A stretch of 57,127 nucleotides of DNA, from positions 1 through 57,127 of the forward strand of contig CACOHS010000006.1 in NCBI GenBank assembly GCA_902627055.1. Reading direction: 5' to 3'. This stretch comes from an uncultured SAR86 cluster bacterium (GTDB lineage Bacteria; Pseudomonadota; Gammaproteobacteria; Magnimaribacterales; D2472). The notes under the pieces were generated by a model. It was not told where the DNA came from, did no database searches, and worked only from the letters and a program-made list of their open reading frames with translations. How positions within the stretch are numbered: the stretch's first letter is position 1; the number at the start of each line of letters is the position of its first letter. This document shows, piece by piece, positions 1-57,127 of the stretch. Made by a program: the position numbers and the translations under genes.

Positions 1-2
1 CT

Positions 3-374
3 GAAGAACATAAAGTTGAAGATCACGGAATGTTCACCACAACATTTACTAGAGAGTCATGGGGTCTAGGAACCGTTGGACTAAAAATGGTGAATCTACC
101 TCCAAATGGAGGAGAATTCATCATGGTAAATGCATCATGTCCAGTCGATAACAAAAAATCAATCTTAAGATGGTCTATGAGAGTATCAAAAGATATTGAG
201 GATGAATTAGGAATGGCAATTATTGATGGTATAGCTAACGGTGTACTTGATGATATGCCTATCTGGGACAATAAAAGCTATGTTTCTGATCCAATTCTTT
301 GTGATGGAGACGGTCCAATTAATAAATTTCGGAAATGGGTCAGCCAGTTTTATTCTGAGCCATTGCAAAACTGA
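3..374 (+). CDS. Rieske-type aromatic/steroid ring oxygenase, C-terminal fragment (cut by window start)
   Basis: The reading frame is open from base 3, upstream of the first ATG at 30, so the gene starts outside the window and only about the last 123 residues are seen. The C-terminal pattern with IWDNKSY followed by LCDGDGPI, a KFRKWVSQFY helix and a short tail matches the catalytic-domain end of KshA/DAF36-like Rieske mononuclear iron oxygenases, which hydroxylate steroids and other ring compounds with electrons from a separate reductase. The Rieske cluster ligands and the iron 2-His-1-carboxylate site are not in view. The nearby Old Yellow Enzyme-like and SnoaL-like genes would suit ring or terpenoid catabolism, but this is inference. 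It could also be a different ring-hydroxylating oxygenase alpha subunit. Confidence 0.72.
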   Translation, partial: EEHKVEDHGMFTTTFTRESWGLGTVGLKMVNLPPNGGEFIMVNASCPVDNKKSILRWSMRVSKDIEDELGMAIIDGIANGVLDDMPIWDNKSYVSDPILCDGDGPINKFRKWVSQFYSEPLQN

Positions 375-377
375 TCT

Positions 378-959
378 TTGGCAAAGGTCCACTTTTTCTA
401 CTCAACCATGAATGCTGGTAAATCTACTGCCTTGCTTCAATCTAATTACAATTATCTTGAAAGAGGAATGAAGACTCTATTGTTTCTTCCTAAAATTGAT
501 GCTGAAAAAAATAATGGAAAAATTCATTCAAGGATTGGATTGAAAGCTGATGCAGTAGCAGTTGATAGCGATTTCAATTTTTTTAATCATGTTTCTCAAA
601 AACAAATGGAGAAATCGATTGAATGCATTTTAATTGATGAGGTTCAATTTCTATCAAGAGATCAAATTAGGCAGATATGTAAAGTCAGTGATGAGCTGAA
701 CATTCCGGCCATGTGTTACGGAATACGCACTGATTTTCAGGGCACTCTTTTTGATGGAAGCTCTGAATTACTTGCTCTTGCAGATAACCTGATTGAATTA
801 AAAACAGTTTGTTATTGTGGAAGAAAAGCAACTATGGTGGTTAGGCTAGATGAAAATGGAAAAGTTGTTAAAGATGGAGATCAGATTAAAATTGGTGGTA
901 ATGATTCATATAAAGTATTGTGCAGAAAACACTTCAGGGAACTCACTCAATTAATTTAA
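378..959 (+). CDS. tdk: Thymidine kinase
   Basis: This gene phosphorylates thymidine to dTMP with ATP in the pyrimidine salvage pathway. The 193-residue protein follows the E. coli type II enzyme along most of its length. It has the P-loop STMNAGKST at residues 10-18, the Walker B-like LIDEVQF near residue 90, the CYGIRTDF segment, and a zinc ribbon made of CYCGRK and LCRKHF. The start is a TTG at 378, because the family begins only nine or ten residues before the P-loop and no suitable ATG exists. It lies 3 nt after the Rieske gene stop, so the two are probably co-transcribed. It converges with the SnoaL-like gene across only 6 nt. Confidence 0.96.
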   Translation: MAKVHFFYSTMNAGKSTALLQSNYNYLERGMKTLLFLPKIDAEKNNGKIHSRIGLKADAVAVDSDFNFFNHVSQKQMEKSIECILIDEVQFLSRDQIRQICKVSDELNIPAMCYGIRTDFQGTLFDGSSELLALADNLIELKTVCYCGRKATMVVRLDENGKVVKDGDQIKIGGNDSYKVLCRKHFRELTQLI

Positions 960-965
960 ATCGAA

Positions 966-1508
966 CTATCGTTCTCCTCTTTTAAAATTTTTAAGATATG
1001 TATACGAAGGGTCATTAGAATTTGGAGTTCCTATGTTAGCCCCCTCAATCATTGGATGTATTAAGTTTACTTTTGATGGATCTGCCACATATGCCCAATC
1101 TGCATCAACAGCTCTACTAGAAAACTTCCATACATTATTTCTTTTTTCATATTCATCAAAATATCTTCCGCCAATCAGTACATCGAAACTACCAGAATCC
1201 GAGAGAACTTGATGAAATGCAATTATATATGTCTCTCCTTCTGCATAAGCTCCTTTAAGTTTAATATTGTGAGTAGTAACATTATGATGAAGGATGCTCA
1301 TGGGTTTTTGAATCTCAGGCAACATATCAATAAACTCCATTGCTTTTCCCTTAAAAAAAGATCCATGATCATCAAAAGCGTCTTCATGGTAAAGACTGCG
1401 CATTAATTCATTGTCGTGCCGATCAGCAGCTCTACAATAGATGTTCACAAGCTCTCTTATTGCATCTTTATCAATAATTTCTTGGATTTTAGTATTAATA
1501 TCATTCAT
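966..1508 (-). CDS. SnoaL-like (NTF2-fold) protein
   Basis: A 180-residue cytoplasmic protein with no signal peptide. The N-terminal helix IRELVNIYCRAADRHD followed by LYHEDAFDDHGSF, then ILHHNVTTHNIKL and later AYAEGETYIIAFH, is the pattern of the SnoaL-like/NTF2 fold, which includes polyketide cyclases, scytalone dehydratase-like enzymes and small ring-modifying proteins. The specific substrate cannot be read from the sequence. The ATG at 1508 has a good ribosome binding site, GAGGA, 5 nt upstream. The gene is divergent from the flavin oxidoreductase, with only 14 nt between the two start codons. A role in the same pathway as that enzyme is likely but inferred. Confidence 0.8.
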   Translation of the reverse strand: MNDINTKIQEIIDKDAIRELVNIYCRAADRHDNELMRSLYHEDAFDDHGSFFKGKAMEFIDMLPEIQKPMSILHHNVTTHNIKLKGAYAEGETYIIAFHQVLSDSGSFDVLIGGRYFDEYEKRNNVWKFSSRAVDADWAYVADPSKVNLIHPMIEGANIGTPNSNDPSYTYLKNFKRGER

Positions 1509-1522
1509 AATTTTCCTCGTAA

Positions 1523-3475
1523 ATGAAAACTACCCAACAATATAAATCATTATTTTCTCCATTCAAAATTAATGAACTTGAATTCAAAAATAGGATTTTA
1601 CTTGCTCCTATGGGAGATAATCTTTGTAACAAGGATGGTTCAATTTCAAAAAAACAGGAAAATTATTTTCTAGCCAGAGCCGAGGGAGGATGCGCAGGAA
1701 TAATACTTGGCTCGGTAGGTGTCAGTAGACCAGCTGGGCAAGCGACTCCACTTGAGTTATCACTGGCATCCGATAGTTTAATTAAAAAATATAAGAAATT
1801 TGTAAAGTTAATGCATAAGAATGATTGCAAGGTCATTGCTCAAATTAAACATGCAGGATCTAAAGCAGCATATGCTGCATCAATAGGCGTCCCTTTTCTA
1901 GTTCCATCACTAAAAGAAATGTCCTCTAAAGATATCGAGCATGGAAGAAATATGGTTGAGAAATTAACTCCAGAAGAAATGAATGCGTTCGTATCAAATC
2001 TAAAGGGTGCAGGAAACTTTAAAGTCATGGATTCAGAAGATATCAGAAAAGTAATTAATCAATTTAAATATGCCGCTGAAAGAGCATATAAAGCTGATCT
2101 TGACGGAATTGAAATACATGCGGGGCATGGATACATAATCTCTAGTTTTCTCTCTAAGGCAACAAATTTAAGAACAGATCAATATGGTGGCTCATTAGAA
2201 AATAGAATGAGACTTTTAGATGAAATTATTGATGCAATAAGGACTAAGGTCCCAAGAAATTTTCCAATTATTGTTCGGCTAGATGGAGAAGAAATCAACA
2301 TTAAGAATGGCCTCACTACCTCTGAGACATGCAGGATTGCAAAGCATATTGAATCTAAAATTGATGCAATTCACGTAAGCAGCTATGCAAATCCAGCCTC
2401 TGGACCAGATTTTACCAAGGCACCTTTAAATCATAAGAAAGAAGGTTTTATGAAGGTAACAAGTTTAATTAAAAATGCTGTTAAGATTCCAATTATTGCA
2501 GTAGGTAGAATTGAACCAGAAAAAGCAGATGGATATATATCTGAAGGAAAATTTAATTTTCTTGCCATGGGAAGAAAGCTATTAGCAGATGCTAATCTCC
2601 CAAATAAATTAAAAAATAACAAACTGCATCATGTTAAACCATGCCAATATTCCTATGAATGTGTAAGTAGAATCTTTCTAAACGGACAAATGGTATGTGC
2701 ATCCGATGTTGGCTTAGGAAAGAAAGATAAGAATTATTCAAAAAGAAAGCTAATTATCGTTGGGGCTGGTCCTGCTGGGCTAGAGCTAGCACTTCAAGCA
2801 GCGAAAAGAAATATAAAAGTTTCTATATATGAAAAGCAAGAGTTTATTGGAGGTAATTTAATTGGAGCATCGTTAATATATAAGCCCTATAGGGAATTAT
2901 TAAATTACTATCAAGCTTCTATTAAAAATAAACTAATTGATCTGCATTTAAAAACAGAATTGTTATTGGTTGATATTGAAAAAGAATTTTTGAATGATCA
3001 AGATATAATTATTGCTTCAGGTGGAGTTCCATGCTCCTCTATTTCCAACGCCGTCAATATCCAATCTTGGTTAAATCCAATTATTATAGATAATAAGGGT
3101 GATATTGATTCTGTAGAATTAGCAATAAAAGAGAAAAAATATAACAATTGTGCCATCCTTGGGACAGATACCATCCAGCTTCATCTGGCTGCTTTTTTAA
3201 ATTCAATAGGAATAAATGTTAGTTTGGTTAGGAATAGTAAAGTGATTGGAGGCTCAATGCCAGTGGTTTTGAGATGGAAAGTTCTTGATGAATTAGCTGA
3301 TCATGTGCCTGTAATATCTGAAAAGGAATACGTAGATAGAGAATTTGATATTACGTTTGATGCTATGTTTGAATCAAAAACAAATCTCAGCAAATTCGAC
3401 ACCATTGGTGATTCTAAACATGGACTGGCATACATACCCCAGACTACAAAAGATGCAGTAAAATATTTTAAATAG
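1523..3475 (+). CDS. Old Yellow Enzyme-family flavin oxidoreductase (2,4-dienoyl-CoA reductase / trimethylamine dehydrogenase-like)
   Basis: A 650-residue two-part enzyme. Residues 1-360 form a TIM barrel of the NADH:flavin oxidoreductase family, with LFSPFKINELEFKNRI, ILLAPMG, the HAGHGY active-site strand near residue 200 and RTDQYGGSLENR. Residues 410-650 form a Rossmann domain beginning IIVGAGPAGLELAL. Between them, where FadH and trimethylamine dehydrogenase carry four cysteines for a 4Fe-4S cluster, the sequence reads CQYSYEC and then a further Cys 12 residues on. Compared with the trimethylamine dehydrogenase spacing, the second ligand is Ser. The cluster may be altered or have an unusual ligand. 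The substrate is unknown; enoyl-CoA or enone reduction is the family norm. Confidence 0.85.
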   Translation: MKTTQQYKSLFSPFKINELEFKNRILLAPMGDNLCNKDGSISKKQENYFLARAEGGCAGIILGSVGVSRPAGQATPLELSLASDSLIKKYKKFVKLMHKNDCKVIAQIKHAGSKAAYAASIGVPFLVPSLKEMSSKDIEHGRNMVEKLTPEEMNAFVSNLKGAGNFKVMDSEDIRKVINQFKYAAERAYKADLDGIEIHAGHGYIISSFLSKATNLRTDQYGGSLENRMRLLDEIIDAIRTKVPRNFPIIVRLDGEEINIKNGLTTSETCRIAKHIESKIDAIHVSSYANPASGPDFTKAPLNHKKEGFMKVTSLIKNAVKIPIIAVGRIEPEKADGYISEGKFNFLAMGRKLLADANLPNKLKNNKLHHVKPCQYSYECVSRIFLNGQMVCASDVGLGKKDKNYSKRKLIIVGAGPAGLELALQAAKRNIKVSIYEKQEFIGGNLIGASLIYKPYRELLNYYQASIKNKLIDLHLKTELLLVDIEKEFLNDQDIIIASGGVPCSSISNAVNIQSWLNPIIIDNKGDIDSVELAIKEKKYNNCAILGTDTIQLHLAAFLNSIGINVSLVRNSKVIGGSMPVVLRWKVLDELADHVPVISEKEYVDREFDITFDAMFESKTNLSKFDTIGDSKHGLAYIPQTTKDAVKYFK

Positions 3476-3479
3476 TACT

Positions 3480-4559
3480 CTAAATTTCTAAAGACTCTTT
3501 TACGCCAGGATGTATAACTTTTCCATCTTGAATATTTAATCCATTAAATAAATATTCATTTTCATTTAATGCTTTGGTTATTCCCTTTTCTGCAATTTCC
3601 TGAATAAATGGTAAGGTGGCCTTATTGAGTGCATTAGAGGCAGTTAGTGGAACAGCTCCTGGCATATTGGTTACACAATAATGCAGAATACCATCTTGAA
3701 TAAAAGTTGGATCATCATGATTGGTAGGTTTGCTCGTCTGGAAGCATCCTCCTTGATCTATTGAGATATCAACCATTACGCTTCCATTAACCATCTCTTG
3801 CAACATATCTTTAGTAATTACCTTCGGAGCTTCTTTGCCGACAACATAAACAGAACCAATTACAAGATCAGACACACTGATTGCATCCTGAATTGAATCA
3901 GGGGTTGATAATATATAATCAACATTCTCATCTCCATATACATTTTTCAAATCATTGAGCACTGATTGATCTCGGTCAATAATTTTTACTACTGCGTTAT
4001 TTAGTATTGCTTTTGCAATTGCTTCTTTTCCTGCTACACCTGCACCAATTACTGTTACTACTCTTGGATCAATATTGCTGATTAATGTGCCTCTTCCTTT
4101 GTTAGGCTTAAGCAGATGATATGAGCCAACAACCATACTTAATTGACCGGCGATAGCGCTCATAGGGGCCAACAAGGGTAGTGAGCCATCTGGTGCCGTA
4201 ACAGTTTCATAAGCAATTCCAGTGATGCCAGTTTCAAGCAATTTCTTAGCTTGGGAAGAGTTCCCTGCCAAATGAAGATATGTAAATAAAGTAAGATCAT
4301 CTCTTAAAAATTCCAGTTCCTCTTGAACTGGTTCTTTCACTTTAATGATTAAATCTGTTACACAAAAAACTTCTCCAGCATCCTCAAGAATAGTTGCGCC
4401 AGATTTACGATATAAATCATCAGAATAACCGATCGATTGTCCTGCATTAGATTGCACATAAATTGAATGACCGAGTTTAGATAAGTGCTTAACTGAATCA
4501 GGAGTGAGGCCTACCCTGTTTTCATTATTTTTTACTTCTGCTGGTACTCCAATTTTCAT
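3480..4559 (-). CDS. ald: Alanine dehydrogenase
   Basis: NAD-dependent oxidative deamination of L-alanine to pyruvate and ammonium, reversible, in the cytoplasm. The 359 residues span the whole family (usual length about 370). Visible hallmarks are MKIGVPAEVKNNENRVGLTP at the N-terminus with the substrate-binding Arg, the IIKVKEP Lys, the YLHLAGN His near residue 96, the nucleotide-binding VTVIGAGVAGKEA near residue 170 and DISIDQGGC with the catalytic Asp. It stands 100 nt downstream of the M16 peptidase gene on the same strand, which fits a role in burning amino acids released from peptides. It converges with the flavoprotein gene 4 nt away. Confidence 0.96.
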   Translation of the reverse strand: MKIGVPAEVKNNENRVGLTPDSVKHLSKLGHSIYVQSNAGQSIGYSDDLYRKSGATILEDAGEVFCVTDLIIKVKEPVQEELEFLRDDLTLFTYLHLAGNSSQAKKLLETGITGIAYETVTAPDGSLPLLAPMSAIAGQLSMVVGSYHLLKPNKGRGTLISNIDPRVVTVIGAGVAGKEAIAKAILNNAVVKIIDRDQSVLNDLKNVYGDENVDYILSTPDSIQDAISVSDLVIGSVYVVGKEAPKVITKDMLQEMVNGSVMVDISIDQGGCFQTSKPTNHDDPTFIQDGILHYCVTNMPGAVPLTASNALNKATLPFIQEIAEKGITKALNENEYLFNGLNIQDGKVIHPGVKESLEI

Positions 4560-4660
4560 GGGAATAATTTAGCAGATTGTTAGAGACATTTGTAAAAAAG
4601 GAATCATAAAAAACTTGCATAAAGCATAGTTATGAAAAAAATTATATTAAATTTTAAAAA

Positions 4661-7477
4661 TCAAAAATTTTCCCATGAAAAATAAGACGTATCACGAAAA
4701 TCATTTCCTCGAATCTGAACAGTAACATTCATGAATTCACCATCAATTATGAATTTGTTGTTAAGATTTACGAGATCTTTTCGAGTTGTATTTGAAATAT
4801 GATTAGCAAGTGTCTTCTTGGTGTCAAATTTATAATTTCCTTCTTCCCAGTCATTAATCAAAGAAGAGACTTCTACATATATGTTTTCTGGCTTTTGATT
4901 AAGATCTTCTAACAGTGCTGTTTTTACATTTTTTATTGTCTTGCTGTCAACATTCTCAAGTGCTGCAGCAAAACCATATTGAAACTCCATCATTTTTTCT
5001 TTTAAATCTTGAAGCTCCGTGTTATCACTTACTATAGTCATGCCAATTACTGGATATTTATGAATCTCATAATCTAAGCTAAAAACTGAATATCCAAGTT
5101 GTTGATTAGATCGTAGTTCATTAAAAAATGAAGGGCTGAATAATTTATTGATCATTGAAAATTGAGCTTCAACCTGAAGAGATTGTTCAGGATAAATATA
5201 AATATCTGTCATACCAACACCATCTTTAGGAGTACTAATCTTAGTAATTTTTCCAGTTCCAGGTGTAACCTTAAAATTGTTTTCCATCCTCCAAGGAGAT
5301 TGTTGAGAAGTCTCTCCATATATATCACGCATCTCTTTAGCAAAATTTATAATTTTATCTGGGCTCTCAATGCCGTGAGAAAAATATCAATGAATATTGA
5401 TGATAAATATTCTTCATGAAATTTTGTAAGCCCTTCCAAGGTTGCCTGATCTAAGGCAGCCGATATTTCTTTTTTTGAGAAAAAAAATGGTCCCTGCTTA
5501 GTTGCTGTTGCAGCATAGTAGCTTAGTTGAGCAGAAATACCTTGCTCTGAAATACTGTCAAACGAATCTCTTAATGCCTTAACTCCATCTTTCAAATCAC
5601 GCTCAGTATATTGAAAATTTGCAAATTTAGATAAAAGATCTGAAGCATATTTTATTTGAGTTGATGTCCTGCCAAGTAATCCAAAGGTTGCATTGCCCTC
5701 AGTGTCGTAATTAGCAAATATATTTACACCATTTCGTTGACGAGCTCTTTGAAGAATCAATCGATGTTTTTTTTCTAAAGACTGCATTTGATATGAAAGC
5801 ATATGTTAAATTTTCTGCGCTTTTAGAAGGAATGGATGATTTTAAATTAATAACTAAAACGCCCTCTCTACCCATAAAATTTTGAGTGTGGGATAAAAAT
5901 GCTTGGACGCCTTTCTGATCATAAACTTTTTTCGGTGTATCGTATTGGCCTGATGAAGTAAATAACAGTTCTTCTGAATCATCGAGATTAATCACTTGAG
6001 GCTCGGGTAAGCTAAGGTCTGCAAACAAAAGATTTGAATTATAGTCATTAAAATTTAAATCAGTGACACGATAGCCCCCATCTGCATATTTTAGATCTAC
6101 CAAAATTTCTTCATCAGGACTTATATGATAAATTCGTGCAGTTTGAGGAGTCATTTTTGATAAAACATTTTCTATAGCACTAGAATCATAATCAGACGTA
6201 ATGTAAGAATAATCGATGATATGTTTAAGAGGAACATCATAAATACTGAAAGCAAATTGAACAGCTAAGCTCAAAGCCTCAGGAGCAGTGTAGTCTTCAA
6301 ACTGAATTTGGTTAATTCCTGCCAGTTCATCAAAAAATTCTTTTTTAATGCCGCTATCTTTAATTAAATCAATATAACGAAAAGTGTTTTCAATAATGGT
6401 ATCTTTATTATCAAGGCCCTTATCAGTCAGTGTATAAGAAATGAAAGCTGAGCCATCAGCACCCCAAAGAATTGGATCAATGCTAGCTGATCCACTTTCT
6501 ATTAAACCCTCTTCATTTAGAAAGCTCATTAGGGAATTGGGCTCCTGGGAATTCAACAGCATCTCAATGTATTCATTTGGTTTGGATCGCCACATTGAAC
6601 TGTTATTATCAACAGGGAATTCCATTACAAGCTGAGGGGCTTTTACCTTGCTTTTTATATAAATGTTCTTACCTAAATCTTCTAATCTATATGAATTTAC
6701 TAATGTTATTGGGCGTTCAACATTATTATTTTTGATCTTTGAGAAATATTTGGTGGCTAATTTTTTAAGTTCATTTGGACTCTGTTTACCCACCAATACA
6801 AGCTTCATAAGATTAGCAGAATAAAACTCCTCATAAAAATTTTTTAAATATTCAAGAAGTTCTGACTCATCAGTTGATAGAGTATCTTTATTTCCCACAC
6901 CCAACTTCAATCTTGGATGATCAGGATTTCCGGTATTAGCAGCTGTCCTTTGTTGAATAAATGCATCACTTTGTCTACTAAGTAGCCATTCTGAATTGAC
7001 CGCATTAATCTCCTTGCCAACCATAGTAGGATCAAACAGAGGATCTTTAACTGATGAGCTGAGTCTATCTAAAGCAGCGGGAAATTGTGAACTGTTAATT
7101 GAAAACAAATAAGTTGTTTGCTCTAAAGCAGTAAAGGCATTGGTATTACCACCATTTTCTTGAATAAACTGCATATATTCATTTGGTTTTGGATATTTTT
7201 TTGATCCCATAAATAACATATGCTCAAGGAAATGAGCAATTCCCTGAGCATTATCGGGATCTTGAAGTTGACCAACGCCAACGCTCAAGGTTGCTGCAGA
7301 AGTGACTAAATCAGGATCACTTACCGTTATTACTTCTATTCCATTTTTAAGGGTAAAGATATTGTATGTCCTTTGATCTGATGGGCTCTTGTTAACTGAA
7401 TCATCTGCAAAAACATCTCGCTCAAATGCAAAAGTAAAAGTAAATATTAAAATTAAATGGAATAAATATTTTTTCAT
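4661..7477 (-). pseudogene. M16 family zinc peptidase (protease III / insulysin-like), interrupted by two compensating frameshifts
   Basis: Read through both breaks, this is a 938-residue insulinase-family peptidase with a signal peptide (MKKYLFHLILIFTFTFAF...FA) and the inverted zinc motif HFLEH at residues 82-86, normal for periplasmic protease III-like enzymes that degrade peptides. The frame breaks first at an A8 run (bases 5767-5774); seven A's would continue cleanly from VFRKK into HRLILQRA. It returns to the first frame near 5380-5384, where one extra base would give IDIFSHGIESPDK. The intact pieces are 5711-7477, 5347-5802 and 4661-5332. Overall length and conserved content outside the breaks argue for sequence indels rather than old decay. 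Real inactivation remains possible. Confidence 0.85.
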
Positions 7478-7544
7478 AATTAAAATTTTAAATAATTTTA
7501 TAAGTAAAGTGTACTTTACAATTAGTTAATTTGCATAGTTAATG

Positions 7545-9638
7545 TCAATCTACCCATTGCATTGGTACTTGTTGTTGAGGATTGAAAACATTTTGAGGCC
7601 CATAAGCAGGAAAAGCCTTTGCAGCCATATCTATTTGTTTTTGCGAAATGAATTCACTTTCTGTTAATTGAAAAACATCTAAGCCTCTTACAATTTCAGT
7701 TGCATAAATTTTTCCACGATAATAGTAAACAGACCAGTAACCACCGGTAATTAAATTTTCTTCATCGATTGGTCCTCTATCAAAGTACCCAATTTCAATA
7801 GGATTATTAGAATCAGTAAAATCCATCAACGATATGCCGCCTTGATACCAAGCTTGAATAAAAATATCTCTGCCAGGGACAGGAATGATTGAGCCATTAT
7901 GAGCAACACAATTTTCAGATTCTTTCTGAGGAGCTGGCATTTTGTAATGACTCTGAAAAAGTAATTTTTTTTCAACTATGTCATATACAGCATTGGCTCC
8001 CCAATTCAACGGATCCCATGCTCTGCACCTAGGCCTTCCTCCGCCACCCCATTCATCTGTAAAAACTACTTTTGTTCCATCGTTATTAAATGTTGCTGAG
8101 TGCCAGTAAGCGAAACCAGAATCTGTAACTACATCTAATCTCTTAGGATTATATGGATCAGATATATCAAACAGGATCCCATTTCCTGAACATGCTCCTG
8201 CAGCAATATTTGCGGATGGAAATACTGTAATGTCGTGACATTGATCAGTTCGTGATGTTCTTTGAGTATCATCACCATGATCGCCTCCTCGCCAAAGACC
8301 AGCCAAGACTCCGCTTTCATCATCAGCAAAAACAGTAGGGCTACTTACAATTCTAGATTTCTCAGGATGCTGAATTGGAATTTCAATAATATCAATCCTA
8401 AATAATGCAGTTCTGTTATCCCCCGGTATATCTTCAAAACAAGACTCTAATTCTTCTTGATCACGAACATTGGAGGTCCCAGAATTATAGACAATTATCT
8501 TTTGTTGATCAGAGCTCATACTTACCACAGAATGTGTGTGAGAGCCTCTGCAGGTTTGTACAAGGCCAACTTGTTGAGGTTTTAATAGATCGGAAATATC
8601 GAAGATTCTAATACCTCTAAATCTTTCTTCTGATGGCTCAGAATTAACTCCCTGTAAACCACAATCAACTCTGCCTCTATTTTGTTCAACTGACATGATT
8701 AATAAGTCTCCAACAATAGAAACGTCACCTTGTCCGCCTGGACAGATTATGGATGATTTAAGCTGAGGTATACCCATGTTATCTAATTCATATATGTTGA
8801 ACCCATGGTAGCTACCTGCAACAAGTATATTATCTTTAAACGCCATGTCGGTGTTTGAAAAACTAAGCATTGGATATCTATTATTTCTTGATTTCTGTTC
8901 AATTGATTTTGGTTCATCGGCATCATCGGAATCTTCATTAACTGTATCTTGAGGCCTTAACTCCATAGGATTACTTGGGTCAAAAAAACCAACAGGTTTC
9001 TTGAGTGAAATTAATTTTTCAAGATTGTATATAGCCTCATCTGCATGATATAAACCTGCTGAAAGATTAGCTCTAGGGTCATTAGATAACCCAATTAATA
9101 GACCGTTCATTCTTTCAATCTCAATTGCTTGATCATTTGTTAAATCAGCAACAAATTCGTTAAGAGTGGGATCATAGGCTGAACCAGATTGATCTCTTAA
9201 ATCTTCAACCATTTCAATTGCTCCGTCATGGTGATGAATCATTAACCTTAAAAATAGTCTATCAAAATCGACGCCATTGCTTTCTTTGAGTAGGTTGATT
9301 TCTTCGGGTGATGCCATTCCTGCCATCTTCATCATTTTATGATTATGCATGTGATGAATGGGCTCATTCCTGTCCTGAAGCCAACTCTTCATAAACAACA
9401 TCTCATCTTCTTGTGATGAACCAATCCTTCCTGCTAAATCAAGTATGTTTTCTGAATTAGTTCTAGATGTTGCTAATCTAGACATGAGCAAAGCCTGATC
9501 ATGATGAGTAATCATCATTTGTAAAAAATGAACATCATGGGAGTTATAGCTGGTGTCGGCTATTGCAATTGCTTTTTGCTCATTTATTTCAATTGAAGAA
9601 TTGCCAGGTGCGCTGGGAAGAATAATCGGTGCACTCAT
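7545..9638 (-). CDS. DUF305 domain plus LVIVD-like beta-propeller protein, exported
   Basis: The 697-residue readable frame begins with a DUF305 (ferritin-like) region containing two His-rich helices, FLQMMITHHDQALLMS near residues 39-53 and FLRLMIHHHDGAIEMV near 129-143, with a Met/His-rich linker HHMHNHKMMKMAGM. Such residues suggest metal, perhaps copper, binding. Residues 250-690 look like repeated LVIVD-type propeller blades (NILVAGSYHGFNIYEL, IRIFDISDLLKPQQVG, GISLMDFTDSNNPIEIG). No ribosome binding site precedes the ATG at 9638. An out-of-frame ATG at 9687 would supply a signal peptide if one base of a T7 run (in coding sense) were absent, so the true protein is probably about 713 residues and exported. 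Function is unknown. Confidence 0.78.
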   Translation of the reverse strand: MSAPIILPSAPGNSSIEINEQKAIAIADTSYNSHDVHFLQMMITHHDQALLMSRLATSRTNSENILDLAGRIGSSQEDEMLFMKSWLQDRNEPIHHMHNHKMMKMAGMASPEEINLLKESNGVDFDRLFLRLMIHHHDGAIEMVEDLRDQSGSAYDPTLNEFVADLTNDQAIEIERMNGLLIGLSNDPRANLSAGLYHADEAIYNLEKLISLKKPVGFFDPSNPMELRPQDTVNEDSDDADEPKSIEQKSRNNRYPMLSFSNTDMAFKDNILVAGSYHGFNIYELDNMGIPQLKSSIICPGGQGDVSIVGDLLIMSVEQNRGRVDCGLQGVNSEPSEERFRGIRIFDISDLLKPQQVGLVQTCRGSHTHSVVSMSSDQQKIIVYNSGTSNVRDQEELESCFEDIPGDNRTALFRIDIIEIPIQHPEKSRIVSSPTVFADDESGVLAGLWRGGDHGDDTQRTSRTDQCHDITVFPSANIAAGACSGNGILFDISDPYNPKRLDVVTDSGFAYWHSATFNNDGTKVVFTDEWGGGGRPRCRAWDPLNWGANAVYDIVEKKLLFQSHYKMPAPQKESENCVAHNGSIIPVPGRDIFIQAWYQGGISLMDFTDSNNPIEIGYFDRGPIDEENLITGGYWSVYYYRGKIYATEIVRGLDVFQLTESEFISQKQIDMAAKAFPAYGPQNVFNPQQQVPMQWVD

Positions 9639-9687
9639 TATTGAAGAAGAGAGAAAAAAACAAGAAAGTTAAGTTAATTTTTTTCAT
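9639..9687 (-). other. Probable missing 5' end (signal peptide) of the DUF305 gene
   Basis: From the ATG at 9687 the - strand reads MKKINLTFLFF before slipping out of frame at a 7-base homopolymer (bases 9654-9660). With six bases in that run it continues LSSSIMSA and joins the frame at 9638, making a standard Sec signal peptide with a cleavage site near MSA. I infer a one-base insertion error or a real frameshift. The join cannot be proved from this copy alone. Confidence 0.6.
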
Positions 9688-9710
9688 TTGTAATGCTTTT
9701 AGTTTAAACA

Positions 9711-9741
9711 AAAAAAAGGGGTCGTTGAGACCCCTTTTTTT
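9711..9741 (-). terminator. Rho-independent terminator of TonB receptor 1
   Basis: A perfect GGGGTC / GACCCC stem with a 5-nt loop, flanked by A7 and T7 tracts. It lies 23 nt after the stop of TonB receptor 1 on the - strand and just ahead of the DUF305 gene, so it should end receptor transcription. The symmetric tracts would also allow function in the other direction. Confidence 0.9.
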
Positions 9742-9763
9742 ATCATAAAATTACTTAATAATT

Positions 9764-12700
9764 TTAATATTCGTATCTAAAACCAAAGCTGAATGTTCTT
9801 GGAACATAATAACCTGGTAGATAACACTCATCACCTGAACATTGCTGATCATCAAGGTTAGTTGCACGAACTACAAATGACATATTTTCATTATAGTCAT
9901 ATACAACACCACCGCTGAATAGCCAGTAGCCATCCATTTCAAATGGATATGTTCTACCTGTGCTACCATCAGCATTCATATATACATATTTGTCTGGTTG
10001 AGTTTCTTTATTCCAGTAGAAGTCAGTTAAACCACCATCTGTATATACACCGTCAACATATACATACCAATCGTCATATGACCAGTCCCATGTATGTAGA
10101 TATCTGTTTTCAGGTTTTGAGAATGCTCCAGTAGTATCAACTACAGGTGAAGCAGCAGTTGCTTGGAAGGCGTCTTTTTTCTCTTGGTATCCTTTTAGGT
10201 TGTATCCAATGTTACCTATACCACCTGCAAATATTTCTTCGACATCAATATCGTATGCAAGTTCTACAATGTATGCCTCATAGTCATATGTAGAACCGTT
10301 AGATGTTCCACCTTGAACACCGATGGAACCAGGATTGAAACCATCCATCTGATTGTTAGCAAGACGGAAGACTTGTGAACAGAATGAATTCGGGAATGAG
10401 CCTGGATCAGCATCATAACAAGCAGACATAACTTCATCAGGGTTCAAATCAATAATTGCATCTGTTAGATCTACAGCAATGTAATCAAGAGCAATTCTTA
10501 GGTTTCCTGGAATTTCTACTGAAGTAAATGGAAGATTCGTTGGTGTGTATATAACACCAATGTTTGTTGAATCAGATTTTTCAGTTGATAAATTCGGGTT
10601 ACCTCCTCTATATGTGAAAATTGATGCAGTTTCAGCTGTTGATGCGAATGGCTGAACGATTCCAGCAGCAGCACAGTTTGCAGCTCTATTATCTGGTGCA
10701 GGACCAGAGTTTACATTTGATCTATCACATGGATCATCGATGATGTAACTTGAGATAAACTGGGGCTGGAAAGCCTCTCCAATAGCTGGAGATCTCACTG
10801 TATTTTGCTGATTTACACGAAGTGCTAATGCTGAATTTACCCTGACAACCAATGAAAGACTGTCTACGTTATCTTCACCAGAAACACTATGATCCATTTC
10901 ACGATAAGCACCTGAAAGAGTTACTTCTTCAATGAAAGGAATGTTCATGTCAGGAGAAACAATTGGAGCAACAACCTCCATGTAAGTATCGGAAGTAGAG
11001 AACTTACCAGTTAAGGCAGTCATACCACCGGAACCATCTCCAACATACGCTTCATCAAATAATGAATCTTTAAATTTGTATGATTCTGTTCTTTCTTCGT
11101 ATCCAACAAGAACTGAAAGTTCACCAGCTGGGAGATCTACAACAGGTCCTGAGATATAACCAAAGTTATAATTTTGGTTAGTTGTGGTTCTTGTTGAAAC
11201 CATGCCACCAACGTAATCTATTGCAGCATCAGACATTTGTGTACCATCTCCAAAAGGATTTAAAGGAACACAGTCACCTGGCTCACCAAGAATGAAATAT
11301 GATGGATCGTTTGTTCCACCAGGCTGCATATAAGGATTTTGATATAAATCGTTTGTGTAAGCCCCTGCACCTAGTTGATTGTATCTACAATCGATAGTGC
11401 CGTCAGCTAGAAGAACTGAATCAAGAGCAGCAAACAATCTTGATTTAATAATGTCAGGTCTTGAATTAACTCTTCTTGATTCACCATCTGTAACACCAGC
11501 AGAGTAGTTAAAAGTTCTGTCTCCAATGTCAAAGTCACCATCAATTCTCAAATTAAAGACTCTGTTGTCCACATTATCTTGATCTTCTCCACCCAATGAT
11601 TTGTAATATGGGCCCCAAGCTTTTCCGAATCGGAATGTTTTATTACCATAAGCGTTTACGCCTGGTTGAACTAAGTTTGCACAAATAAATGCTGAATCTT
11701 CAGCACTTAAGAATGGATGATTACATTCAAGTACAAGTGTATCTGAAGGTGATCCGAATAAACCAGTGTTGTAAAAGCCTTGAGTACTTTCATCGATTGC
11801 TTCATATGTGGTTAGATAAACAGAACCAGAAACTCTCATTCTAGGAGTAACATCGAATCTACCAGTTGTTACATAATTGAACTTTTCAATCGGAGTTGTA
11901 TATGCATCTGGATCGTGTCTTAGTCCAAAGTTTAGACCATCACCGCCTCTGTATCTGAGCGAACCATCAGTAGAAATACCTGGTGTATTAATTTGAAGTT
12001 TACCAGAACTGCTAAATCCGTAGAAATTATTTATGGGAATACCTGGCTCAGGAGCACCTAAAATATTCGGCCCATAACCAAGAGCGCCTGGTGTGTCAAT
12101 TAAGTCACCAAATGCGATACTTCCGTTCGGGCTAATTCCAAAGTATGTGAAAGACTCACAGGCTGGAAATACAAAATTTTGACCTGGGACTCTACCATTG
12201 GAGTCTGTTCCAAGAGCCTTACATTTAACATCTGCGGGGATATCCATAACTCTTGAACCACCAGTATTTGTATAGTCAAGAGAAAATGTTAAATTTGCTT
12301 TGCCATCAAGGAAATTACCACCAAAGAGCATTTTATAACCCCTTTGTAAGTCTAAGTCTTCAAAAATGTTGTTATGGTTGTAGGAAAATCTGAATCCTTC
12401 AAAGTCATCTTTCAGAATGTAATTCACAACACCAGCAACCGCGTCAGAACCGTATACAGCAGCACCACCAATGTTAATAACTTCAACTCGGTCAATAAGC
12501 ATGGTTGGAATGTTGTTAACATCAACCTGTCCACCACCATAACCGTTAGAAGAAACAAATCTGTTTCCATTAACTGTTACAAGAGTTCTTTGTGAACCAA
12601 GTCTTAAATTATTAATTGCACTACTTCCATTAGGACCACTTTCTGTCCCAGCAGCTGATGGCAATCTAGTTACGGCAGAACTAGCGTAGTCAAAAAGTCT

Positions 12701-12895
12701 ATTTTCAAAGTCTTCGCCTGTTACGATAGTAACTGGTACTGGACTTTCAAATGTGGTTTTTGATTTAATTCTTGAACCGATAATGGTTATCTCTTCAACT
12801 TCAACAACCTGCTCAACATCAGCATCGCTGTTGTTGTCTTGAGCAAATGCAGTTACTGCGAATAACCCAAACAATAAAAATAGTTTGTTTTTCAT
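9764..12895 (-). CDS. TonB-dependent outer membrane receptor 1
   Basis: A 1043-residue outer membrane transporter. A signal peptide (MKNKLFLLFGLFAVTAFA) is followed by a TonB-box-like EEITIIGSR near residue 34, and a plug domain about residues 50-165 with VPVTIVTGEDF, RTLVTVNGNRF, IDRVEVINIGGAAVYGSDAVAGVVNYI. The remainder is a 22-strand-type barrel ending in the aromatic FRYEY. The large, loop-rich barrel resembles the CirA/oar-like receptors abundant in marine Gammaproteobacteria for import of organic oligomers rather than small siderophores; the ligand cannot be told. The start has a strong AAAGGAAAGGGG ribosome binding site. Its neighbours (M16 peptidase, alanine dehydrogenase) hint at peptide substrates, which is only inference. 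Confidence 0.95.
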   Translation of the reverse strand: MKNKLFLLFGLFAVTAFAQDNNSDADVEQVVEVEEITIIGSRIKSKTTFESPVPVTIVTGEDFENRLFDYASSAVTRLPSAAGTESGPNGSSAINNLRLGSQRTLVTVNGNRFVSSNGYGGGQVDVNNIPTMLIDRVEVINIGGAAVYGSDAVAGVVNYILKDDFEGFRFSYNHNNIFEDLDLQRGYKMLFGGNFLDGKANLTFSLDYTNTGGSRVMDIPADVKCKALGTDSNGRVPGQNFVFPACESFTYFGISPNGSIAFGDLIDTPGALGYGPNILGAPEPGIPINNFYGFSSSGKLQINTPGISTDGSLRYRGGDGLNFGLRHDPDAYTTPIEKFNYVTTGRFDVTPRMRVSGSVYLTTYEAIDESTQGFYNTGLFGSPSDTLVLECNHPFLSAEDSAFICANLVQPGVNAYGNKTFRFGKAWGPYYKSLGGEDQDNVDNRVFNLRIDGDFDIGDRTFNYSAGVTDGESRRVNSRPDIIKSRLFAALDSVLLADGTIDCRYNQLGAGAYTNDLYQNPYMQPGGTNDPSYFILGEPGDCVPLNPFGDGTQMSDAAIDYVGGMVSTRTTTNQNYNFGYISGPVVDLPAGELSVLVGYEERTESYKFKDSLFDEAYVGDGSGGMTALTGKFSTSDTYMEVVAPIVSPDMNIPFIEEVTLSGAYREMDHSVSGEDNVDSLSLVVRVNSALALRVNQQNTVRSPAIGEAFQPQFISSYIIDDPCDRSNVNSGPAPDNRAANCAAAGIVQPFASTAETASIFTYRGGNPNLSTEKSDSTNIGVIYTPTNLPFTSVEIPGNLRIALDYIAVDLTDAIIDLNPDEVMSACYDADPGSFPNSFCSQVFRLANNQMDGFNPGSIGVQGGTSNGSTYDYEAYIVELAYDIDVEEIFAGGIGNIGYNLKGYQEKKDAFQATAASPVVDTTGAFSKPENRYLHTWDWSYDDWYVYVDGVYTDGGLTDFYWNKETQPDKYVYMNADGSTGRTYPFEMDGYWLFSGGVVYDYNENMSFVVRATNLDDQQCSGDECYLPGYYVPRTFSFGFRYEY

Positions 12896-12952
12896 AATAT
12901 CCCCTTTCCTTTAAATAATAGCTGCGCACGCAACTATGCCATAATTTTGACA

Positions 12953-12981
12953 ATTCTGTGACAAAAATACCTTAAAGTCAA
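12953..12981 (-). promoter_or_regulatory. Candidate promoter of TonB receptor 1
   Basis: On the - strand TTGACT (12976-12981) and CAGAAT (12953-12958) are separated by 17 nt, about 58 nt ahead of the ATG. The -10 match is weak (4 of 6). The region overlaps a TTGTCACAGAATTGTCAA element at 12947-12964 that may be an operator. Confidence 0.3.
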
Positions 12982-13047
12982 TCAAATTCAAGATATTTAT
13001 ACAGGGCTAAAAATGTGGTTCATAACAACAAGTTTGATTCTTGGGAT

Positions 13048-13848
13048 TTAATTAAAAAAACTTTGGACTGTTGAGTCAGCTATTTTATGAATTTTATGAG
13101 CAACATCTGCATTTATACCCTTAATTCCTTTAGTTCCCGTGACGTCTAAATTAAATAAACTTCCAAAAGTTACTGCTGCTGCTAGATAAGTCCCCTCTTT
13201 TGACGGATGTCTAAAATCATCTGTATATAGATTTATTTCAGGATATTTTTTTTGAAAAGTATAAAATGCTTCGCCAACTGGAATTAAAAATATATTATTT
13301 ATTTTTGCTGCTTTAAAAAATTCTTCTCTTAACTCTTCAATCATGAGAGGTTTGTTTTTGTATGGCCAGGACATGAAAAGAATTGGTTCCATTCCTCTAG
13401 ACCTTATGATGTTAGTATATTTAGTAACGTTTTTATGAAAATCCTTTTTAGTCTTTGGATGAATTGGGCATAAACTGCAGTCCATAAATATAACAGCATC
13501 AATTGAAGTATCTTCTACTTGCTTGTATTCATTATTATTAGCTGTATCTATGGTAAAACTTCCAATATTTTTATTTTCTAAATAAGCATTTATTGGGTGC
13601 CATGAAAGAGATGATCCATTTATAGTGATTGAACGCTGTCTTAATGTTTTATTTGAACTATGATTTTTTACAATTGAACTTACATGGTTGTGAAGGCTGT
13701 TATTGTAATAAAAGAAACTATTGCCTACATACATTACAGATTTAATGTTCTTACTCTCTAAGACTTTATTAGATACAGCAATAGGATTTGCAAACATTGG
13801 TATGCTTGTCAGCGTTAGAAGAAAAAAGTAATTCAGTTTAAGTTGCAA
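13048..13848 (-). CDS. Exported SGNH-hydrolase-like protein (DUF4886-type)
   Basis: A 266-residue protein with a signal peptide ending near IPMFANP. The first block, MYVGNSFFYYNNSLHNHV near residues 39-56, matches the GNS(F/Y)T nucleophile block of SGNH/DUF4886 proteins. A late DDFRHPSKEGTYLAAA block (near residues 213-228) supplies the Asp-x-x-His dyad. A middle MDCSLCPIHP region is odd, with two close cysteines. It may be a periplasmic esterase or carbohydrate deacetylase. The start is TTG at 13848, chosen because it is the only one giving a complete signal peptide. The gene is divergent from the secreted SnoaL-like gene and 150 nt upstream of the TonB receptor start on the same strand. Confidence 0.7.
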   Translation of the reverse strand: MQLKLNYFFLLTLTSIPMFANPIAVSNKVLESKNIKSVMYVGNSFFYYNNSLHNHVSSIVKNHSSNKTLRQRSITINGSSLSWHPINAYLENKNIGSFTIDTANNNEYKQVEDTSIDAVIFMDCSLCPIHPKTKKDFHKNVTKYTNIIRSRGMEPILFMSWPYKNKPLMIEELREEFFKAAKINNIFLIPVGEAFYTFQKKYPEINLYTDDFRHPSKEGTYLAAAVTFGSLFNLDVTGTKGIKGINADVAHKIHKIADSTVQSFFN

Positions 13849-13916
13849 AATTAAGAAAGTAATTTATTCAATTACTTATGATACATTGTTCTTTTAATAT
13901 AAATATAAGGATTTTT

Positions 13917-14396
13917 ATGAAAAAACTATTTTTTACATTACTCATTTCTTCATTTGTTTTAACTGTTCAAGCCAATCTAAAATCCGTTGCTAATGAAGCA
14001 GATTTTGTAATTAGCAAAATGTGGGAATCTTTTGTGCAAGGTGACCACAAAATGTTTGCAGAAACCATGGCTCAAGACTCAGACATGGTTACTTTTGGAA
14101 CCGATGCCTCAGAAAGATGGGATGGATGGGATGATTTGCAGAAATCTGTAAAAAAACAATTTGATTCTTTTGACATATTAAATGTTAAACGAATGGATAA
14201 AAAACTTAACTTAAGCGACTCTGGTGAGGTTGCCTGGTTTTCAGAGATTGTAGATTGGGAGTTTCTTGTTGAAGGTAAAAAACAGATAATCAAAGGAGTT
14301 AGATACACTGGAGTGATGGAAAAACGTGAAAATGAATGGAAAATTGTTCAATTTCATTCTTCTGTTGGTGTTTCAGGACAAGTAATAGCCTATTAG
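13917..14396 (+). CDS. Secreted SnoaL-like (NTF2-fold) protein
   Basis: A 159-residue protein from the ATG at 13917. I prefer this start over 13878 because it has an AAGG ribosome binding site 6 nt upstream and gives a clean signal peptide (MKKLFFTLLISSFVLTVQA). The mature part shows the SnoaL_3/DUF4440 pattern: a helix ISKMWESFVQGDHKMFAETM, then MVTFGTDASERWDGWDDLQKSV, AWFSEIVDWEF and a final strand WKIVQFHSSVG. These proteins bind small ligands in a cone-shaped cavity, and many are not enzymes. Related eukaryotic-like domains form oligomers. Periplasmic location is predicted. No function is assigned; it precedes the alternative oxidase by 69 nt. Confidence 0.78.
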   Translation: MKKLFFTLLISSFVLTVQANLKSVANEADFVISKMWESFVQGDHKMFAETMAQDSDMVTFGTDASERWDGWDDLQKSVKKQFDSFDILNVKRMDKKLNLSDSGEVAWFSEIVDWEFLVEGKKQIIKGVRYTGVMEKRENEWKIVQFHSSVGVSGQVIAY

Positions 14397-14465
14397 TTGA
14401 TTATAAAAATATTTCCTTTACATAATATATATTTTTATTATAATACAATATAATTATTATTTATT

Positions 14466-15068
14466 ATGTATTCAATCATCAAAACAAGTAGTGCGCGTAT
14501 CTCTGATACTTTCGCATACTCAATGACTAAATTTTTTAGATTCATAGCTGATAGCTTTTTTTTAAAAAGGTACGGACACAGAGCTGTTGTTCTTGAAACA
14601 GTTGCAGGTGTACCCGGTATGGTTGCCGGAGTATGGATGCATTTCAAAAGCTTAAGAAAAATGAAGGCAGGCTATGGAGAGCAAATTAGAGAGATGCTTT
14701 CAGAAGCTGAAAACGAGCGAATGCATTTAATGTTTTTTATAGAAATTGCTAAGCCAAATATTTTTGAGAGATTTATAGTTCTATCCTCTCAATTAATTTT
14801 CGGGATATTTTATTTATTCATGTACGTATGCTTTACAAGAACAGCTCACAGAATGATTGGATATTTTGAAGATGAAGCTGTTAATAGTTACACAGAATAT
14901 CTCGATATGGTTAAATCAGGAAAGGTTGAAGACACTCCCGCCCCTGCTTTGGCAATTAGTTATTACAAGCTACCTACTGATGCAAAATTGTCAGATGTAA
15001 TTAGATGTGTAAGAGCCGATGAACAGCATCATAGTAAGACCAATCACGAATACGCAAACAATTTATAA
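14466..15068 (+). CDS. aox: Alternative oxidase (cyanide-insensitive ubiquinol oxidase)
   Basis: A di-iron ubiquinol oxidase that passes electrons from quinol directly to oxygen without pumping protons. The 200 residues contain all ligand blocks of the family: LET with E44, ENERMH with E84 and H87, YFEDEA with E135/E137, and ADEQHH with E186 and H189. The highly conserved GVPGMVAGVWMH follows the first ligand, and a hydrophobic segment at residues 104-123 should insert into the inner membrane as a monotopic protein. There is no clear ribosome binding site before the ATG at 14466. Bacterial alternative oxidases are uncommon. No nitric oxide sensor or other known regulator gene is adjacent. Confidence 0.93.
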   Translation: MYSIIKTSSARISDTFAYSMTKFFRFIADSFFLKRYGHRAVVLETVAGVPGMVAGVWMHFKSLRKMKAGYGEQIREMLSEAENERMHLMFFIEIAKPNIFERFIVLSSQLIFGIFYLFMYVCFTRTAHRMIGYFEDEAVNSYTEYLDMVKSGKVEDTPAPALAISYYKLPTDAKLSDVIRCVRADEQHHSKTNHEYANNL

Positions 15069-15194
15069 GATTCATTAGTAAAGCTCTTGGTTCTAGTGTT
15101 GAACTAGGATCTATCTTTATTTATCTGTCCCTTCTGATAAGTTCAATGAAGTCCAAGCATACCTAAATAGATTTAATCAATTGAGTAAATTACT

Positions 15195-17480
15195 ATGTAT
15201 AGTGACTTTATGAAGATAAACAAAGCACTGCCTATTTACACAATTATTTTTACTATCTTTCTATTTTTTTTACAACATATAAGTCAGTTACCTCCTCAAG
15301 CAAAAAACATTGACTCACCTCCAGAAGTTTTTTCTGCAGAGCGCGCCTATGAAACTTTAAAATTTCTTTTAAAGGAAAATAAACCTCACCCTGTGGGTTC
15401 GGATCTTAATAAAGTTATTAAAGATCGGCTTATTGATGAACTGGAAAAGTTAGATATAAGGTATGAAGTTCAAAAAACTTGGGCTTGTGCCTCAAGGTAT
15501 GCTGGATGTGCAGAGGTTGAAAATTTAATCGGTATTATTCCTGGTAAAACCAAAGCGCCCTATTTAGCACTAATGGCACACTATGACTCTGTGCCAATGG
15601 CATCTGGAGCTGGTGATGATGGAGCTGGTGTAGTTGCTATTCTTGAAGCTGCAAGAGTTCTGCAATTAGAAGCGCCTTACGATCATCCAATAATGCTTCT
15701 TTTGACTGATGCTGAGGAAAGTGGGCTAATAGGCGCGGAAGCATTTTTTAATCAACATCCAATGGCTAAAGAAGTAGGTGCAGTTCTCAATATTGAAGGA
15801 AGTGGAACTGCTGGCGGAAGTATGGTGTTTCGAACTTCTGAAAAGAATGAACTGTTAGTTAGAAGCCTATCTCACGAGCATGATCATGCATATGGCTTTT
15901 CGTTAGCAAATGAAATATTCAAAAGAATGCCTAATGATACAGATTTCAGTGTAGCCATGAGAGCAAATATTCCTGGGATGGACTTTGCTTTTGTCGGTGA
16001 AAGAAACCATTACCATACCCCAAATGATAATGTAGAAAATTTAGATATAAGAACCATTCAACACCATGGAGAAAATATATTAAGCGCTTCTCGAGATCTG
16101 CTTTCAAAGGATTGGAATACTATGGGCGACAAATATGTTTATTTAGGTGGGACGTATGGATTTTGGTCTCAATGGAAAGCAAGCAATAGTTTAATAGCCT
16201 TAATACTTTCAACTCTTGTTTTAATTGGAGCATTTGTTCGCTCCAAAATAAAATTAAAAAGATTAACTCAAGGATTTATTCTTTCTTCAATCACATTAGT
16301 TACAACTATTTTTTCTGGCTTCTTATGCTTCTATCTTTTATCTGTCTTTTCAGGAAATGTAATAAGTTGGCCGGGTATAGATTGGCCATATCGAATTCTT
16401 CTTATTGGATCAACATCTCTAGGGCTATTAGTAGGCTGCAGTATAAGTAGAAAATTTCTTCAAGAATTAGAAATGATTTATGGGGCCTGGTTTTTTTGGG
16501 CATTACTTACTCTGGTAGTCACTTTATTTCTTCCTGATGCTGCTAATATATTTATATTGCCTCTAGTTTTTGGAAGTTTAATTTTGCTGATTTCCAATTT
16601 TTTAAAAGAGCAATATAGATTAAGTTTTTTGCTTCTTACCTTAGTTATTGCTTTGCCGAGTACATTAGGTCTCATTTTTTCCTTGGAACAAAGTCAAGGT
16701 TATAAGCTAGTCTTGGCAGTGCTACCCTTTGTAGGACTTTATGCGATATTAATTTCACCATTCTTTTTTTCAGTAAATATGAAGACTACCTTTTCAGTTG
16801 TTGGCTTGATTACTGTAATGGCTCTCACGACCGGGAGTACACTCAACCTTTACACAGAGATGAGACCGCAACATGTGAATATTCATTTTTATGAGAATTT
16901 GGATACTAATAAATCTTTTGTTCACCTCTCGGGAAATTATAAAAATGTTGCTGCTTCAGATCCCGAACCTCTAATTGAGCCTTTAGCCTCTTACGTTGAT
17001 ATAGAAAATACTAAGGCTATTGCCTCTTATGCTCCTGAATATAAATTTAGATATTGGGCTGAGAGTATTTCTAGTGAATGGAAAGAACCTTCAATTGCGA
17101 TCAAAGCAAGAACTAAAAACATAGATTCTATGGCGGTGACATTAAAAAGTAATAGAAATGCAAGTCGCATAATTCTTTTGTTACCTGAAGCGTCAAAATT
17201 AAAGTCTTTTAACATTGGATCCCAAACCATCAACGTATCACCGTCGACTTCAGGCCCCTTCAAGGGTTACTACTCAATTTATCTTAACGGAGTCTACGAT
17301 AAGCAGATAGATTTGATACTAAACTTTGAAAATTATAAAAAAGAGACCAAAGGATACCTTATGGATATCAGCACTAGGTTGCCTGGCCATTTGGATGAAA
17401 TATATCAAGCACGCTCAGGTATATTTTCACCTGTTCATAGAGGTGATCAGGCGATTCTAATTAAGACTGTAACAATCTAG
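15195..17480 (+). CDS. M28 family zinc aminopeptidase with C-terminal membrane domain
   Basis: A 761-residue protein with one N-terminal membrane anchor (residues 11-28), an M28 peptidase domain at about 50-310 and eight or so hydrophobic segments at about 335-560, then a soluble tail. Co-catalytic zinc residues are visible: MAHYDSVP near 127, GAGDDGAG near 137, TDAEESGL near 175 and NHYHTPND near 273. The layout resembles the endoplasmic-reticulum Fxna/ERMP1 aminopeptidases, and bacterial versions are assumed to act on peptides in the periplasm. An ATG at 15210 is an alternative start. It converges with tRNA-Ala, 6 nt away. It fits the peptide-use theme of the region. Confidence 0.9.
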   Translation: MYSDFMKINKALPIYTIIFTIFLFFLQHISQLPPQAKNIDSPPEVFSAERAYETLKFLLKENKPHPVGSDLNKVIKDRLIDELEKLDIRYEVQKTWACASRYAGCAEVENLIGIIPGKTKAPYLALMAHYDSVPMASGAGDDGAGVVAILEAARVLQLEAPYDHPIMLLLTDAEESGLIGAEAFFNQHPMAKEVGAVLNIEGSGTAGGSMVFRTSEKNELLVRSLSHEHDHAYGFSLANEIFKRMPNDTDFSVAMRANIPGMDFAFVGERNHYHTPNDNVENLDIRTIQHHGENILSASRDLLSKDWNTMGDKYVYLGGTYGFWSQWKASNSLIALILSTLVLIGAFVRSKIKLKRLTQGFILSSITLVTTIFSGFLCFYLLSVFSGNVISWPGIDWPYRILLIGSTSLGLLVGCSISRKFLQELEMIYGAWFFWALLTLVVTLFLPDAANIFILPLVFGSLILLISNFLKEQYRLSFLLLTLVIALPSTLGLIFSLEQSQGYKLVLAVLPFVGLYAILISPFFFSVNMKTTFSVVGLITVMALTTGSTLNLYTEMRPQHVNIHFYENLDTNKSFVHLSGNYKNVAASDPEPLIEPLASYVDIENTKAIASYAPEYKFRYWAESISSEWKEPSIAIKARTKNIDSMAVTLKSNRNASRIILLLPEASKLKSFNIGSQTINVSPSTSGPFKGYYSIYLNGVYDKQIDLILNFENYKKETKGYLMDISTRLPGHLDEIYQARSGIFSPVHRGDQAILIKTVTI

Positions 17481-17486
17481 AAACAT

Positions 17487-17562
17487 TGGTGGAGCTAGGC
17501 GGGATCGAACCGCCGACCTCTTGCGTGCCACGCAAGCGCTCTCCCAGCTGAGCTATAGCCCC
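17487..17562 (-). tRNA. tRNA-Ala (GGC)
   Basis: A complete cloverleaf on the - strand: acceptor GGGGCTA paired with TAGCTCC, D-arm GCTCAGCTGGGAGAGC, anticodon stem CTTGC/GCAAG with loop GTGGCAC (anticodon GGC), TpsiC loop TTCGATC and an encoded CCA end. It reads alanine GCC codons. Confidence 0.97.
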
Positions 17563-17573
17563 AAAAAATATGA

Positions 17574-17579
17574 ATTATA
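17574..17579 (-). promoter_or_regulatory. -10 box of tRNA-Ala
   Basis: A perfect TATAAT on the - strand, 11 nt before the first base of tRNA-Ala. I see no good -35 at normal spacing. Confidence 0.45.
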
Positions 17580-17625
17580 TATCACTAATATCTGTGGAGT
17601 AGATTTTTTGATATATTGATTCTTC

Positions 17626-19083
17626 ATGAAAAATAGACCTGTTCTCATTGGTATAGGTTGCTTGCAACAAAAAGGATCTTTTGCTGAACTTGATGAAGCA
17701 TTAATCTTGATGGAGCAAGCTGCTTTAGCCGCTATTCAAGATACTAAAAATTCTGCAATTGTTAATTACATAGACGAGATTCAAATTCCTAAAGGATATT
17801 GGGCTTATAGAGATCCAGGAAAATGGATTGCTGAAAAGCATGGATTTTCTCGCGCAATAACTAGCGTTACCAAAATTGGAGTTCTGCAACAGAACTTAAT
17901 CAATTCAGCATGCAAGAAAATTATCAATGAAGAGATAAGGGCTAGCCTTATTATTGGTGGAGAGGCAAGGTATAAAAAAATACAAGCTTTAAAAGAAGGA
18001 ATAGATTTTGAAGAAATGAAGCTTCTAGAAAACCCTGATCATTATGTGAAGGCAAAAGATGATTTATATGTAACGGAAGAGCTTGATGCATTAGGCATGA
18101 TGGCAGTTGGTTACTACGCCATTCTAGAGAGCGCAATGCGTTATAAACAAAGAAAATCTAACCAAGATCATGAGAAATTTCTTGGTGATCTCTATGCAAA
18201 GTTTTCAAAAACTGCTTCAAAGAACCAACATGCATGGAATCAAAAAATTTATTCCTCGGATGAGATTCAAAAATCTACAAAGAAAAACCCTAGAATAGCT
18301 TATCCATATAATAAACTGCATAATTCTAGCTGGAATGTTAATCAGTCATCAGCCTTGATTCTGACAAGTGAGGAGATCGCAGATAAGCTTAATATCCCTG
18401 TTTCAAAAAGGGTTTATCCATTAATTTCAAGTGAAACAAATCATATGATTGGTCTTGTGCAAAGACCTGATATGACAAATCCCTTGGGTCTTAAATTAGC
18501 AGCAGATTTCATCATTGAGACTGCGCAGAAAAATAAAATACACCCATCAATTTATGAACTATATAGCTGCTTTCCTGTTGCTGTTCAGATGTTTTCGATG
18601 GCATTAAACCTCTCCGATAACGTTGATAAGACTGTGACTGGAGGCATGCCATTTGCAGGAGGTCCTTTAAATAACTATATGTTACATGCTTCGGCACAAA
18701 TGCTTCTAAAGATTCGTGATGAAACAGATGAAATAGGTTTAGTTACTGGAGTTTCAGGAATGATGACAAAACAATCTTTGGCAATTTGGGGGAAAGAGCC
18801 AGTAATGAATTTTGAATCCATGGACGTCACCAAACAGGCTGAAAAACTGGAGCTCGCTGTTCCAATGTCTGATCAAAAGAAAGGTGACGCCTTGGTGATT
18901 GGTTGTACAAGTCTTTATGAAAAACAAAATGCATCAAAAGCTGTTTTTTATGCAGAAGATTCCAAAGGTCATAGATTAGTATTAACATCTACCGATAAAG
19001 AAATTATAAGACAAGTAGAAAAAGAAGAATGTATAGGATTAAAAGTAAAACACTCATTAAATCAAGTACTATCATTGCATTAA
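17626..19083 (+). CDS. Thiolase-like protein (acetyl-CoA acetyltransferase family, TLP1-type)
   Basis: A 485-residue thiolase-superfamily protein. It opens with [11 protein letters not shown], has an [10 protein letters not shown] strand near residue 110, then [14 protein letters not shown] near residue 310 and [21 protein letters not shown] near 340, which are the signatures of the SCP2-thiolase-like and TLP1 groups. Those groups have an extra C-terminal OB-like domain, here about residues 395-485. Such proteins are linked to acyl-CoA breakdown of unusual chains or sterols, though several are not proven catalysts. It begins a run of + strand genes, and its last 55 nt overlap the signal-peptide region of the amidohydrolase gene, suggesting linked translation. 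Confidence 0.83.
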
Positions 19084-20465
19084 TAGCATCTATTAATTTG
19101 CACGCCGACCCGGGCCTTGATAGAGCGCTTAATAAACATCAAAAAACATTCGAAGATGTAGCATTAAAAATTTGGGATTGGGCAGAAGTCGGATATCAAG
19201 AGTACAAAAGTTCAGCGCTCTTGAAAGAGGAATTATTAGCAAATGGTTTCAGTATTCAATCAGGAGTTGCAGAAATTCCAACAGCATTCATTGCAGAATA
19301 CTCTAACGGAGGTCCAGTAATAGGAATTTTGGGAGAATATGATGCCCTGCCAGGATTAATGCAGACTGCATCACCATTTAAAGAGGAAAGAAATGATGTC
19401 ATTGCTGGTCATGCCTGTGGACATCATCTATTTGGTGCAGCATCTGCTTGGGCTGCCATATCAGTTAAAGAGTGGCTGATTGAAACTAATACTAAAGGAA
19501 CAATCAGGTTCTATGGTACTCCAGCAGAAGAAGGTGGTTCTGGAAAAGTATATATGGTTCGTGCGGGACTCTTCGACGATGTTGATGCGGTATTACACTG
19601 GCATCCTAGCAGTTCCAACGCAGCAAATGCTGAATCTTCAAATTCAAACAAATCTGCAAAGTTCAGGTTTACTGGTATTTCAGCACATGCTGCAGGATCT
19701 CCGCATAAGGGTCGATCTGCTTTAGATGGGGTTGAAGCTATGAACCTAATGGTAAATATGATGAGGGAGCACATACCTCAAGAGTCTAGAATCCACTACG
19801 TCATAACCAAAGGAGGTCTTGCTCCAAATGTAGTACCAGATCTGGCTGAGGTTTATTACTACGTTAGGCATCCTAAAAGAGAAAAAGTTCAAGAAATTTT
19901 TGATTGGGTGGTTGAAGCTGCAGAAGGTGCTGCTATTGGAACACAAACCAAAGTTTCCTATGAAGTGATGCACGGAAATTATTCGAAGCTTCCCAATCAA
20001 ACTCTTCAAAAGATAATGCACAAAAATCTTCTATCACGAGGTGGAATTAAGTATTCACAAAAAGAGAATGAATACGCGAAAAAAATTCATAAGACCTTGA
20101 TCTCTCCAGGTGGCAAGATTGGAGATCAAGAAAATATTAGGCCATATTCAACAAGTCATACATATGGCTCAACAGATGTGGGAGATGTAAGCTGGGTTGT
20201 TCCTCAGGCTGGTCTAAGAACGGCAACATGGGTCCCTGGAACTGCTGCTCATTCTTGGCAAGCAGTGTCTACAGGGGGTCATTCCATTGGTCTTAAGGGA
20301 ACGAAGCTAGCCGCTCAAGTGCTTGCTGACACTGCAAAAGATTTATATCTAAATCCAAAAATTATTGTATTAGCAAAAGATGAATACAAAGACAGAATTG
20401 GTAAAGATTTTCAGTATTATCCTTTGCTAGGAGATAGGGATCCCCCTTTGAATTACAGGAACTAA
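19029..20465 (+). CDS. Exported M20 family amidohydrolase (AbgB-like)
   Basis: A 478-residue zinc amidohydrolase with a signal peptide (ends near INLHADP). Metal-binding blocks include GEYDALPG near residue 103, [12 protein letters not shown] near 126, the EE of PAEEGGSG near 166, and HWHPSSSN near 195. The dimerisation domain begins about [21 protein letters not shown]. It matches the M20D branch that includes p-aminobenzoyl-glutamate hydrolase and N-acyl-amino-acid amidohydrolases. Periplasmic location is predicted, unlike cytoplasmic AbgB. I keep the start at 19029, inside the thiolase gene, because any later start would lose the signal peptide. TonB receptor 2 follows 90 nt downstream and probably shares its substrate. 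Confidence 0.92.
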
Positions 20466-20503
20466 TTTTTAATTTTTCACTCAAAAATTAATCAATTTTA
20501 AGA

Positions 20504-20516
20504 TGACAAATTGTCA
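20504..20516. promoter_or_regulatory. Candidate operator: 13-bp perfect palindrome before TonB receptor 2
   Basis: TGACAAATTGTCA is perfectly symmetric about its central base and ends 38 nt before the receptor ATG. Its right half TTGTCA can also serve as a -35 with CATAAG (20534-20539) 17 nt downstream. The 8-mer AATTGTCA also occurs before TonB receptor 1. Binding by a repressor is inferred only. Confidence 0.4.
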
Positions 20517-20554
20517 GCATATTGATATATTTTCATAAGTTTTAGGGGAAAATT

Positions 20555-23482
20555 ATGAAAATATTAAAATTATCTTTTTTATTGGTTCTAGCTATTACAT
20601 TTAATGTTAATACTTTTGCTCAAGAGAGTGATGCTGAAAACATAGAAGAAGTCGTTGTTGTTGGCTCTCAAATCAAAGGAGCAAAGATTACGGGAGCTTT
20701 ACCAGTCTCAGTTATTTCAAGTGAAGACATTGAATCATTAGGTGTAGACTCTGGTGATGAACTCCTTGATAACATTGCTGAATTAGGGCAAAACACATTC
20801 AATCAGAATGAATTCAGTGGTGGTTACAATGCTTCAAGAGGAGACATTGGAGCTTTCAATTTAAGAGACATTGGTACGGGTAATACTCTTACACTTTTAA
20901 ACGGCAGAAGGATAATCACTTCACCGGGCTACCAAACTGAACCCATTCTTGGTGGATCAATGCCTGTATTCACCACAAACTCTAATGCTATTCCTGTTAA
21001 CGGGGCAGATAGAATTGAGATTCTCAGAGACGGTGCTTCAGCTATTTACGGTGCTGATGCATTGGCTGGAGTAGTGAATACAGTCCTTAAAACAAATTTT
21101 GTTGGTACAAGAGTCAGATATAAACTCAGTGGGTACGAGCATTTTGATGCGAGAGACCAAAAACTGAGTATCCAATGGGGTCAAGATTTTGATAATACAA
21201 ATGTTTCTGTTTATTTTGATGCTTTTAGAAGAGCTGAGATAAGAGGAAATGAGGATCCTAAATGGTTAGCTCAAGATGCTAGAGTTTCTCCTGGCTTAGG
21301 GAAATTTGAAGGAACTGCTTGGGATGATACCTCTTGGAGAAATACCAACGCTGCATCGCCATATGGAATTTGGCATGGGGGTGGAAGCAGATATATTCAT
21401 ACTAGACCTAACACTGGAAACTGTGCTTACACTGGAACTGGTGGAGATACATGTTTATACCTAAGCACTTCAACAAATCCATCTACATCATTAAGAGCTA
21501 AATATAATGAAACTAGGTGGATGAGGCCTGATCTAAAAAGAGAAAATCTTTTCGTTTTTGTAAACACAGAACTTGATAGTGGCATTGAGGCTTACACCGA
21601 AATTGGTTACTACCATTCTTTTGCTACGCAGCAACTTTATGGAGGCACGACCTTAGGTGCAGGATCATGTGCTAAAACAGGTTCATGTACACAGCCACTT
21701 TTGGTGCCTTTATCAAACTATTGGTTAAATCAACTGGTAGACAGTAGCGGAAATAAACTAGTGGATTCATCTCAAATCAAAAATGGCCTTGGATTATTTA
21801 AATCAAGACACAGATTTGATGCGCCTAGAGGATATGATTCTGACAGAGTAACTTTAAGGTTCCTGCAAGGCTTCAGAGGAACTATAGGAGATTGGGATTG
21901 GGATACAGCAATACTATGGTCAGATGCCAAGTCAAAGCAAAAGAATAAAAATAGACAATCTATGACATTACTTAATCAAGCATTGGCGCTATCTACTCCA
22001 AATGCATATAACCCATTTTGTGGCGGGGGATGTAGTGATGAGAGCTCATTTACTATAGATATATTTAGAGAAAATACTACAAATCTATTCTTAATGGATT
22101 TTAAACTTTCCAATAACAATGTATTTGAAATGCCTGCGGGACCAGTTGCTGCCCTAATCGGTTTTGAGGCAAGAGATGAAGAGTATACTGATGGCAGAGA
22201 CCCAAGGATTGATGGAACAATTCCTTATGTTGTTCCTGCTGGACCAAAAGCTGGACTTACATTCCCTCTTATCTCTGATGTTGTAAATTCAAGTGCAACT
22301 CCGGCCTCAAGTGGTTCGCGATCAACAAGTTCGTTTTTTGGAGAATTACAAATCCCCCTTCATGAAACAGTTGATGCACAATTGGCTGTAAGATACGAAG
22401 ATTCTGATGACTATGGAGATGCTACTGTTGGAAAATTTGCTATTGGATGGCAACCACTTGATCAGGTTAAATTACGCTACTCAGCATCTGAAACATTCAG
22501 GGCTCCTGCATTAATCCTAGTAAATGAAGGATTTTTAGGAAGAAGCACATCCACAAATGATGCTCTTTTAGAGTATGCAAGTGGAGTTGATTATGATTCC
22601 TACTCAATGCAAAGAGTTACAGAAGGTAATCCTGGCCTTAAACCTGAACTTGGTGAAAATGAATCATGGGGTCTTGTATTAGAGCCTATTGATAATCTAA
22701 TTATTACACTTGATCAATGGTCTATTGAAACAGAAGACACTGTAGGAATATTTGGTATGACCAACGCAATTTTACTCGATACTCTTATAAGAGCCGAGGG
22801 AGGTGCAAGTGAGTGCATTGGAAACCCCAATGTAATTCGTAATCCTGTAGCTGAAGACAGTGTAGATTGGGCTGCAGCTGGATTATGCCCAGCGGGTCTT
22901 GTTGAAAAGGTTAATGATTATTACGTAAATGGTGATACGAGAACTATTGAAGGTTTTGATACAAGCGTGATCTATTCTATAGATACTGATTTCGGAGCAT
23001 TTTCTGCAAAACTAGTGAATGTTCATTATGATACCAAAAATCAAGAAGCTGGGGGAGACGCAAAAAGGCTCAGCGATGCTGGTCAACCTGGTGGAACATT
23101 AGCTGGCGTAGCACCAGTTAGAGGTGTTAACGATCTTCTTGGTTTAAATGGTTCAATTGAAGATAAATACACTATGAAACTTTCATGGAAAAATGGTCCC
23201 TACCAAGTACTCGTATCTGGAACTCAATGGGGAGAATTCTTTGAATCAGCTCATACAGAGACAATCGATGGTGAAAGAGTTATGTGGACGGTTGATTCAA
23301 TGACCATGATTAATGTAACTCTCGGATATACATTTAAAAATGATCTAAGAGTTAGACTGCAAGTTAAAAATATCGAAGATGAAAGAGCGCCACTTGCGGA
23401 TGAAACTTTCAGTATGTTTTGGGGAGACCTTCATACAGACTACGGAAGAAACTTTAGTTTAGAATTCTATAAAAAATTCTAA
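20555..23482 (+). CDS. TonB-dependent outer membrane receptor 2
   Basis: A 975-residue receptor with a signal peptide ending in NTFAQE, a TonB-box-like IEEVVVVGSQIKG near residue 30, and a plug with LPVSVISSEDIESLG, TLTLLNGRRI, ADRIEILRDGASAIYGADALAGVVN. The barrel ends with LEFYKKF. A strong AGGGGA ribosome binding site precedes the ATG. It lies between an exported M20 amidohydrolase and a run of an alpha/beta-hydrolase-fold protein, an SLC13 carrier and gamma-glutamyltransferase on the same strand, which suggests uptake of an amide-linked organic compound. The ligand is not known. A terminator follows within 20 nt. Confidence 0.95.
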   Translation: MKILKLSFLLVLAITFNVNTFAQESDAENIEEVVVVGSQIKGAKITGALPVSVISSEDIESLGVDSGDELLDNIAELGQNTFNQNEFSGGYNASRGDIGAFNLRDIGTGNTLTLLNGRRIITSPGYQTEPILGGSMPVFTTNSNAIPVNGADRIEILRDGASAIYGADALAGVVNTVLKTNFVGTRVRYKLSGYEHFDARDQKLSIQWGQDFDNTNVSVYFDAFRRAEIRGNEDPKWLAQDARVSPGLGKFEGTAWDDTSWRNTNAASPYGIWHGGGSRYIHTRPNTGNCAYTGTGGDTCLYLSTSTNPSTSLRAKYNETRWMRPDLKRENLFVFVNTELDSGIEAYTEIGYYHSFATQQLYGGTTLGAGSCAKTGSCTQPLLVPLSNYWLNQLVDSSGNKLVDSSQIKNGLGLFKSRHRFDAPRGYDSDRVTLRFLQGFRGTIGDWDWDTAILWSDAKSKQKNKNRQSMTLLNQALALSTPNAYNPFCGGGCSDESSFTIDIFRENTTNLFLMDFKLSNNNVFEMPAGPVAALIGFEARDEEYTDGRDPRIDGTIPYVVPAGPKAGLTFPLISDVVNSSATPASSGSRSTSSFFGELQIPLHETVDAQLAVRYEDSDDYGDATVGKFAIGWQPLDQVKLRYSASETFRAPALILVNEGFLGRSTSTNDALLEYASGVDYDSYSMQRVTEGNPGLKPELGENESWGLVLEPIDNLIITLDQWSIETEDTVGIFGMTNAILLDTLIRAEGGASECIGNPNVIRNPVAEDSVDWAAAGLCPAGLVEKVNDYYVNGDTRTIEGFDTSVIYSIDTDFGAFSAKLVNVHYDTKNQEAGGDAKRLSDAGQPGGTLAGVAPVRGVNDLLGLNGSIEDKYTMKLSWKNGPYQVLVSGTQWGEFFESAHTETIDGERVMWTVDSMTMINVTLGYTFKNDLRVRLQVKNIEDERAPLADETFSMFWGDLHTDYGRNFSLEFYKKF

Positions 23483-23500
23483 TACTTTTTTTAGGAATAT

Positions 23501-23527
23501 AAAAAAGGGGGCTTACGCTCCCTTTTT
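23501..23527 (+). terminator. Rho-independent terminator of TonB receptor 2
   Basis: A GGGGGC / GCTCCC stem with one G-U pair, a 4-nt loop, an A6 tract before and T5 after. It ends 7 nt before the start of the next gene. Confidence 0.85.
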
Positions 23528-23533
23528 ATTGAT

Positions 23534-24394
23534 ATGAAAAAAATATCTATTTTATTAGTAATGCTCCTCTGTACTCTCGAAGTAAAAAGCGAGAATATTT
23601 TTATTTTTTCACATAATTCTTTCTCGGAAATACCTGTTTTTTATGTTACGCCAGAAAAGATTACCAAAGACACTAGGTTAGTCGTTGTAATGCATGGGAG
23701 AAAAAGAAATGGCAAGCAATATAGAGATCAATGGAGACAAAAAGCAAAAGAATTAAATTTGTTTGTTCTTGTCCCTCAATTTAGTGAAACAAATTTTCCA
23801 GGTGTTTATAGATTTAATTATGGGAATGTTTTTACAGAAGATAATCAACTTCTACCATCGGATAAGCATTTATTTTCCATAATTGACCCTCTTGTAAAAT
23901 TTTCTTTAAAAAAATTCAAAATCAGATCAGATCATTGGGGTATTTATGGTCATGGGGCAGGTGCGCATTTTGTTCATAGGTACCTACTTCATTATCCAGA
24001 GGCAACTCATACTTTGGCAATTGCTGCGAATTTAGGTTGGTATTTATCTATGACTGATCAAGAGTGGCCATTTGGTTTAACCAATTCAAATATTGATGAT
24101 GGAAAGCTAAAAAAAGCTTTTAGTAAATATTTTCTACTTATGCTTGGAAGATCTGATACATCTACAAAGCCTAACTCAGAGTATGTAAAAAAGCACTGGG
24201 ATACTATTAATCTTCAAGGAGAGCATAGATTAGCCAGAGGGAGAAACTTTTTTGAATCTGCTGTTGCTAAATCAAAAGATGTAAATCAATTTTTTAAATG
24301 GGGGATGGTTGAAGTTCCCACAAAAAAAGGTCATGGTAATACTGAGCAAATGGTGCCATATGCAGCTGAAATGTTTTACGCAAGATTAAAATAA
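23534..24394 (+). CDS. Exported alpha/beta-hydrolase-fold protein lacking the usual nucleophile Ser
   Basis: A 286-residue protein with a signal peptide ending near LEVKSEN. The fold is that of PHB-depolymerase/esterase-like hydrolases: VVVMHGRKRNGKQYRD with the oxyanion block near residue 55, LNLFVLVPQF near 80, the elbow WGIYGHGAGAHFVHRYL near 135-151 and a late KKGHGN carrying the possible catalytic His. The elbow normally reads GHSAG; here the codon is GGG, so Ser is replaced by Gly. It may be an inactive, binding-only relative or use another residue. The ATG lies 7 nt after a terminator with no ribosome binding site visible. Its stop overlaps the SLC13 start by 1 nt. Confidence 0.75.
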   Translation: MKKISILLVMLLCTLEVKSENIFIFSHNSFSEIPVFYVTPEKITKDTRLVVVMHGRKRNGKQYRDQWRQKAKELNLFVLVPQFSETNFPGVYRFNYGNVFTEDNQLLPSDKHLFSIIDPLVKFSLKKFKIRSDHWGIYGHGAGAHFVHRYLLHYPEATHTLAIAANLGWYLSMTDQEWPFGLTNSNIDDGKLKKAFSKYFLLMLGRSDTSTKPNSEYVKKHWDTINLQGEHRLARGRNFFESAVAKSKDVNQFFKWGMVEVPTKKGHGNTEQMVPYAAEMFYARLK

Positions 24395-25831
24395 TGCAAG
24401 CCTATAAAAAAAGAGGTTTTTGGATTGGTTTAGCAGCCTTCTTTTTTGTACTTTTTTTACCTAATCCAGAATCTCTTTCTTCTGTTGGGTGGGCTGTTGC
24501 TGCAGTAACATTATTAATGGCTATTTGGTGGGCTACTGAGGCAGTTCCAGTGGCTGTGACTGCACTTTTGCCTCTTGCATGCTTTCCAATGCTTGGAGTA
24601 ACAGACTTTAAAACTGCCGCCCTTCCCTATGCTAATCCAAATATCTATTTGTTTATGGGTGGCTTTATTTTAGCTTTAGGAATTGAGTCCTCAGGTCTTC
24701 ATAAACGTCTTGCATTAAAAATGCTTATTGCAGTTGGTAATAGCGGAGCTAAGCTTGTTGGCGGTTTCATGTTGGTTGCAGCATCAATTAGTATGTGGGT
24801 AATGAATACTTCTACAACATTAATGCTCCTCCCCATAGGTTTAGCTGTTTGTGCTAGTGTCGCAGAAACAATTCCAAATTTTTCTCAAAAAGATAGAAGG
24901 AATTTTGAAATTTCACTTTTGCTGGGCATAGCATATGCTGCATCCATTGGTGGAATGTCTACTTTAGTTGGAACAGCTCCAAACATAATATTTGTTGGTT
25001 TTATGCAAGAAACATATGGTCTCGAAATCTCATTTACTGATTGGATGAAGCTTGGAGTTCCAATAGCAACAATAATGTTATTAGCTTCATGGTATGCAAT
25101 TACAAAAATTGTCTATCCTGTAAATTTTATAGCAAGCATTGAAACTAAGCTTCAGCTTCAAAATATGCTCAGCGATTTAGGTCCTCTTGGCAAAGATGAA
25201 AAGAAAGTTTTAATTATTTTTTCTTTGGCTGCCAGTGCATGGATGTTTAGAACATTACTTGATAATTATGTCCCATTTTCTGGTTTAACGGATGCTGGAA
25301 TTGCGATAATTGCAGCTTTGAGTTTCTTTTTAATTCCATCAGAAAATCAGAAAACTGATCTGCTTACTTGGGAACAAGCTAATAAACTTCCATGGGGATT
25401 GCTTGTTTTGTTTGGAGGAGGTTTATCTCTTGCCGCATCAATTGGTTCATCAGGGCTAGGTGGATGGATAGGACAAGGACTCACAATCTTAGAAAACGTG
25501 CCGCCAATTGTACTTATATTAGCAGTAGCAACAATGATAATATTTTTGACTGAAATTACATCCAATGTGGCAACAACCTCAACTTTCTTACCTGTTGTTG
25601 GTGCTGTTGCTGTAGCTTTAGGTATTGCTCCAGTAGCTTTAACAATTCCTGTGGTTCTAGCTGCAAGTTGTGCTTTCATGCTTCCAGTTGCTACCCCCCC
25701 CCAACGCAATTGTGTTTGGTTCAGGTAAGTTGACTATCCCAGATATGATAAGAGCTGGTTTTGCATTAAATATTATTGGAATATTTTTAGTTACTATTTT
25801 TGCATTTTATTTAGCTCCAATGATATTTTGA
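24394..25831 (+). CDS. SLC13/DASS-family sodium:dicarboxylate carrier, frameshifted at a C9 run
   Basis: An inner membrane carrier for dicarboxylates or related anions. The open frame from 24394 stops at 25728 after ATPPQRNCVWFR. Reading eight instead of nine C's at 25694-25702 gives ATPPNAIVFGSGKLTIPDM, the conserved end of the family, and continues to a stop at 25831, total about 478 residues. Both family motif regions are present: MNTSTTLMLLP near residue 137 and EITSNVATTSTFLPV near 388. About 11 hydrophobic segments are evident. It overlaps the upstream hydrolase-fold gene by 1 nt and is followed closely by gamma-glutamyltransferase. The indel is most likely a sequence error, though loss of function cannot be ruled out. 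Confidence 0.88.
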
Positions 25832-25836
25832 TATTT

Positions 25837-27540
25837 ATGGCTTATAAAAAATCAATTTTTTTAATTTTATTTCTAGCCTCAAATTCTTGGGCGCAAGTTA
25901 GCTATATTGATTATCCATCACCCTTCCATTCAACGATTGGAAAATCAGGAATGGTTGTTTCTCAAAGTCAAGCTTCTTCAGATATGGGTGTTGAAATTTT
26001 AAAAATGGGTGGTAATGCCGTTGATGCAGCTGTTGCAGTTGGATTTTCTCTTGCAATAACTCTCCCTAGAGCAGGAAACCTAGGTGGTGGAGGTTTTATG
26101 CTTATTTATTTAAGCGACGAGCAAAAAACTATTGCGGTAGATTTCAGGAGCTCTGCGCCGATTAATCTTTCAGAGAAAGATTTCATATTTCTGAAAAATA
26201 ATTATGATCAAAGAAGGTATGGCTATAAAGCATCAGCCGTGCCAGGAACAGTGGCAGGTCTATTAGAGACACACAAACGATATGGTAAATTGCCACTCAG
26301 AAAAATCCTCCTACCAGTTATTTCACAAGCAAAAAAAGGAATATACGTCAGCTATGATTTCAATCAAGCCATTGGAAGTGCTGAGCAATTAACATTAGAT
26401 AGTGAGTCTAAAAATATTTATTTTAAAGATAAAGTTCCATTGAAAGAACATACCCTTATAAAACGACCTGATTTAGCATGGACATTAAATGAAATTTCTA
26501 AAGATGGTCAAAAAGCTTTTTACACAGGATCAATTTCAAAAAAAATTGTTGAAGCTATGCAACAAAACAATGGATATATTACTACAAAGGATCTCGAGAA
26601 TTATCAACCAAGATTCTCTCAACCAATACAGACGAGTTATAGAGACTTCAAAGTCATTGCACACCCACCTCCAGCTGGGGGAGCCGCAGTGCTGCTTGAA
26701 GGATTAAATATTATTGAAAACTTTGAAATTGATAAAATGGGTCCAAACTCAGCAAAGTTTGTTCATATATTTGCAGAGGCATTGCAACGAGGACATATGG
26801 ATCGATCTAGATTTATGGGAGATCCTCAATTTTATAATGTGCCAATAGAAAAAATTATCTCAAAGCAAAGAGCTGAATCTCTTGCTAAAGATATAAATGT
26901 AAATTTGGTTACAAAATCAAAATCAATTAATCCAGAATCATTATTTGAAGAGGGAGAGAATACAACTCATTATTCAATTATTGATAATGATGGAAATGTT
27001 GTCTCTAATACTTATACATTAGGATACTCTTTTGGATCAGGAGTAACTATTCCTGGCACTGGAATTCTTCTTAATAATCAAATGAATAACTTTGCATATC
27101 AATATGGAGATCCCGAAGTAAGAGATCGATCAGCGAGTATTGGTAATAGATTTGAGCCCGGAAAAAGACCAATGAGCACCATGTCTCCAATAATTGTTTT
27201 TGATAAGAATGATTCTATTAAGCTTATTACTGGATCTCCAGGCGGCGCTTTGATTCCAGCTGCTATTTTAAGGGTAGTAACTGGAGTTATAGACTTTGAT
27301 TTAAATCTAGGTGAAGCATCTATGTTGCCGAGAATCCATAAAGATTGGCCATATGAAAATTTGCTGCTTGAAAGGGGTTTTAGCAAAGATACTCATAATC
27401 TTCTTGAATCCTTTGGTCATGAGATCGAAGAATCAAAAACAATGGGTTCAACTCAGAGCATTTTAATATCCTCAAAAGGTGTTGAGGGGTTTGCTGATCT
27501 TAGAAGACCTAATGCAGGGGTGGCTATTCAGAATGATTAA
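25837..27540 (+). CDS. ggt: Gamma-glutamyltransferase
   Basis: This periplasmic N-terminal nucleophile hydrolase cleaves gamma-glutamyl bonds, as in glutathione. The protein has 567 residues from the ATG at 25837, with a signal peptide (MAYKKSIFLILFLASNSWA); the TTG at 25828 is less likely. Visible family blocks are GMVVSQSQASSDMGVEIL, GNAVDAAVAVGF, NLGGGGFML, the TTHYSIID self-cleavage site with its catalytic Thr near residue 376, GILLNNQMNNF, PMSTMSPIIV and TGSPGG. Product glutamate might be carried by the adjacent SLC13 protein, although that is inference. Its 3' end overlaps the EthD-like gene by 8 nt. Confidence 0.96.
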   Translation: MAYKKSIFLILFLASNSWAQVSYIDYPSPFHSTIGKSGMVVSQSQASSDMGVEILKMGGNAVDAAVAVGFSLAITLPRAGNLGGGGFMLIYLSDEQKTIAVDFRSSAPINLSEKDFIFLKNNYDQRRYGYKASAVPGTVAGLLETHKRYGKLPLRKILLPVISQAKKGIYVSYDFNQAIGSAEQLTLDSESKNIYFKDKVPLKEHTLIKRPDLAWTLNEISKDGQKAFYTGSISKKIVEAMQQNNGYITTKDLENYQPRFSQPIQTSYRDFKVIAHPPPAGGAAVLLEGLNIIENFEIDKMGPNSAKFVHIFAEALQRGHMDRSRFMGDPQFYNVPIEKIISKQRAESLAKDINVNLVTKSKSINPESLFEEGENTTHYSIIDNDGNVVSNTYTLGYSFGSGVTIPGTGILLNNQMNNFAYQYGDPEVRDRSASIGNRFEPGKRPMSTMSPIIVFDKNDSIKLITGSPGGALIPAAILRVVTGVIDFDLNLGEASMLPRIHKDWPYENLLLERGFSKDTHNLLESFGHEIEESKTMGSTQSILISSKGVEGFADLRRPNAGVAIQND

Positions 27541-28087
27541 AGCGTTAGCATTCATTTATAAAAAGAAGGGTCTATCTGATGATGATTTCAAGAATTATTA
27601 TGAAAACAATCATGCGCCATTAGCAACTTCTCTGCTAACTTTTGAAGGTTATGAAAGGAATTTCATTAATGCTAATATCAATCCTCTATTCGCTTCTCTA
27701 GGATCAATCAGTATTTTTCAATATCAATCTATAGAATCGCTTAATGAGATTGAGGAGCAAATGTCTTCAGATGCTGGAGATACTCTAAGAGAAGATGAGC
27801 TTAAATTTATGGATGTTACAAAAAACTATTTTGTTCTGACTAAGTCCAATCAATTAACTGAGCAGAAATTCAAAAAAAAGATTTTTTATCCTTGTTACGA
27901 TGAGGATGATTTAGATTCTTTAAATTCTTATGAAGGTTTGAAAAAAATCTCTGACAACATAATTCTTGAATCAACTGAAATGTTTGGGATTGCTGAATAT
28001 GGAATCACTCAAAAAGCTGAGTTTGATGCTTTAAAAAAATTGACTCAGGAGCATCCTAAATCAATCATTACCTCTTGTGTTTCCTAA
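27533..28087 (+). CDS. EthD-like dimeric alpha/beta-barrel protein
   Basis: The likely start is the ATG at 27533, giving 184 residues; an ORF from 27479 is an artefact of an in-frame alternative start inside ggt. The first 95 residues, ALAFIYKKKGLSDDDFKNYYENNHAPLA and onward, match the EthD domain of the dimeric alpha-beta barrel superfamily, found in ether degradation and in polyketide cyclisation. A second, weaker repeat is possible in residues 100-184. No signal peptide. It is translationally coupled to ggt by an 8-nt overlap and converges with gltX by 4 nt. The substrate is unknown. Confidence 0.72.
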   Translation: MIKALAFIYKKKGLSDDDFKNYYENNHAPLATSLLTFEGYERNFINANINPLFASLGSISIFQYQSIESLNEIEEQMSSDAGDTLREDELKFMDVTKNYFVLTKSNQLTEQKFKKKIFYPCYDEDDLDSLNSYEGLKKISDNIILESTEMFGIAEYGITQKAEFDALKKLTQEHPKSIITSCVS

Positions 28088-29481
28088 TTTAAATTGACCA
28101 GATATTTTAACGCTGTATTAATTCTATTATTTACCTCATCACGACTAAACAACGAAAGAGTTAATCCTAAAGAGGGAGATTGGGTTGAGCCAGTCATGGC
28201 AATTCTTATAGGTTGATTTAATTTAGGTGTAGCTAAACTGAGGGTTGTTTGAGCCTCCTTTAGAGCATTGTCTATCGAGCTTTCATTCCATTGCTCGATA
28301 CTGTTTAACTTTCTTTGCACAAATTCTAAAACTTTTTCTGACCCAATTAAAAATTTATTTGCTGCTTTTTCATCATATGAATTTAATTTAGAAAAATAAG
28401 GTATAAGATCTTGAGCTACTCCTAGAAGATTAGATTTTGAGCTTCTCATAGCTGCAATAATTTCATTAGTGTTTTTCTTTTGTGTGTAATCCAAGTTAAG
28501 AGCATCTAAAAATGGAATCAATCTTTTTTTGAAATCATCAAAAGATAAAGCTGCTAAATGATGATTGTTAATCCAGTCAAGCTTGGAGGGATCAAAAATT
28601 GCGCCTGCTTTTTGAACTTCTTGAATTCTGAAATCAGAAATCAAATCTTCTAAATAAAAAATTTCTTTATCGCCTTTTGACCAACCTAGCCGAGCAAGCA
28701 TATTAATCATAGATGACTCCAAGTAACCTTGGTCGAAGAAATCCTGTAAGCTTGTTACAGCATTCCTTTTTGATAATCTTTTTTTATCCTGCCCTAGAAC
28801 CATTGGTAAATGCGCATATTCAAGAGAATCATAGCCAAGGGCATTTTGAATATGGATTTGTCTTGGTGTATTGCTTAAATGATCCTCTCCTCGAACAACA
28901 GTCGTAACTCCTTGATCAAAATCATCAACAACATTACATAAATGATAAGTTGGAGAACCATCACTTCTTAAAAGAATTAAATCATCTAGTTCAGAGTTTT
29001 GAAAAATTACTTCTCCTCTAACTAAATCATGAAAAACTAATTCACCATCTTGAGGCGTTTTCAGTCTTAATACAGAGTTATTTGTTCTTTTAAGGCCAAG
29101 ATTTCTACTTCTTCCGTCATACATAGGTTTTTTGCCAGCTGCTTCCTGCTCTTTACGCATCTCATCAAGCGTTTCTTTTGTACAATCGCACCAATAGGCA
29201 TTACCCGAATCTAAGATTTTTTCTGCGGCCAGCATATATAACTCAGATCTTTCAGATTGACGAACGGGAGGCTCATCTGGGTTAATTCCTATATCGGACA
29301 AACCTTTTAATATGTTTTCTTCAAATTCTTCTTTTGATCTTTCAGAATCTGTATCCTCAACTCTAATTAAGAATTTACCTTTATTTTGTTTTGCATATAC
29401 ATAATTAAATAAAGCTGTTCTAACTCCTCCTATATGCAAAGGTCCAGTAGGGCTTGGTGCAAATCTTGTAACTTTTGTCAT
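28084..29481 (-). CDS. gltX: Glutamyl-tRNA synthetase
   Basis: Charges tRNA-Glu with glutamate. The 465-residue class I synthetase starts TRFAPSPTGPLHIGGVRTALFNYV with the HIGH-type motif at residues 17-20, has KMSKS-type KRLSKRN near residue 235 and the C-terminal helical anticodon-binding part. A CDC pair near residue 98 may be part of a zinc site as in E. coli GluRS. Its start overlaps the dnaQ stop by 1 nt, so the three genes rnhA-dnaQ-gltX form a tight operon on the - strand. Confidence 0.96.
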   Translation of the reverse strand: MTKVTRFAPSPTGPLHIGGVRTALFNYVYAKQNKGKFLIRVEDTDSERSKEEFEENILKGLSDIGINPDEPPVRQSERSELYMLAAEKILDSGNAYWCDCTKETLDEMRKEQEAAGKKPMYDGRSRNLGLKRTNNSVLRLKTPQDGELVFHDLVRGEVIFQNSELDDLILLRSDGSPTYHLCNVVDDFDQGVTTVVRGEDHLSNTPRQIHIQNALGYDSLEYAHLPMVLGQDKKRLSKRNAVTSLQDFFDQGYLESSMINMLARLGWSKGDKEIFYLEDLISDFRIQEVQKAGAIFDPSKLDWINNHHLAALSFDDFKKRLIPFLDALNLDYTQKKNTNEIIAAMRSSKSNLLGVAQDLIPYFSKLNSYDEKAANKFLIGSEKVLEFVQRKLNSIEQWNESSIDNALKEAQTTLSLATPKLNQPIRIAMTGSTQSPSLGLTLSLFSRDEVNNRINTALKYLVNLN

Positions 29482-30176
29482 TAAGAGTCTCTATTTAAAT
29501 TAATTTCTTGCATTCTTTGATCATTGGCAATCATATCTTCTTTTGAAATCTTTACTTTAGTGATCGGGAACTTTTTAAAATCAACGCTTAAATTACTTGT
29601 ATTTGTATCTATACTAGTAGTTGTATTAGATGACATAAATTCAAATTTGCTTTGACCGCCTGTCAGGTGAATGTAGACATCAGCAAGAATGTTTGCATCT
29701 AATAAAGCTCCATGAAAACTTCTATCGTAGCCACTTACTTCAAATCTAGATGCGAGGGCATCTAGCGAGTTTCGTTGACCTGGAAACTTGTTTCTTGCCA
29801 TCAACAAAGTATCTTCAACATCACATATTTCTTCAAGAAATGGATAATTTGAAGATGCTCTTTTTAACTCGGCATTAAGAAAACCTAAATCAAATGAAGC
29901 ATTATGAATAACCAATATACTACCTTCTATAAATTCTAAAAAACTTTCTGCTATTTCTGAAAATTCTGGCTCATTCGCAAGTCTTTCCATTGAAAGACCA
30001 TGAACTTTTTCTGCCTCCTCATCGATAGATCTTTGGGGATTAAGATATGAATGAAAATGCACGTCTGTTCTTCTTCTATCTTCCAGTGCGACCGCTCCTA
30101 CCTCAACGATTCTATGGCCTTGGTCAACCTCAAGTCCCGTTGTTTCAGTGTCAAGAACAATAAGTTTTTTTGTCAT
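29481..30176 (-). CDS. dnaQ: DNA polymerase III epsilon subunit (proofreading exonuclease)
   Basis: The 3'-5' exonuclease that proofreads replication. In 231 residues it has Exo I LDTETTG (D9, E11), Exo [13 protein letters not shown] near residue 90 and the Exo III-epsilon [14 protein letters not shown] near 150. The segment QSKFEF near residue 175 sits where E. coli epsilon has its beta-clamp-binding QTSMAF. The tail after it is short and Thr/Ser-rich. It overlaps rnhA by 4 nt and gltX by 1 nt. Confidence 0.94.
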
Positions 30177-30607
30177 AAGATAGAATCAATTCCTTTATTA
30201 GCTAATAGATCAGCCGTCTCATTACCAGGATCTCCAGAGTGGCCCTTTACCCAATGCCATTTAACTTGATGATAAGCCATTAACTGATCTAATTGTTGCC
30301 ATAGTTCTTTATTTTTAACCTCTTTTTTAGCAGAAGTTTTCCAATTATTTTTTTTCCAATTTTGTATCCATTGAGTTATTCCATCCATCACGTACTTTGA
30401 ATCTGTGAATAACTCAACATTACAAGGCTCTTTTAGATTTGAGAGCCCCTCAATCGCAGCAGAAAGTTCCATTTGATTATTTGTAGTATTATTTCGTCCG
30501 CCAAAAATTTCCTTCTCGGCAGTATCAAACTTAATTAGCGCTCCCCAACCTCCCGGACCAGGATTGCCTCTGCAAGCTCCGTCTGTATAAATAATTACCT
30601 CTTTCAT
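30173..30607 (-). CDS. rnhA: Ribonuclease HI
   Basis: Degrades RNA in RNA-DNA hybrids. With the ATG at 30607 the protein has 144 residues. A TTG at 30616 would add three residues and is less likely. The catalytic carboxylates are seen in [16 protein letters not shown] (D9), QMELSA, TDSKYV and ETADLLAN, with the basic [11 protein letters not shown] handle and the [14 protein letters not shown] loop containing the conserved His. The gene adjoins dnaQ with a 4-nt overlap, as in many Gammaproteobacteria. Confidence 0.96.
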
Positions 30608-30757
30608 GGATAACAATGTGACATCAATACCTATGACTATTTTATCTTTAAACGCTTATAATAATTATTATATTTGGTTAATAGTAACTAATGAAGATAA
30701 TCTTTCTTTCTACTCAAGAAATTCATTCTCTACTTAATATTTATATTATTTAAAACT

Positions 30758-32209
30758 ATGAAAGTTTTTTTAATTGCTTTAGCAATACTTTTGATAACGA
30801 GTTGTGAATTACCTTCAATCATCGAAGCAGATCAATACATTGAGCCTATTCCTGTAAATGTTTCAAATAAAATTCTGGTAAGTGATAATGTTTGGGATCG
30901 CATAAGAATAACGAGTGAAAATAGGCAAAAATACTTAGATAAAAAAACTATTGCATATATAAATGCATATCTAAAAAATCCGAGCCAACTGGATATGCTT
31001 TTTGAAAAAGGTAGGTATTTTATATACTTTGTTCTAGATGAATTAGAAAGATATGGTTTACCGCCAGAATTGGCACTTCTTCCATACATCGAAAGCAGCT
31101 ACGATCCATTTTCTATTTCTTCATCAGGAGCAATGGGGATTTGGCAATTTATGCCTGCAACAGCAAGAATTTATGGTTTAAAAGATAACTGGTGGTATGA
31201 GCAAAGACATGATCCCCTGATATCATCGAGAGCAGCAGTAAGATATTTAGCTTATTTACATAATAGGTTTAATAAAGACATTACATATACTCTTGCTGCT
31301 TATAATGGTGGGCCAACCCTTCTTGAAAAGAGAATTAAGCAAAACATACAATCAGGCAAACCGACCGATTATAAAAATCTTAAATTGCCTAAACAAACAT
31401 TAGAATATGTTCCAAAATTTATGGCTATAAGAGAAATAATCATTAATGCAAAAAAATATGGAATTACTCTACCAAATTTCCCAAATAAACCTGTTCTTGG
31501 TTCCATAGAGCTTGACGGCCAGGTTGAAATATTGGCTTTTAGCGAGTTCGCAAATTTAAAACCTGAATTCGTTTATAAATTAAATGCGGGCTACACAAAA
31601 TGGGCATCTCCTCCCGGAAAAAAAACTACTTTTAATATTCCTATTGAGTTAGTGAGAGAACTAAACCTTAAAAAGGATAAATTTATTCAAGATAATCAGA
31701 TTAATTGGGTAACACATAAAGTTTCATCCGGAGATAGTCTTTGGAAAATAGCTAGACAGTACGATACTGAAGTAAATATTTTAAAGAAAGTTAATTATTT
31801 GAAATCCAATGTTTTAAGTCTTAATCAAGAGCTGCTTATTCCTTTGAGTAATGAAGAAAATCTAGCATTTATTCCCTATCAAGCTCACATAATTAGTGAA
31901 GGTGATACATTATGGAAACTTGGCAAAAAGTATAAAATTTCGCCTGCTGAAATAGCAAAAAATAATGGACTTAAATTAAATGCTCCTTTAACAATTGGAA
32001 AAGAATTAAATATTGGAAACAAAAATATTTATCGCACAATTAATTCAAAAAAAAGAACCATTCTTTATAGCGTAAAACAAGGAGATAGTCTTTACCGAAT
32101 AGCAGATATTTTTAATATTGAAATTTCAGATATAAAGAAGATAAATGGGTTAGAAAAAAATGAGATTTCTCCTGGGCAAGTATTGAAAATTATAATAAAA
32201 GCTTTTTAA
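30758..32209 (+). CDS. mltD: Membrane-bound lytic murein transglycosylase D
   Basis: A 483-residue outer membrane lipoprotein that cleaves peptidoglycan glycan strands. The lipobox is LITSC at residues 12-16. The SLT domain shows ALLPYIESSYDPFSIS with catalytic Glu near residue 112, SGAMGIWQFMPATARIYGL, and the AAYNGGP block near 189. Three LysM-type repeats begin VSSGDSLWKIA (near 330), ISEGDTLWKLG (near 385) and VKQGDSLYRIA (near 445), each binding glycan. It is divergent from rnhA across a 150-nt region without a gene, where both promoters must lie. Its last bases overlap oppC convergently by 4 nt. Confidence 0.94.
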   Translation: MKVFLIALAILLITSCELPSIIEADQYIEPIPVNVSNKILVSDNVWDRIRITSENRQKYLDKKTIAYINAYLKNPSQLDMLFEKGRYFIYFVLDELERYGLPPELALLPYIESSYDPFSISSSGAMGIWQFMPATARIYGLKDNWWYEQRHDPLISSRAAVRYLAYLHNRFNKDITYTLAAYNGGPTLLEKRIKQNIQSGKPTDYKNLKLPKQTLEYVPKFMAIREIIINAKKYGITLPNFPNKPVLGSIELDGQVEILAFSEFANLKPEFVYKLNAGYTKWASPPGKKTTFNIPIELVRELNLKKDKFIQDNQINWVTHKVSSGDSLWKIARQYDTEVNILKKVNYLKSNVLSLNQELLIPLSNEENLAFIPYQAHIISEGDTLWKLGKKYKISPAEIAKNNGLKLNAPLTIGKELNIGNKNIYRTINSKKRTILYSVKQGDSLYRIADIFNIEISDIKKINGLEKNEISPGQVLKIIIKAF

Positions 32210-33060
32210 TCAGAAGAAATTTTTGGATCTAACGCATCTCTGAGACCATCACCAAAAAAGTTAAGGGCAAATAATGTAATAGTGAAAGTTAATCCTGGAT
32301 AAATTAATAGCCAAGAATATTCTTCCATTGATTCGACTCCGTATCTTATCAAAGTACCCCAACTGCTCATTGGCGGCTGAATGCCTAGCCCCAGAAAGCT
32401 TAAAAATGCTTCTAATAACATTACTTGAGGAATTGTTAATGTTGCATAAACTGCAATGGGCCCAAGAATATTTGGATATATGTGCTTTCTAAACATTTGA
32501 ATGTTTGATACTCCCATTGCCTGAGCAGCTAGGACATATTCTTGAGTTTTAACTGTTAGAACTTGTCCTCGAACAATTCTTGCCATTGTAAGCCACTCCA
32601 CGGCTCCTATAGCACCAAACAACAACCATATGTTTCTTCCAAAAATTACCATGAGCAAGATTATAAAAATAATAAATGGAAGGCCATAAAGAACATCAAC
32701 AATCCTCATCATCACAGAATCAATTCTACCGCCAAAATATCCCGCAACTATGCCCCAGCTCACGCCTATAACTAGTGCAACACTTGTAGCCACAAAACCT
32801 ACCAGCAAAGAAACTCTCGCACCATATAAGATCCTGCTAAAAAGATCCCTGCCAAGGGTGTCAGTACCAAGTAAAAATTCAGATGAGGGAGGTTGAGCGC
32901 CCAACTCAAGGTTTTGATATGAATAAGAATGTGGCGCTATCCATGGTGCAAATATTGCAAGGAAGACTAAAATTAATAAAATCACGCCACCTGCCAAAGC
33001 AGCTCTATTTGCAAGCAATCTTCTCCAAGCATCTGACCACAATGAGCTTTCTTGATTCAA
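32206..33060 (-). CDS. oppC: Oligopeptide ABC transporter permease C
   Basis: An inner membrane permease of 284 residues with an N-terminal LWSDAWRRLLANRAALAGGVILL region and GTDTLGRDLFSRILYGARVSL near residue 70, the usual OppC N-terminal fold. The EAA loop EYVLAAQAMGVSNIQMFRKHIYPN near residue 175 contacts the ATPases. About six membrane spans are seen. It overlaps oppB by 4 nt and is last in oppA-oppB-oppC. No ATP-binding subunit gene is present next to it, so OppD/OppF partners must be encoded elsewhere or shared. Confidence 0.93.
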   Translation of the reverse strand: MNQESSLWSDAWRRLLANRAALAGGVILLILVFLAIFAPWIAPHSYSYQNLELGAQPPSSEFLLGTDTLGRDLFSRILYGARVSLLVGFVATSVALVIGVSWGIVAGYFGGRIDSVMMRIVDVLYGLPFIIFIILLMVIFGRNIWLLFGAIGAVEWLTMARIVRGQVLTVKTQEYVLAAQAMGVSNIQMFRKHIYPNILGPIAVYATLTIPQVMLLEAFLSFLGLGIQPPMSSWGTLIRYGVESMEEYSWLLIYPGLTFTITLFALNFFGDGLRDALDPKISSD

Positions 33061-33980
33061 GTTTGACTCCTTGCACGAGGATTCATTAATAGAACAGCGA
33101 TATCAGATAATAAATTAAAAAATATAATCAAAGTTGAAAAGAAAATAGTGGTGCCTAGAATCATCGTATAATCCCTATTAAAGGCTGCTTCAACATAAAA
33201 ACGTCCGAGTCCTGGAATTTGAAAAATAGTTTCAACAACAAAAGATCCGCCAATTAAACCTGCAACTGCTGGACCTAAAAAAGATACCACTGGGACTAGA
33301 CCACCTTGCAATGCATGCTTAATGATAACTTGATATTCTGGTAACCCCTTTGCTCTTGCAGTTCGAATATAATCTTGACTAAGAGTTTCAAGCATGCCGC
33401 CTCTACTTAGCCTAGCTATATAAGCAGCATATGCAGCACCAAGAGTAATTGAAGGTAAAATCTTATCTCCAGGTAAGGAATCCCAACCAGAAACTGGTAA
33501 AGCCTCAAGATAGATACCAAAATATAATACTAATAAGGGTCCCAACAAAAAAGTTGGCATGCAAATTCCAATCATAGCTATTGTCATAGGAACGTAATCT
33601 AACAACGTATTCCTTCTTACAGCTGCAATAACACCCGCAAGACTACCAATAATCATAGCAACTATAATTGCATAGAAAGCTAACTCAAAAGTTACTGGCA
33701 AGCCAGTAAAAATCATCTCAGTTACTGAGCGCCCTGGATATCTAAATGATGGTCCAAAATCTCCCTGAATAAGGTTCAACATATAATCCCTATACTGAAT
33801 TATTAAGGGAGCATCTAAATTATAAACAGCGTTGAGATTTTTCATAACCTGAGGCGGCACAACCTTTTCAGCATCAAAAGGTCCACCAGGAGCCATACGA
33901 ACCAAAAAAAATGTTAATGAAGCTACAATCAAAATCACAGGTATTGCGATTGCAATTCTTTTCAAAATAACTTTCAGCAT
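33057..33980 (-). CDS. oppB: Oligopeptide ABC transporter permease B
   Basis: A 307-residue inner membrane permease that resembles E. coli OppB closely at its N-terminus (ML..ILKRI, FFLVRMAPGGPFDAEK, GDFGPSFRYPGRSV). The EAA loop DYIRTARAKGLPEYQVIIKHAL is near residue 205. Six membrane spans are evident. It forms the channel with OppC for periplasmic peptides bound by OppA. The stop overlaps oppC by 4 nt, and oppA ends 9 nt upstream, so this is one operon. Confidence 0.94.
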   Translation of the reverse strand: MLKVILKRIAIAIPVILIVASLTFFLVRMAPGGPFDAEKVVPPQVMKNLNAVYNLDAPLIIQYRDYMLNLIQGDFGPSFRYPGRSVTEMIFTGLPVTFELAFYAIIVAMIIGSLAGVIAAVRRNTLLDYVPMTIAMIGICMPTFLLGPLLVLYFGIYLEALPVSGWDSLPGDKILPSITLGAAYAAYIARLSRGGMLETLSQDYIRTARAKGLPEYQVIIKHALQGGLVPVVSFLGPAVAGLIGGSFVVETIFQIPGLGRFYVEAAFNRDYTMILGTTIFFSTLIIFFNLLSDIAVLLMNPRARSQT

Positions 33981-33988
33981 TTATTAAG

Positions 33989-35593
33989 CTATCTTTCTAG
34001 ATAAATAAATTTAGGATGATGCGTATCTAACAAATTTGGATACCAACCTTTAACATCGCTTGATAATTGGTACTGACGGACATAGGTATAAATTGGAATA
34101 ATAGGCATCTCTCTTATCAATAATCTTTCAGCTTCCATAAGATATTTGTATCGTAATGACTGCTCATTAGTAGAGTTTGCTATTTCTAATAATCGATCAT
34201 ATTCCTCATTCTCCCAGCCAGTCTTATTATTGCCTCTATTAGGTCTCAAAGTATCAAGGAATGTGTTAGGATCCTCATAATCACCAATCCAACCTGCCCT
34301 TGAGATTTGAAAATCACCAGTCATCTCCCTTGCCAAGTATACTTTCCAGTCTTGATTAACTAGCTCAACTGAGATCCCTAAATTTTCTTGCCACATTTGC
34401 TGAATAGCTAAAGCTATCTTCCTGTGACCTTCTTGCGTATTAAAAAGTATTTCTAGTACTGGAAATCCTTCACCATTTTCATAACCAGAATCTGCAAGTA
34501 ATGATCTTGCAAGCTCAGGATTAAATGGAACTTCAGTATCTGGCTCATACCCAGCTGATCCCGGTGGAGTAAATGAGTAAGCTGCTGCTTGTCCACATTT
34601 TGAAACTTTCTCAACAATCTGTTTTCTATTAATTGCGTAAGCTAATGCTAATCTAACGTCTTTATCTTTTAAAACAGGATGAAGGGTATTTACCCTATAA
34701 AAATAAGTTCCCATATATGGCTCAATTCTTAGATTGGGATTTTCATTTTCAATGTATATAGGACATTTTTCTAACGGCACTACATTTGTGACATGTAATT
34801 GACCTGCTCGAAACATTCTGTCTTCAGTTGATTCATTAGAAACGGGATAGTATCTTATTTCATTCAACCTTACTCTATCAGCGTCCCAATACAACGGGTT
34901 CTTTTCTACAATAATTTGCTTATTTAACTCCCAGGTTTTTAAATTCATTGGACCATTACATACAAAGTTTCCTGGCCTAGTCCACTGACCATTTCTGTCA
35001 TCAATGGTCCCATGTTTTAGAACGGTTTCCTTGTGGACTGGATATGTGCTGTAGTGGCTCAGAAGTCTAATAAAAAAAGGTGTGGGGTTTTTTAACTCAA
35101 CTCTTAGCTCATGATCGTTAATTGCGCTTACTCCCACATTAGAAAAATCTTTTATTTTGCCTTGATGAAAATCCTCTGCGCCTTTCAAATAATAAAGCAT
35201 GTCGGGATACTGCGATCCAAGTGATGGAGTCAAGATTCTCATCCATGACCAAACAAAGTCTTGAGCTGTAACTTGATCTCCATTCGACCATCTAGCATTT
35301 TGATTAAGAAAAAATGTATATGTTTTACCATCTTCACTTATATCCCATGACTCAGCAACGCCAGGGAGATTCTCTCCACCTTTAGGGTTTGCAATTGTAA
35401 GTCCCTCACACATTGAAATAAGTAAATGGTGTTCTGGTACACCAGTGACAATGTGAGGATCTAGTCCCTGTGGCTCACTGCCATTACCAAAATGTAAAAT
35501 TTGATTTTCTATTGCTGCATCAACTGGAGAAACTGCATCGCTACAGCTAGAAACTATTATTAACAAAAGGGATAAATAAACTGCATTTTTCAT
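33989..35593 (-). CDS. oppA: Oligopeptide-binding lipoprotein
   Basis: A 534-residue family 5 solute-binding protein. The signal peptide ends in a lipobox-like IVSSC near residue 17, so it is probably lipid-anchored on the periplasmic side, unlike E. coli's soluble OppA. Family features include EPQGLDPHIVTG, FLNQNARWSNGDQVTAQDFVWSWMRILTP, the LYYLKGAEDFHQGK segment typical of OppA rather than DppA, and a late WIGDYEDPNTFLD block. It binds and delivers short peptides to OppBC. TonB receptor 3 lies directly upstream with a terminator between them. Confidence 0.93.
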   Translation of the reverse strand: MKNAVYLSLLLIIVSSCSDAVSPVDAAIENQILHFGNGSEPQGLDPHIVTGVPEHHLLISMCEGLTIANPKGGENLPGVAESWDISEDGKTYTFFLNQNARWSNGDQVTAQDFVWSWMRILTPSLGSQYPDMLYYLKGAEDFHQGKIKDFSNVGVSAINDHELRVELKNPTPFFIRLLSHYSTYPVHKETVLKHGTIDDRNGQWTRPGNFVCNGPMNLKTWELNKQIIVEKNPLYWDADRVRLNEIRYYPVSNESTEDRMFRAGQLHVTNVVPLEKCPIYIENENPNLRIEPYMGTYFYRVNTLHPVLKDKDVRLALAYAINRKQIVEKVSKCGQAAAYSFTPPGSAGYEPDTEVPFNPELARSLLADSGYENGEGFPVLEILFNTQEGHRKIALAIQQMWQENLGISVELVNQDWKVYLAREMTGDFQISRAGWIGDYEDPNTFLDTLRPNRGNNKTGWENEEYDRLLEIANSTNEQSLRYKYLMEAERLLIREMPIIPIYTYVRQYQLSSDVKGWYPNLLDTHHPKFIYLER

Positions 35594-35612
35594 GGGGATA
35601 TTATATATAAAA

Positions 35613-35637
35613 AAAAGAGCGCCATTGGCGCTCTTTT
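35613..35637 (-). terminator. Rho-independent terminator of TonB receptor 3
   Basis: A perfect GAGCGCC / GGCGCTC stem with a 3-nt loop and flanking A and T tracts (AAAA then T8 on the - strand). It lies 16 nt beyond the receptor stop and before oppA, separating receptor and transporter transcripts. Confidence 0.9.
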
Positions 35638-35652
35638 CAGAAAATATTTTTC

Positions 35653-38646
35653 TTAATACTGAACTGATAAATTTAAAAATACATATGTTCCAAGTGCGTC
35701 AAAGTATCCCGGGAATGTATTTCCGTTTCCTGGAGCAGTACCTGCACTTGAGGTATAAACAGGATCCTCATCAAATAAATTACTAGCACCGATGGTGAAT
35801 GTAATATTGTCATTCCAAGAGTATTTAACAGTAGCATCTACATAGGTTTTTGCTTCAAAATCAATGTTATCACTGTTCAATGTATCTGTTTCACCCAAAT
35901 ATCTTAAGCCTAAGATGTAATTAAAATCGCCCTTAGCAAGTTCTGCAGAATAGTTGCCAGAAAACTCGGGTGTAGGATTTTTACCACATGATGAGCCATA
36001 TTTACCAGCACACTCTAACTCAGGTTCGCCAGGAAGAACAATTAAAGTATCAGAATCAACAATTGTTGAAATACCCTTGATGTCAACAGGTCCTAGGCCT
36101 GTATTCAGTGTGTAATCAAATATAATATCGAAACCAGATGTATTTGTTTCTGCAACATTGGTGTTAGTTGTAATAATCTGGCCTGGGGATACCCAAAGTG
36201 AGCCAGTTATTGGATCACGCTCAATTAAATTACAAAAGGTAGCATTACCAGTTGCTAAACATTTATCAATTGATGTTTGAGCTGGGATTGTGCTAATTCT
36301 GTCCTCAACTGTGATGTCAAAATAATCTAATGATAAAGTTAAGCCTTCAACAGCTGAAGGAGTCCATACCACACCAATAGTGGTTGAATCTGATTCCTCA
36401 GGTTTGAGATTTGGATTTCCACCGGTAAGAATATTGTACTGATCAGCAGGTGATTTCAAGTCTGATCCATAATCAGCATCTGCAAGCCCAGTTCTTCTAC
36501 ATTGCTCTAATGTAGCACTCGGGGGAGCTCCTGACTCAGGATTAGTTCCACAAGGATCAGGGTCAAGATCAGTAAGACTGGAACCTTGGCCTCTATAGAG
36601 CTCTGTGATAGATCCATGACGAGTAGCAGATTGCAGAGTTCCACGAATCGATAAATCATCATTTACTTGATAATACGCACCAAGTTTGAAAGCATCGGTA
36701 TCTTGATCTGTTGAATACTCAGCAAATCTCATTCCAACCTCTAAATTCAGGGCTTCAGTTACTGGAATACCTAATTCAACAAAGTACTCATCAACATCGT
36801 ACCCACCAGCCAAAGCAACAATAGGACCACCAGCACCTGTTCTATCTGCTGCCTGAGAGGAAGCATCTGGACGATAGTCAGATTCAAGCTCTCTTGACTC
36901 ATAACCAAAGACTGCACTAATTGTATCTGGTGCACCAGGAATTGATATGTTAGTTTGACCTTCGACATAAGCTTGAAGAATAGTTTCACTTGAGTCTCCA
37001 AGAATGAAGTTAGGTATCGCCATATAAGTTTGAATTTCAGGATTTGCATCCCAAATAGCTTGAATTCCACCATCACCAGCTAATCCTCCTGAGAAGAGGT
37101 TATAAGGTATACAGTCTGCATCAGTTCCATTAAGTTTCGATACACAAGTAGGAACACCAGCTACATTAATAACGTCAGTGGCTCTTAATAATTTAGTAAC
37201 TGAAAGATCGTTTTGAATCTCTTGATTGTAATCAACCTGAGAGGTTTGATACGAAACATCATATCTCCAGTCATCATTAATATCTCCTCTCATGCCAACA
37301 GACGCAGTAATGTTTTCGAATAAAGTAGAGTATTTTCTTGGTCCACCTTCAACATTTCTTTTTAAACTTCTTATGGGAGCCTTGTATGCAATGATATCGC
37401 CTGCGGCAACTTGACCATCAAGGGACGAGATATATGCAAGAGCCTCAGCTCCAGTTGCAAAATTAGGCGCATGACTTCCGCCCATGCCTGTCCAATTTCC
37501 ACAAACAGCATTGTAGATTTGAGCAGAGAAGTTTGCGTTGTAACATGGTACAGACCTTAAATCACCAAATGTTCCTGAATATGCAATCTGAGATGGAGAT
37601 TTATTTTTAGTAAATCTAACATCAGCGTATACCTCAACTTTTTCAGTTATTGAATATTTACTAAAGAAACCGGCATTAATTTTATCTTGTGGTCTTTGAT
37701 AATGGTTAGTCGGATTATAGTTGTATAGTTGTCCTGCTCTATCAACGAACTCATCTCCAAGAAGTTTATAGTCAAACTTATAGTTAGAGACAGAGGTATC
37801 AATTGGAGTGAAGCCAGCTTTTTCATAGCCAAAATCATACCAACGACCAGGTGGAATAGTTGATGAACCACCACAACGTGCATCACCTCCACTCAAGGCA
37901 CATGCTCCACCATCGTAAGCACCTTGAAGAATGGGATTAGTATTTACATGCTCAATAAAACCAGTTATGTGTCCTTGACCATCATTGATTGAGCCTCCAA
38001 AAGCAACTGACATTTTCACGGAATCACCTTCAGTTACACTTGAAGGAGCCTTCTTATAACCGTAAGAATCATGCAATGCCCTCAATTTGCCATTGTCATT
38101 TTCATGAGTATAAAAAGAATTTGTAACGCTAGCTTTAAAACCCTCAAATGAGTCATCTAATATAAAGTTAACAACACCAGCAATAGCATCAGATCCATAG
38201 ACTGATGATGCTCCACCAGTCAAAACTTCAACTCTTTTTAAAAGCAAAGCAGGTACTTGAGATAAATCTGCACAACTGGAGCCATTTACCTTACCAGGAG
38301 CCATTCTTTTTCCATTAATTAACACAAGAGTCCTTGAACAGCCTAAATTTCTTAAATTAGCTGTAGCTGTTCCATCCGAACCATTGGCTGTTTGAGCAAT
38401 TTGCCCCGGGGCAAGCTGTGGCAAGTCATTCAAAACATCCTCTATTCTGACTGCACCCCTGTTTTCAATATCAGCAGCTGTTACAACTTGAACTTGTGAA
38501 GTACTTTCAATATTTGGATTAGTAATCCTTGAACCAGTAACAATTACTTCTTCATAGTTTTCATCTGCATCCTGAGCAACAGCCTCGGGAATATTGAAAA
38601 AAAAGACAGCAAATGCGCTGAATATATATTTATTTAATTTGTGCAT
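35653..38646 (-). CDS. TonB-dependent outer membrane receptor 3
   Basis: A 997-residue receptor from the ATG at 38646, which has a good GGGAGA ribosome binding site and gives the signal peptide MHKLNKYIFSAFAVFFF...AVAQ. An upstream start at 38739 would add 31 residues with no signal function. The TonB-box-like YEEVIVTGSRI is near residue 30, and the plug has VQVVTAADIENRGA, CSRTLVLINGKRM, LLKRVEVLTGGASSVYGSDAIAGVVNFI. The barrel ends with LNLSVQY. It is inserted between fabI and the opp genes, and may import larger peptides for the opp transporter, although this is only inferred from position. Confidence 0.95.
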   Translation of the reverse strand: MHKLNKYIFSAFAVFFFNIPEAVAQDADENYEEVIVTGSRITNPNIESTSQVQVVTAADIENRGAVRIEDVLNDLPQLAPGQIAQTANGSDGTATANLRNLGCSRTLVLINGKRMAPGKVNGSSCADLSQVPALLLKRVEVLTGGASSVYGSDAIAGVVNFILDDSFEGFKASVTNSFYTHENDNGKLRALHDSYGYKKAPSSVTEGDSVKMSVAFGGSINDGQGHITGFIEHVNTNPILQGAYDGGACALSGGDARCGGSSTIPPGRWYDFGYEKAGFTPIDTSVSNYKFDYKLLGDEFVDRAGQLYNYNPTNHYQRPQDKINAGFFSKYSITEKVEVYADVRFTKNKSPSQIAYSGTFGDLRSVPCYNANFSAQIYNAVCGNWTGMGGSHAPNFATGAEALAYISSLDGQVAAGDIIAYKAPIRSLKRNVEGGPRKYSTLFENITASVGMRGDINDDWRYDVSYQTSQVDYNQEIQNDLSVTKLLRATDVINVAGVPTCVSKLNGTDADCIPYNLFSGGLAGDGGIQAIWDANPEIQTYMAIPNFILGDSSETILQAYVEGQTNISIPGAPDTISAVFGYESRELESDYRPDASSQAADRTGAGGPIVALAGGYDVDEYFVELGIPVTEALNLEVGMRFAEYSTDQDTDAFKLGAYYQVNDDLSIRGTLQSATRHGSITELYRGQGSSLTDLDPDPCGTNPESGAPPSATLEQCRRTGLADADYGSDLKSPADQYNILTGGNPNLKPEESDSTTIGVVWTPSAVEGLTLSLDYFDITVEDRISTIPAQTSIDKCLATGNATFCNLIERDPITGSLWVSPGQIITTNTNVAETNTSGFDIIFDYTLNTGLGPVDIKGISTIVDSDTLIVLPGEPELECAGKYGSSCGKNPTPEFSGNYSAELAKGDFNYILGLRYLGETDTLNSDNIDFEAKTYVDATVKYSWNDNITFTIGASNLFDEDPVYTSSAGTAPGNGNTFPGYFDALGTYVFLNLSVQY

Positions 38647-38680
38647 ATTAGTTTCTCCCTGTGATACTAAATTTAGAATC

Positions 38681-38699
38681 TTAGGCTTATTAAACCTAA
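38681..38699. promoter_or_regulatory. Imperfect inverted repeat upstream of TonB receptor 3
   Basis: TTAGGCTTATTAAACCTAA has 8 of 9 symmetric pairs about the central base, 35-53 nt upstream of the receptor start codon. It could be an operator or a short hairpin in the leader. The AATTGTCA element of the other two receptors is not present here. Confidence 0.25.
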
Positions 38700-38864
38700 A
38701 CTCATCTAGTTTTATAACTGTTTTAGTAATAATTAACAAGCATTTAACCCATTGAAGATCAATTCTTTTAAAAAGATCCTCATATGTTTAAAATTTAAAA
38801 TTAAAACAAGTTATCTTAATAGTTATATAATTAAAACTAAGTTATAAATAACAGCCTTCTTTGT

Positions 38865-39650
38865 ATGTTAAAAAATAAAAAAATACTCATTGCAGGTCTT
38901 GCAAATAAACATTCAATAGCAGCTGGCATCGCTAAAGCAATGCATGCCCAAGGTGCAGAACTTGCCTTTACTTATCAAAATGAAAGATTAAAAAAGAATG
39001 TTGAAAAAATAGCTTTGGAGCTTAATTCAAATCTTTTATTTGAATGTGATGTTGCTTCCGATCAAAGCATTGAAACAATGTTTCAAAACCTTTCTAACGA
39101 TTGGCATAGTTTTGATGGTTTCGTTCATTCTATTGGATTTGCTCCAGCAAATGAACTGGAAGGCAACTTTGTAGATTCAGCAACAAGAGAGGGCTTTAAA
39201 ATTGCTCATGATATAAGCTCTTACAGTTTTACTGCTATGGCAAAAGGCGCAAAATCAATGCTTAACCCTGGATCTGCGTTATTGACTTTGACATATTTAG
39301 GCTCAATTCAATCTCTACCAAACTACAATGTTATGGGTTTGGCTAAAGCTAGTTTGGAGGCGAACACACGATTTCTTGCAGCTGCTTTAGGTCCAGATGG
39401 CATCAGGGTGAATGCTATATCAGCTGGTCCAATAAAAACTTTAGCAGCCTCAGGGGTAAAGAATTTTCGAAAAATGCTTTCAAACTATGCTAACAGAGCT
39501 CCACTTAGAAGAGTTGTAACTACAACTGAAGTAGGCAATGTGGCTGCTTTCCTATGCTCAGATTTAGCAAGCGGTGTGACTGGTGAAATTACTTATGTAG
39601 ATGGTGGTTTTAATACTGCCGCAATGTCTATTGAAGAATATTTAGATTAA
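38865..39650 (+). CDS. fabI: Enoyl-[acyl-carrier-protein] reductase (NADH)
   Basis: Carries out the last reduction in each cycle of fatty acid elongation. The 261 residues match Fab[20 protein letters not shown] at the N-terminal dinucleotide site, [13 protein letters not shown] near residue 90, the catalytic [24 protein letters not shown] with Tyr-x6-Tyr...Lys near residues 145-165, [15 protein letters not shown] and the C-terminal [15 protein letters not shown]. It converges with ppiD by 4 nt. Confidence 0.96.
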
Positions 39651-41515
39651 TTATTTGTAACAGCAAAATTTTGTAAACGAACTCTTTGACCCTGTTTCAT
39701 AGTGTGATCAATGAATCCTGAAAATTGCTGACCAAGCTCACTATTATAAAATTCCTCATATTGTGAAACTTTTTCTACTAACTCCTCTGCAGTTGGAATA
39801 ACCTCATTGGAAGATTGAGTCCAATAACGATCGCCATTTATTGACTCATGAGCTAGAATTAATTCAAGTCTTGACTCAAAAATTCTATTAACTATCTCAG
39901 ATGGAAGTAATGAACTAAATCTTTTGACAGATTTATAGTTTTCTTTTGAGATGCCATCTAATTTAGGAGGCATCTCTTCGCCGAGCAGAATTTTTTGAGC
40001 TCTGCCATCAAATTCATTTAGAAAGATATTTGCTTTTTCAGTTCTAGTCTCCTCGAGGGCAAGCGCAGTCACATCAATAAAGGGTTGAACGGTAGGTTGA
40101 ACCAAATCAGTCAGCACAACAAATGCATAACTATCTTCACTTTCAAATATTTCAATTTTGTTGGGAATGATCTCTCTATCAAATAATTCAGATGCTGCGA
40201 GGTTAGCGAAATTATTGATTTGAAGTGTATCAATGGTTTGCAGACCGGTAATCTCAAGATTTGATTCTACTAAATCGCTTAACTCATACAAACTAAAACC
40301 ATCAAGGACTAAAGATTCAAGTTCCAAAAAATCATCTTGCATTAATGCAAAAGCTTCAGCATCAACCAATTCATTAAGTAGCTCCTCTTCAACTTCTGAC
40401 CTAGGCTTAATTTCTGCCTGTAAAACTTCAGTGAGTTTAAGAATATGAAATGTATCTTCGAGCTCTATAATTTCACTGATTTCGTTTAAAGTCATTTTTA
40501 TAATTTCATCTTCAAATTCAACTGGGAAAGCATCTCCAGAAGAAAAACCCAAGTCTCCCAATGCATCCTTTGATGCTAGATCCTCACTAGAGGAAGAGAC
40601 CATTTCTTCAAAAGAAATTTGTCCAGAATTAATTTTTTCATAATCACTCAATATCTTTAATCTGGCTGTGGCTGCATCAGGATAATTTGATTTTTCAATC
40701 ATGTGATGAGAGATTCTATTTTGAGTTTGCTGATCAATATTACCAAGATATTCAGCATATGCTTCCTCGATATAATTTTCAGGAATGACAACTTGATCTT
40801 TGTATTGCTCATAGGACAAAACAATATAAGAAAAATCTCTCTTTTCCTGGGATAAAAACAAAAAGGGATTGGTATTATAAAATTCCTCAGCCTCTTGCAA
40901 CGAAACATCTTGAGATTCAACAAATGATTTTTTATCAATTTTTATAAAATTAATATCTCTTGAAGTTTCAAGGATAGCTGCAAGCGACTCAACATCACTT
41001 TGAATAGGAAATGCTATTGAGCTCATTGCGCCTATCATTCTATCGAGCGCGATGCTTTCTTGGACTAGGACGAAGTACTCATCTGGCGTCCAACCATTTG
41101 CTCGAATCGTTGACTCAAAAATATTTTGGTCAAACCCTGAATCGCCTTGGAATATTTCTAAGTTGATTATTTCTTTTTTAGCATCTTGCAAAGAAACGCT
41201 GAGTCCAAGATCTTTTGCATGTGCAATCATGGTTTTTTGATTAATTATTTCATTTTTAATTAATTCAATAGATACTTCCTCGTCAAGATCATCAAGACTA
41301 AATTCTTCTCCATAAATAGATTGCAATCTTTGAGAAACTTGACTTGTTGCAAGGTTAACATCTGTTTGTGTAACAGGTTCGCCATTTACAGTACCGTAGC
41401 TGGTGAATGTTGTTCCAAAGGATGTGGATCCAAAAAAAACAAATGGGATTGCAAGCAATATACCAATTACAATAAGTCTTTTGCCGGATAAGAAATTTCT
41501 GAGTAACTCTAACAT
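39647..41515 (-). CDS. ppiD: Periplasmic folding factor PpiD (SurA-like parvulin)
   Basis: A 622-residue inner membrane-anchored chaperone. One membrane segment at residues 14-32 follows a short cytoplasmic start, as in E. coli PpiD. The following SurA-like N domain includes [25 protein letters not shown] parvulin-like domain around residues 260-360 carries [19 protein letters not shown] and [18 protein letters not shown]. The C-terminal half is helical and less conserved. It assists outer membrane and exported proteins, which suits a genome with many TonB receptors. It follows hupB, the usual order. Confidence 0.9.
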
Positions 41516-41553
41516 TAATTATTCTCTCTTTTTAGAAGGTAACAATCATACAT

Positions 41554-41582
41554 AAAAAAAGGGTGCATATGCACCCTTTTTT
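41554..41582 (-). terminator. Rho-independent terminator downstream of hupB
   Basis: A perfect GGGTGC / GCACCC stem around ATAT with A7 and T6 flanks, between hupB (28 nt) and the ppiD start. Likely stops hupB transcription and, being symmetric, may act both ways. Confidence 0.9.
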
Positions 41583-41609
41583 AAAACACTAAAATAGTCT
41601 AGGAATTAA

Positions 41610-41888
41610 TTATGAATTCTTAACTTTATCTTTTAATCCTTTACCAGCTTTAAAGCCTGGAACTTTTGATGCTGCAATATGCATTGAAGCACCTGTTTGT
41701 GGATTTCTTCCTTCTCTAGCAGCTCTATGTCTGACAGAAAAAGTTCCAAAACCTACAAGTGAAACTGTGTCTCCCTTCCCTAATGCATCACCTATTGAAT
41801 CTAAAACCGCATCGACAGCTCTTCCAGCTGAAGCTTTGGTGACGTCTGCTGATGAAGCAACTGCATCTACTAAGTCTGATTTATTCAT
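41610..41888 (-). CDS. hupB: DNA-binding protein HU-beta
   Basis: A 92-residue nucleoid protein. [57 protein letters not shown] (the beta-ribbon arm) and [19 protein letters not shown] are all typical. It compacts and bends DNA as a dimer. It lies between lon and ppiD as in other Gammaproteobacteria, with its own promoter and an AGAGGAGA ribosome binding site 5 nt before the start. Confidence 0.98.
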
Positions 41889-41923
41889 TGATTTCTCCTC
41901 TGGTTAATTAAATACCTAGATCT

Positions 41924-41952
41924 ATGAAAAGCTATCACAGAGTAAATGTCAA
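41924..41952 (-). promoter_or_regulatory. Promoter of hupB
   Basis: A perfect TTGACA -35 (41947-41952) with TTTCAT (41924-41929) 17 nt downstream on the - strand, about 35 nt ahead of hupB. The -35 lies just after the lon stop, so hupB can be expressed apart from lon. Confidence 0.5.
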
Positions 41953-41967
41953 GCTTTAAAAGCTATA

Positions 41968-44379
41968 TTAATGGGGTTTGATACTGCCTGATCTTTGATT
42001 GCTTGTTTTTGGTTTGCTGAGATTTTTTGTTGCTGTTCCCTTCTTGCTCGGTTTTGGTTCAGAGGTAAGGGCTAGGGATATGGCATCATCAACCCATCTA
42101 ACAGGATGAATCTCAAGAGCATGAGTGATTTGGGAGGGTATCTCTCTAAGATCAGCAGCATTGTCTTGGGGAATTATAACCCTTTTGATTCCACCTCGTT
42201 TTGCAGCTAGAAGCTTTTCCTTCAGGCCACCAATTTTGGTAACTTGACCATGTAATGTAATTTCACCAGTCATTGCAGTATCAGATCTTACTGGGATACC
42301 AGTAAAAACTGAGATGAGTGCTGTACACATTCCTACGCCTGCACTTGGACCATCCTTGGGGGTTGCGCCATCAGGGACATGAATGTGAACATCATATTTT
42401 TCGTAAAAGTTAATTGGTATACCTAATTTTTTAGATCTTGATCTAACCACAGTCAATGCAGCCTGAATAGATTCCTGCATTACATCTCCTAGAGATCCAG
42501 TTTTGATAACTTGCCCTTTTCCTGGAACATATGAAGATTCAATAGTAAGTAACTCGCCGCCCACCTCTGTCCAAGCAAGACCCGCAACTTTTCCCACAAT
42601 GTCCTCAACATCAGCTTCACCAAATTTAAATTTTGGAACTCCGCAATATTTCTCAAGATTCTTTGGAGTAATGTTAATCGAAGATTTAGCTTTCTTAGAA
42701 TCAGATAAAACTCTTTCTTTAACAGATTTTCTAAATATTTTTGCGATTTGTCTTTCTAAACCTCTGACACCAGCCTCTCTTGTATAATAACGAACAATAT
42801 CTAAAACAGATTTGTCGGTTAATTTAACTTCTTTGTTATCTAGTCCATTTCTTTCCAATTGCTTAGGAATAAGATATTGCTTGGCAATATTTAATTTCTC
42901 ATCCTCGATATAACCCGGAAGTCTAATGATTTCCATTCTGTCTAATAATGGGCCAGGAATATTCAAACTGTTTGCAGTACAAACAAACATTATCTCCGAT
43001 AGATCGAAATCAACCTCTAGGTAATGATCGGAAAATGTGTTGTTTTGCTCTGGATCAAGAACTTCGAGAAGAGCTGAAGCAGGGTCGCCTCTGTGATCCA
43101 TTCCCATTTTATCGATTTCATCCAATAAAAATAAGGGGTTTTTAACTTCTACTTTAGAAAGTTTTTGAATAATCTTACCTGGCATAGATCCAATATAAGT
43201 TCTTCGATGCCCTCTTATTTCCGCTTCATCTCTAACACCACCAAGGGACATCCTAGCAAATTTTCTGTTGGTAGCTCTTGCAATGGATTTGCCCAAAGAA
43301 GTTTTACCAACTCCAGGAGGACCAACCAAGCATAAAACAGGAGCTTTTAACTTTTTAACTCTTTGTTGAACAGCAAGATATTCGAGTATTCTCTCTTTTA
43401 CTTCATCTAAACCAAAATGATCTTCATTTAATATTTCTGATGCTGATTTTAAGTCAGACTTTACTTTGCTCTTTTTCTTCCATGGAATCGTAGTTAGCCA
43501 ATCTAAGTATGAGCGAACAACAGATGCCTCAGCCGACATTGGCGACATCTGTTTGAATTTAGTAAATTCATTATTGGCCTTTTTAAGAGCCTCTTTAGAC
43601 ATTCCAGCTTTACTAATATCTTCTTCTAGCTGAGATATTTCATCTCCTTCTTCGCTAATATCACCCAATTCTTTTTGAGCAGCTTTTATTTGCTCATTAA
43701 GGTAATACTCTCGTTGAGACTTTTCCATCTGCCCTTTAACCCTGTTTCGAATTCTCTTGTCAACATCCATTACATCAAGCTGTGATTCAATAAAGGCAAT
43801 AAGAATCTCTGCTCTTAGTTGAAAATCAGCAGCCTCTAATATCTCTTGTTTTTGCTTAATTTCGATAGGCAGCTGTCCGGCAATAGAATCTATGATCCTT
43901 GAAAGATCATCTATAGCATCAATAGACGCTAAAACTTCGGGAGCAATTTTTTTTGTAATCTTTATATAATCATGAAATTTAGCTTTAATAAATATTGCTA
44001 AATTTTTTCCATCTTTTGCATCAATAGATGATTCGGTAATAAGGCTTACTCTAACTTTAGAATATTTTGTATCAGATTCAAGTGATTCCATTTGGGCACG
44101 ATGAGAGCCCTCTACTAAAACTTTAACGGTGCCATCAGGCAATTTTATTAATTGAAGAATATTCGCGACGGTTGCTATCTTATACAAATCATCAAACAAC
44201 GGAGCATCCAAAGAACCGTCTTTTTGAGCTGCTAGAATAATTCTTTTCTCACCCGCCATTGCAGCATTAAGAGCATTTATAGATTTATTCCTACCTACAA
44301 AAAGGGTCGTTACGACCCCTGGGAAAACAACTACATCTCTTAGCGGGATAAGAGGGAGATCATATTTAATGTTAGCCAT
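41968..44379 (-). CDS. lon: ATP-dependent Lon protease
   Basis: An 803-residue cytoplasmic AAA+ protease for damaged and short-lived regulatory proteins. The N-terminal domain starts LPLIPLRDVVVFPGVVTTLFVGR. Walker A GPPGVGKTS is near residue 352 and Walker B LFLLDEIDKM near 415. The protease domain has the catalytic Ser in DGPSAGVGM near residue 675 and the Lys in KEKLLAAKRGG. The C-terminal 30 residues are a Ser/Lys-rich tail. It follows clpX with a 30-nt gap, the normal order. Confidence 0.97.
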   Translation of the reverse strand: MANIKYDLPLIPLRDVVVFPGVVTTLFVGRNKSINALNAAMAGEKRIILAAQKDGSLDAPLFDDLYKIATVANILQLIKLPDGTVKVLVEGSHRAQMESLESDTKYSKVRVSLITESSIDAKDGKNLAIFIKAKFHDYIKITKKIAPEVLASIDAIDDLSRIIDSIAGQLPIEIKQKQEILEAADFQLRAEILIAFIESQLDVMDVDKRIRNRVKGQMEKSQREYYLNEQIKAAQKELGDISEEGDEISQLEEDISKAGMSKEALKKANNEFTKFKQMSPMSAEASVVRSYLDWLTTIPWKKKSKVKSDLKSASEILNEDHFGLDEVKERILEYLAVQQRVKKLKAPVLCLVGPPGVGKTSLGKSIARATNRKFARMSLGGVRDEAEIRGHRRTYIGSMPGKIIQKLSKVEVKNPLFLLDEIDKMGMDHRGDPASALLEVLDPEQNNTFSDHYLEVDFDLSEIMFVCTANSLNIPGPLLDRMEIIRLPGYIEDEKLNIAKQYLIPKQLERNGLDNKEVKLTDKSVLDIVRYYTREAGVRGLERQIAKIFRKSVKERVLSDSKKAKSSINITPKNLEKYCGVPKFKFGEADVEDIVGKVAGLAWTEVGGELLTIESSYVPGKGQVIKTGSLGDVMQESIQAALTVVRSRSKKLGIPINFYEKYDVHIHVPDGATPKDGPSAGVGMCTALISVFTGIPVRSDTAMTGEITLHGQVTKIGGLKEKLLAAKRGGIKRVIIPQDNAADLREIPSQITHALEIHPVRWVDDAISLALTSEPKPSKKGTATKNLSKPKTSNQRSGSIKPH

Positions 44380-44409
44380 ATAAATATAATGAGGGGTAAT
44401 TATCTAAAA

Positions 44410-45657
44410 TCAACCAGCAGAAGATGATTTTTTCTTAGAGGATTTATATACCTTTATTGGATCAGTTGAATGTAAAACAGAATTTTCATCAACTATCACT
44501 TTCTCTAGATCAATATTTGGCAGCCCGAACATTGTGTCCATCAACAGTTCTTCCAAAATTGATCTTAGCCCTCTTGCACCAGTTTTCCGTTGCAGCGCTT
44601 TTTTTGCAATCTCTTGCAAAGCCTCAGATCTAAAATCTAACTCAACATCATCGATGTTGAATAAATATTTATATTGATTTACGAGTGCATTTTTTGGCTC
44701 TTGGAGAATTCTTACAAGCGCATCTTCATCAAGTTCATGCAAGGTTGATATTACAGGTAGTCTGCCAACAAATTCTGGAATTAAACCAAACTTGACTAAA
44801 TCCTCAGGCTCTAGGGTATCTACTATCGAGGCAAGAGATAATTGAGTATCTTTAACTGATGCCCCGAATCCTATGCCAGACTTATCAGTACGATGTTTGA
44901 TTACCTCATCAATACCAGAAAATGCTCCACCGCAAATAAAGAGGATATTTGAGGTGTCTATTTGAATAAATTCTTGTTGCGGATGCTTTCTGCCTCCTTG
45001 TGGAGGAATTGAAGCAACTGTTCCTTCTATTAATTTAAGTAATGCCTGCTGGACGCCTTCACCTGACACATCTCTTGTAATAGAGGGATTATCAGATTTT
45101 CGGGCAATTTTATCTATTTCGTCAATGTAAACAATGCCAAGAGCAGCTTTTTCTGGATCATAATCACATTTTTGAAGCAGCTTTTGAATTATATTTTCTA
45201 CGTCCTCACCAACATACCCAGCTTCAGTTAATGTAGTTGCATCAGCAATTGTAAAAGGAACATTTAAAACTCTTGCTAAAGTTTGCGCTAAAAGAGTCTT
45301 ACCACTTCCTGTTGGGCCAAGGAGAAGCACATTGCTTTTTTGAAGCTCTACTTCATCTTTTTTAGCATTAGATCTTAGGCGCTTATAATGATTGTATACA
45401 GCGACCGACAGAGTTTTCTTAGCTTTTTCTTGACCTATAACATAGTCATCGAGTTGTTGAAAAATTTCTAATGGGGATGGCAACACATCAAGAACTTCAT
45501 CATCTTCAGCTTTGACTTCCTCTTCAATAATATCGTTACAAAGATCTACACACTCATCACAAATGTATACACTTGGTCCTGCTATTAATTTTCGAACATC
45601 TTCTTGGCCCTTGCCACAAAAGGTACAAGATAATTTATTGTTATCTTTATTTTCCAT
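44410..45657 (-). CDS. clpX: ATP-dependent Clp protease ATPase subunit ClpX
   Basis: A 415-residue unfoldase from the ATG at 45657 (MENKDNNKL), which matches the usual length before the zinc finger; the upstream ATG at 45690 would add 11 residues and overlap clpP more. The N-terminal zinc-binding domain has CTFCGK and CDECVDLC. Walker [13 protein letters not shown] is near residue 114 and Walker B YIDEIDKI near 175. The ClpP-docking IGF loop is present as GIGFGAS near 255. It recognises tagged proteins and feeds them to ClpP, whose gene overlaps it by 11 nt. Confidence 0.96.
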
Positions 45658-46261
45658 TTTTACTGGGTCTGGTTTCAAGTATTTCATCAATTATGCCATA
45701 GCTCTTGGCTTCCTTGGCATTCAGGAAATTGTCTCTGTCTGTATCTTGCTCAACTTTTTTTAGAGTTTTGCCTGTATGCTTTGATAGTATTTCATTTACT
45801 TTCTTTTTAACTAAAAGCATCTCTTTAGCATGAATTTCAAAGTCAGACGCTTGCCCTTGAAATCCTCCCAAAGGCTGATGAATCATGATTCGTGAGTTAG
45901 TTAGCGCAAATCTTTTTCCTTTTTGACCTCCTGCAAGCAGCAATGATCCCATGCTAGCTGCCTGACCTATGCAAAGAGTTGAAACTTCAGGAGCTATGAA
46001 CTGCATGGTGTCATAAATTGCAAGGCCTGAAGAAATTACTCCTCCAGGAGAATTGATGTAAATGCTGATATCTTTTTCAGGATTTTCTGACTCTAAAAAT
46101 AGAAGCTGAGCAACTACTAAATTTGATATATAGTCATCTATAGGGCCTGACAAAAAAATAATTCTTTCTTTTAAAAGCCGAGAGTATATATCAAAAGCCC
46201 TTTCTCCTCTGGGCGTCTGCTCTACAACCATAGGCACAAGGCCTGAATTTATTTTTTCCAT
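45647..46261 (-). CDS. clpP: ATP-dependent Clp protease proteolytic subunit ClpP
   Basis: A 204-residue serine protease that forms a 14-mer. The catalytic triad is seen as Ser in [11 protein letters not shown] near residue 108, His in [10 protein letters not shown] near 133 and Asp in DTDRDNFL near 182. The short N-terminal [19 protein letters not shown] region is typical. It sits 4 nt downstream of tig and overlaps clpX by 11 nt. Confidence 0.97.
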
Positions 46262-46264
46262 AAT

Positions 46265-47566
46265 TTATTTATTAGCTAGATCAGAAAATTTTATCACCTT
46301 TTGCTTAGATTTAAGGGCAGAATCTAATTTTTCAATGAGCAAATCTTCTAATATGACCATCTTATATTGATTCAATTGCTCTGGTTGAGTTTTTATCCAT
46401 GTTTTAAATTGATCTGCATCTTTGTATTTTTGCGATTCATCTTCAATAAATTTATTTAAGTCTTCATCTTCAACCTCAAGTTCATATTTTTGGATTAAAG
46501 CTGAAAACAGAAGGTCTAATCGAACTCTTTTTTCTGCGTTTTCTAAAAAATCCTTAGCTGGGAAAAAGTCATCAGCTGCATTTTCAACAGTTTGCCCCAT
46601 CCTCATCAGTGAATCCTTTCTCATAAGCTCGGCCTGCTCATTAACAGTGGCTTTAGGCACCTTAAAATCATTACTTAACAGAAGTGTTTCGTAAATTGAT
46701 TCTTTTGTAAGTGACTTTTCTTGTTGAGCTATTTCTCCCTGCATCCGCTTATTAATTTCTGATCGAAAGCTCTGCTCATCTTTCACATCCTCCATTGCAA
46801 GTTTCTGAAATAACTCTCTGTCAATTTTTGCTTTTAACATTTCCTGCACTTCATGAATATTAATGAAAAATTCAGTTTCCTTTCCAGCTAAATCTTTTTT
46901 AAAATAATCATCTGGAAATTTTGTTGTGAATGAAAAGCTGTCTCCAGATTTCTTACCGATCAAATTATCCTCAAATCCTGGAATCATAGATTTAGATCCA
47001 ATAATTAATTTAAAATCTTTTGATTCGTTGCCCTCAAAACCCTCACTGTCAATCTTACCTTCAAAATCAATAATAACTTGATCCTTTTCTTGAGCAGCTC
47101 TATCAACTTTCTCCCAAGTGCAATACCTTTCTAGGATATCATTGATAGCAAATTCTACATCTGATTCATCGAGAGTAATTTTAGATTTTTCAAAACTTTT
47201 CCAACGAGAGATTTTTGGCTTAATTTCTGGAAAAACTTCAAATACAGCCGAATATGAAATCGGCTTTGTTGGTTCTTCACTCTCAATGCTTATTGAAGGA
47301 GATGATGCTGGTTTAATATTATTTTCCTGAAGCTCTTTGGGATAACTTTCTTGGATTAATTCATTTAAAACCTCGTAATGAATAGAATCCCCATAACGCT
47401 GCTTTAGAACATCATCAGGAACGTTTCCTTTTCTAAAACCGTCAAGTTTTGCAGTGGATTTAATCTTTAAAAGCTTACCATTATATTTTTTTTCATAATC
47501 AGTAACTGGCACTGAAACAGTTAGCTTTCGTTCTAAATCTTTAAGTTTTTTTAATTTACTAGTCAT
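46265..47566 (-). CDS. tig: Trigger factor
   Basis: A 433-residue ribosome-associated chaperone. The N-terminal ribosome-binding loop is GFRKGNVP near residue 43. A FKBP-type domain lies about residues 150-240 (EKDQVIIDFEGKIDSEGFEGNESKDFKLIIGSKSMIPGFEDNLIG), followed by a long helical C-terminal substrate-holding arm. It begins the tig-clpP-clpX-lon-hupB-ppiD cluster, with 19 nt to tRNA-His upstream. Confidence 0.97.
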   Translation of the reverse strand: MTSKLKKLKDLERKLTVSVPVTDYEKKYNGKLLKIKSTAKLDGFRKGNVPDDVLKQRYGDSIHYEVLNELIQESYPKELQENNIKPASSPSISIESEEPTKPISYSAVFEVFPEIKPKISRWKSFEKSKITLDESDVEFAINDILERYCTWEKVDRAAQEKDQVIIDFEGKIDSEGFEGNESKDFKLIIGSKSMIPGFEDNLIGKKSGDSFSFTTKFPDDYFKKDLAGKETEFFINIHEVQEMLKAKIDRELFQKLAMEDVKDEQSFRSEINKRMQGEIAQQEKSLTKESIYETLLLSNDFKVPKATVNEQAELMRKDSLMRMGQTVENAADDFFPAKDFLENAEKRVRLDLLFSALIQKYELEVEDEDLNKFIEDESQKYKDADQFKTWIKTQPEQLNQYKMVILEDLLIEKLDSALKSKQKVIKFSDLANK

Positions 47567-47585
47567 TTTATTTATCTATTTTTAA

Positions 47586-47663
47586 TGGGGCGAGCGATGG
47601 GGTTCGAACCCACGGCCTCCGGAGCCACAATCCAGCGCTCTAACCAACTGAGCTACGCCCGCC
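47586..47663 (-). tRNA. tRNA-His (GUG)
   Basis: A complete cloverleaf on the - strand with the eight-pair acceptor stem GGCGGGCG/CGCTCGCC including the extra 5' G typical of tRNA-His. The anticodon loop is TTGTGGC (GTG), the TpsiC loop TTCGAAC and CCA is encoded. Confidence 0.97.
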
Positions 47664-47675
47664 AAGAAACGAAAC

Positions 47676-47681
47676 ATTATA
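47676..47681 (-). promoter_or_regulatory. -10 box of tRNA-His
   Basis: A perfect TATAAT on the - strand, 12 nt ahead of the mature tRNA-His 5' end. No convincing -35 was found. Confidence 0.45.
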
Positions 47682-47722
47682 GATGTAAAAAGCGCAGAAT
47701 AATATTTTTGATTAATAGAAAT

Positions 47723-48361
47723 CTATGGAAACAATGATCCATTAGGATTTTGAGGATCCCACAAATCAAACTTTTTCATGGCACCGATAAATAAATCAGA
47801 GACTTCAAAAAAATCTAGGAGAGCAATCACTTTTATGAAATTTTGGTTAAAAAACCATTTTGGATTAGCAATTTTGCATTGACGAATAAATGGAAGGATT
47901 GAGATATCTAACAAACTTACCTTCTCTCCAAAAATCCATGGACAAGGATCAATTTTTAATTCTAAATTTTCAAGAATATTCTTACATTCCTCTTGATGCT
48001 TTGATGAATCAGCCTCATATCTCGATGCATATTTATACCTATCCAAATGATATTTAAACTTTGAATCAAATAGTTGAATCAAACTCTCACTCATTAACTT
48101 CTCCTTAGTAGAGCAAATATGGACGCTTTCAGGATGCGTTTGCATGGCCCAGGATATTATGTCTAAACTTTCATCTAAAACTTCATTAGGAAGTTCTAAT
48201 ACTGGGACAGTGCCCTTTGCAGAAATCTGTAACATTTCATCAGGTTTATTTTTAAGAACAATTTCTCTTAACTCACATTTTTTTGAGGCCAAAATAAGTG
48301 CCATGCGCGCTCTCATGGCGTAGGGACATCTTCTGAAACTATAGAGTATTGGCAAATTCAT
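47723..48361 (-). CDS. Glutathione S-transferase family protein
   Basis: A 212-residue protein with a thioredoxin-fold N-terminal domain (PILYSFRRCPYAMRARMAL, GTVPVLELPNEVLDESLDIISWAM) and an all-helical C-terminal domain. The CPYAMR motif near residue 12 carries a Cys at the active-site position, as in beta/omega-type GSTs or glutaredoxin 2-like proteins. Its stop-proximal region includes FDLWDPQNPNG. It overlaps trhO by 4 nt. The substrate is not clear. It may handle thiol adducts or protein-glutathione mixed disulfides. Confidence 0.85.
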   Translation of the reverse strand: MNLPILYSFRRCPYAMRARMALILASKKCELREIVLKNKPDEMLQISAKGTVPVLELPNEVLDESLDIISWAMQTHPESVHICSTKEKLMSESLIQLFDSKFKYHLDRYKYASRYEADSSKHQEECKNILENLELKIDPCPWIFGEKVSLLDISILPFIRQCKIANPKWFFNQNFIKVIALLDFFEVSDLFIGAMKKFDLWDPQNPNGSLFP

Positions 48362-49290
48362 TTTTTGTTTGATTTAGAGTTTGGGCCAATGTGATTCTCG
48401 TTTTTTAACTTTGCTAAATCAACCTGTTTTTGCCTATCAGCATATCGTTTTTTTTGATCAGGAGTTTTCTTATTAAAACAGTTTGGGCAACTCACTCCTC
48501 TTTGATAATAGTCTGAATGTTTATCAAGATCAGTGATTGGCATTCTGCAACCATGACACATGTCGTAAGAACCAACTTGTAGTTTATGATTTATCGCTAC
48601 TCTATCGTCAAATACAAAACATTCTCCATTCCATAAAGAGTCCTCATCATTAATTTTTTCTAGATAATTTAAAATTCCGCCCTGCAAATGATAGATATTT
48701 TCAAAACCCTTCGATCTCATTAAAGAAGATGCTTTTTCGCATCTAATACCACCTGTACAAAACATCGCAACTTTTTTACTCCTATCAACGCCTGATGCTT
48801 CCAGCTTTTCAAGCCATGCAGGAAATTCTCTAAAATTTGTAGTCTCCGGTTGAATAGAATTTTTAAATGAGCCTATTGAGTATTCATAAGTATTTCTAGC
48901 GTCTAAAACCAAAACTTCTTCATCAGTAATTAATTTATTCCAATCCTTGGGATGAACATATTCGCCAACAATTTTATTTGGATCTATGCTTGCATCACCA
49001 ATGGTAACTATTTCATTTTTAAACTTAACTTTAAGTCTAGTAAAAGGATCCTTTTCTGACAAGGAATACTTAACTTCTAAGTTTTCAAAACCATTGATAG
49101 TTTTTATAAAGTTAATTGCATTATCCAAATTGTCACTATTACTTGCAGATATTGTTCCATTAATTCCCTCTTCACCTAAGAGCAATGTTCCTTTAATAGA
49201 TAGTTTGGTGAACTTATTTAATATCTTTTCTTGCAAAGATAATGGTTTTTTCACTGCAGCAAACTTATAAAATGCCGATATTTTAAACAT
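48358..49290 (-). CDS. trhO: tRNA uridine(34) hydroxylase TrhO (rhodanese family)
   Basis: Oxygen-dependent hydroxylation of U34 in certain tRNAs, yielding 5-hydroxyuridine. The 310-residue protein has the N-terminal acylphosphatase-like part with GTLLLGEEGINGTISAS near residue 35, then the rhodanese domain with VLDARNTYEYSIGSFKNS near 128 and the Cys of MFCTGGIRCEKASS near 179, and a C-terminal pair of CxxC (CHGC, CPNC) near 244-267. The lysine-rich tail is usual. It shares a 4-nt overlap with the GST gene. Confidence 0.93.
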   Translation of the reverse strand: MFKISAFYKFAAVKKPLSLQEKILNKFTKLSIKGTLLLGEEGINGTISASNSDNLDNAINFIKTINGFENLEVKYSLSEKDPFTRLKVKFKNEIVTIGDASIDPNKIVGEYVHPKDWNKLITDEEVLVLDARNTYEYSIGSFKNSIQPETTNFREFPAWLEKLEASGVDRSKKVAMFCTGGIRCEKASSLMRSKGFENIYHLQGGILNYLEKINDEDSLWNGECFVFDDRVAINHKLQVGSYDMCHGCRMPITDLDKHSDYYQRGVSCPNCFNKKTPDQKKRYADRQKQVDLAKLKNENHIGPNSKSNKK

Positions 49291-49334
49291 ATTAATAATT
49301 ATGAATTACTAAAGATTAATTTTAAAATAAGCCA

Positions 49335-50414
49335 ATGTTAGAAAATAGTTTTCACATAAACAATATTAAAAATTTTGACAATTGTGATGATAAACGTATA
49401 AGGAAATTAATAGATAAGATTCAAACATCTCCAGACCTTTTTCCATACAAAATGGATATTACAAATAATAAAATTTTTTTTGTTGAGATGGATAAACAAA
49501 AATATAAAAAAAGCTTTTTTGTCTTGTCTCCTGGAACTGCACCAGGATATCTCCGGGGCGGCCTTGCTTTTTCTGCAAATCTTTCAGAAATACAGCATAT
49601 CTTTAAAAAACATAAATCTAATAATAATAGTGCAATAATTTTTAATCATGGATTTTGTTGTTCAACTCTTCTAAGCAGGCTTATTGAGGAGAGCTTTGAT
49701 GTTCTAGCTTTAAAAGAGCCTCCGCTACTTCATGACTTAAAAGCCCTTTTAACGAAAAATGAGAATCACGAATTAACAAATATAATTTTTTCAATTCACA
49801 ACAGAACATACTCAAAAAAACAAAAAGTGTTGCTAAAGCCGAGCGATTATGCATTTGATCTAGTCACAGAGAGTGAAAAAAGAAAAATTCCCTCAATATA
49901 TTTATATTCTCCACTAAATGAATACATTGCATCATGCATTAAAGGAGAGAGGGTGAATTGGATTAATAACAGATTCATTGCAGCTGAGCCTGAAAAAATT
50001 ACTAATTTTTTGGGCCCTTCTTCTTCGAATCAAGATCACTCAGAGCCAATCATTCAAGCGACTCTGTATTGGTGTTATTTTGCAAAACGTTTCGAACAAC
50101 TAAGCTCAAAAACAAGTAATCTTCTTGCAATCAATTCAAGCACCTTGCTAGCTAATCCATCAATTACATATCAAGTTGGATCTCATTTAAATCTTAAAAG
50201 AAGATTTAATCTATTTGAAAAAAGAAATAGACATAAACTTTTAAATACCTATGTAAAAACTGATGCCTATTCATTTAATGCGACTGATAGAAAAAATCTT
50301 TTAAAAAATGTAATGGATAAAAATAAAGAAGGAATTAAATATGCTGAATCGCTTGCTGAAAAAATATTAAATCGGGGGATGATTAATTTTAAATTTGAAA
50401 ATGAAATTTTTTAA
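49335..50414 (+). CDS. Sulfotransferase-like P-loop protein
   Basis: A 359-residue cytoplasmic protein. The central block IIFNHGFCCSTLLSRLIEE near residues 99-117 looks like the 5' phosphosulfate-binding loop of sulfotransferases with GFCCSTLLSRL in place of the more common GxxRSGTTLL. It is followed by LALKEPPLLHDLKALL and LLKPSDYAFDL, which suit that fold's later strands. The N-terminal 80 residues (SPDLFPYKMDITNNKIFFVEMDKQ...SFFVLSP) are an extension resembling that of a bacterial sulfotransferase-like subgroup I only partly recall. A PAPS substrate is inferred and unproven, and an unrelated P-loop enzyme is possible. It is separated by 4 nt from tRNA-Arg, which is on the other strand. Confidence 0.55.
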   Translation: MLENSFHINNIKNFDNCDDKRIRKLIDKIQTSPDLFPYKMDITNNKIFFVEMDKQKYKKSFFVLSPGTAPGYLRGGLAFSANLSEIQHIFKKHKSNNNSAIIFNHGFCCSTLLSRLIEESFDVLALKEPPLLHDLKALLTKNENHELTNIIFSIHNRTYSKKQKVLLKPSDYAFDLVTESEKRKIPSIYLYSPLNEYIASCIKGERVNWINNRFIAAEPEKITNFLGPSSSNQDHSEPIIQATLYWCYFAKRFEQLSSKTSNLLAINSSTLLANPSITYQVGSHLNLKRRFNLFEKRNRHKLLNTYVKTDAYSFNATDRKNLLKNVMDKNKEGIKYAESLAEKILNRGMINFKFENEIF

Positions 50415-50417
50415 AAA

Positions 50418-50494
50418 TGGCGCGCCTGAAGAGATTCGAACTCCTGACCCACGGTTTAGAAAACCGTTGCTCTATCCAGCTGAGCTACAGGCGC
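50418..50494 (-). tRNA. tRNA-Arg (UCU)
   Basis: A - strand cloverleaf with acceptor GCGCCTG/CAGGCGC, D-arm GCTCAGCTGGATAGAGC, anticodon stem ACGGT/ACCGT with loop TTTCTAA (anticodon TCT), TpsiC loop TTCGAAT and an encoded CCA end. Reads AGA/AGG, the AGA codon being common in this AT-rich genome. Confidence 0.97.
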
Positions 50495-50496
50495 AC

Positions 50497-50573
50497 TGGT
50501 CGGGGTAGTAAGATTCGAACTTACGACCACTCGCTCCCAAAGCGAGTGCGCTACCAGACTGCGCCATACCCCG
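50497..50573 (-). tRNA. tRNA-Pro (UGG)
   Basis: A - strand cloverleaf with acceptor CGGGGTA/TACCCCG, D-arm GCGCAGTCTGGTAGCGC, anticodon stem CTCGC/GCGAG with loop TTTGGGA (anticodon TGG), TpsiC loop TTCGAAT and encoded CCA. It is 2 nt upstream of tRNA-Arg, so the two are probably processed from one transcript. Confidence 0.97.
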
Positions 50574-50582
50574 AGACGAATG

Positions 50583-50611
50583 ATCTTAAAGTTTTAAGGT
50601 TAAATAATCAA
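50583..50611 (-). promoter_or_regulatory. Promoter of the tRNA-Pro/tRNA-Arg pair
   Basis: TTGATT (50606-50611) and TAAGAT (50583-50588) with exactly 17 nt between them on the - strand, 9 nt before tRNA-Pro. Confidence 0.5.
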
Positions 50612-50651
50612 TGTCCATTGCATAAAAATTTAATGATGAGAAAATGCTTTG

Positions 50652-51491
50652 ATGACATCAAAGATTTTAGATGGAAAAGCACTTGCAAAGTTAGCTGAGG
50701 AAGATATTCAAACTAACGTCTCAAGACTTAAGGAAAAAGGTATCACTCCTACTTTGGCAACAATACTTGTTGGTTTAGATCCAGCGTCAGCAACCTATGT
50801 AAAAATGAAGCAAAATGCCTGTGCTAGATTAGGTATGGATTCAATTGCAGTGGAACTGAGCAAAGATACAACCACAGATGAATTGCTAGATTCTATCAAT
50901 CAGCTAAACAATGATGAAAATGTTCATGGAATCTTGTTGCAGCATCCAGTCCCCTCGCAAATAAATGAACGTAAATGCTTTGATGCAATCAATGTCCAAA
51001 AGGATGTTGATGGTGTAACTTGCCTTGGTTTTGGCCAAATGACTATGGGAGAAGAAGCATTTGGGTCATGTACTCCAGCTGGAATCATGAGAATTCTAAA
51101 GCATTACCAAATTGAAATTTCAGGTAAAACTGCTGTTGTAGTTGGTAGAAGTCCAATTCTTGGAAAACCCATGGCTATGATGCTCCTCAATGAAAACGCA
51201 ACAGTTACTGTTTGTCATTCAAGAACAAAAAATCTTGAAGACCAAATTAAAAATGCAGATATTGTTGTAGGTGCCGTTGGGGTGCCTCGCCTTATACAAA
51301 AAGACTGGATTAAAGATGGTGCGGTCGTTATTGATGCAGGGTATCACCCGGCAGAAAAATGTGGAGATATTGATTTAGATGGTATTGATAACATAGCTTC
51401 TGCGCATACTCCTGTTCCCGGCGGGGTTGGTCCAATGACAATAAATACCCTTATTCTTAATACTCTATTGGCTGCTCAAAAAGAAAACTAA
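50652..51491 (+). CDS. folD: Methylene-tetrahydrofolate dehydrogenase/cyclohydrolase
   Basis: Interconverts 5,10-methylene-, methenyl- and 10-formyl-tetrahydrofolate, supplying one-carbon units. The 279-residue protein from the ATG at 50652 has [19 protein letters not shown] with the catalytic Lys near residue 55, [12 protein letters not shown] near 95, KDVDGVT near 118, the NADP-binding [18 protein letters not shown] near 164 and [13 protein letters not shown] near the end. It is followed immediately by the ketoacyl synthase with a 1-nt gap. Confidence 0.97.
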
Positions 51492-51492
51492 T

Positions 51493-53175
51493 ATGTCTAA
51501 CCTTCCATTAATAGTTGGGTATGGTGGAATTAATGCAGGCGGAAGATCAATCTTTGATTTTTCTCACAATAGAATGGTTTTCGATGACATAAATCTAAAG
51601 CAACAAAAAGAAGTTCTTCAGAGCCTTGGTCATCTTATGGGAACTAATGATTCAAAAACAATCTTGAACAAAAGTCTTATCAGGACCATAGACAGTGATT
51701 TTTTCAATGAGCATAATTTTAGATCCCCAAAATTGCCTACTCTTGCTGGAGGACAGCTCCCGTCAGGATTTAATCCTGCCTCAACTTACAATTCAAGACA
51801 ACATCCCCGAGGTTTGGCAATGACGATTTTTGGTTTGTCTGATGCTGTAAAAAGTCTTGGATTATCTTGGGAAGAGATCTTAAAAAAAATTCCCCGACAA
51901 AAAATTTCTTGCGTCTCAGGCTGTGCAGTTGCTCAAGCTGATAAATTTGGGATGGGTGGAATGTTTCAGGCTCCCTTGGCTGAATCAAGAATTACTAGCA
52001 AGCACATGGCAATGTCGCTTGGTGAGGGAAGTGCTGACTTTGGGCATTCATATGTCTTAGGTAGTATGGGCTCAACAGGAAACTACACAGGCGCATGTGC
52101 TACTTTTCAATACAATTTAAAACTAGGAATTTCGATGATTCAATCTGGTGAATCTTTGATTAGTTTTGTTGGAGCTGCAGAATCAGGGATTGTCCCAGAA
52201 ATTTATGAAGCATTTGCTGCAACACGAGGTCTCGCAGAAGATAAAAATCTTATCAAGCTTCAAGAGCAATTAGGTGAAGATTGTGAAATACCAAATCATC
52301 GAAAGATTTGCAGGCCATTTGGTGAAAATATTGGAATGATATTAGGAGAATCTGCTCAATTTATAGTTTTAATGCAAGATAGCCTCGCTCTTGAACTAGG
52401 ATTAAATATTCATGGTGCTGCATTATCTAGTCATATTCACTCTGATGGTTATAAAAAATCTATTTCTGGTCCAGGAGCTGGAAATTATTTAACGGTCGGC
52501 AAAATATTTAACGAAATTAAAAAACATTTTTCTTCAGATGCCTTAAATAAAACCTTTTTTCATGCTCATGGAACCAGCACTCCACAAAATAGAGAAAGTG
52601 AATCCCACATAATTTCAAGTATTTCTAAGGCCTTTGGAATTGAGGCATTGCCAGTAACTGCTATCAAGTCTTACCTTGGCCACTCATTGGCAGCAGCAGG
52701 AGGTGATCAAATGATAAGCACCTTAGGAAGCTGGAAAAATAACTTAATTCCTGGGATCACCTCAACTCCTGAACTTGCAAAAAATGTTCATAAACAAAAT
52801 GTAGAATTTTTATTACAAAATAAAAAAATTGAAGATGGTGAGTTTGATTTTGCTGTTTTAAATGCAAAAGGTTTTGGTGGTAATAATGGAACTTCACTCG
52901 TTTCCTCTCCTTCTAAAACTATGCAAATGCTTAGGTCAAAATATTCAAAAAAAGATATTGATTCTTACCTTGTTAAGAGAAGCAAGATTAACGATCAGCT
53001 AAACGAAACTAAACAAGAAATTCTAAACGGCGATGTAACATCTAGATATATCTTTGGAGAAGATGTGATTGATGGTATGAGTGACTTTGATATACAGACT
53101 GACAAAATCACCAATAAATCAAATAAAGAAGTATTTGATTTAAATTCAACTTTACCTTACAAAGACTATTTATAA
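51493..53175 (+). CDS. fabY: Beta-ketoacyl-ACP synthase (FabY-like)
   Basis: A 560-residue condensing enzyme of the KAS fold. It opens LPLIVGYGGINAGGRS, as I recall for the P. aeruginosa initiator synthase FabY. The catalytic triad is Cys in NYTGACATFQYN near residue 202, His in FFHAHGTSTPQN near 356, and His in KSYLGHSLAAAGG near 396. The N-terminal 110 and C-terminal 70 residues are longer than in FabB/FabF. FabY starts fatty acid synthesis by condensing acetyl-CoA with malonyl-ACP, in place of FabH. I infer the same role here. The subgroup assignment depends on memory; a general KAS call is very secure. Confidence 0.8.
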   Translation: MSNLPLIVGYGGINAGGRSIFDFSHNRMVFDDINLKQQKEVLQSLGHLMGTNDSKTILNKSLIRTIDSDFFNEHNFRSPKLPTLAGGQLPSGFNPASTYNSRQHPRGLAMTIFGLSDAVKSLGLSWEEILKKIPRQKISCVSGCAVAQADKFGMGGMFQAPLAESRITSKHMAMSLGEGSADFGHSYVLGSMGSTGNYTGACATFQYNLKLGISMIQSGESLISFVGAAESGIVPEIYEAFAATRGLAEDKNLIKLQEQLGEDCEIPNHRKICRPFGENIGMILGESAQFIVLMQDSLALELGLNIHGAALSSHIHSDGYKKSISGPGAGNYLTVGKIFNEIKKHFSSDALNKTFFHAHGTSTPQNRESESHIISSISKAFGIEALPVTAIKSYLGHSLAAAGGDQMISTLGSWKNNLIPGITSTPELAKNVHKQNVEFLLQNKKIEDGEFDFAVLNAKGFGGNNGTSLVSSPSKTMQMLRSKYSKKDIDSYLVKRSKINDQLNETKQEILNGDVTSRYIFGEDVIDGMSDFDIQTDKITNKSNKEVFDLNSTLPYKDYL

Positions 53176-53265
53176 AGTTAAAATGCTTATCAAAATTACA
53201 GGTGAAATTACAAAGTTATAGAAACTAAAATTTACTTATTTTAAATAATAATATTTTCCGCGTTG

Positions 53266-53273
53266 GGAAGGAG
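53266..53273 (+). promoter_or_regulatory. folE: Strong ribosome binding site of folE
   Basis: GGAAGGAG ends 9 nt before the ATG at 53283 and fixes the start of folE. It is among the strongest sites in the window, where many genes have weak or none. Confidence 0.7.
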
Positions 53274-53282
53274 AAAAATTAT

Positions 53283-53954
53283 ATGGCGTTTGATAAAACA
53301 AAAACGGACCCTGCTCTAGGGAAAAAGGTACATGAGCATTTAATGTTAGTTGGAGTAGAGACTCCTGTAATTGACAATGGGTTGTCGCGTAAAGAGAAAA
53401 TCGACTTGATCCAAAGAAACTTTAACGAAATAGCCACAACATTAGGACTCGATTTAAATGATGATAGTCTCATAGATACACCTAAGCGTGTAGCAAAAAT
53501 GTATGTAAATGAAATTTTTTGGGGACTTGATTACGCAGCTTTTCCAAAAGTAACAGTTGTTGATAACAAGATGAAATACAACGAAATGGTTGTAGAAAGA
53601 GGTATTTCAGTTCAATCTTATTGCGAACATCATTTTGTAAACATTGATGGACTGGCTACAGTTGCTTATATTCCAAACAATAAGGTGCTGGGACTGTCGA
53701 AAATGAATCGGGTTGTTGAGTATTTCTCAAGGAGGCCACAAATACAAGAACGTCTGACTGAGCAAATATATCACGCACTTTGCTTTATTCTAGAAACTGA
53801 AAATGTTGCATTAACAATTGATGCAAAACATTTCTGTGTAAAGTCAAGAGGTGTCGAAGATACTGAATGCTCAACAGTAACTAGTAGATTAGGTGGTAAT
53901 TTTAAAGCTCACCCTGAAGTCAGAGCAGAATTTTTAGCTTTGCTTAAGATGTAG
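53283..53954 (+). CDS. folE: GTP cyclohydrolase I
   Basis: Converts GTP to 7,8-dihydroneopterin triphosphate, first step of folate synthesis. The 223-residue protein has all family features: DTPKRVAKMYVNEIFWG near residue 61, the zinc-binding Cys-His-His in SYCEHHFVN near 114, GLSKMNRVVEYFSRRPQIQERLT near 140 and the second zinc Cys in KHFCVKSRGVED near 183. The extended N-terminus and length match E. coli FolE. It converges with the DUF4389 gene by 11 nt. Confidence 0.97.
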   Translation: MAFDKTKTDPALGKKVHEHLMLVGVETPVIDNGLSRKEKIDLIQRNFNEIATTLGLDLNDDSLIDTPKRVAKMYVNEIFWGLDYAAFPKVTVVDNKMKYNEMVVERGISVQSYCEHHFVNIDGLATVAYIPNNKVLGLSKMNRVVEYFSRRPQIQERLTEQIYHALCFILETENVALTIDAKHFCVKSRGVEDTECSTVTSRLGGNFKAHPEVRAEFLALLKM

Positions 53955-54315
53955 TTTGCTCAGGCTGATCATCATCTAGCTCAAGGTCCTCTGACTGACC
54001 ATCAATTACCTCAACTTCTTCAGCATCTTCACTTGAGTTTGATACTTCAGATTTATCGTTAAAGGGCCAAGGTTTAGAATCTGTATTAAAACTTAAAAAG
54101 TTTAATGAATCATTAAAAAAGCCTTGAAGCCAATTATTAGCAGATTTTAGTTGGTTGTTAGTCTTTGATGAAAATAAATAAAATAAGGATTGAAGTATAG
54201 CTAGAATTATTAAAATATTTACAACAGCATTTATTGCAAATGAATATATAACCATGAAAAAAAATCTTTTCCACTTTTTTAATTCTAGTAATTCGTCTTT
54301 ATTTATTTCATTCAT
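53944..54315 (-). CDS. DUF4389 inner membrane protein
   Basis: A 123-residue protein with two membrane segments (residues 17-50, with a short break) flanked by a charged N-terminus ELKKWKRF. The middle region NNQLKSANNWLQGFFNDSLNFLSFNTDSKPWPFND is the DUF4389 signature, ending in the characteristic PWPF block. The last 30 residues are strongly acidic (EDAEEVEVIDG...LELDDDQPEQ). Its function is unknown. It overlaps gpsA by 4 nt on one side and folE on the other. Confidence 0.75.
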   Translation of the reverse strand: MNEINKDELLELKKWKRFFFMVIYSFAINAVVNILIILAILQSLFYLFSSKTNNQLKSANNWLQGFFNDSLNFLSFNTDSKPWPFNDKSEVSNSSEDAEEVEVIDGQSEDLELDDDQPEQTTS

Positions 54316-55346
54316 GATCTTTCCTGATAAGTAAATTCTACATCAACTTCATTAGGGTGATCGAGTAAATCTTGAATTAATTGATCAGATGAAATATCAG
54401 CATACAAGATATCATATAGAGAATTGACCAATGGCATACTGACATTCATTTTATTTGCTTCGTGAAAGACAACTTCTAGAGTTCGCGCTCCTTCAGCAAC
54501 TTGTCCAACTTTATTTTTTGCATCCGTTAGTGAATAGTCTCTAGCAAGCATTTCTCCTAACTGAAAATTTCTTGAAAGTTTAGAGGTGCATGTTGCCATC
54601 AAATCTCCCATACCTGCTAATCCTAAAAAAGTAATTGGATTAGCTCCTTTAGCAACAGCAAATCTACTCATTTCCGCCATGCTTCTGGTTAAAATTAATC
54701 CTAATGCATTTTCACCAACTGATTTTTCGTGCGCAATACCGCAACAAATTGCATAAATATTTTTAAGAGCTCCTGCTAGCTCAACTCCTTGGAGATCTTG
54801 ACTTGAAAAAACCTTGAAAGTATCGGAAGACAACATGGATTTTATTTCTAAGTTTACTCCATCGTTCACTGAAGCAGTCACAGTACCAGCAACCTTGTTC
54901 TCAGCAATTTCTTTAGCAAGATTTGGTCCACTAAGTACGCCAAATTTATTTCCTATAAGATGCCCTAAATGTTGATTAATGATGTCTGTCATAGTCCTAA
55001 AAGGATCAGATTTAATGCCCTTGGTGCACGAAATTACAGCAACACTAGAATTAATTAATGGTTCTAAACGAGAAATTACTTCCTCAAATATAATGCTGGG
55101 AGTTGCCACAAGAATATAATTAGAATTTTTAACTGCAGAAGTTAAATCCTCAGATGCTGTTATATTTTCAGATAACTTTAATTCAGGATGATAAGTTGAA
55201 TTAGCGCCCTCTGAATTAATTCTTAGTGCTTGGTCAGCATCTCGAACCCACAAACAAACCTCATACCCATTTGAAGCAGCAATGTTAGCTAAAACTGTTC
55301 CAAAACTGCCTCCACCGAGAACAGAAACACGCTTAATAGTTGACAT
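54312..55346 (-). CDS. gpsA: Glycerol-3-phosphate dehydrogenase [NAD(P)+]
   Basis: Makes sn-glycerol 3-phosphate for phospholipids. The 344 residues include the dinucleotide site VSVLGGGSFGTVLANIA at residues 8-24, VISCTKGIKSDPFRTM near 105, SGPNLAKEIAENKVAGTV near 140 and the catalytic Lys in ELAGALKNIYAICCGIAHEKSVGENA near 190. It is adjacent to htpG with no gap (TAA followed directly by ATG). Confidence 0.97.
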   Translation of the reverse strand: MSTIKRVSVLGGGSFGTVLANIAASNGYEVCLWVRDADQALRINSEGANSTYHPELKLSENITASEDLTSAVKNSNYILVATPSIIFEEVISRLEPLINSSVAVISCTKGIKSDPFRTMTDIINQHLGHLIGNKFGVLSGPNLAKEIAENKVAGTVTASVNDGVNLEIKSMLSSDTFKVFSSQDLQGVELAGALKNIYAICCGIAHEKSVGENALGLILTRSMAEMSRFAVAKGANPITFLGLAGMGDLMATCTSKLSRNFQLGEMLARDYSLTDAKNKVGQVAEGARTLEVVFHEANKMNVSMPLVNSLYDILYADISSDQLIQDLLDHPNEVDVEFTYQERS

Positions 55347-57127
55347 TTATCCTAAGTATTTATCTAACTGTCTGAGGTATTTAGCAGGATCCTTGGGAGA
55401 GCCACCCTCTGCAATAACAGCATAATCGAAAAGAAATTCTGCAAAATTATTAAACTCTTTGCCAGACATTGCTCCCAATTTTTTGATCAACTTGTGCTTT
55501 AAGTTAACCTCAAAAACAGGTTTAGAATCCTCAAAAGTTTGACCTGAAGCTTCTAATATTCTTTTTAGTTGTGCCCCTGGTTCATTTTTTGAGAGAACCA
55601 AACATGCTGCAGAATCAACTAATCGAGAACTTGCTATTACATCAGTGACCCTGTGCTCTAAAGATTTCTTCATTTTATCTATGATTTCTTGCTTTTCTTT
55701 AGTGACGCGTGGTTTTTTTGCGCCCTCCTCTGGCTCCTCTTTGGCTACATTAACTAATTCTTTTCCCTTAAATTGCATTAGCGTAGACATCAGCCATTCA
55801 TCAATTCTGTCCGTTAACAATAGGACCTCTGTTCCGCTAGCTTTTAAATTTTCGATGTGCGGTGAATTTGCTGCAGCTTCAAAAGTATCTGCTATTGAAT
55901 AATAAATCTTACCTGAATCATCATTCATTCGTTCAATGTACTGATCAAAAGTAGTATTTAAATTATTTTCATTTGAGGCTGTACTTGAAAATAAAAATAG
56001 TTCAGCTATTGATTCAGAATTTTCGTAATCCTCGGCTGGACCCTCTTTAATAACTAAGCCGAATTCTTTCCAGAATTTTTTATATTCTTCAGGCTTGTCC
56101 TTTTGAATTTTCTTTAAGGTATCAAGAACTCTCTTACTTAAACCTTTTTTTATTGAGTCGACCAATGGATGGTCTTGCAATATCTCACGAGAAACATTTA
56201 GAGGCAGGTCACTTGAATCAACTACACCTTTTACAAATCTTAAATATAAAGGAAGGAAATGAGCTGCATCATCCATGATGAATACCCTCTGAATAAAAAG
56301 CTTTATTCCTCTTGGGGTATCTCTGTTCCAAAGATCATAGGGAGATTTTTCTGGGATGAATAATAGGCTTGAGTATTCTTGCTTACCTTCTACTTTATTA
56401 TGCATCCATGTCAAGGGATCATTAGTGTCATATGAAATAAACTTATAAAACTCTTTGTACTCTTCTGCTTTAACCGATCTCTTAGACTTCAACCAAATAG
56501 CCTCAGAGTCATTAATGGTCTCAGGATCACCCTCCTCAGGGTTTAATATCAATGGAAAATTAATATATTGGGAGTATTTTTGTAGTAAAAATTTTACTCT
56601 CATTAATTCAGAAAATTCCTTGTTATCTTTGTTTAAATAGATCGTGATTGTTGTTCCTCTATTCTCTTTTGGAATATTTGATAACTGATATGAATCTTCA
56701 CCTGTACTTTCCCACATTACAGCAGCTTCAGGTTTTAAATTTGCTGACCTAGAATGAACTGAAACTTTCTCTGCAACCATGAAGACAGAATAAAAACCTA
56801 CACCAAATTGCCCTATAAGGTTCGAATCTTTTTTATTATCACCTGTCATTTCTGATAAAAATTGGGCTGTACCAGATTTTGCAATTGTTCCAATATTTTC
56901 AATAATTTCTTCCTCACTCATACCAATTCCATTATCGGAAATAGTAATAGTATTATTCTTGGCATTAAGACTAATATTGATGTTTAATTCTGTATCTCCA
57001 TCAAGTATCTTTGGGTCCTCGATTGCATTGAATCTCAATTTATCCAAGGCATCAGAGGAGTTAGAGACAAGCTCTCTTAGAAAAATTTCCTTGTTTGAAT
57101 ACAAGGAATGGATCATTAATTGTAAAA
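55347..57127 (-). CDS. htpG: Chaperone HtpG (Hsp90), N-terminus cut by window end
   Basis: The bacterial Hsp90 chaperone. The frame is open through base 57127 (LQL before MIHSLYSNKEIFL), and the family normally has about 20 residues ahead of that point, so the window cuts off the first part. The GHKL ATPase has ELVSNSSDALDKLRF, ITISDNGIGMS, GTIAKSGTAQF and GQFGVGFYSVFMVAEKV. The middle domain carries PRGIKLFIQRVFIMDDAAHFLPLYLRFVKGVVDSSDLPLNVSREILQ, and the C-terminal dimer domain is full length. It precedes gpsA directly. Confidence 0.96.
   Translation of the reverse strand, partial: LQLMIHSLYSNKEIFLRELVSNSSDALDKLRFNAIEDPKILDGDTELNINISLNAKNNTITISDNGIGMSEEEIIENIGTIAKSGTAQFLSEMTGDNKKDSNLIGQFGVGFYSVFMVAEKVSVHSRSANLKPEAAVMWESTGEDSYQLSNIPKENRGTTITIYLNKDNKEFSELMRVKFLLQKYSQYINFPLILNPEEGDPETINDSEAIWLKSKRSVKAEEYKEFYKFISYDTNDPLTWMHNKVEGKQEYSSLLFIPEKSPYDLWNRDTPRGIKLFIQRVFIMDDAAHFLPLYLRFVKGVVDSSDLPLNVSREILQDHPLVDSIKKGLSKRVLDTLKKIQKDKPEEYKKFWKEFGLVIKEGPAEDYENSESIAELFLFSSTASNENNLNTTFDQYIERMNDDSGKIYYSIADTFEAAANSPHIENLKASGTEVLLLTDRIDEWLMSTLMQFKGKELVNVAKEEPEEGAKKPRVTKEKQEIIDKMKKSLEHRVTDVIASSRLVDSAACLVLSKNEPGAQLKRILEASGQTFEDSKPVFEVNLKHKLIKKLGAMSGKEFNNFAEFLFDYAVIAEGGSPKDPAKYLRQLDKYLG

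Follow-up and report, generated by a model that had tools for sequence, protein, structure and literature searches.

A single open frame of an uncultured SAR86 cluster bacterium joins a DUF305 domain to a seven-bladed β-propeller. The architecture is real, widespread and strongly conserved, and it is built from known kinds of domain; the literature searched, with preprints and most subscription journals lying outside the search, contained neither a description of the fusion nor a function for it. Its main points of interest are a pore signature shared with the choice-of-anchor B proteins and the consistent pairing with DUF305. We tentatively read the protein as a metalloenzyme that is exported and has a CopM-like loader, which binds copper, built into its chain. 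The computed basis of this reading is the architecture itself, the export signal of the relatives, the invariance of two residue sets (DUF305 and pore), the obligate pairing in our surveys, and the pore pattern of choice-of-anchor B proteins.

The fusion gene and its product

The window, meaning the whole stretch of 57,127 nucleotides that was analysed, is one contig of a 1.33 Mb assembly in 36 contigs. The fusion gene (P0001) occupies 7545–9638 (−) and translates, free of stops, into 697 amino acids. Next to it, a signal-peptide-like start (9639–9687, (−)) opens at the ATG at 9687 and begins MKKINLTFLFFSLFF..., in a different frame from the 697-residue ORF. In relatives, for example at locus L003, this signal peptide is intact and in frame, and a simple hydrophobicity script found a signal-like start at 79 of 80 loci, with a lipobox-like pattern in 8 of those 79. 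Because of these two observations, export of the protein is supported, as a preliminary description made from the letters alone had claimed, and the frame break in the window contig is probably a sequence error. The adjoining M16 peptidase gene (4661–7477, (−)) is split into three ORFs (5711–7477, 5347–5802 and 4661–5332) and is a single frame of 936 residues in the relative L058. Together, the broken peptidase gene and the out-of-frame start of the fusion gene point to indel errors in that stretch of the contig.

The fusion that the preliminary description had proposed held up when the protein was searched and modelled, with DUF305 placed by Pfam and a seven-bladed propeller modelled by AlphaFold2 in the same ORF. 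For the counts of invariant residues that follow, the window protein was aligned with those of 77 loci (78 rows, 60–90% identical to the window protein); L115, L132 and the truncated L128 were omitted before counting.

A DUF305 half resembling CopM

DUF305 (PF03713) covers residues 35–181 (9096–9536, (−)) along the entire model, positions 1–151 of 151, with 134.2 bits against a curated cut-off of 27 (E 5e-39); a weaker DUF4142 match overlaps it. The C-terminal half of the 697-residue protein matched no Pfam family at E ≤ 1. In the PDB, the DUF305 half matches 3bt5 and 5fej. AlphaFold2 places helices at residues 33–59, 63–89, 122–148 and 157–183, and a His/Met-rich linker (residues 88–110; 9309–9377, (−)), which includes HHMHNHKMMKM at residues 95–105, joins the two helix pairs. 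The domain contains two MxxHH motifs, one formed by M42, H45 and H46 (9501–9515, (−)) and the other by M133, H136 and H137 (9228–9242, (−)). Both are invariant in all 78 rows, as are M83, W86, M108 and M143. The linker holds at least two histidines in 77 of the 78 rows, and its composition of 14% His and 14% Met compares with 2.6% and 2.7% across the whole proteins. The putative metal-binding character that had been read from the His- and Met-rich sequence is thus in keeping with the conservation of the motifs and the enrichment of the linker.

These features resemble CopM, a DUF305 protein described in passages of PMC4335983 as periplasmic and preferring Cu(I), whose type acts in copper resistance. 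Like the fusion, CopM/DUF305 proteins (PF03713, NF049983) have two helical MxxHH repeats, are rich in His and Met, and are exported. CopM stands alone, whereas in the window protein the CopM-like domain is joined to a propeller; against the CopM model NF049983 the fusion scores 57.2 bits and does not reach the equivalog cut-off of 90. A DUF305 survey of 200 Pseudomonadota genomes gave 66 matches in 38 of them, 5 in the fusion, 2 in a split pair and 59 elsewhere (the flanks of 4 of these 59 were read), in agreement with the earlier remark that DUF305 is usually a stand-alone domain.

The propeller and its pore

In the AlphaFold2 model (pLDDT 84.5 and pTM 0.82 for the full protein, pTM 0.87 for the propeller alone), residues from about 262 to 658–660 (7665–8855, (−)) form a seven-bladed β-propeller, whose last blade may be closed by the strand at 206–213. 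Blade by blade, the innermost strands start at residues 262, 306, 368, 467, 512, 578 and 633. Within two residues of these starts lie D264 (8847–8849), D305 (8724–8726), H369 (8532–8534), H468 (which with D469 spans 8232–8237), H513 (8100–8102), H580 (7899–7901) and W635 (7734–7736), all on the reverse strand in the region 7734–8849. Since these seven residues take equivalent positions on the seven innermost strands, the model suggests that, by symmetry, they encircle the central channel at one of its openings. All of them are invariant in the 78 rows, together with H367, D469, E529 (8052–8054, (−)), W597 and eight cysteines, the latter fitting an exported disulfide protein. Judged from the alignment, the invariance of residues across all rows exceeds chance.

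A bound metal in an enzyme was one of the roles considered in the preliminary description, and the invariant D/D/H/H/H/H set of the pore speaks for this option. A different role for the protein would be copper resistance or scavenging, with DUF305 sequestering periplasmic copper and the propeller serving as a non-catalytic scaffold or binding platform. The resistance role of CopM-type proteins (PMC4335983, in part) points this way and the propeller fold taken alone is compatible with binding roles; a pore ring that does not vary in any of the 78 rows, which are 60–90% identical to the window protein, argues against such a scaffold, and so does the recurrence of the ring in proteins that have no DUF305 domain, described below. 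We therefore consider sequestration unlikely.

Relatives of the propeller

The propeller had been called LVIVD-like, and this stands only as a distant kinship: the fusion protein has no Pfam LVIVD repeat at E ≤ 1, and NCBIfam matches choice_anch_B (TIGR04312) at residues 476–655 with an E-value of 7e-13 and 48.5 bits, under the cut-off of 100. Compared by profile with five bona fide choice-of-anchor B proteins (L032, L034, L036, L138 and L139), the propeller reached a probability of 97.5% locally (E 5e-12, over the three blades at the C-terminal end) and of 98.7% globally. In an unforced joint alignment D305, H369, H468, D469, H513, E529, H580 and W635 are in register in all five, and the counterpart of D264, an ND[IV]W motif, is present in four. 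The resulting pattern D-D-H-HD-H-E-H-W is defined in the present analysis and is not a published family definition; the literature searched contained no description of it and no paper naming the family. By sequence comparison, the shared pattern may mark a metal site in the choice-of-anchor B family too. These LVIVD-type proteins thus have a homologous propeller with the same pore pattern, but they differ from the fusion, which carries DUF305 and, by reading, no evident C-terminal anchor.

Among solved structures, Foldseek ranks the Sphingobium phosphotriesterase 5hrm first with both models (E 3.5e-13 and 1.5e-12), ahead of the next entry by about three orders of magnitude or more. The similarity amounts to 14% identity and a TM-score of about 0.5 on the propeller alone. 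The phmmer match to 5hrm is weak (E 0.003–0.015) and is the only meaningful PDB sequence match of the propeller alone (E 0.003). The title of the 5hrm paper speaks of a seven-bladed propeller that has a binuclear metal centre. This TCM1 phosphotriesterase or haloalkylphosphorus hydrolase (5hrm, 5ioj) agrees with the fusion in blade number and differs from it in that no DUF305 was reported among the matches found. The 50 best matches of VIA-align were generic WD40 propellers (Z about 29), the phosphotriesterase not being among those 50, and this list neither supports nor excludes the model-based kinship. PHROGs gave no match.

It is because of 5hrm that a hydrolase using another metal is the main rival explanation. 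In that case the propeller would be a metal-dependent hydrolase, similar to phosphotriesterases or lactonases, with Mn, Zn or Ca in its pore, and DUF305 would be a separate copper-protective or docking domain that does not feed the pore. A precedent for such separate roles is the Deinococcus DrSOD, in which, according to extracts of PMC12362111, a Cu/Zn superoxide dismutase is fused to a calcium-dependent propeller lactonase. DrSOD resembles the fusion in naturally joining a copper-binding domain to a propeller and differs in having another copper domain, six blades and a calcium site. Taken with the leading position of 5hrm in both structure searches and in the sequence search, this makes the hydrolase conceivable; the steady pairing with DUF305, fused and split, which suggests a shared metal, and the richness of the pore set in histidine leave it doubtful.

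The copper link was the reason for considering SELENBP1/methanethiol oxidase (SBP56, PF05694). Excerpts of PMC10362175 describe SELENBP1 as a copper-dependent, seven-bladed propeller with His, Asp and Glu in its central cavity. It thus shares the blade number and the His/Asp pore with the fusion, but lacks a fused copper domain. Membership in this family was rejected, as there is no relation by sequence or by profile (hhalign Prob 0.8); PF05694 had no Pfam match in the window proteins and none in the bacterium's own genome.

Fused and split pairs

In 398 Pseudomonadota genomes, all 15 propellers found are linked to DUF305, 11 by fusion and 4 by an immediately adjacent but separate DUF305 gene. 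The four split pairs (genomes G738, G567, G479 and G750) belong to one alphaproteobacterial family, in which G479 and G750 have the fusion as well as a split pair (loci L046, L047, L052 and L053). Outside this phylum, Nonomuraea gerenzanensis has two stand-alone propellers in tandem and, divergent from them, a stand-alone DUF305 gene that is lipoprotein-like and scores 87.8 bits with the CopM model. One propeller, the first in the tandem, is 45% identical to the window propeller. The second (L183:7323-8705) has, by reading, a leucine in place of H369, a natural pore variant, so that this histidine is not universal.

As fused and separate-neighbour forms both occur, in the alphaproteobacterial family and in Nonomuraea, we argue that the pairing is functional and that DUF305 and the propeller probably work on one task. 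In a tree rooted with choice-of-anchor B proteins all fused propellers form one group (support 84/87), to which the four split propellers are sister, and the branch to the outgroup is very long.

A further pair was reported in Starkeya novella, where, in passages of PMC6527743, a DUF305 gene and a propeller gene are separated by 12 bp, are controlled by the ECF sigma factor RpoE1 and are induced on tetrathionate. This regulation, together with the presence of a propeller and a metal domain in one protein, would fit a protein that senses copper or a ligand at the surface or in the periplasm, a role that the preliminary description had also entertained. It seems very unlikely, for no signalling gene is conserved beside the fusion gene among 110 neighbours scanned, and the Starkeya propeller is at most a putative homologue of that in the fusion.

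Distribution

Matches to the fusion protein were found in 55 of the 100 genomes that made up a sample around the window. In a sample of the class, 10 of 369 genomes match, 4 of them at full length, and of these 4 only G384 (61%) lies outside the order, and in a sample of the phylum 13 of 398 genomes match at E ≤ 1e-20. A collection of named species encodes relatives in at least 563 of 592 candidate stretches. The best 80 of these at least 563 loci include SAR86, SAR92, Woeseiaceae, Halieaceae, Microbulbifer, Lysobacterales, Erythrobacteraceae, Parvularculaceae, Kordiimonas, Acidobacteriota and others, and the nearest named relative among the matches listed, at 90% identity, belongs to the SAR86 cluster. 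The relatives thus come from SAR86 and further Gammaproteobacteria, from Alphaproteobacteria and from Acidobacteriota. The preliminary description had regarded the occurrence of this architecture in many genomes with a known function as the finding that would refute its reading; the many genomes are there, and the literature searched yielded no function. Among the 42 rows of a tree, four from Acidobacteriota cluster as a starred group nested within the proteobacterial rows and one more is placed elsewhere among these, and this nesting at two places suggests lateral transfer.

Gene neighbourhood

Upstream of the fusion gene, and judged to be outside its unit, lies a gene for a TonB-dependent receptor with a Plug domain (9764–12895, (−); Pfam). 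The preliminary description had taken this receptor as a clue to function and had mentioned metal delivery, in which the fusion protein would be a periplasmic partner of the receptor for the import of a metal or metallophore. The receptor gene immediately precedes the fusion gene, in the same orientation, in the window and, judged by reading, at the loci L058, L059 and L082, the only places where this was seen. In all four, an intrinsic terminator separates the two genes, with z-scores of −4.2 (window), −4.0, −3.7 and −2.1; that of the window is a hairpin with a T-run at 9711–9741 (−) with a dG of −18.5 kcal/mol, which a simple terminator scanner did not pick up, and the terminator region of L003 has the same sequence as that of L058. 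An operon with the receptor was rejected on account of this terminator. Elsewhere the neighbours differ, Plug domains occurring in 4 of 110 scanned immediate neighbours and the strand agreeing in 46 of 77 upstream and 41 of 76 downstream neighbours, close to chance. The receptor was accordingly dropped as a clue, and a role as its partner is highly improbable.

The 110 neighbours scanned, out of 148, contain 160 Pfam families, none in more than four of them. The 38 left out were repeats from close relatives, all four neighbours of L058 and L059 (by reading, of the TonB receptor and M16 type) and some others. Blast clustering of the neighbours revealed no conserved partner gene, nor did a better gene caller. 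The 25 commonest families of the 110 neighbours include none for copper, in a scan in which families in one neighbour only are unlisted and single copper genes would be missed. This bears out the earlier remark on missing copper genes as regards conserved neighbours, and counts against copper sequestration as well as against the metalloenzyme. By reading, one locus (L045, in G579) has a His-rich, CopB-looking neighbour. A heavy-metal P-type ATPase is the usual copper setting of DUF305, and a stand-alone DUF305 gene (L152:2222-3427) does lie, by reading, beside a gene of this appearance, unlike the fusion. The same window, from a small SAR86-like genome, also encodes an alternative oxidase (14466–15068, (+); PF01786, E 4e-67). 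With a terminator behind the TonB receptor and without conserved neighbours, the fusion gene is best read as a solitary unit, fitting a self-contained enzyme.

A proposed function

If the protein is a metalloenzyme with its own loader, as we tentatively propose, it would be exported to the periplasm or the outer surface and fold with disulfides. The DUF305 domain, with its two MxxHH motifs and its His/Met-rich loop, would capture copper outside the cytoplasm, as CopM does, and would hand it to the pore site or keep it near. The propeller would hold the active site, in which the His/Asp ring at the channel entrance would bind one or two metal ions and perform the chemistry. The reaction is a guess, small-substrate oxidation, as by the copper-dependent SELENBP1, being placed slightly above hydrolysis, as by the propeller phosphotriesterase. 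Past export and residue conservation these steps are what we infer, including that the pore binds a metal, that the metal is copper, and that DUF305 hands it over.

Several points weigh against the metalloenzyme. A structural role could also account for the conservation of the pore residues, and the leucine at the H369 position of the second Nonomuraea propeller departs from the ring. The closest solved relative, 5hrm, is weak in sequence and, to our knowledge, not a copper enzyme. In addition, the best 50 VIA-align matches are only generic propellers, and profile comparison with SELENBP1-type proteins was negative. Precedents exist for the separate parts of the proposal, SELENBP1 having copper at a propeller cavity and the Deinococcus protein joining a copper domain to a propeller enzyme (PMC10362175 and PMC12362111, both in part).

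In a wider and more speculative reading, which we regard as doubtful, the propeller of the fusion and of all the choice-of-anchor B/LVIVD superfamily would be an unrecognised class of metalloenzymes marked by the D-D-H-HD-H-E-H-W pore, and its DUF305 form a copper enzyme with an in-chain chaperone, widespread in the surface ocean. Hundreds of genomes, including those of the abundant SAR86 cluster, carry a DUF305-propeller protein without an assigned role. The invariant pore offers a concrete and testable hypothesis for a large family of uncharacterised propellers, and the pairing with DUF305 in both fused and split form would provide a simple system for the delivery of copper to an exported enzyme.
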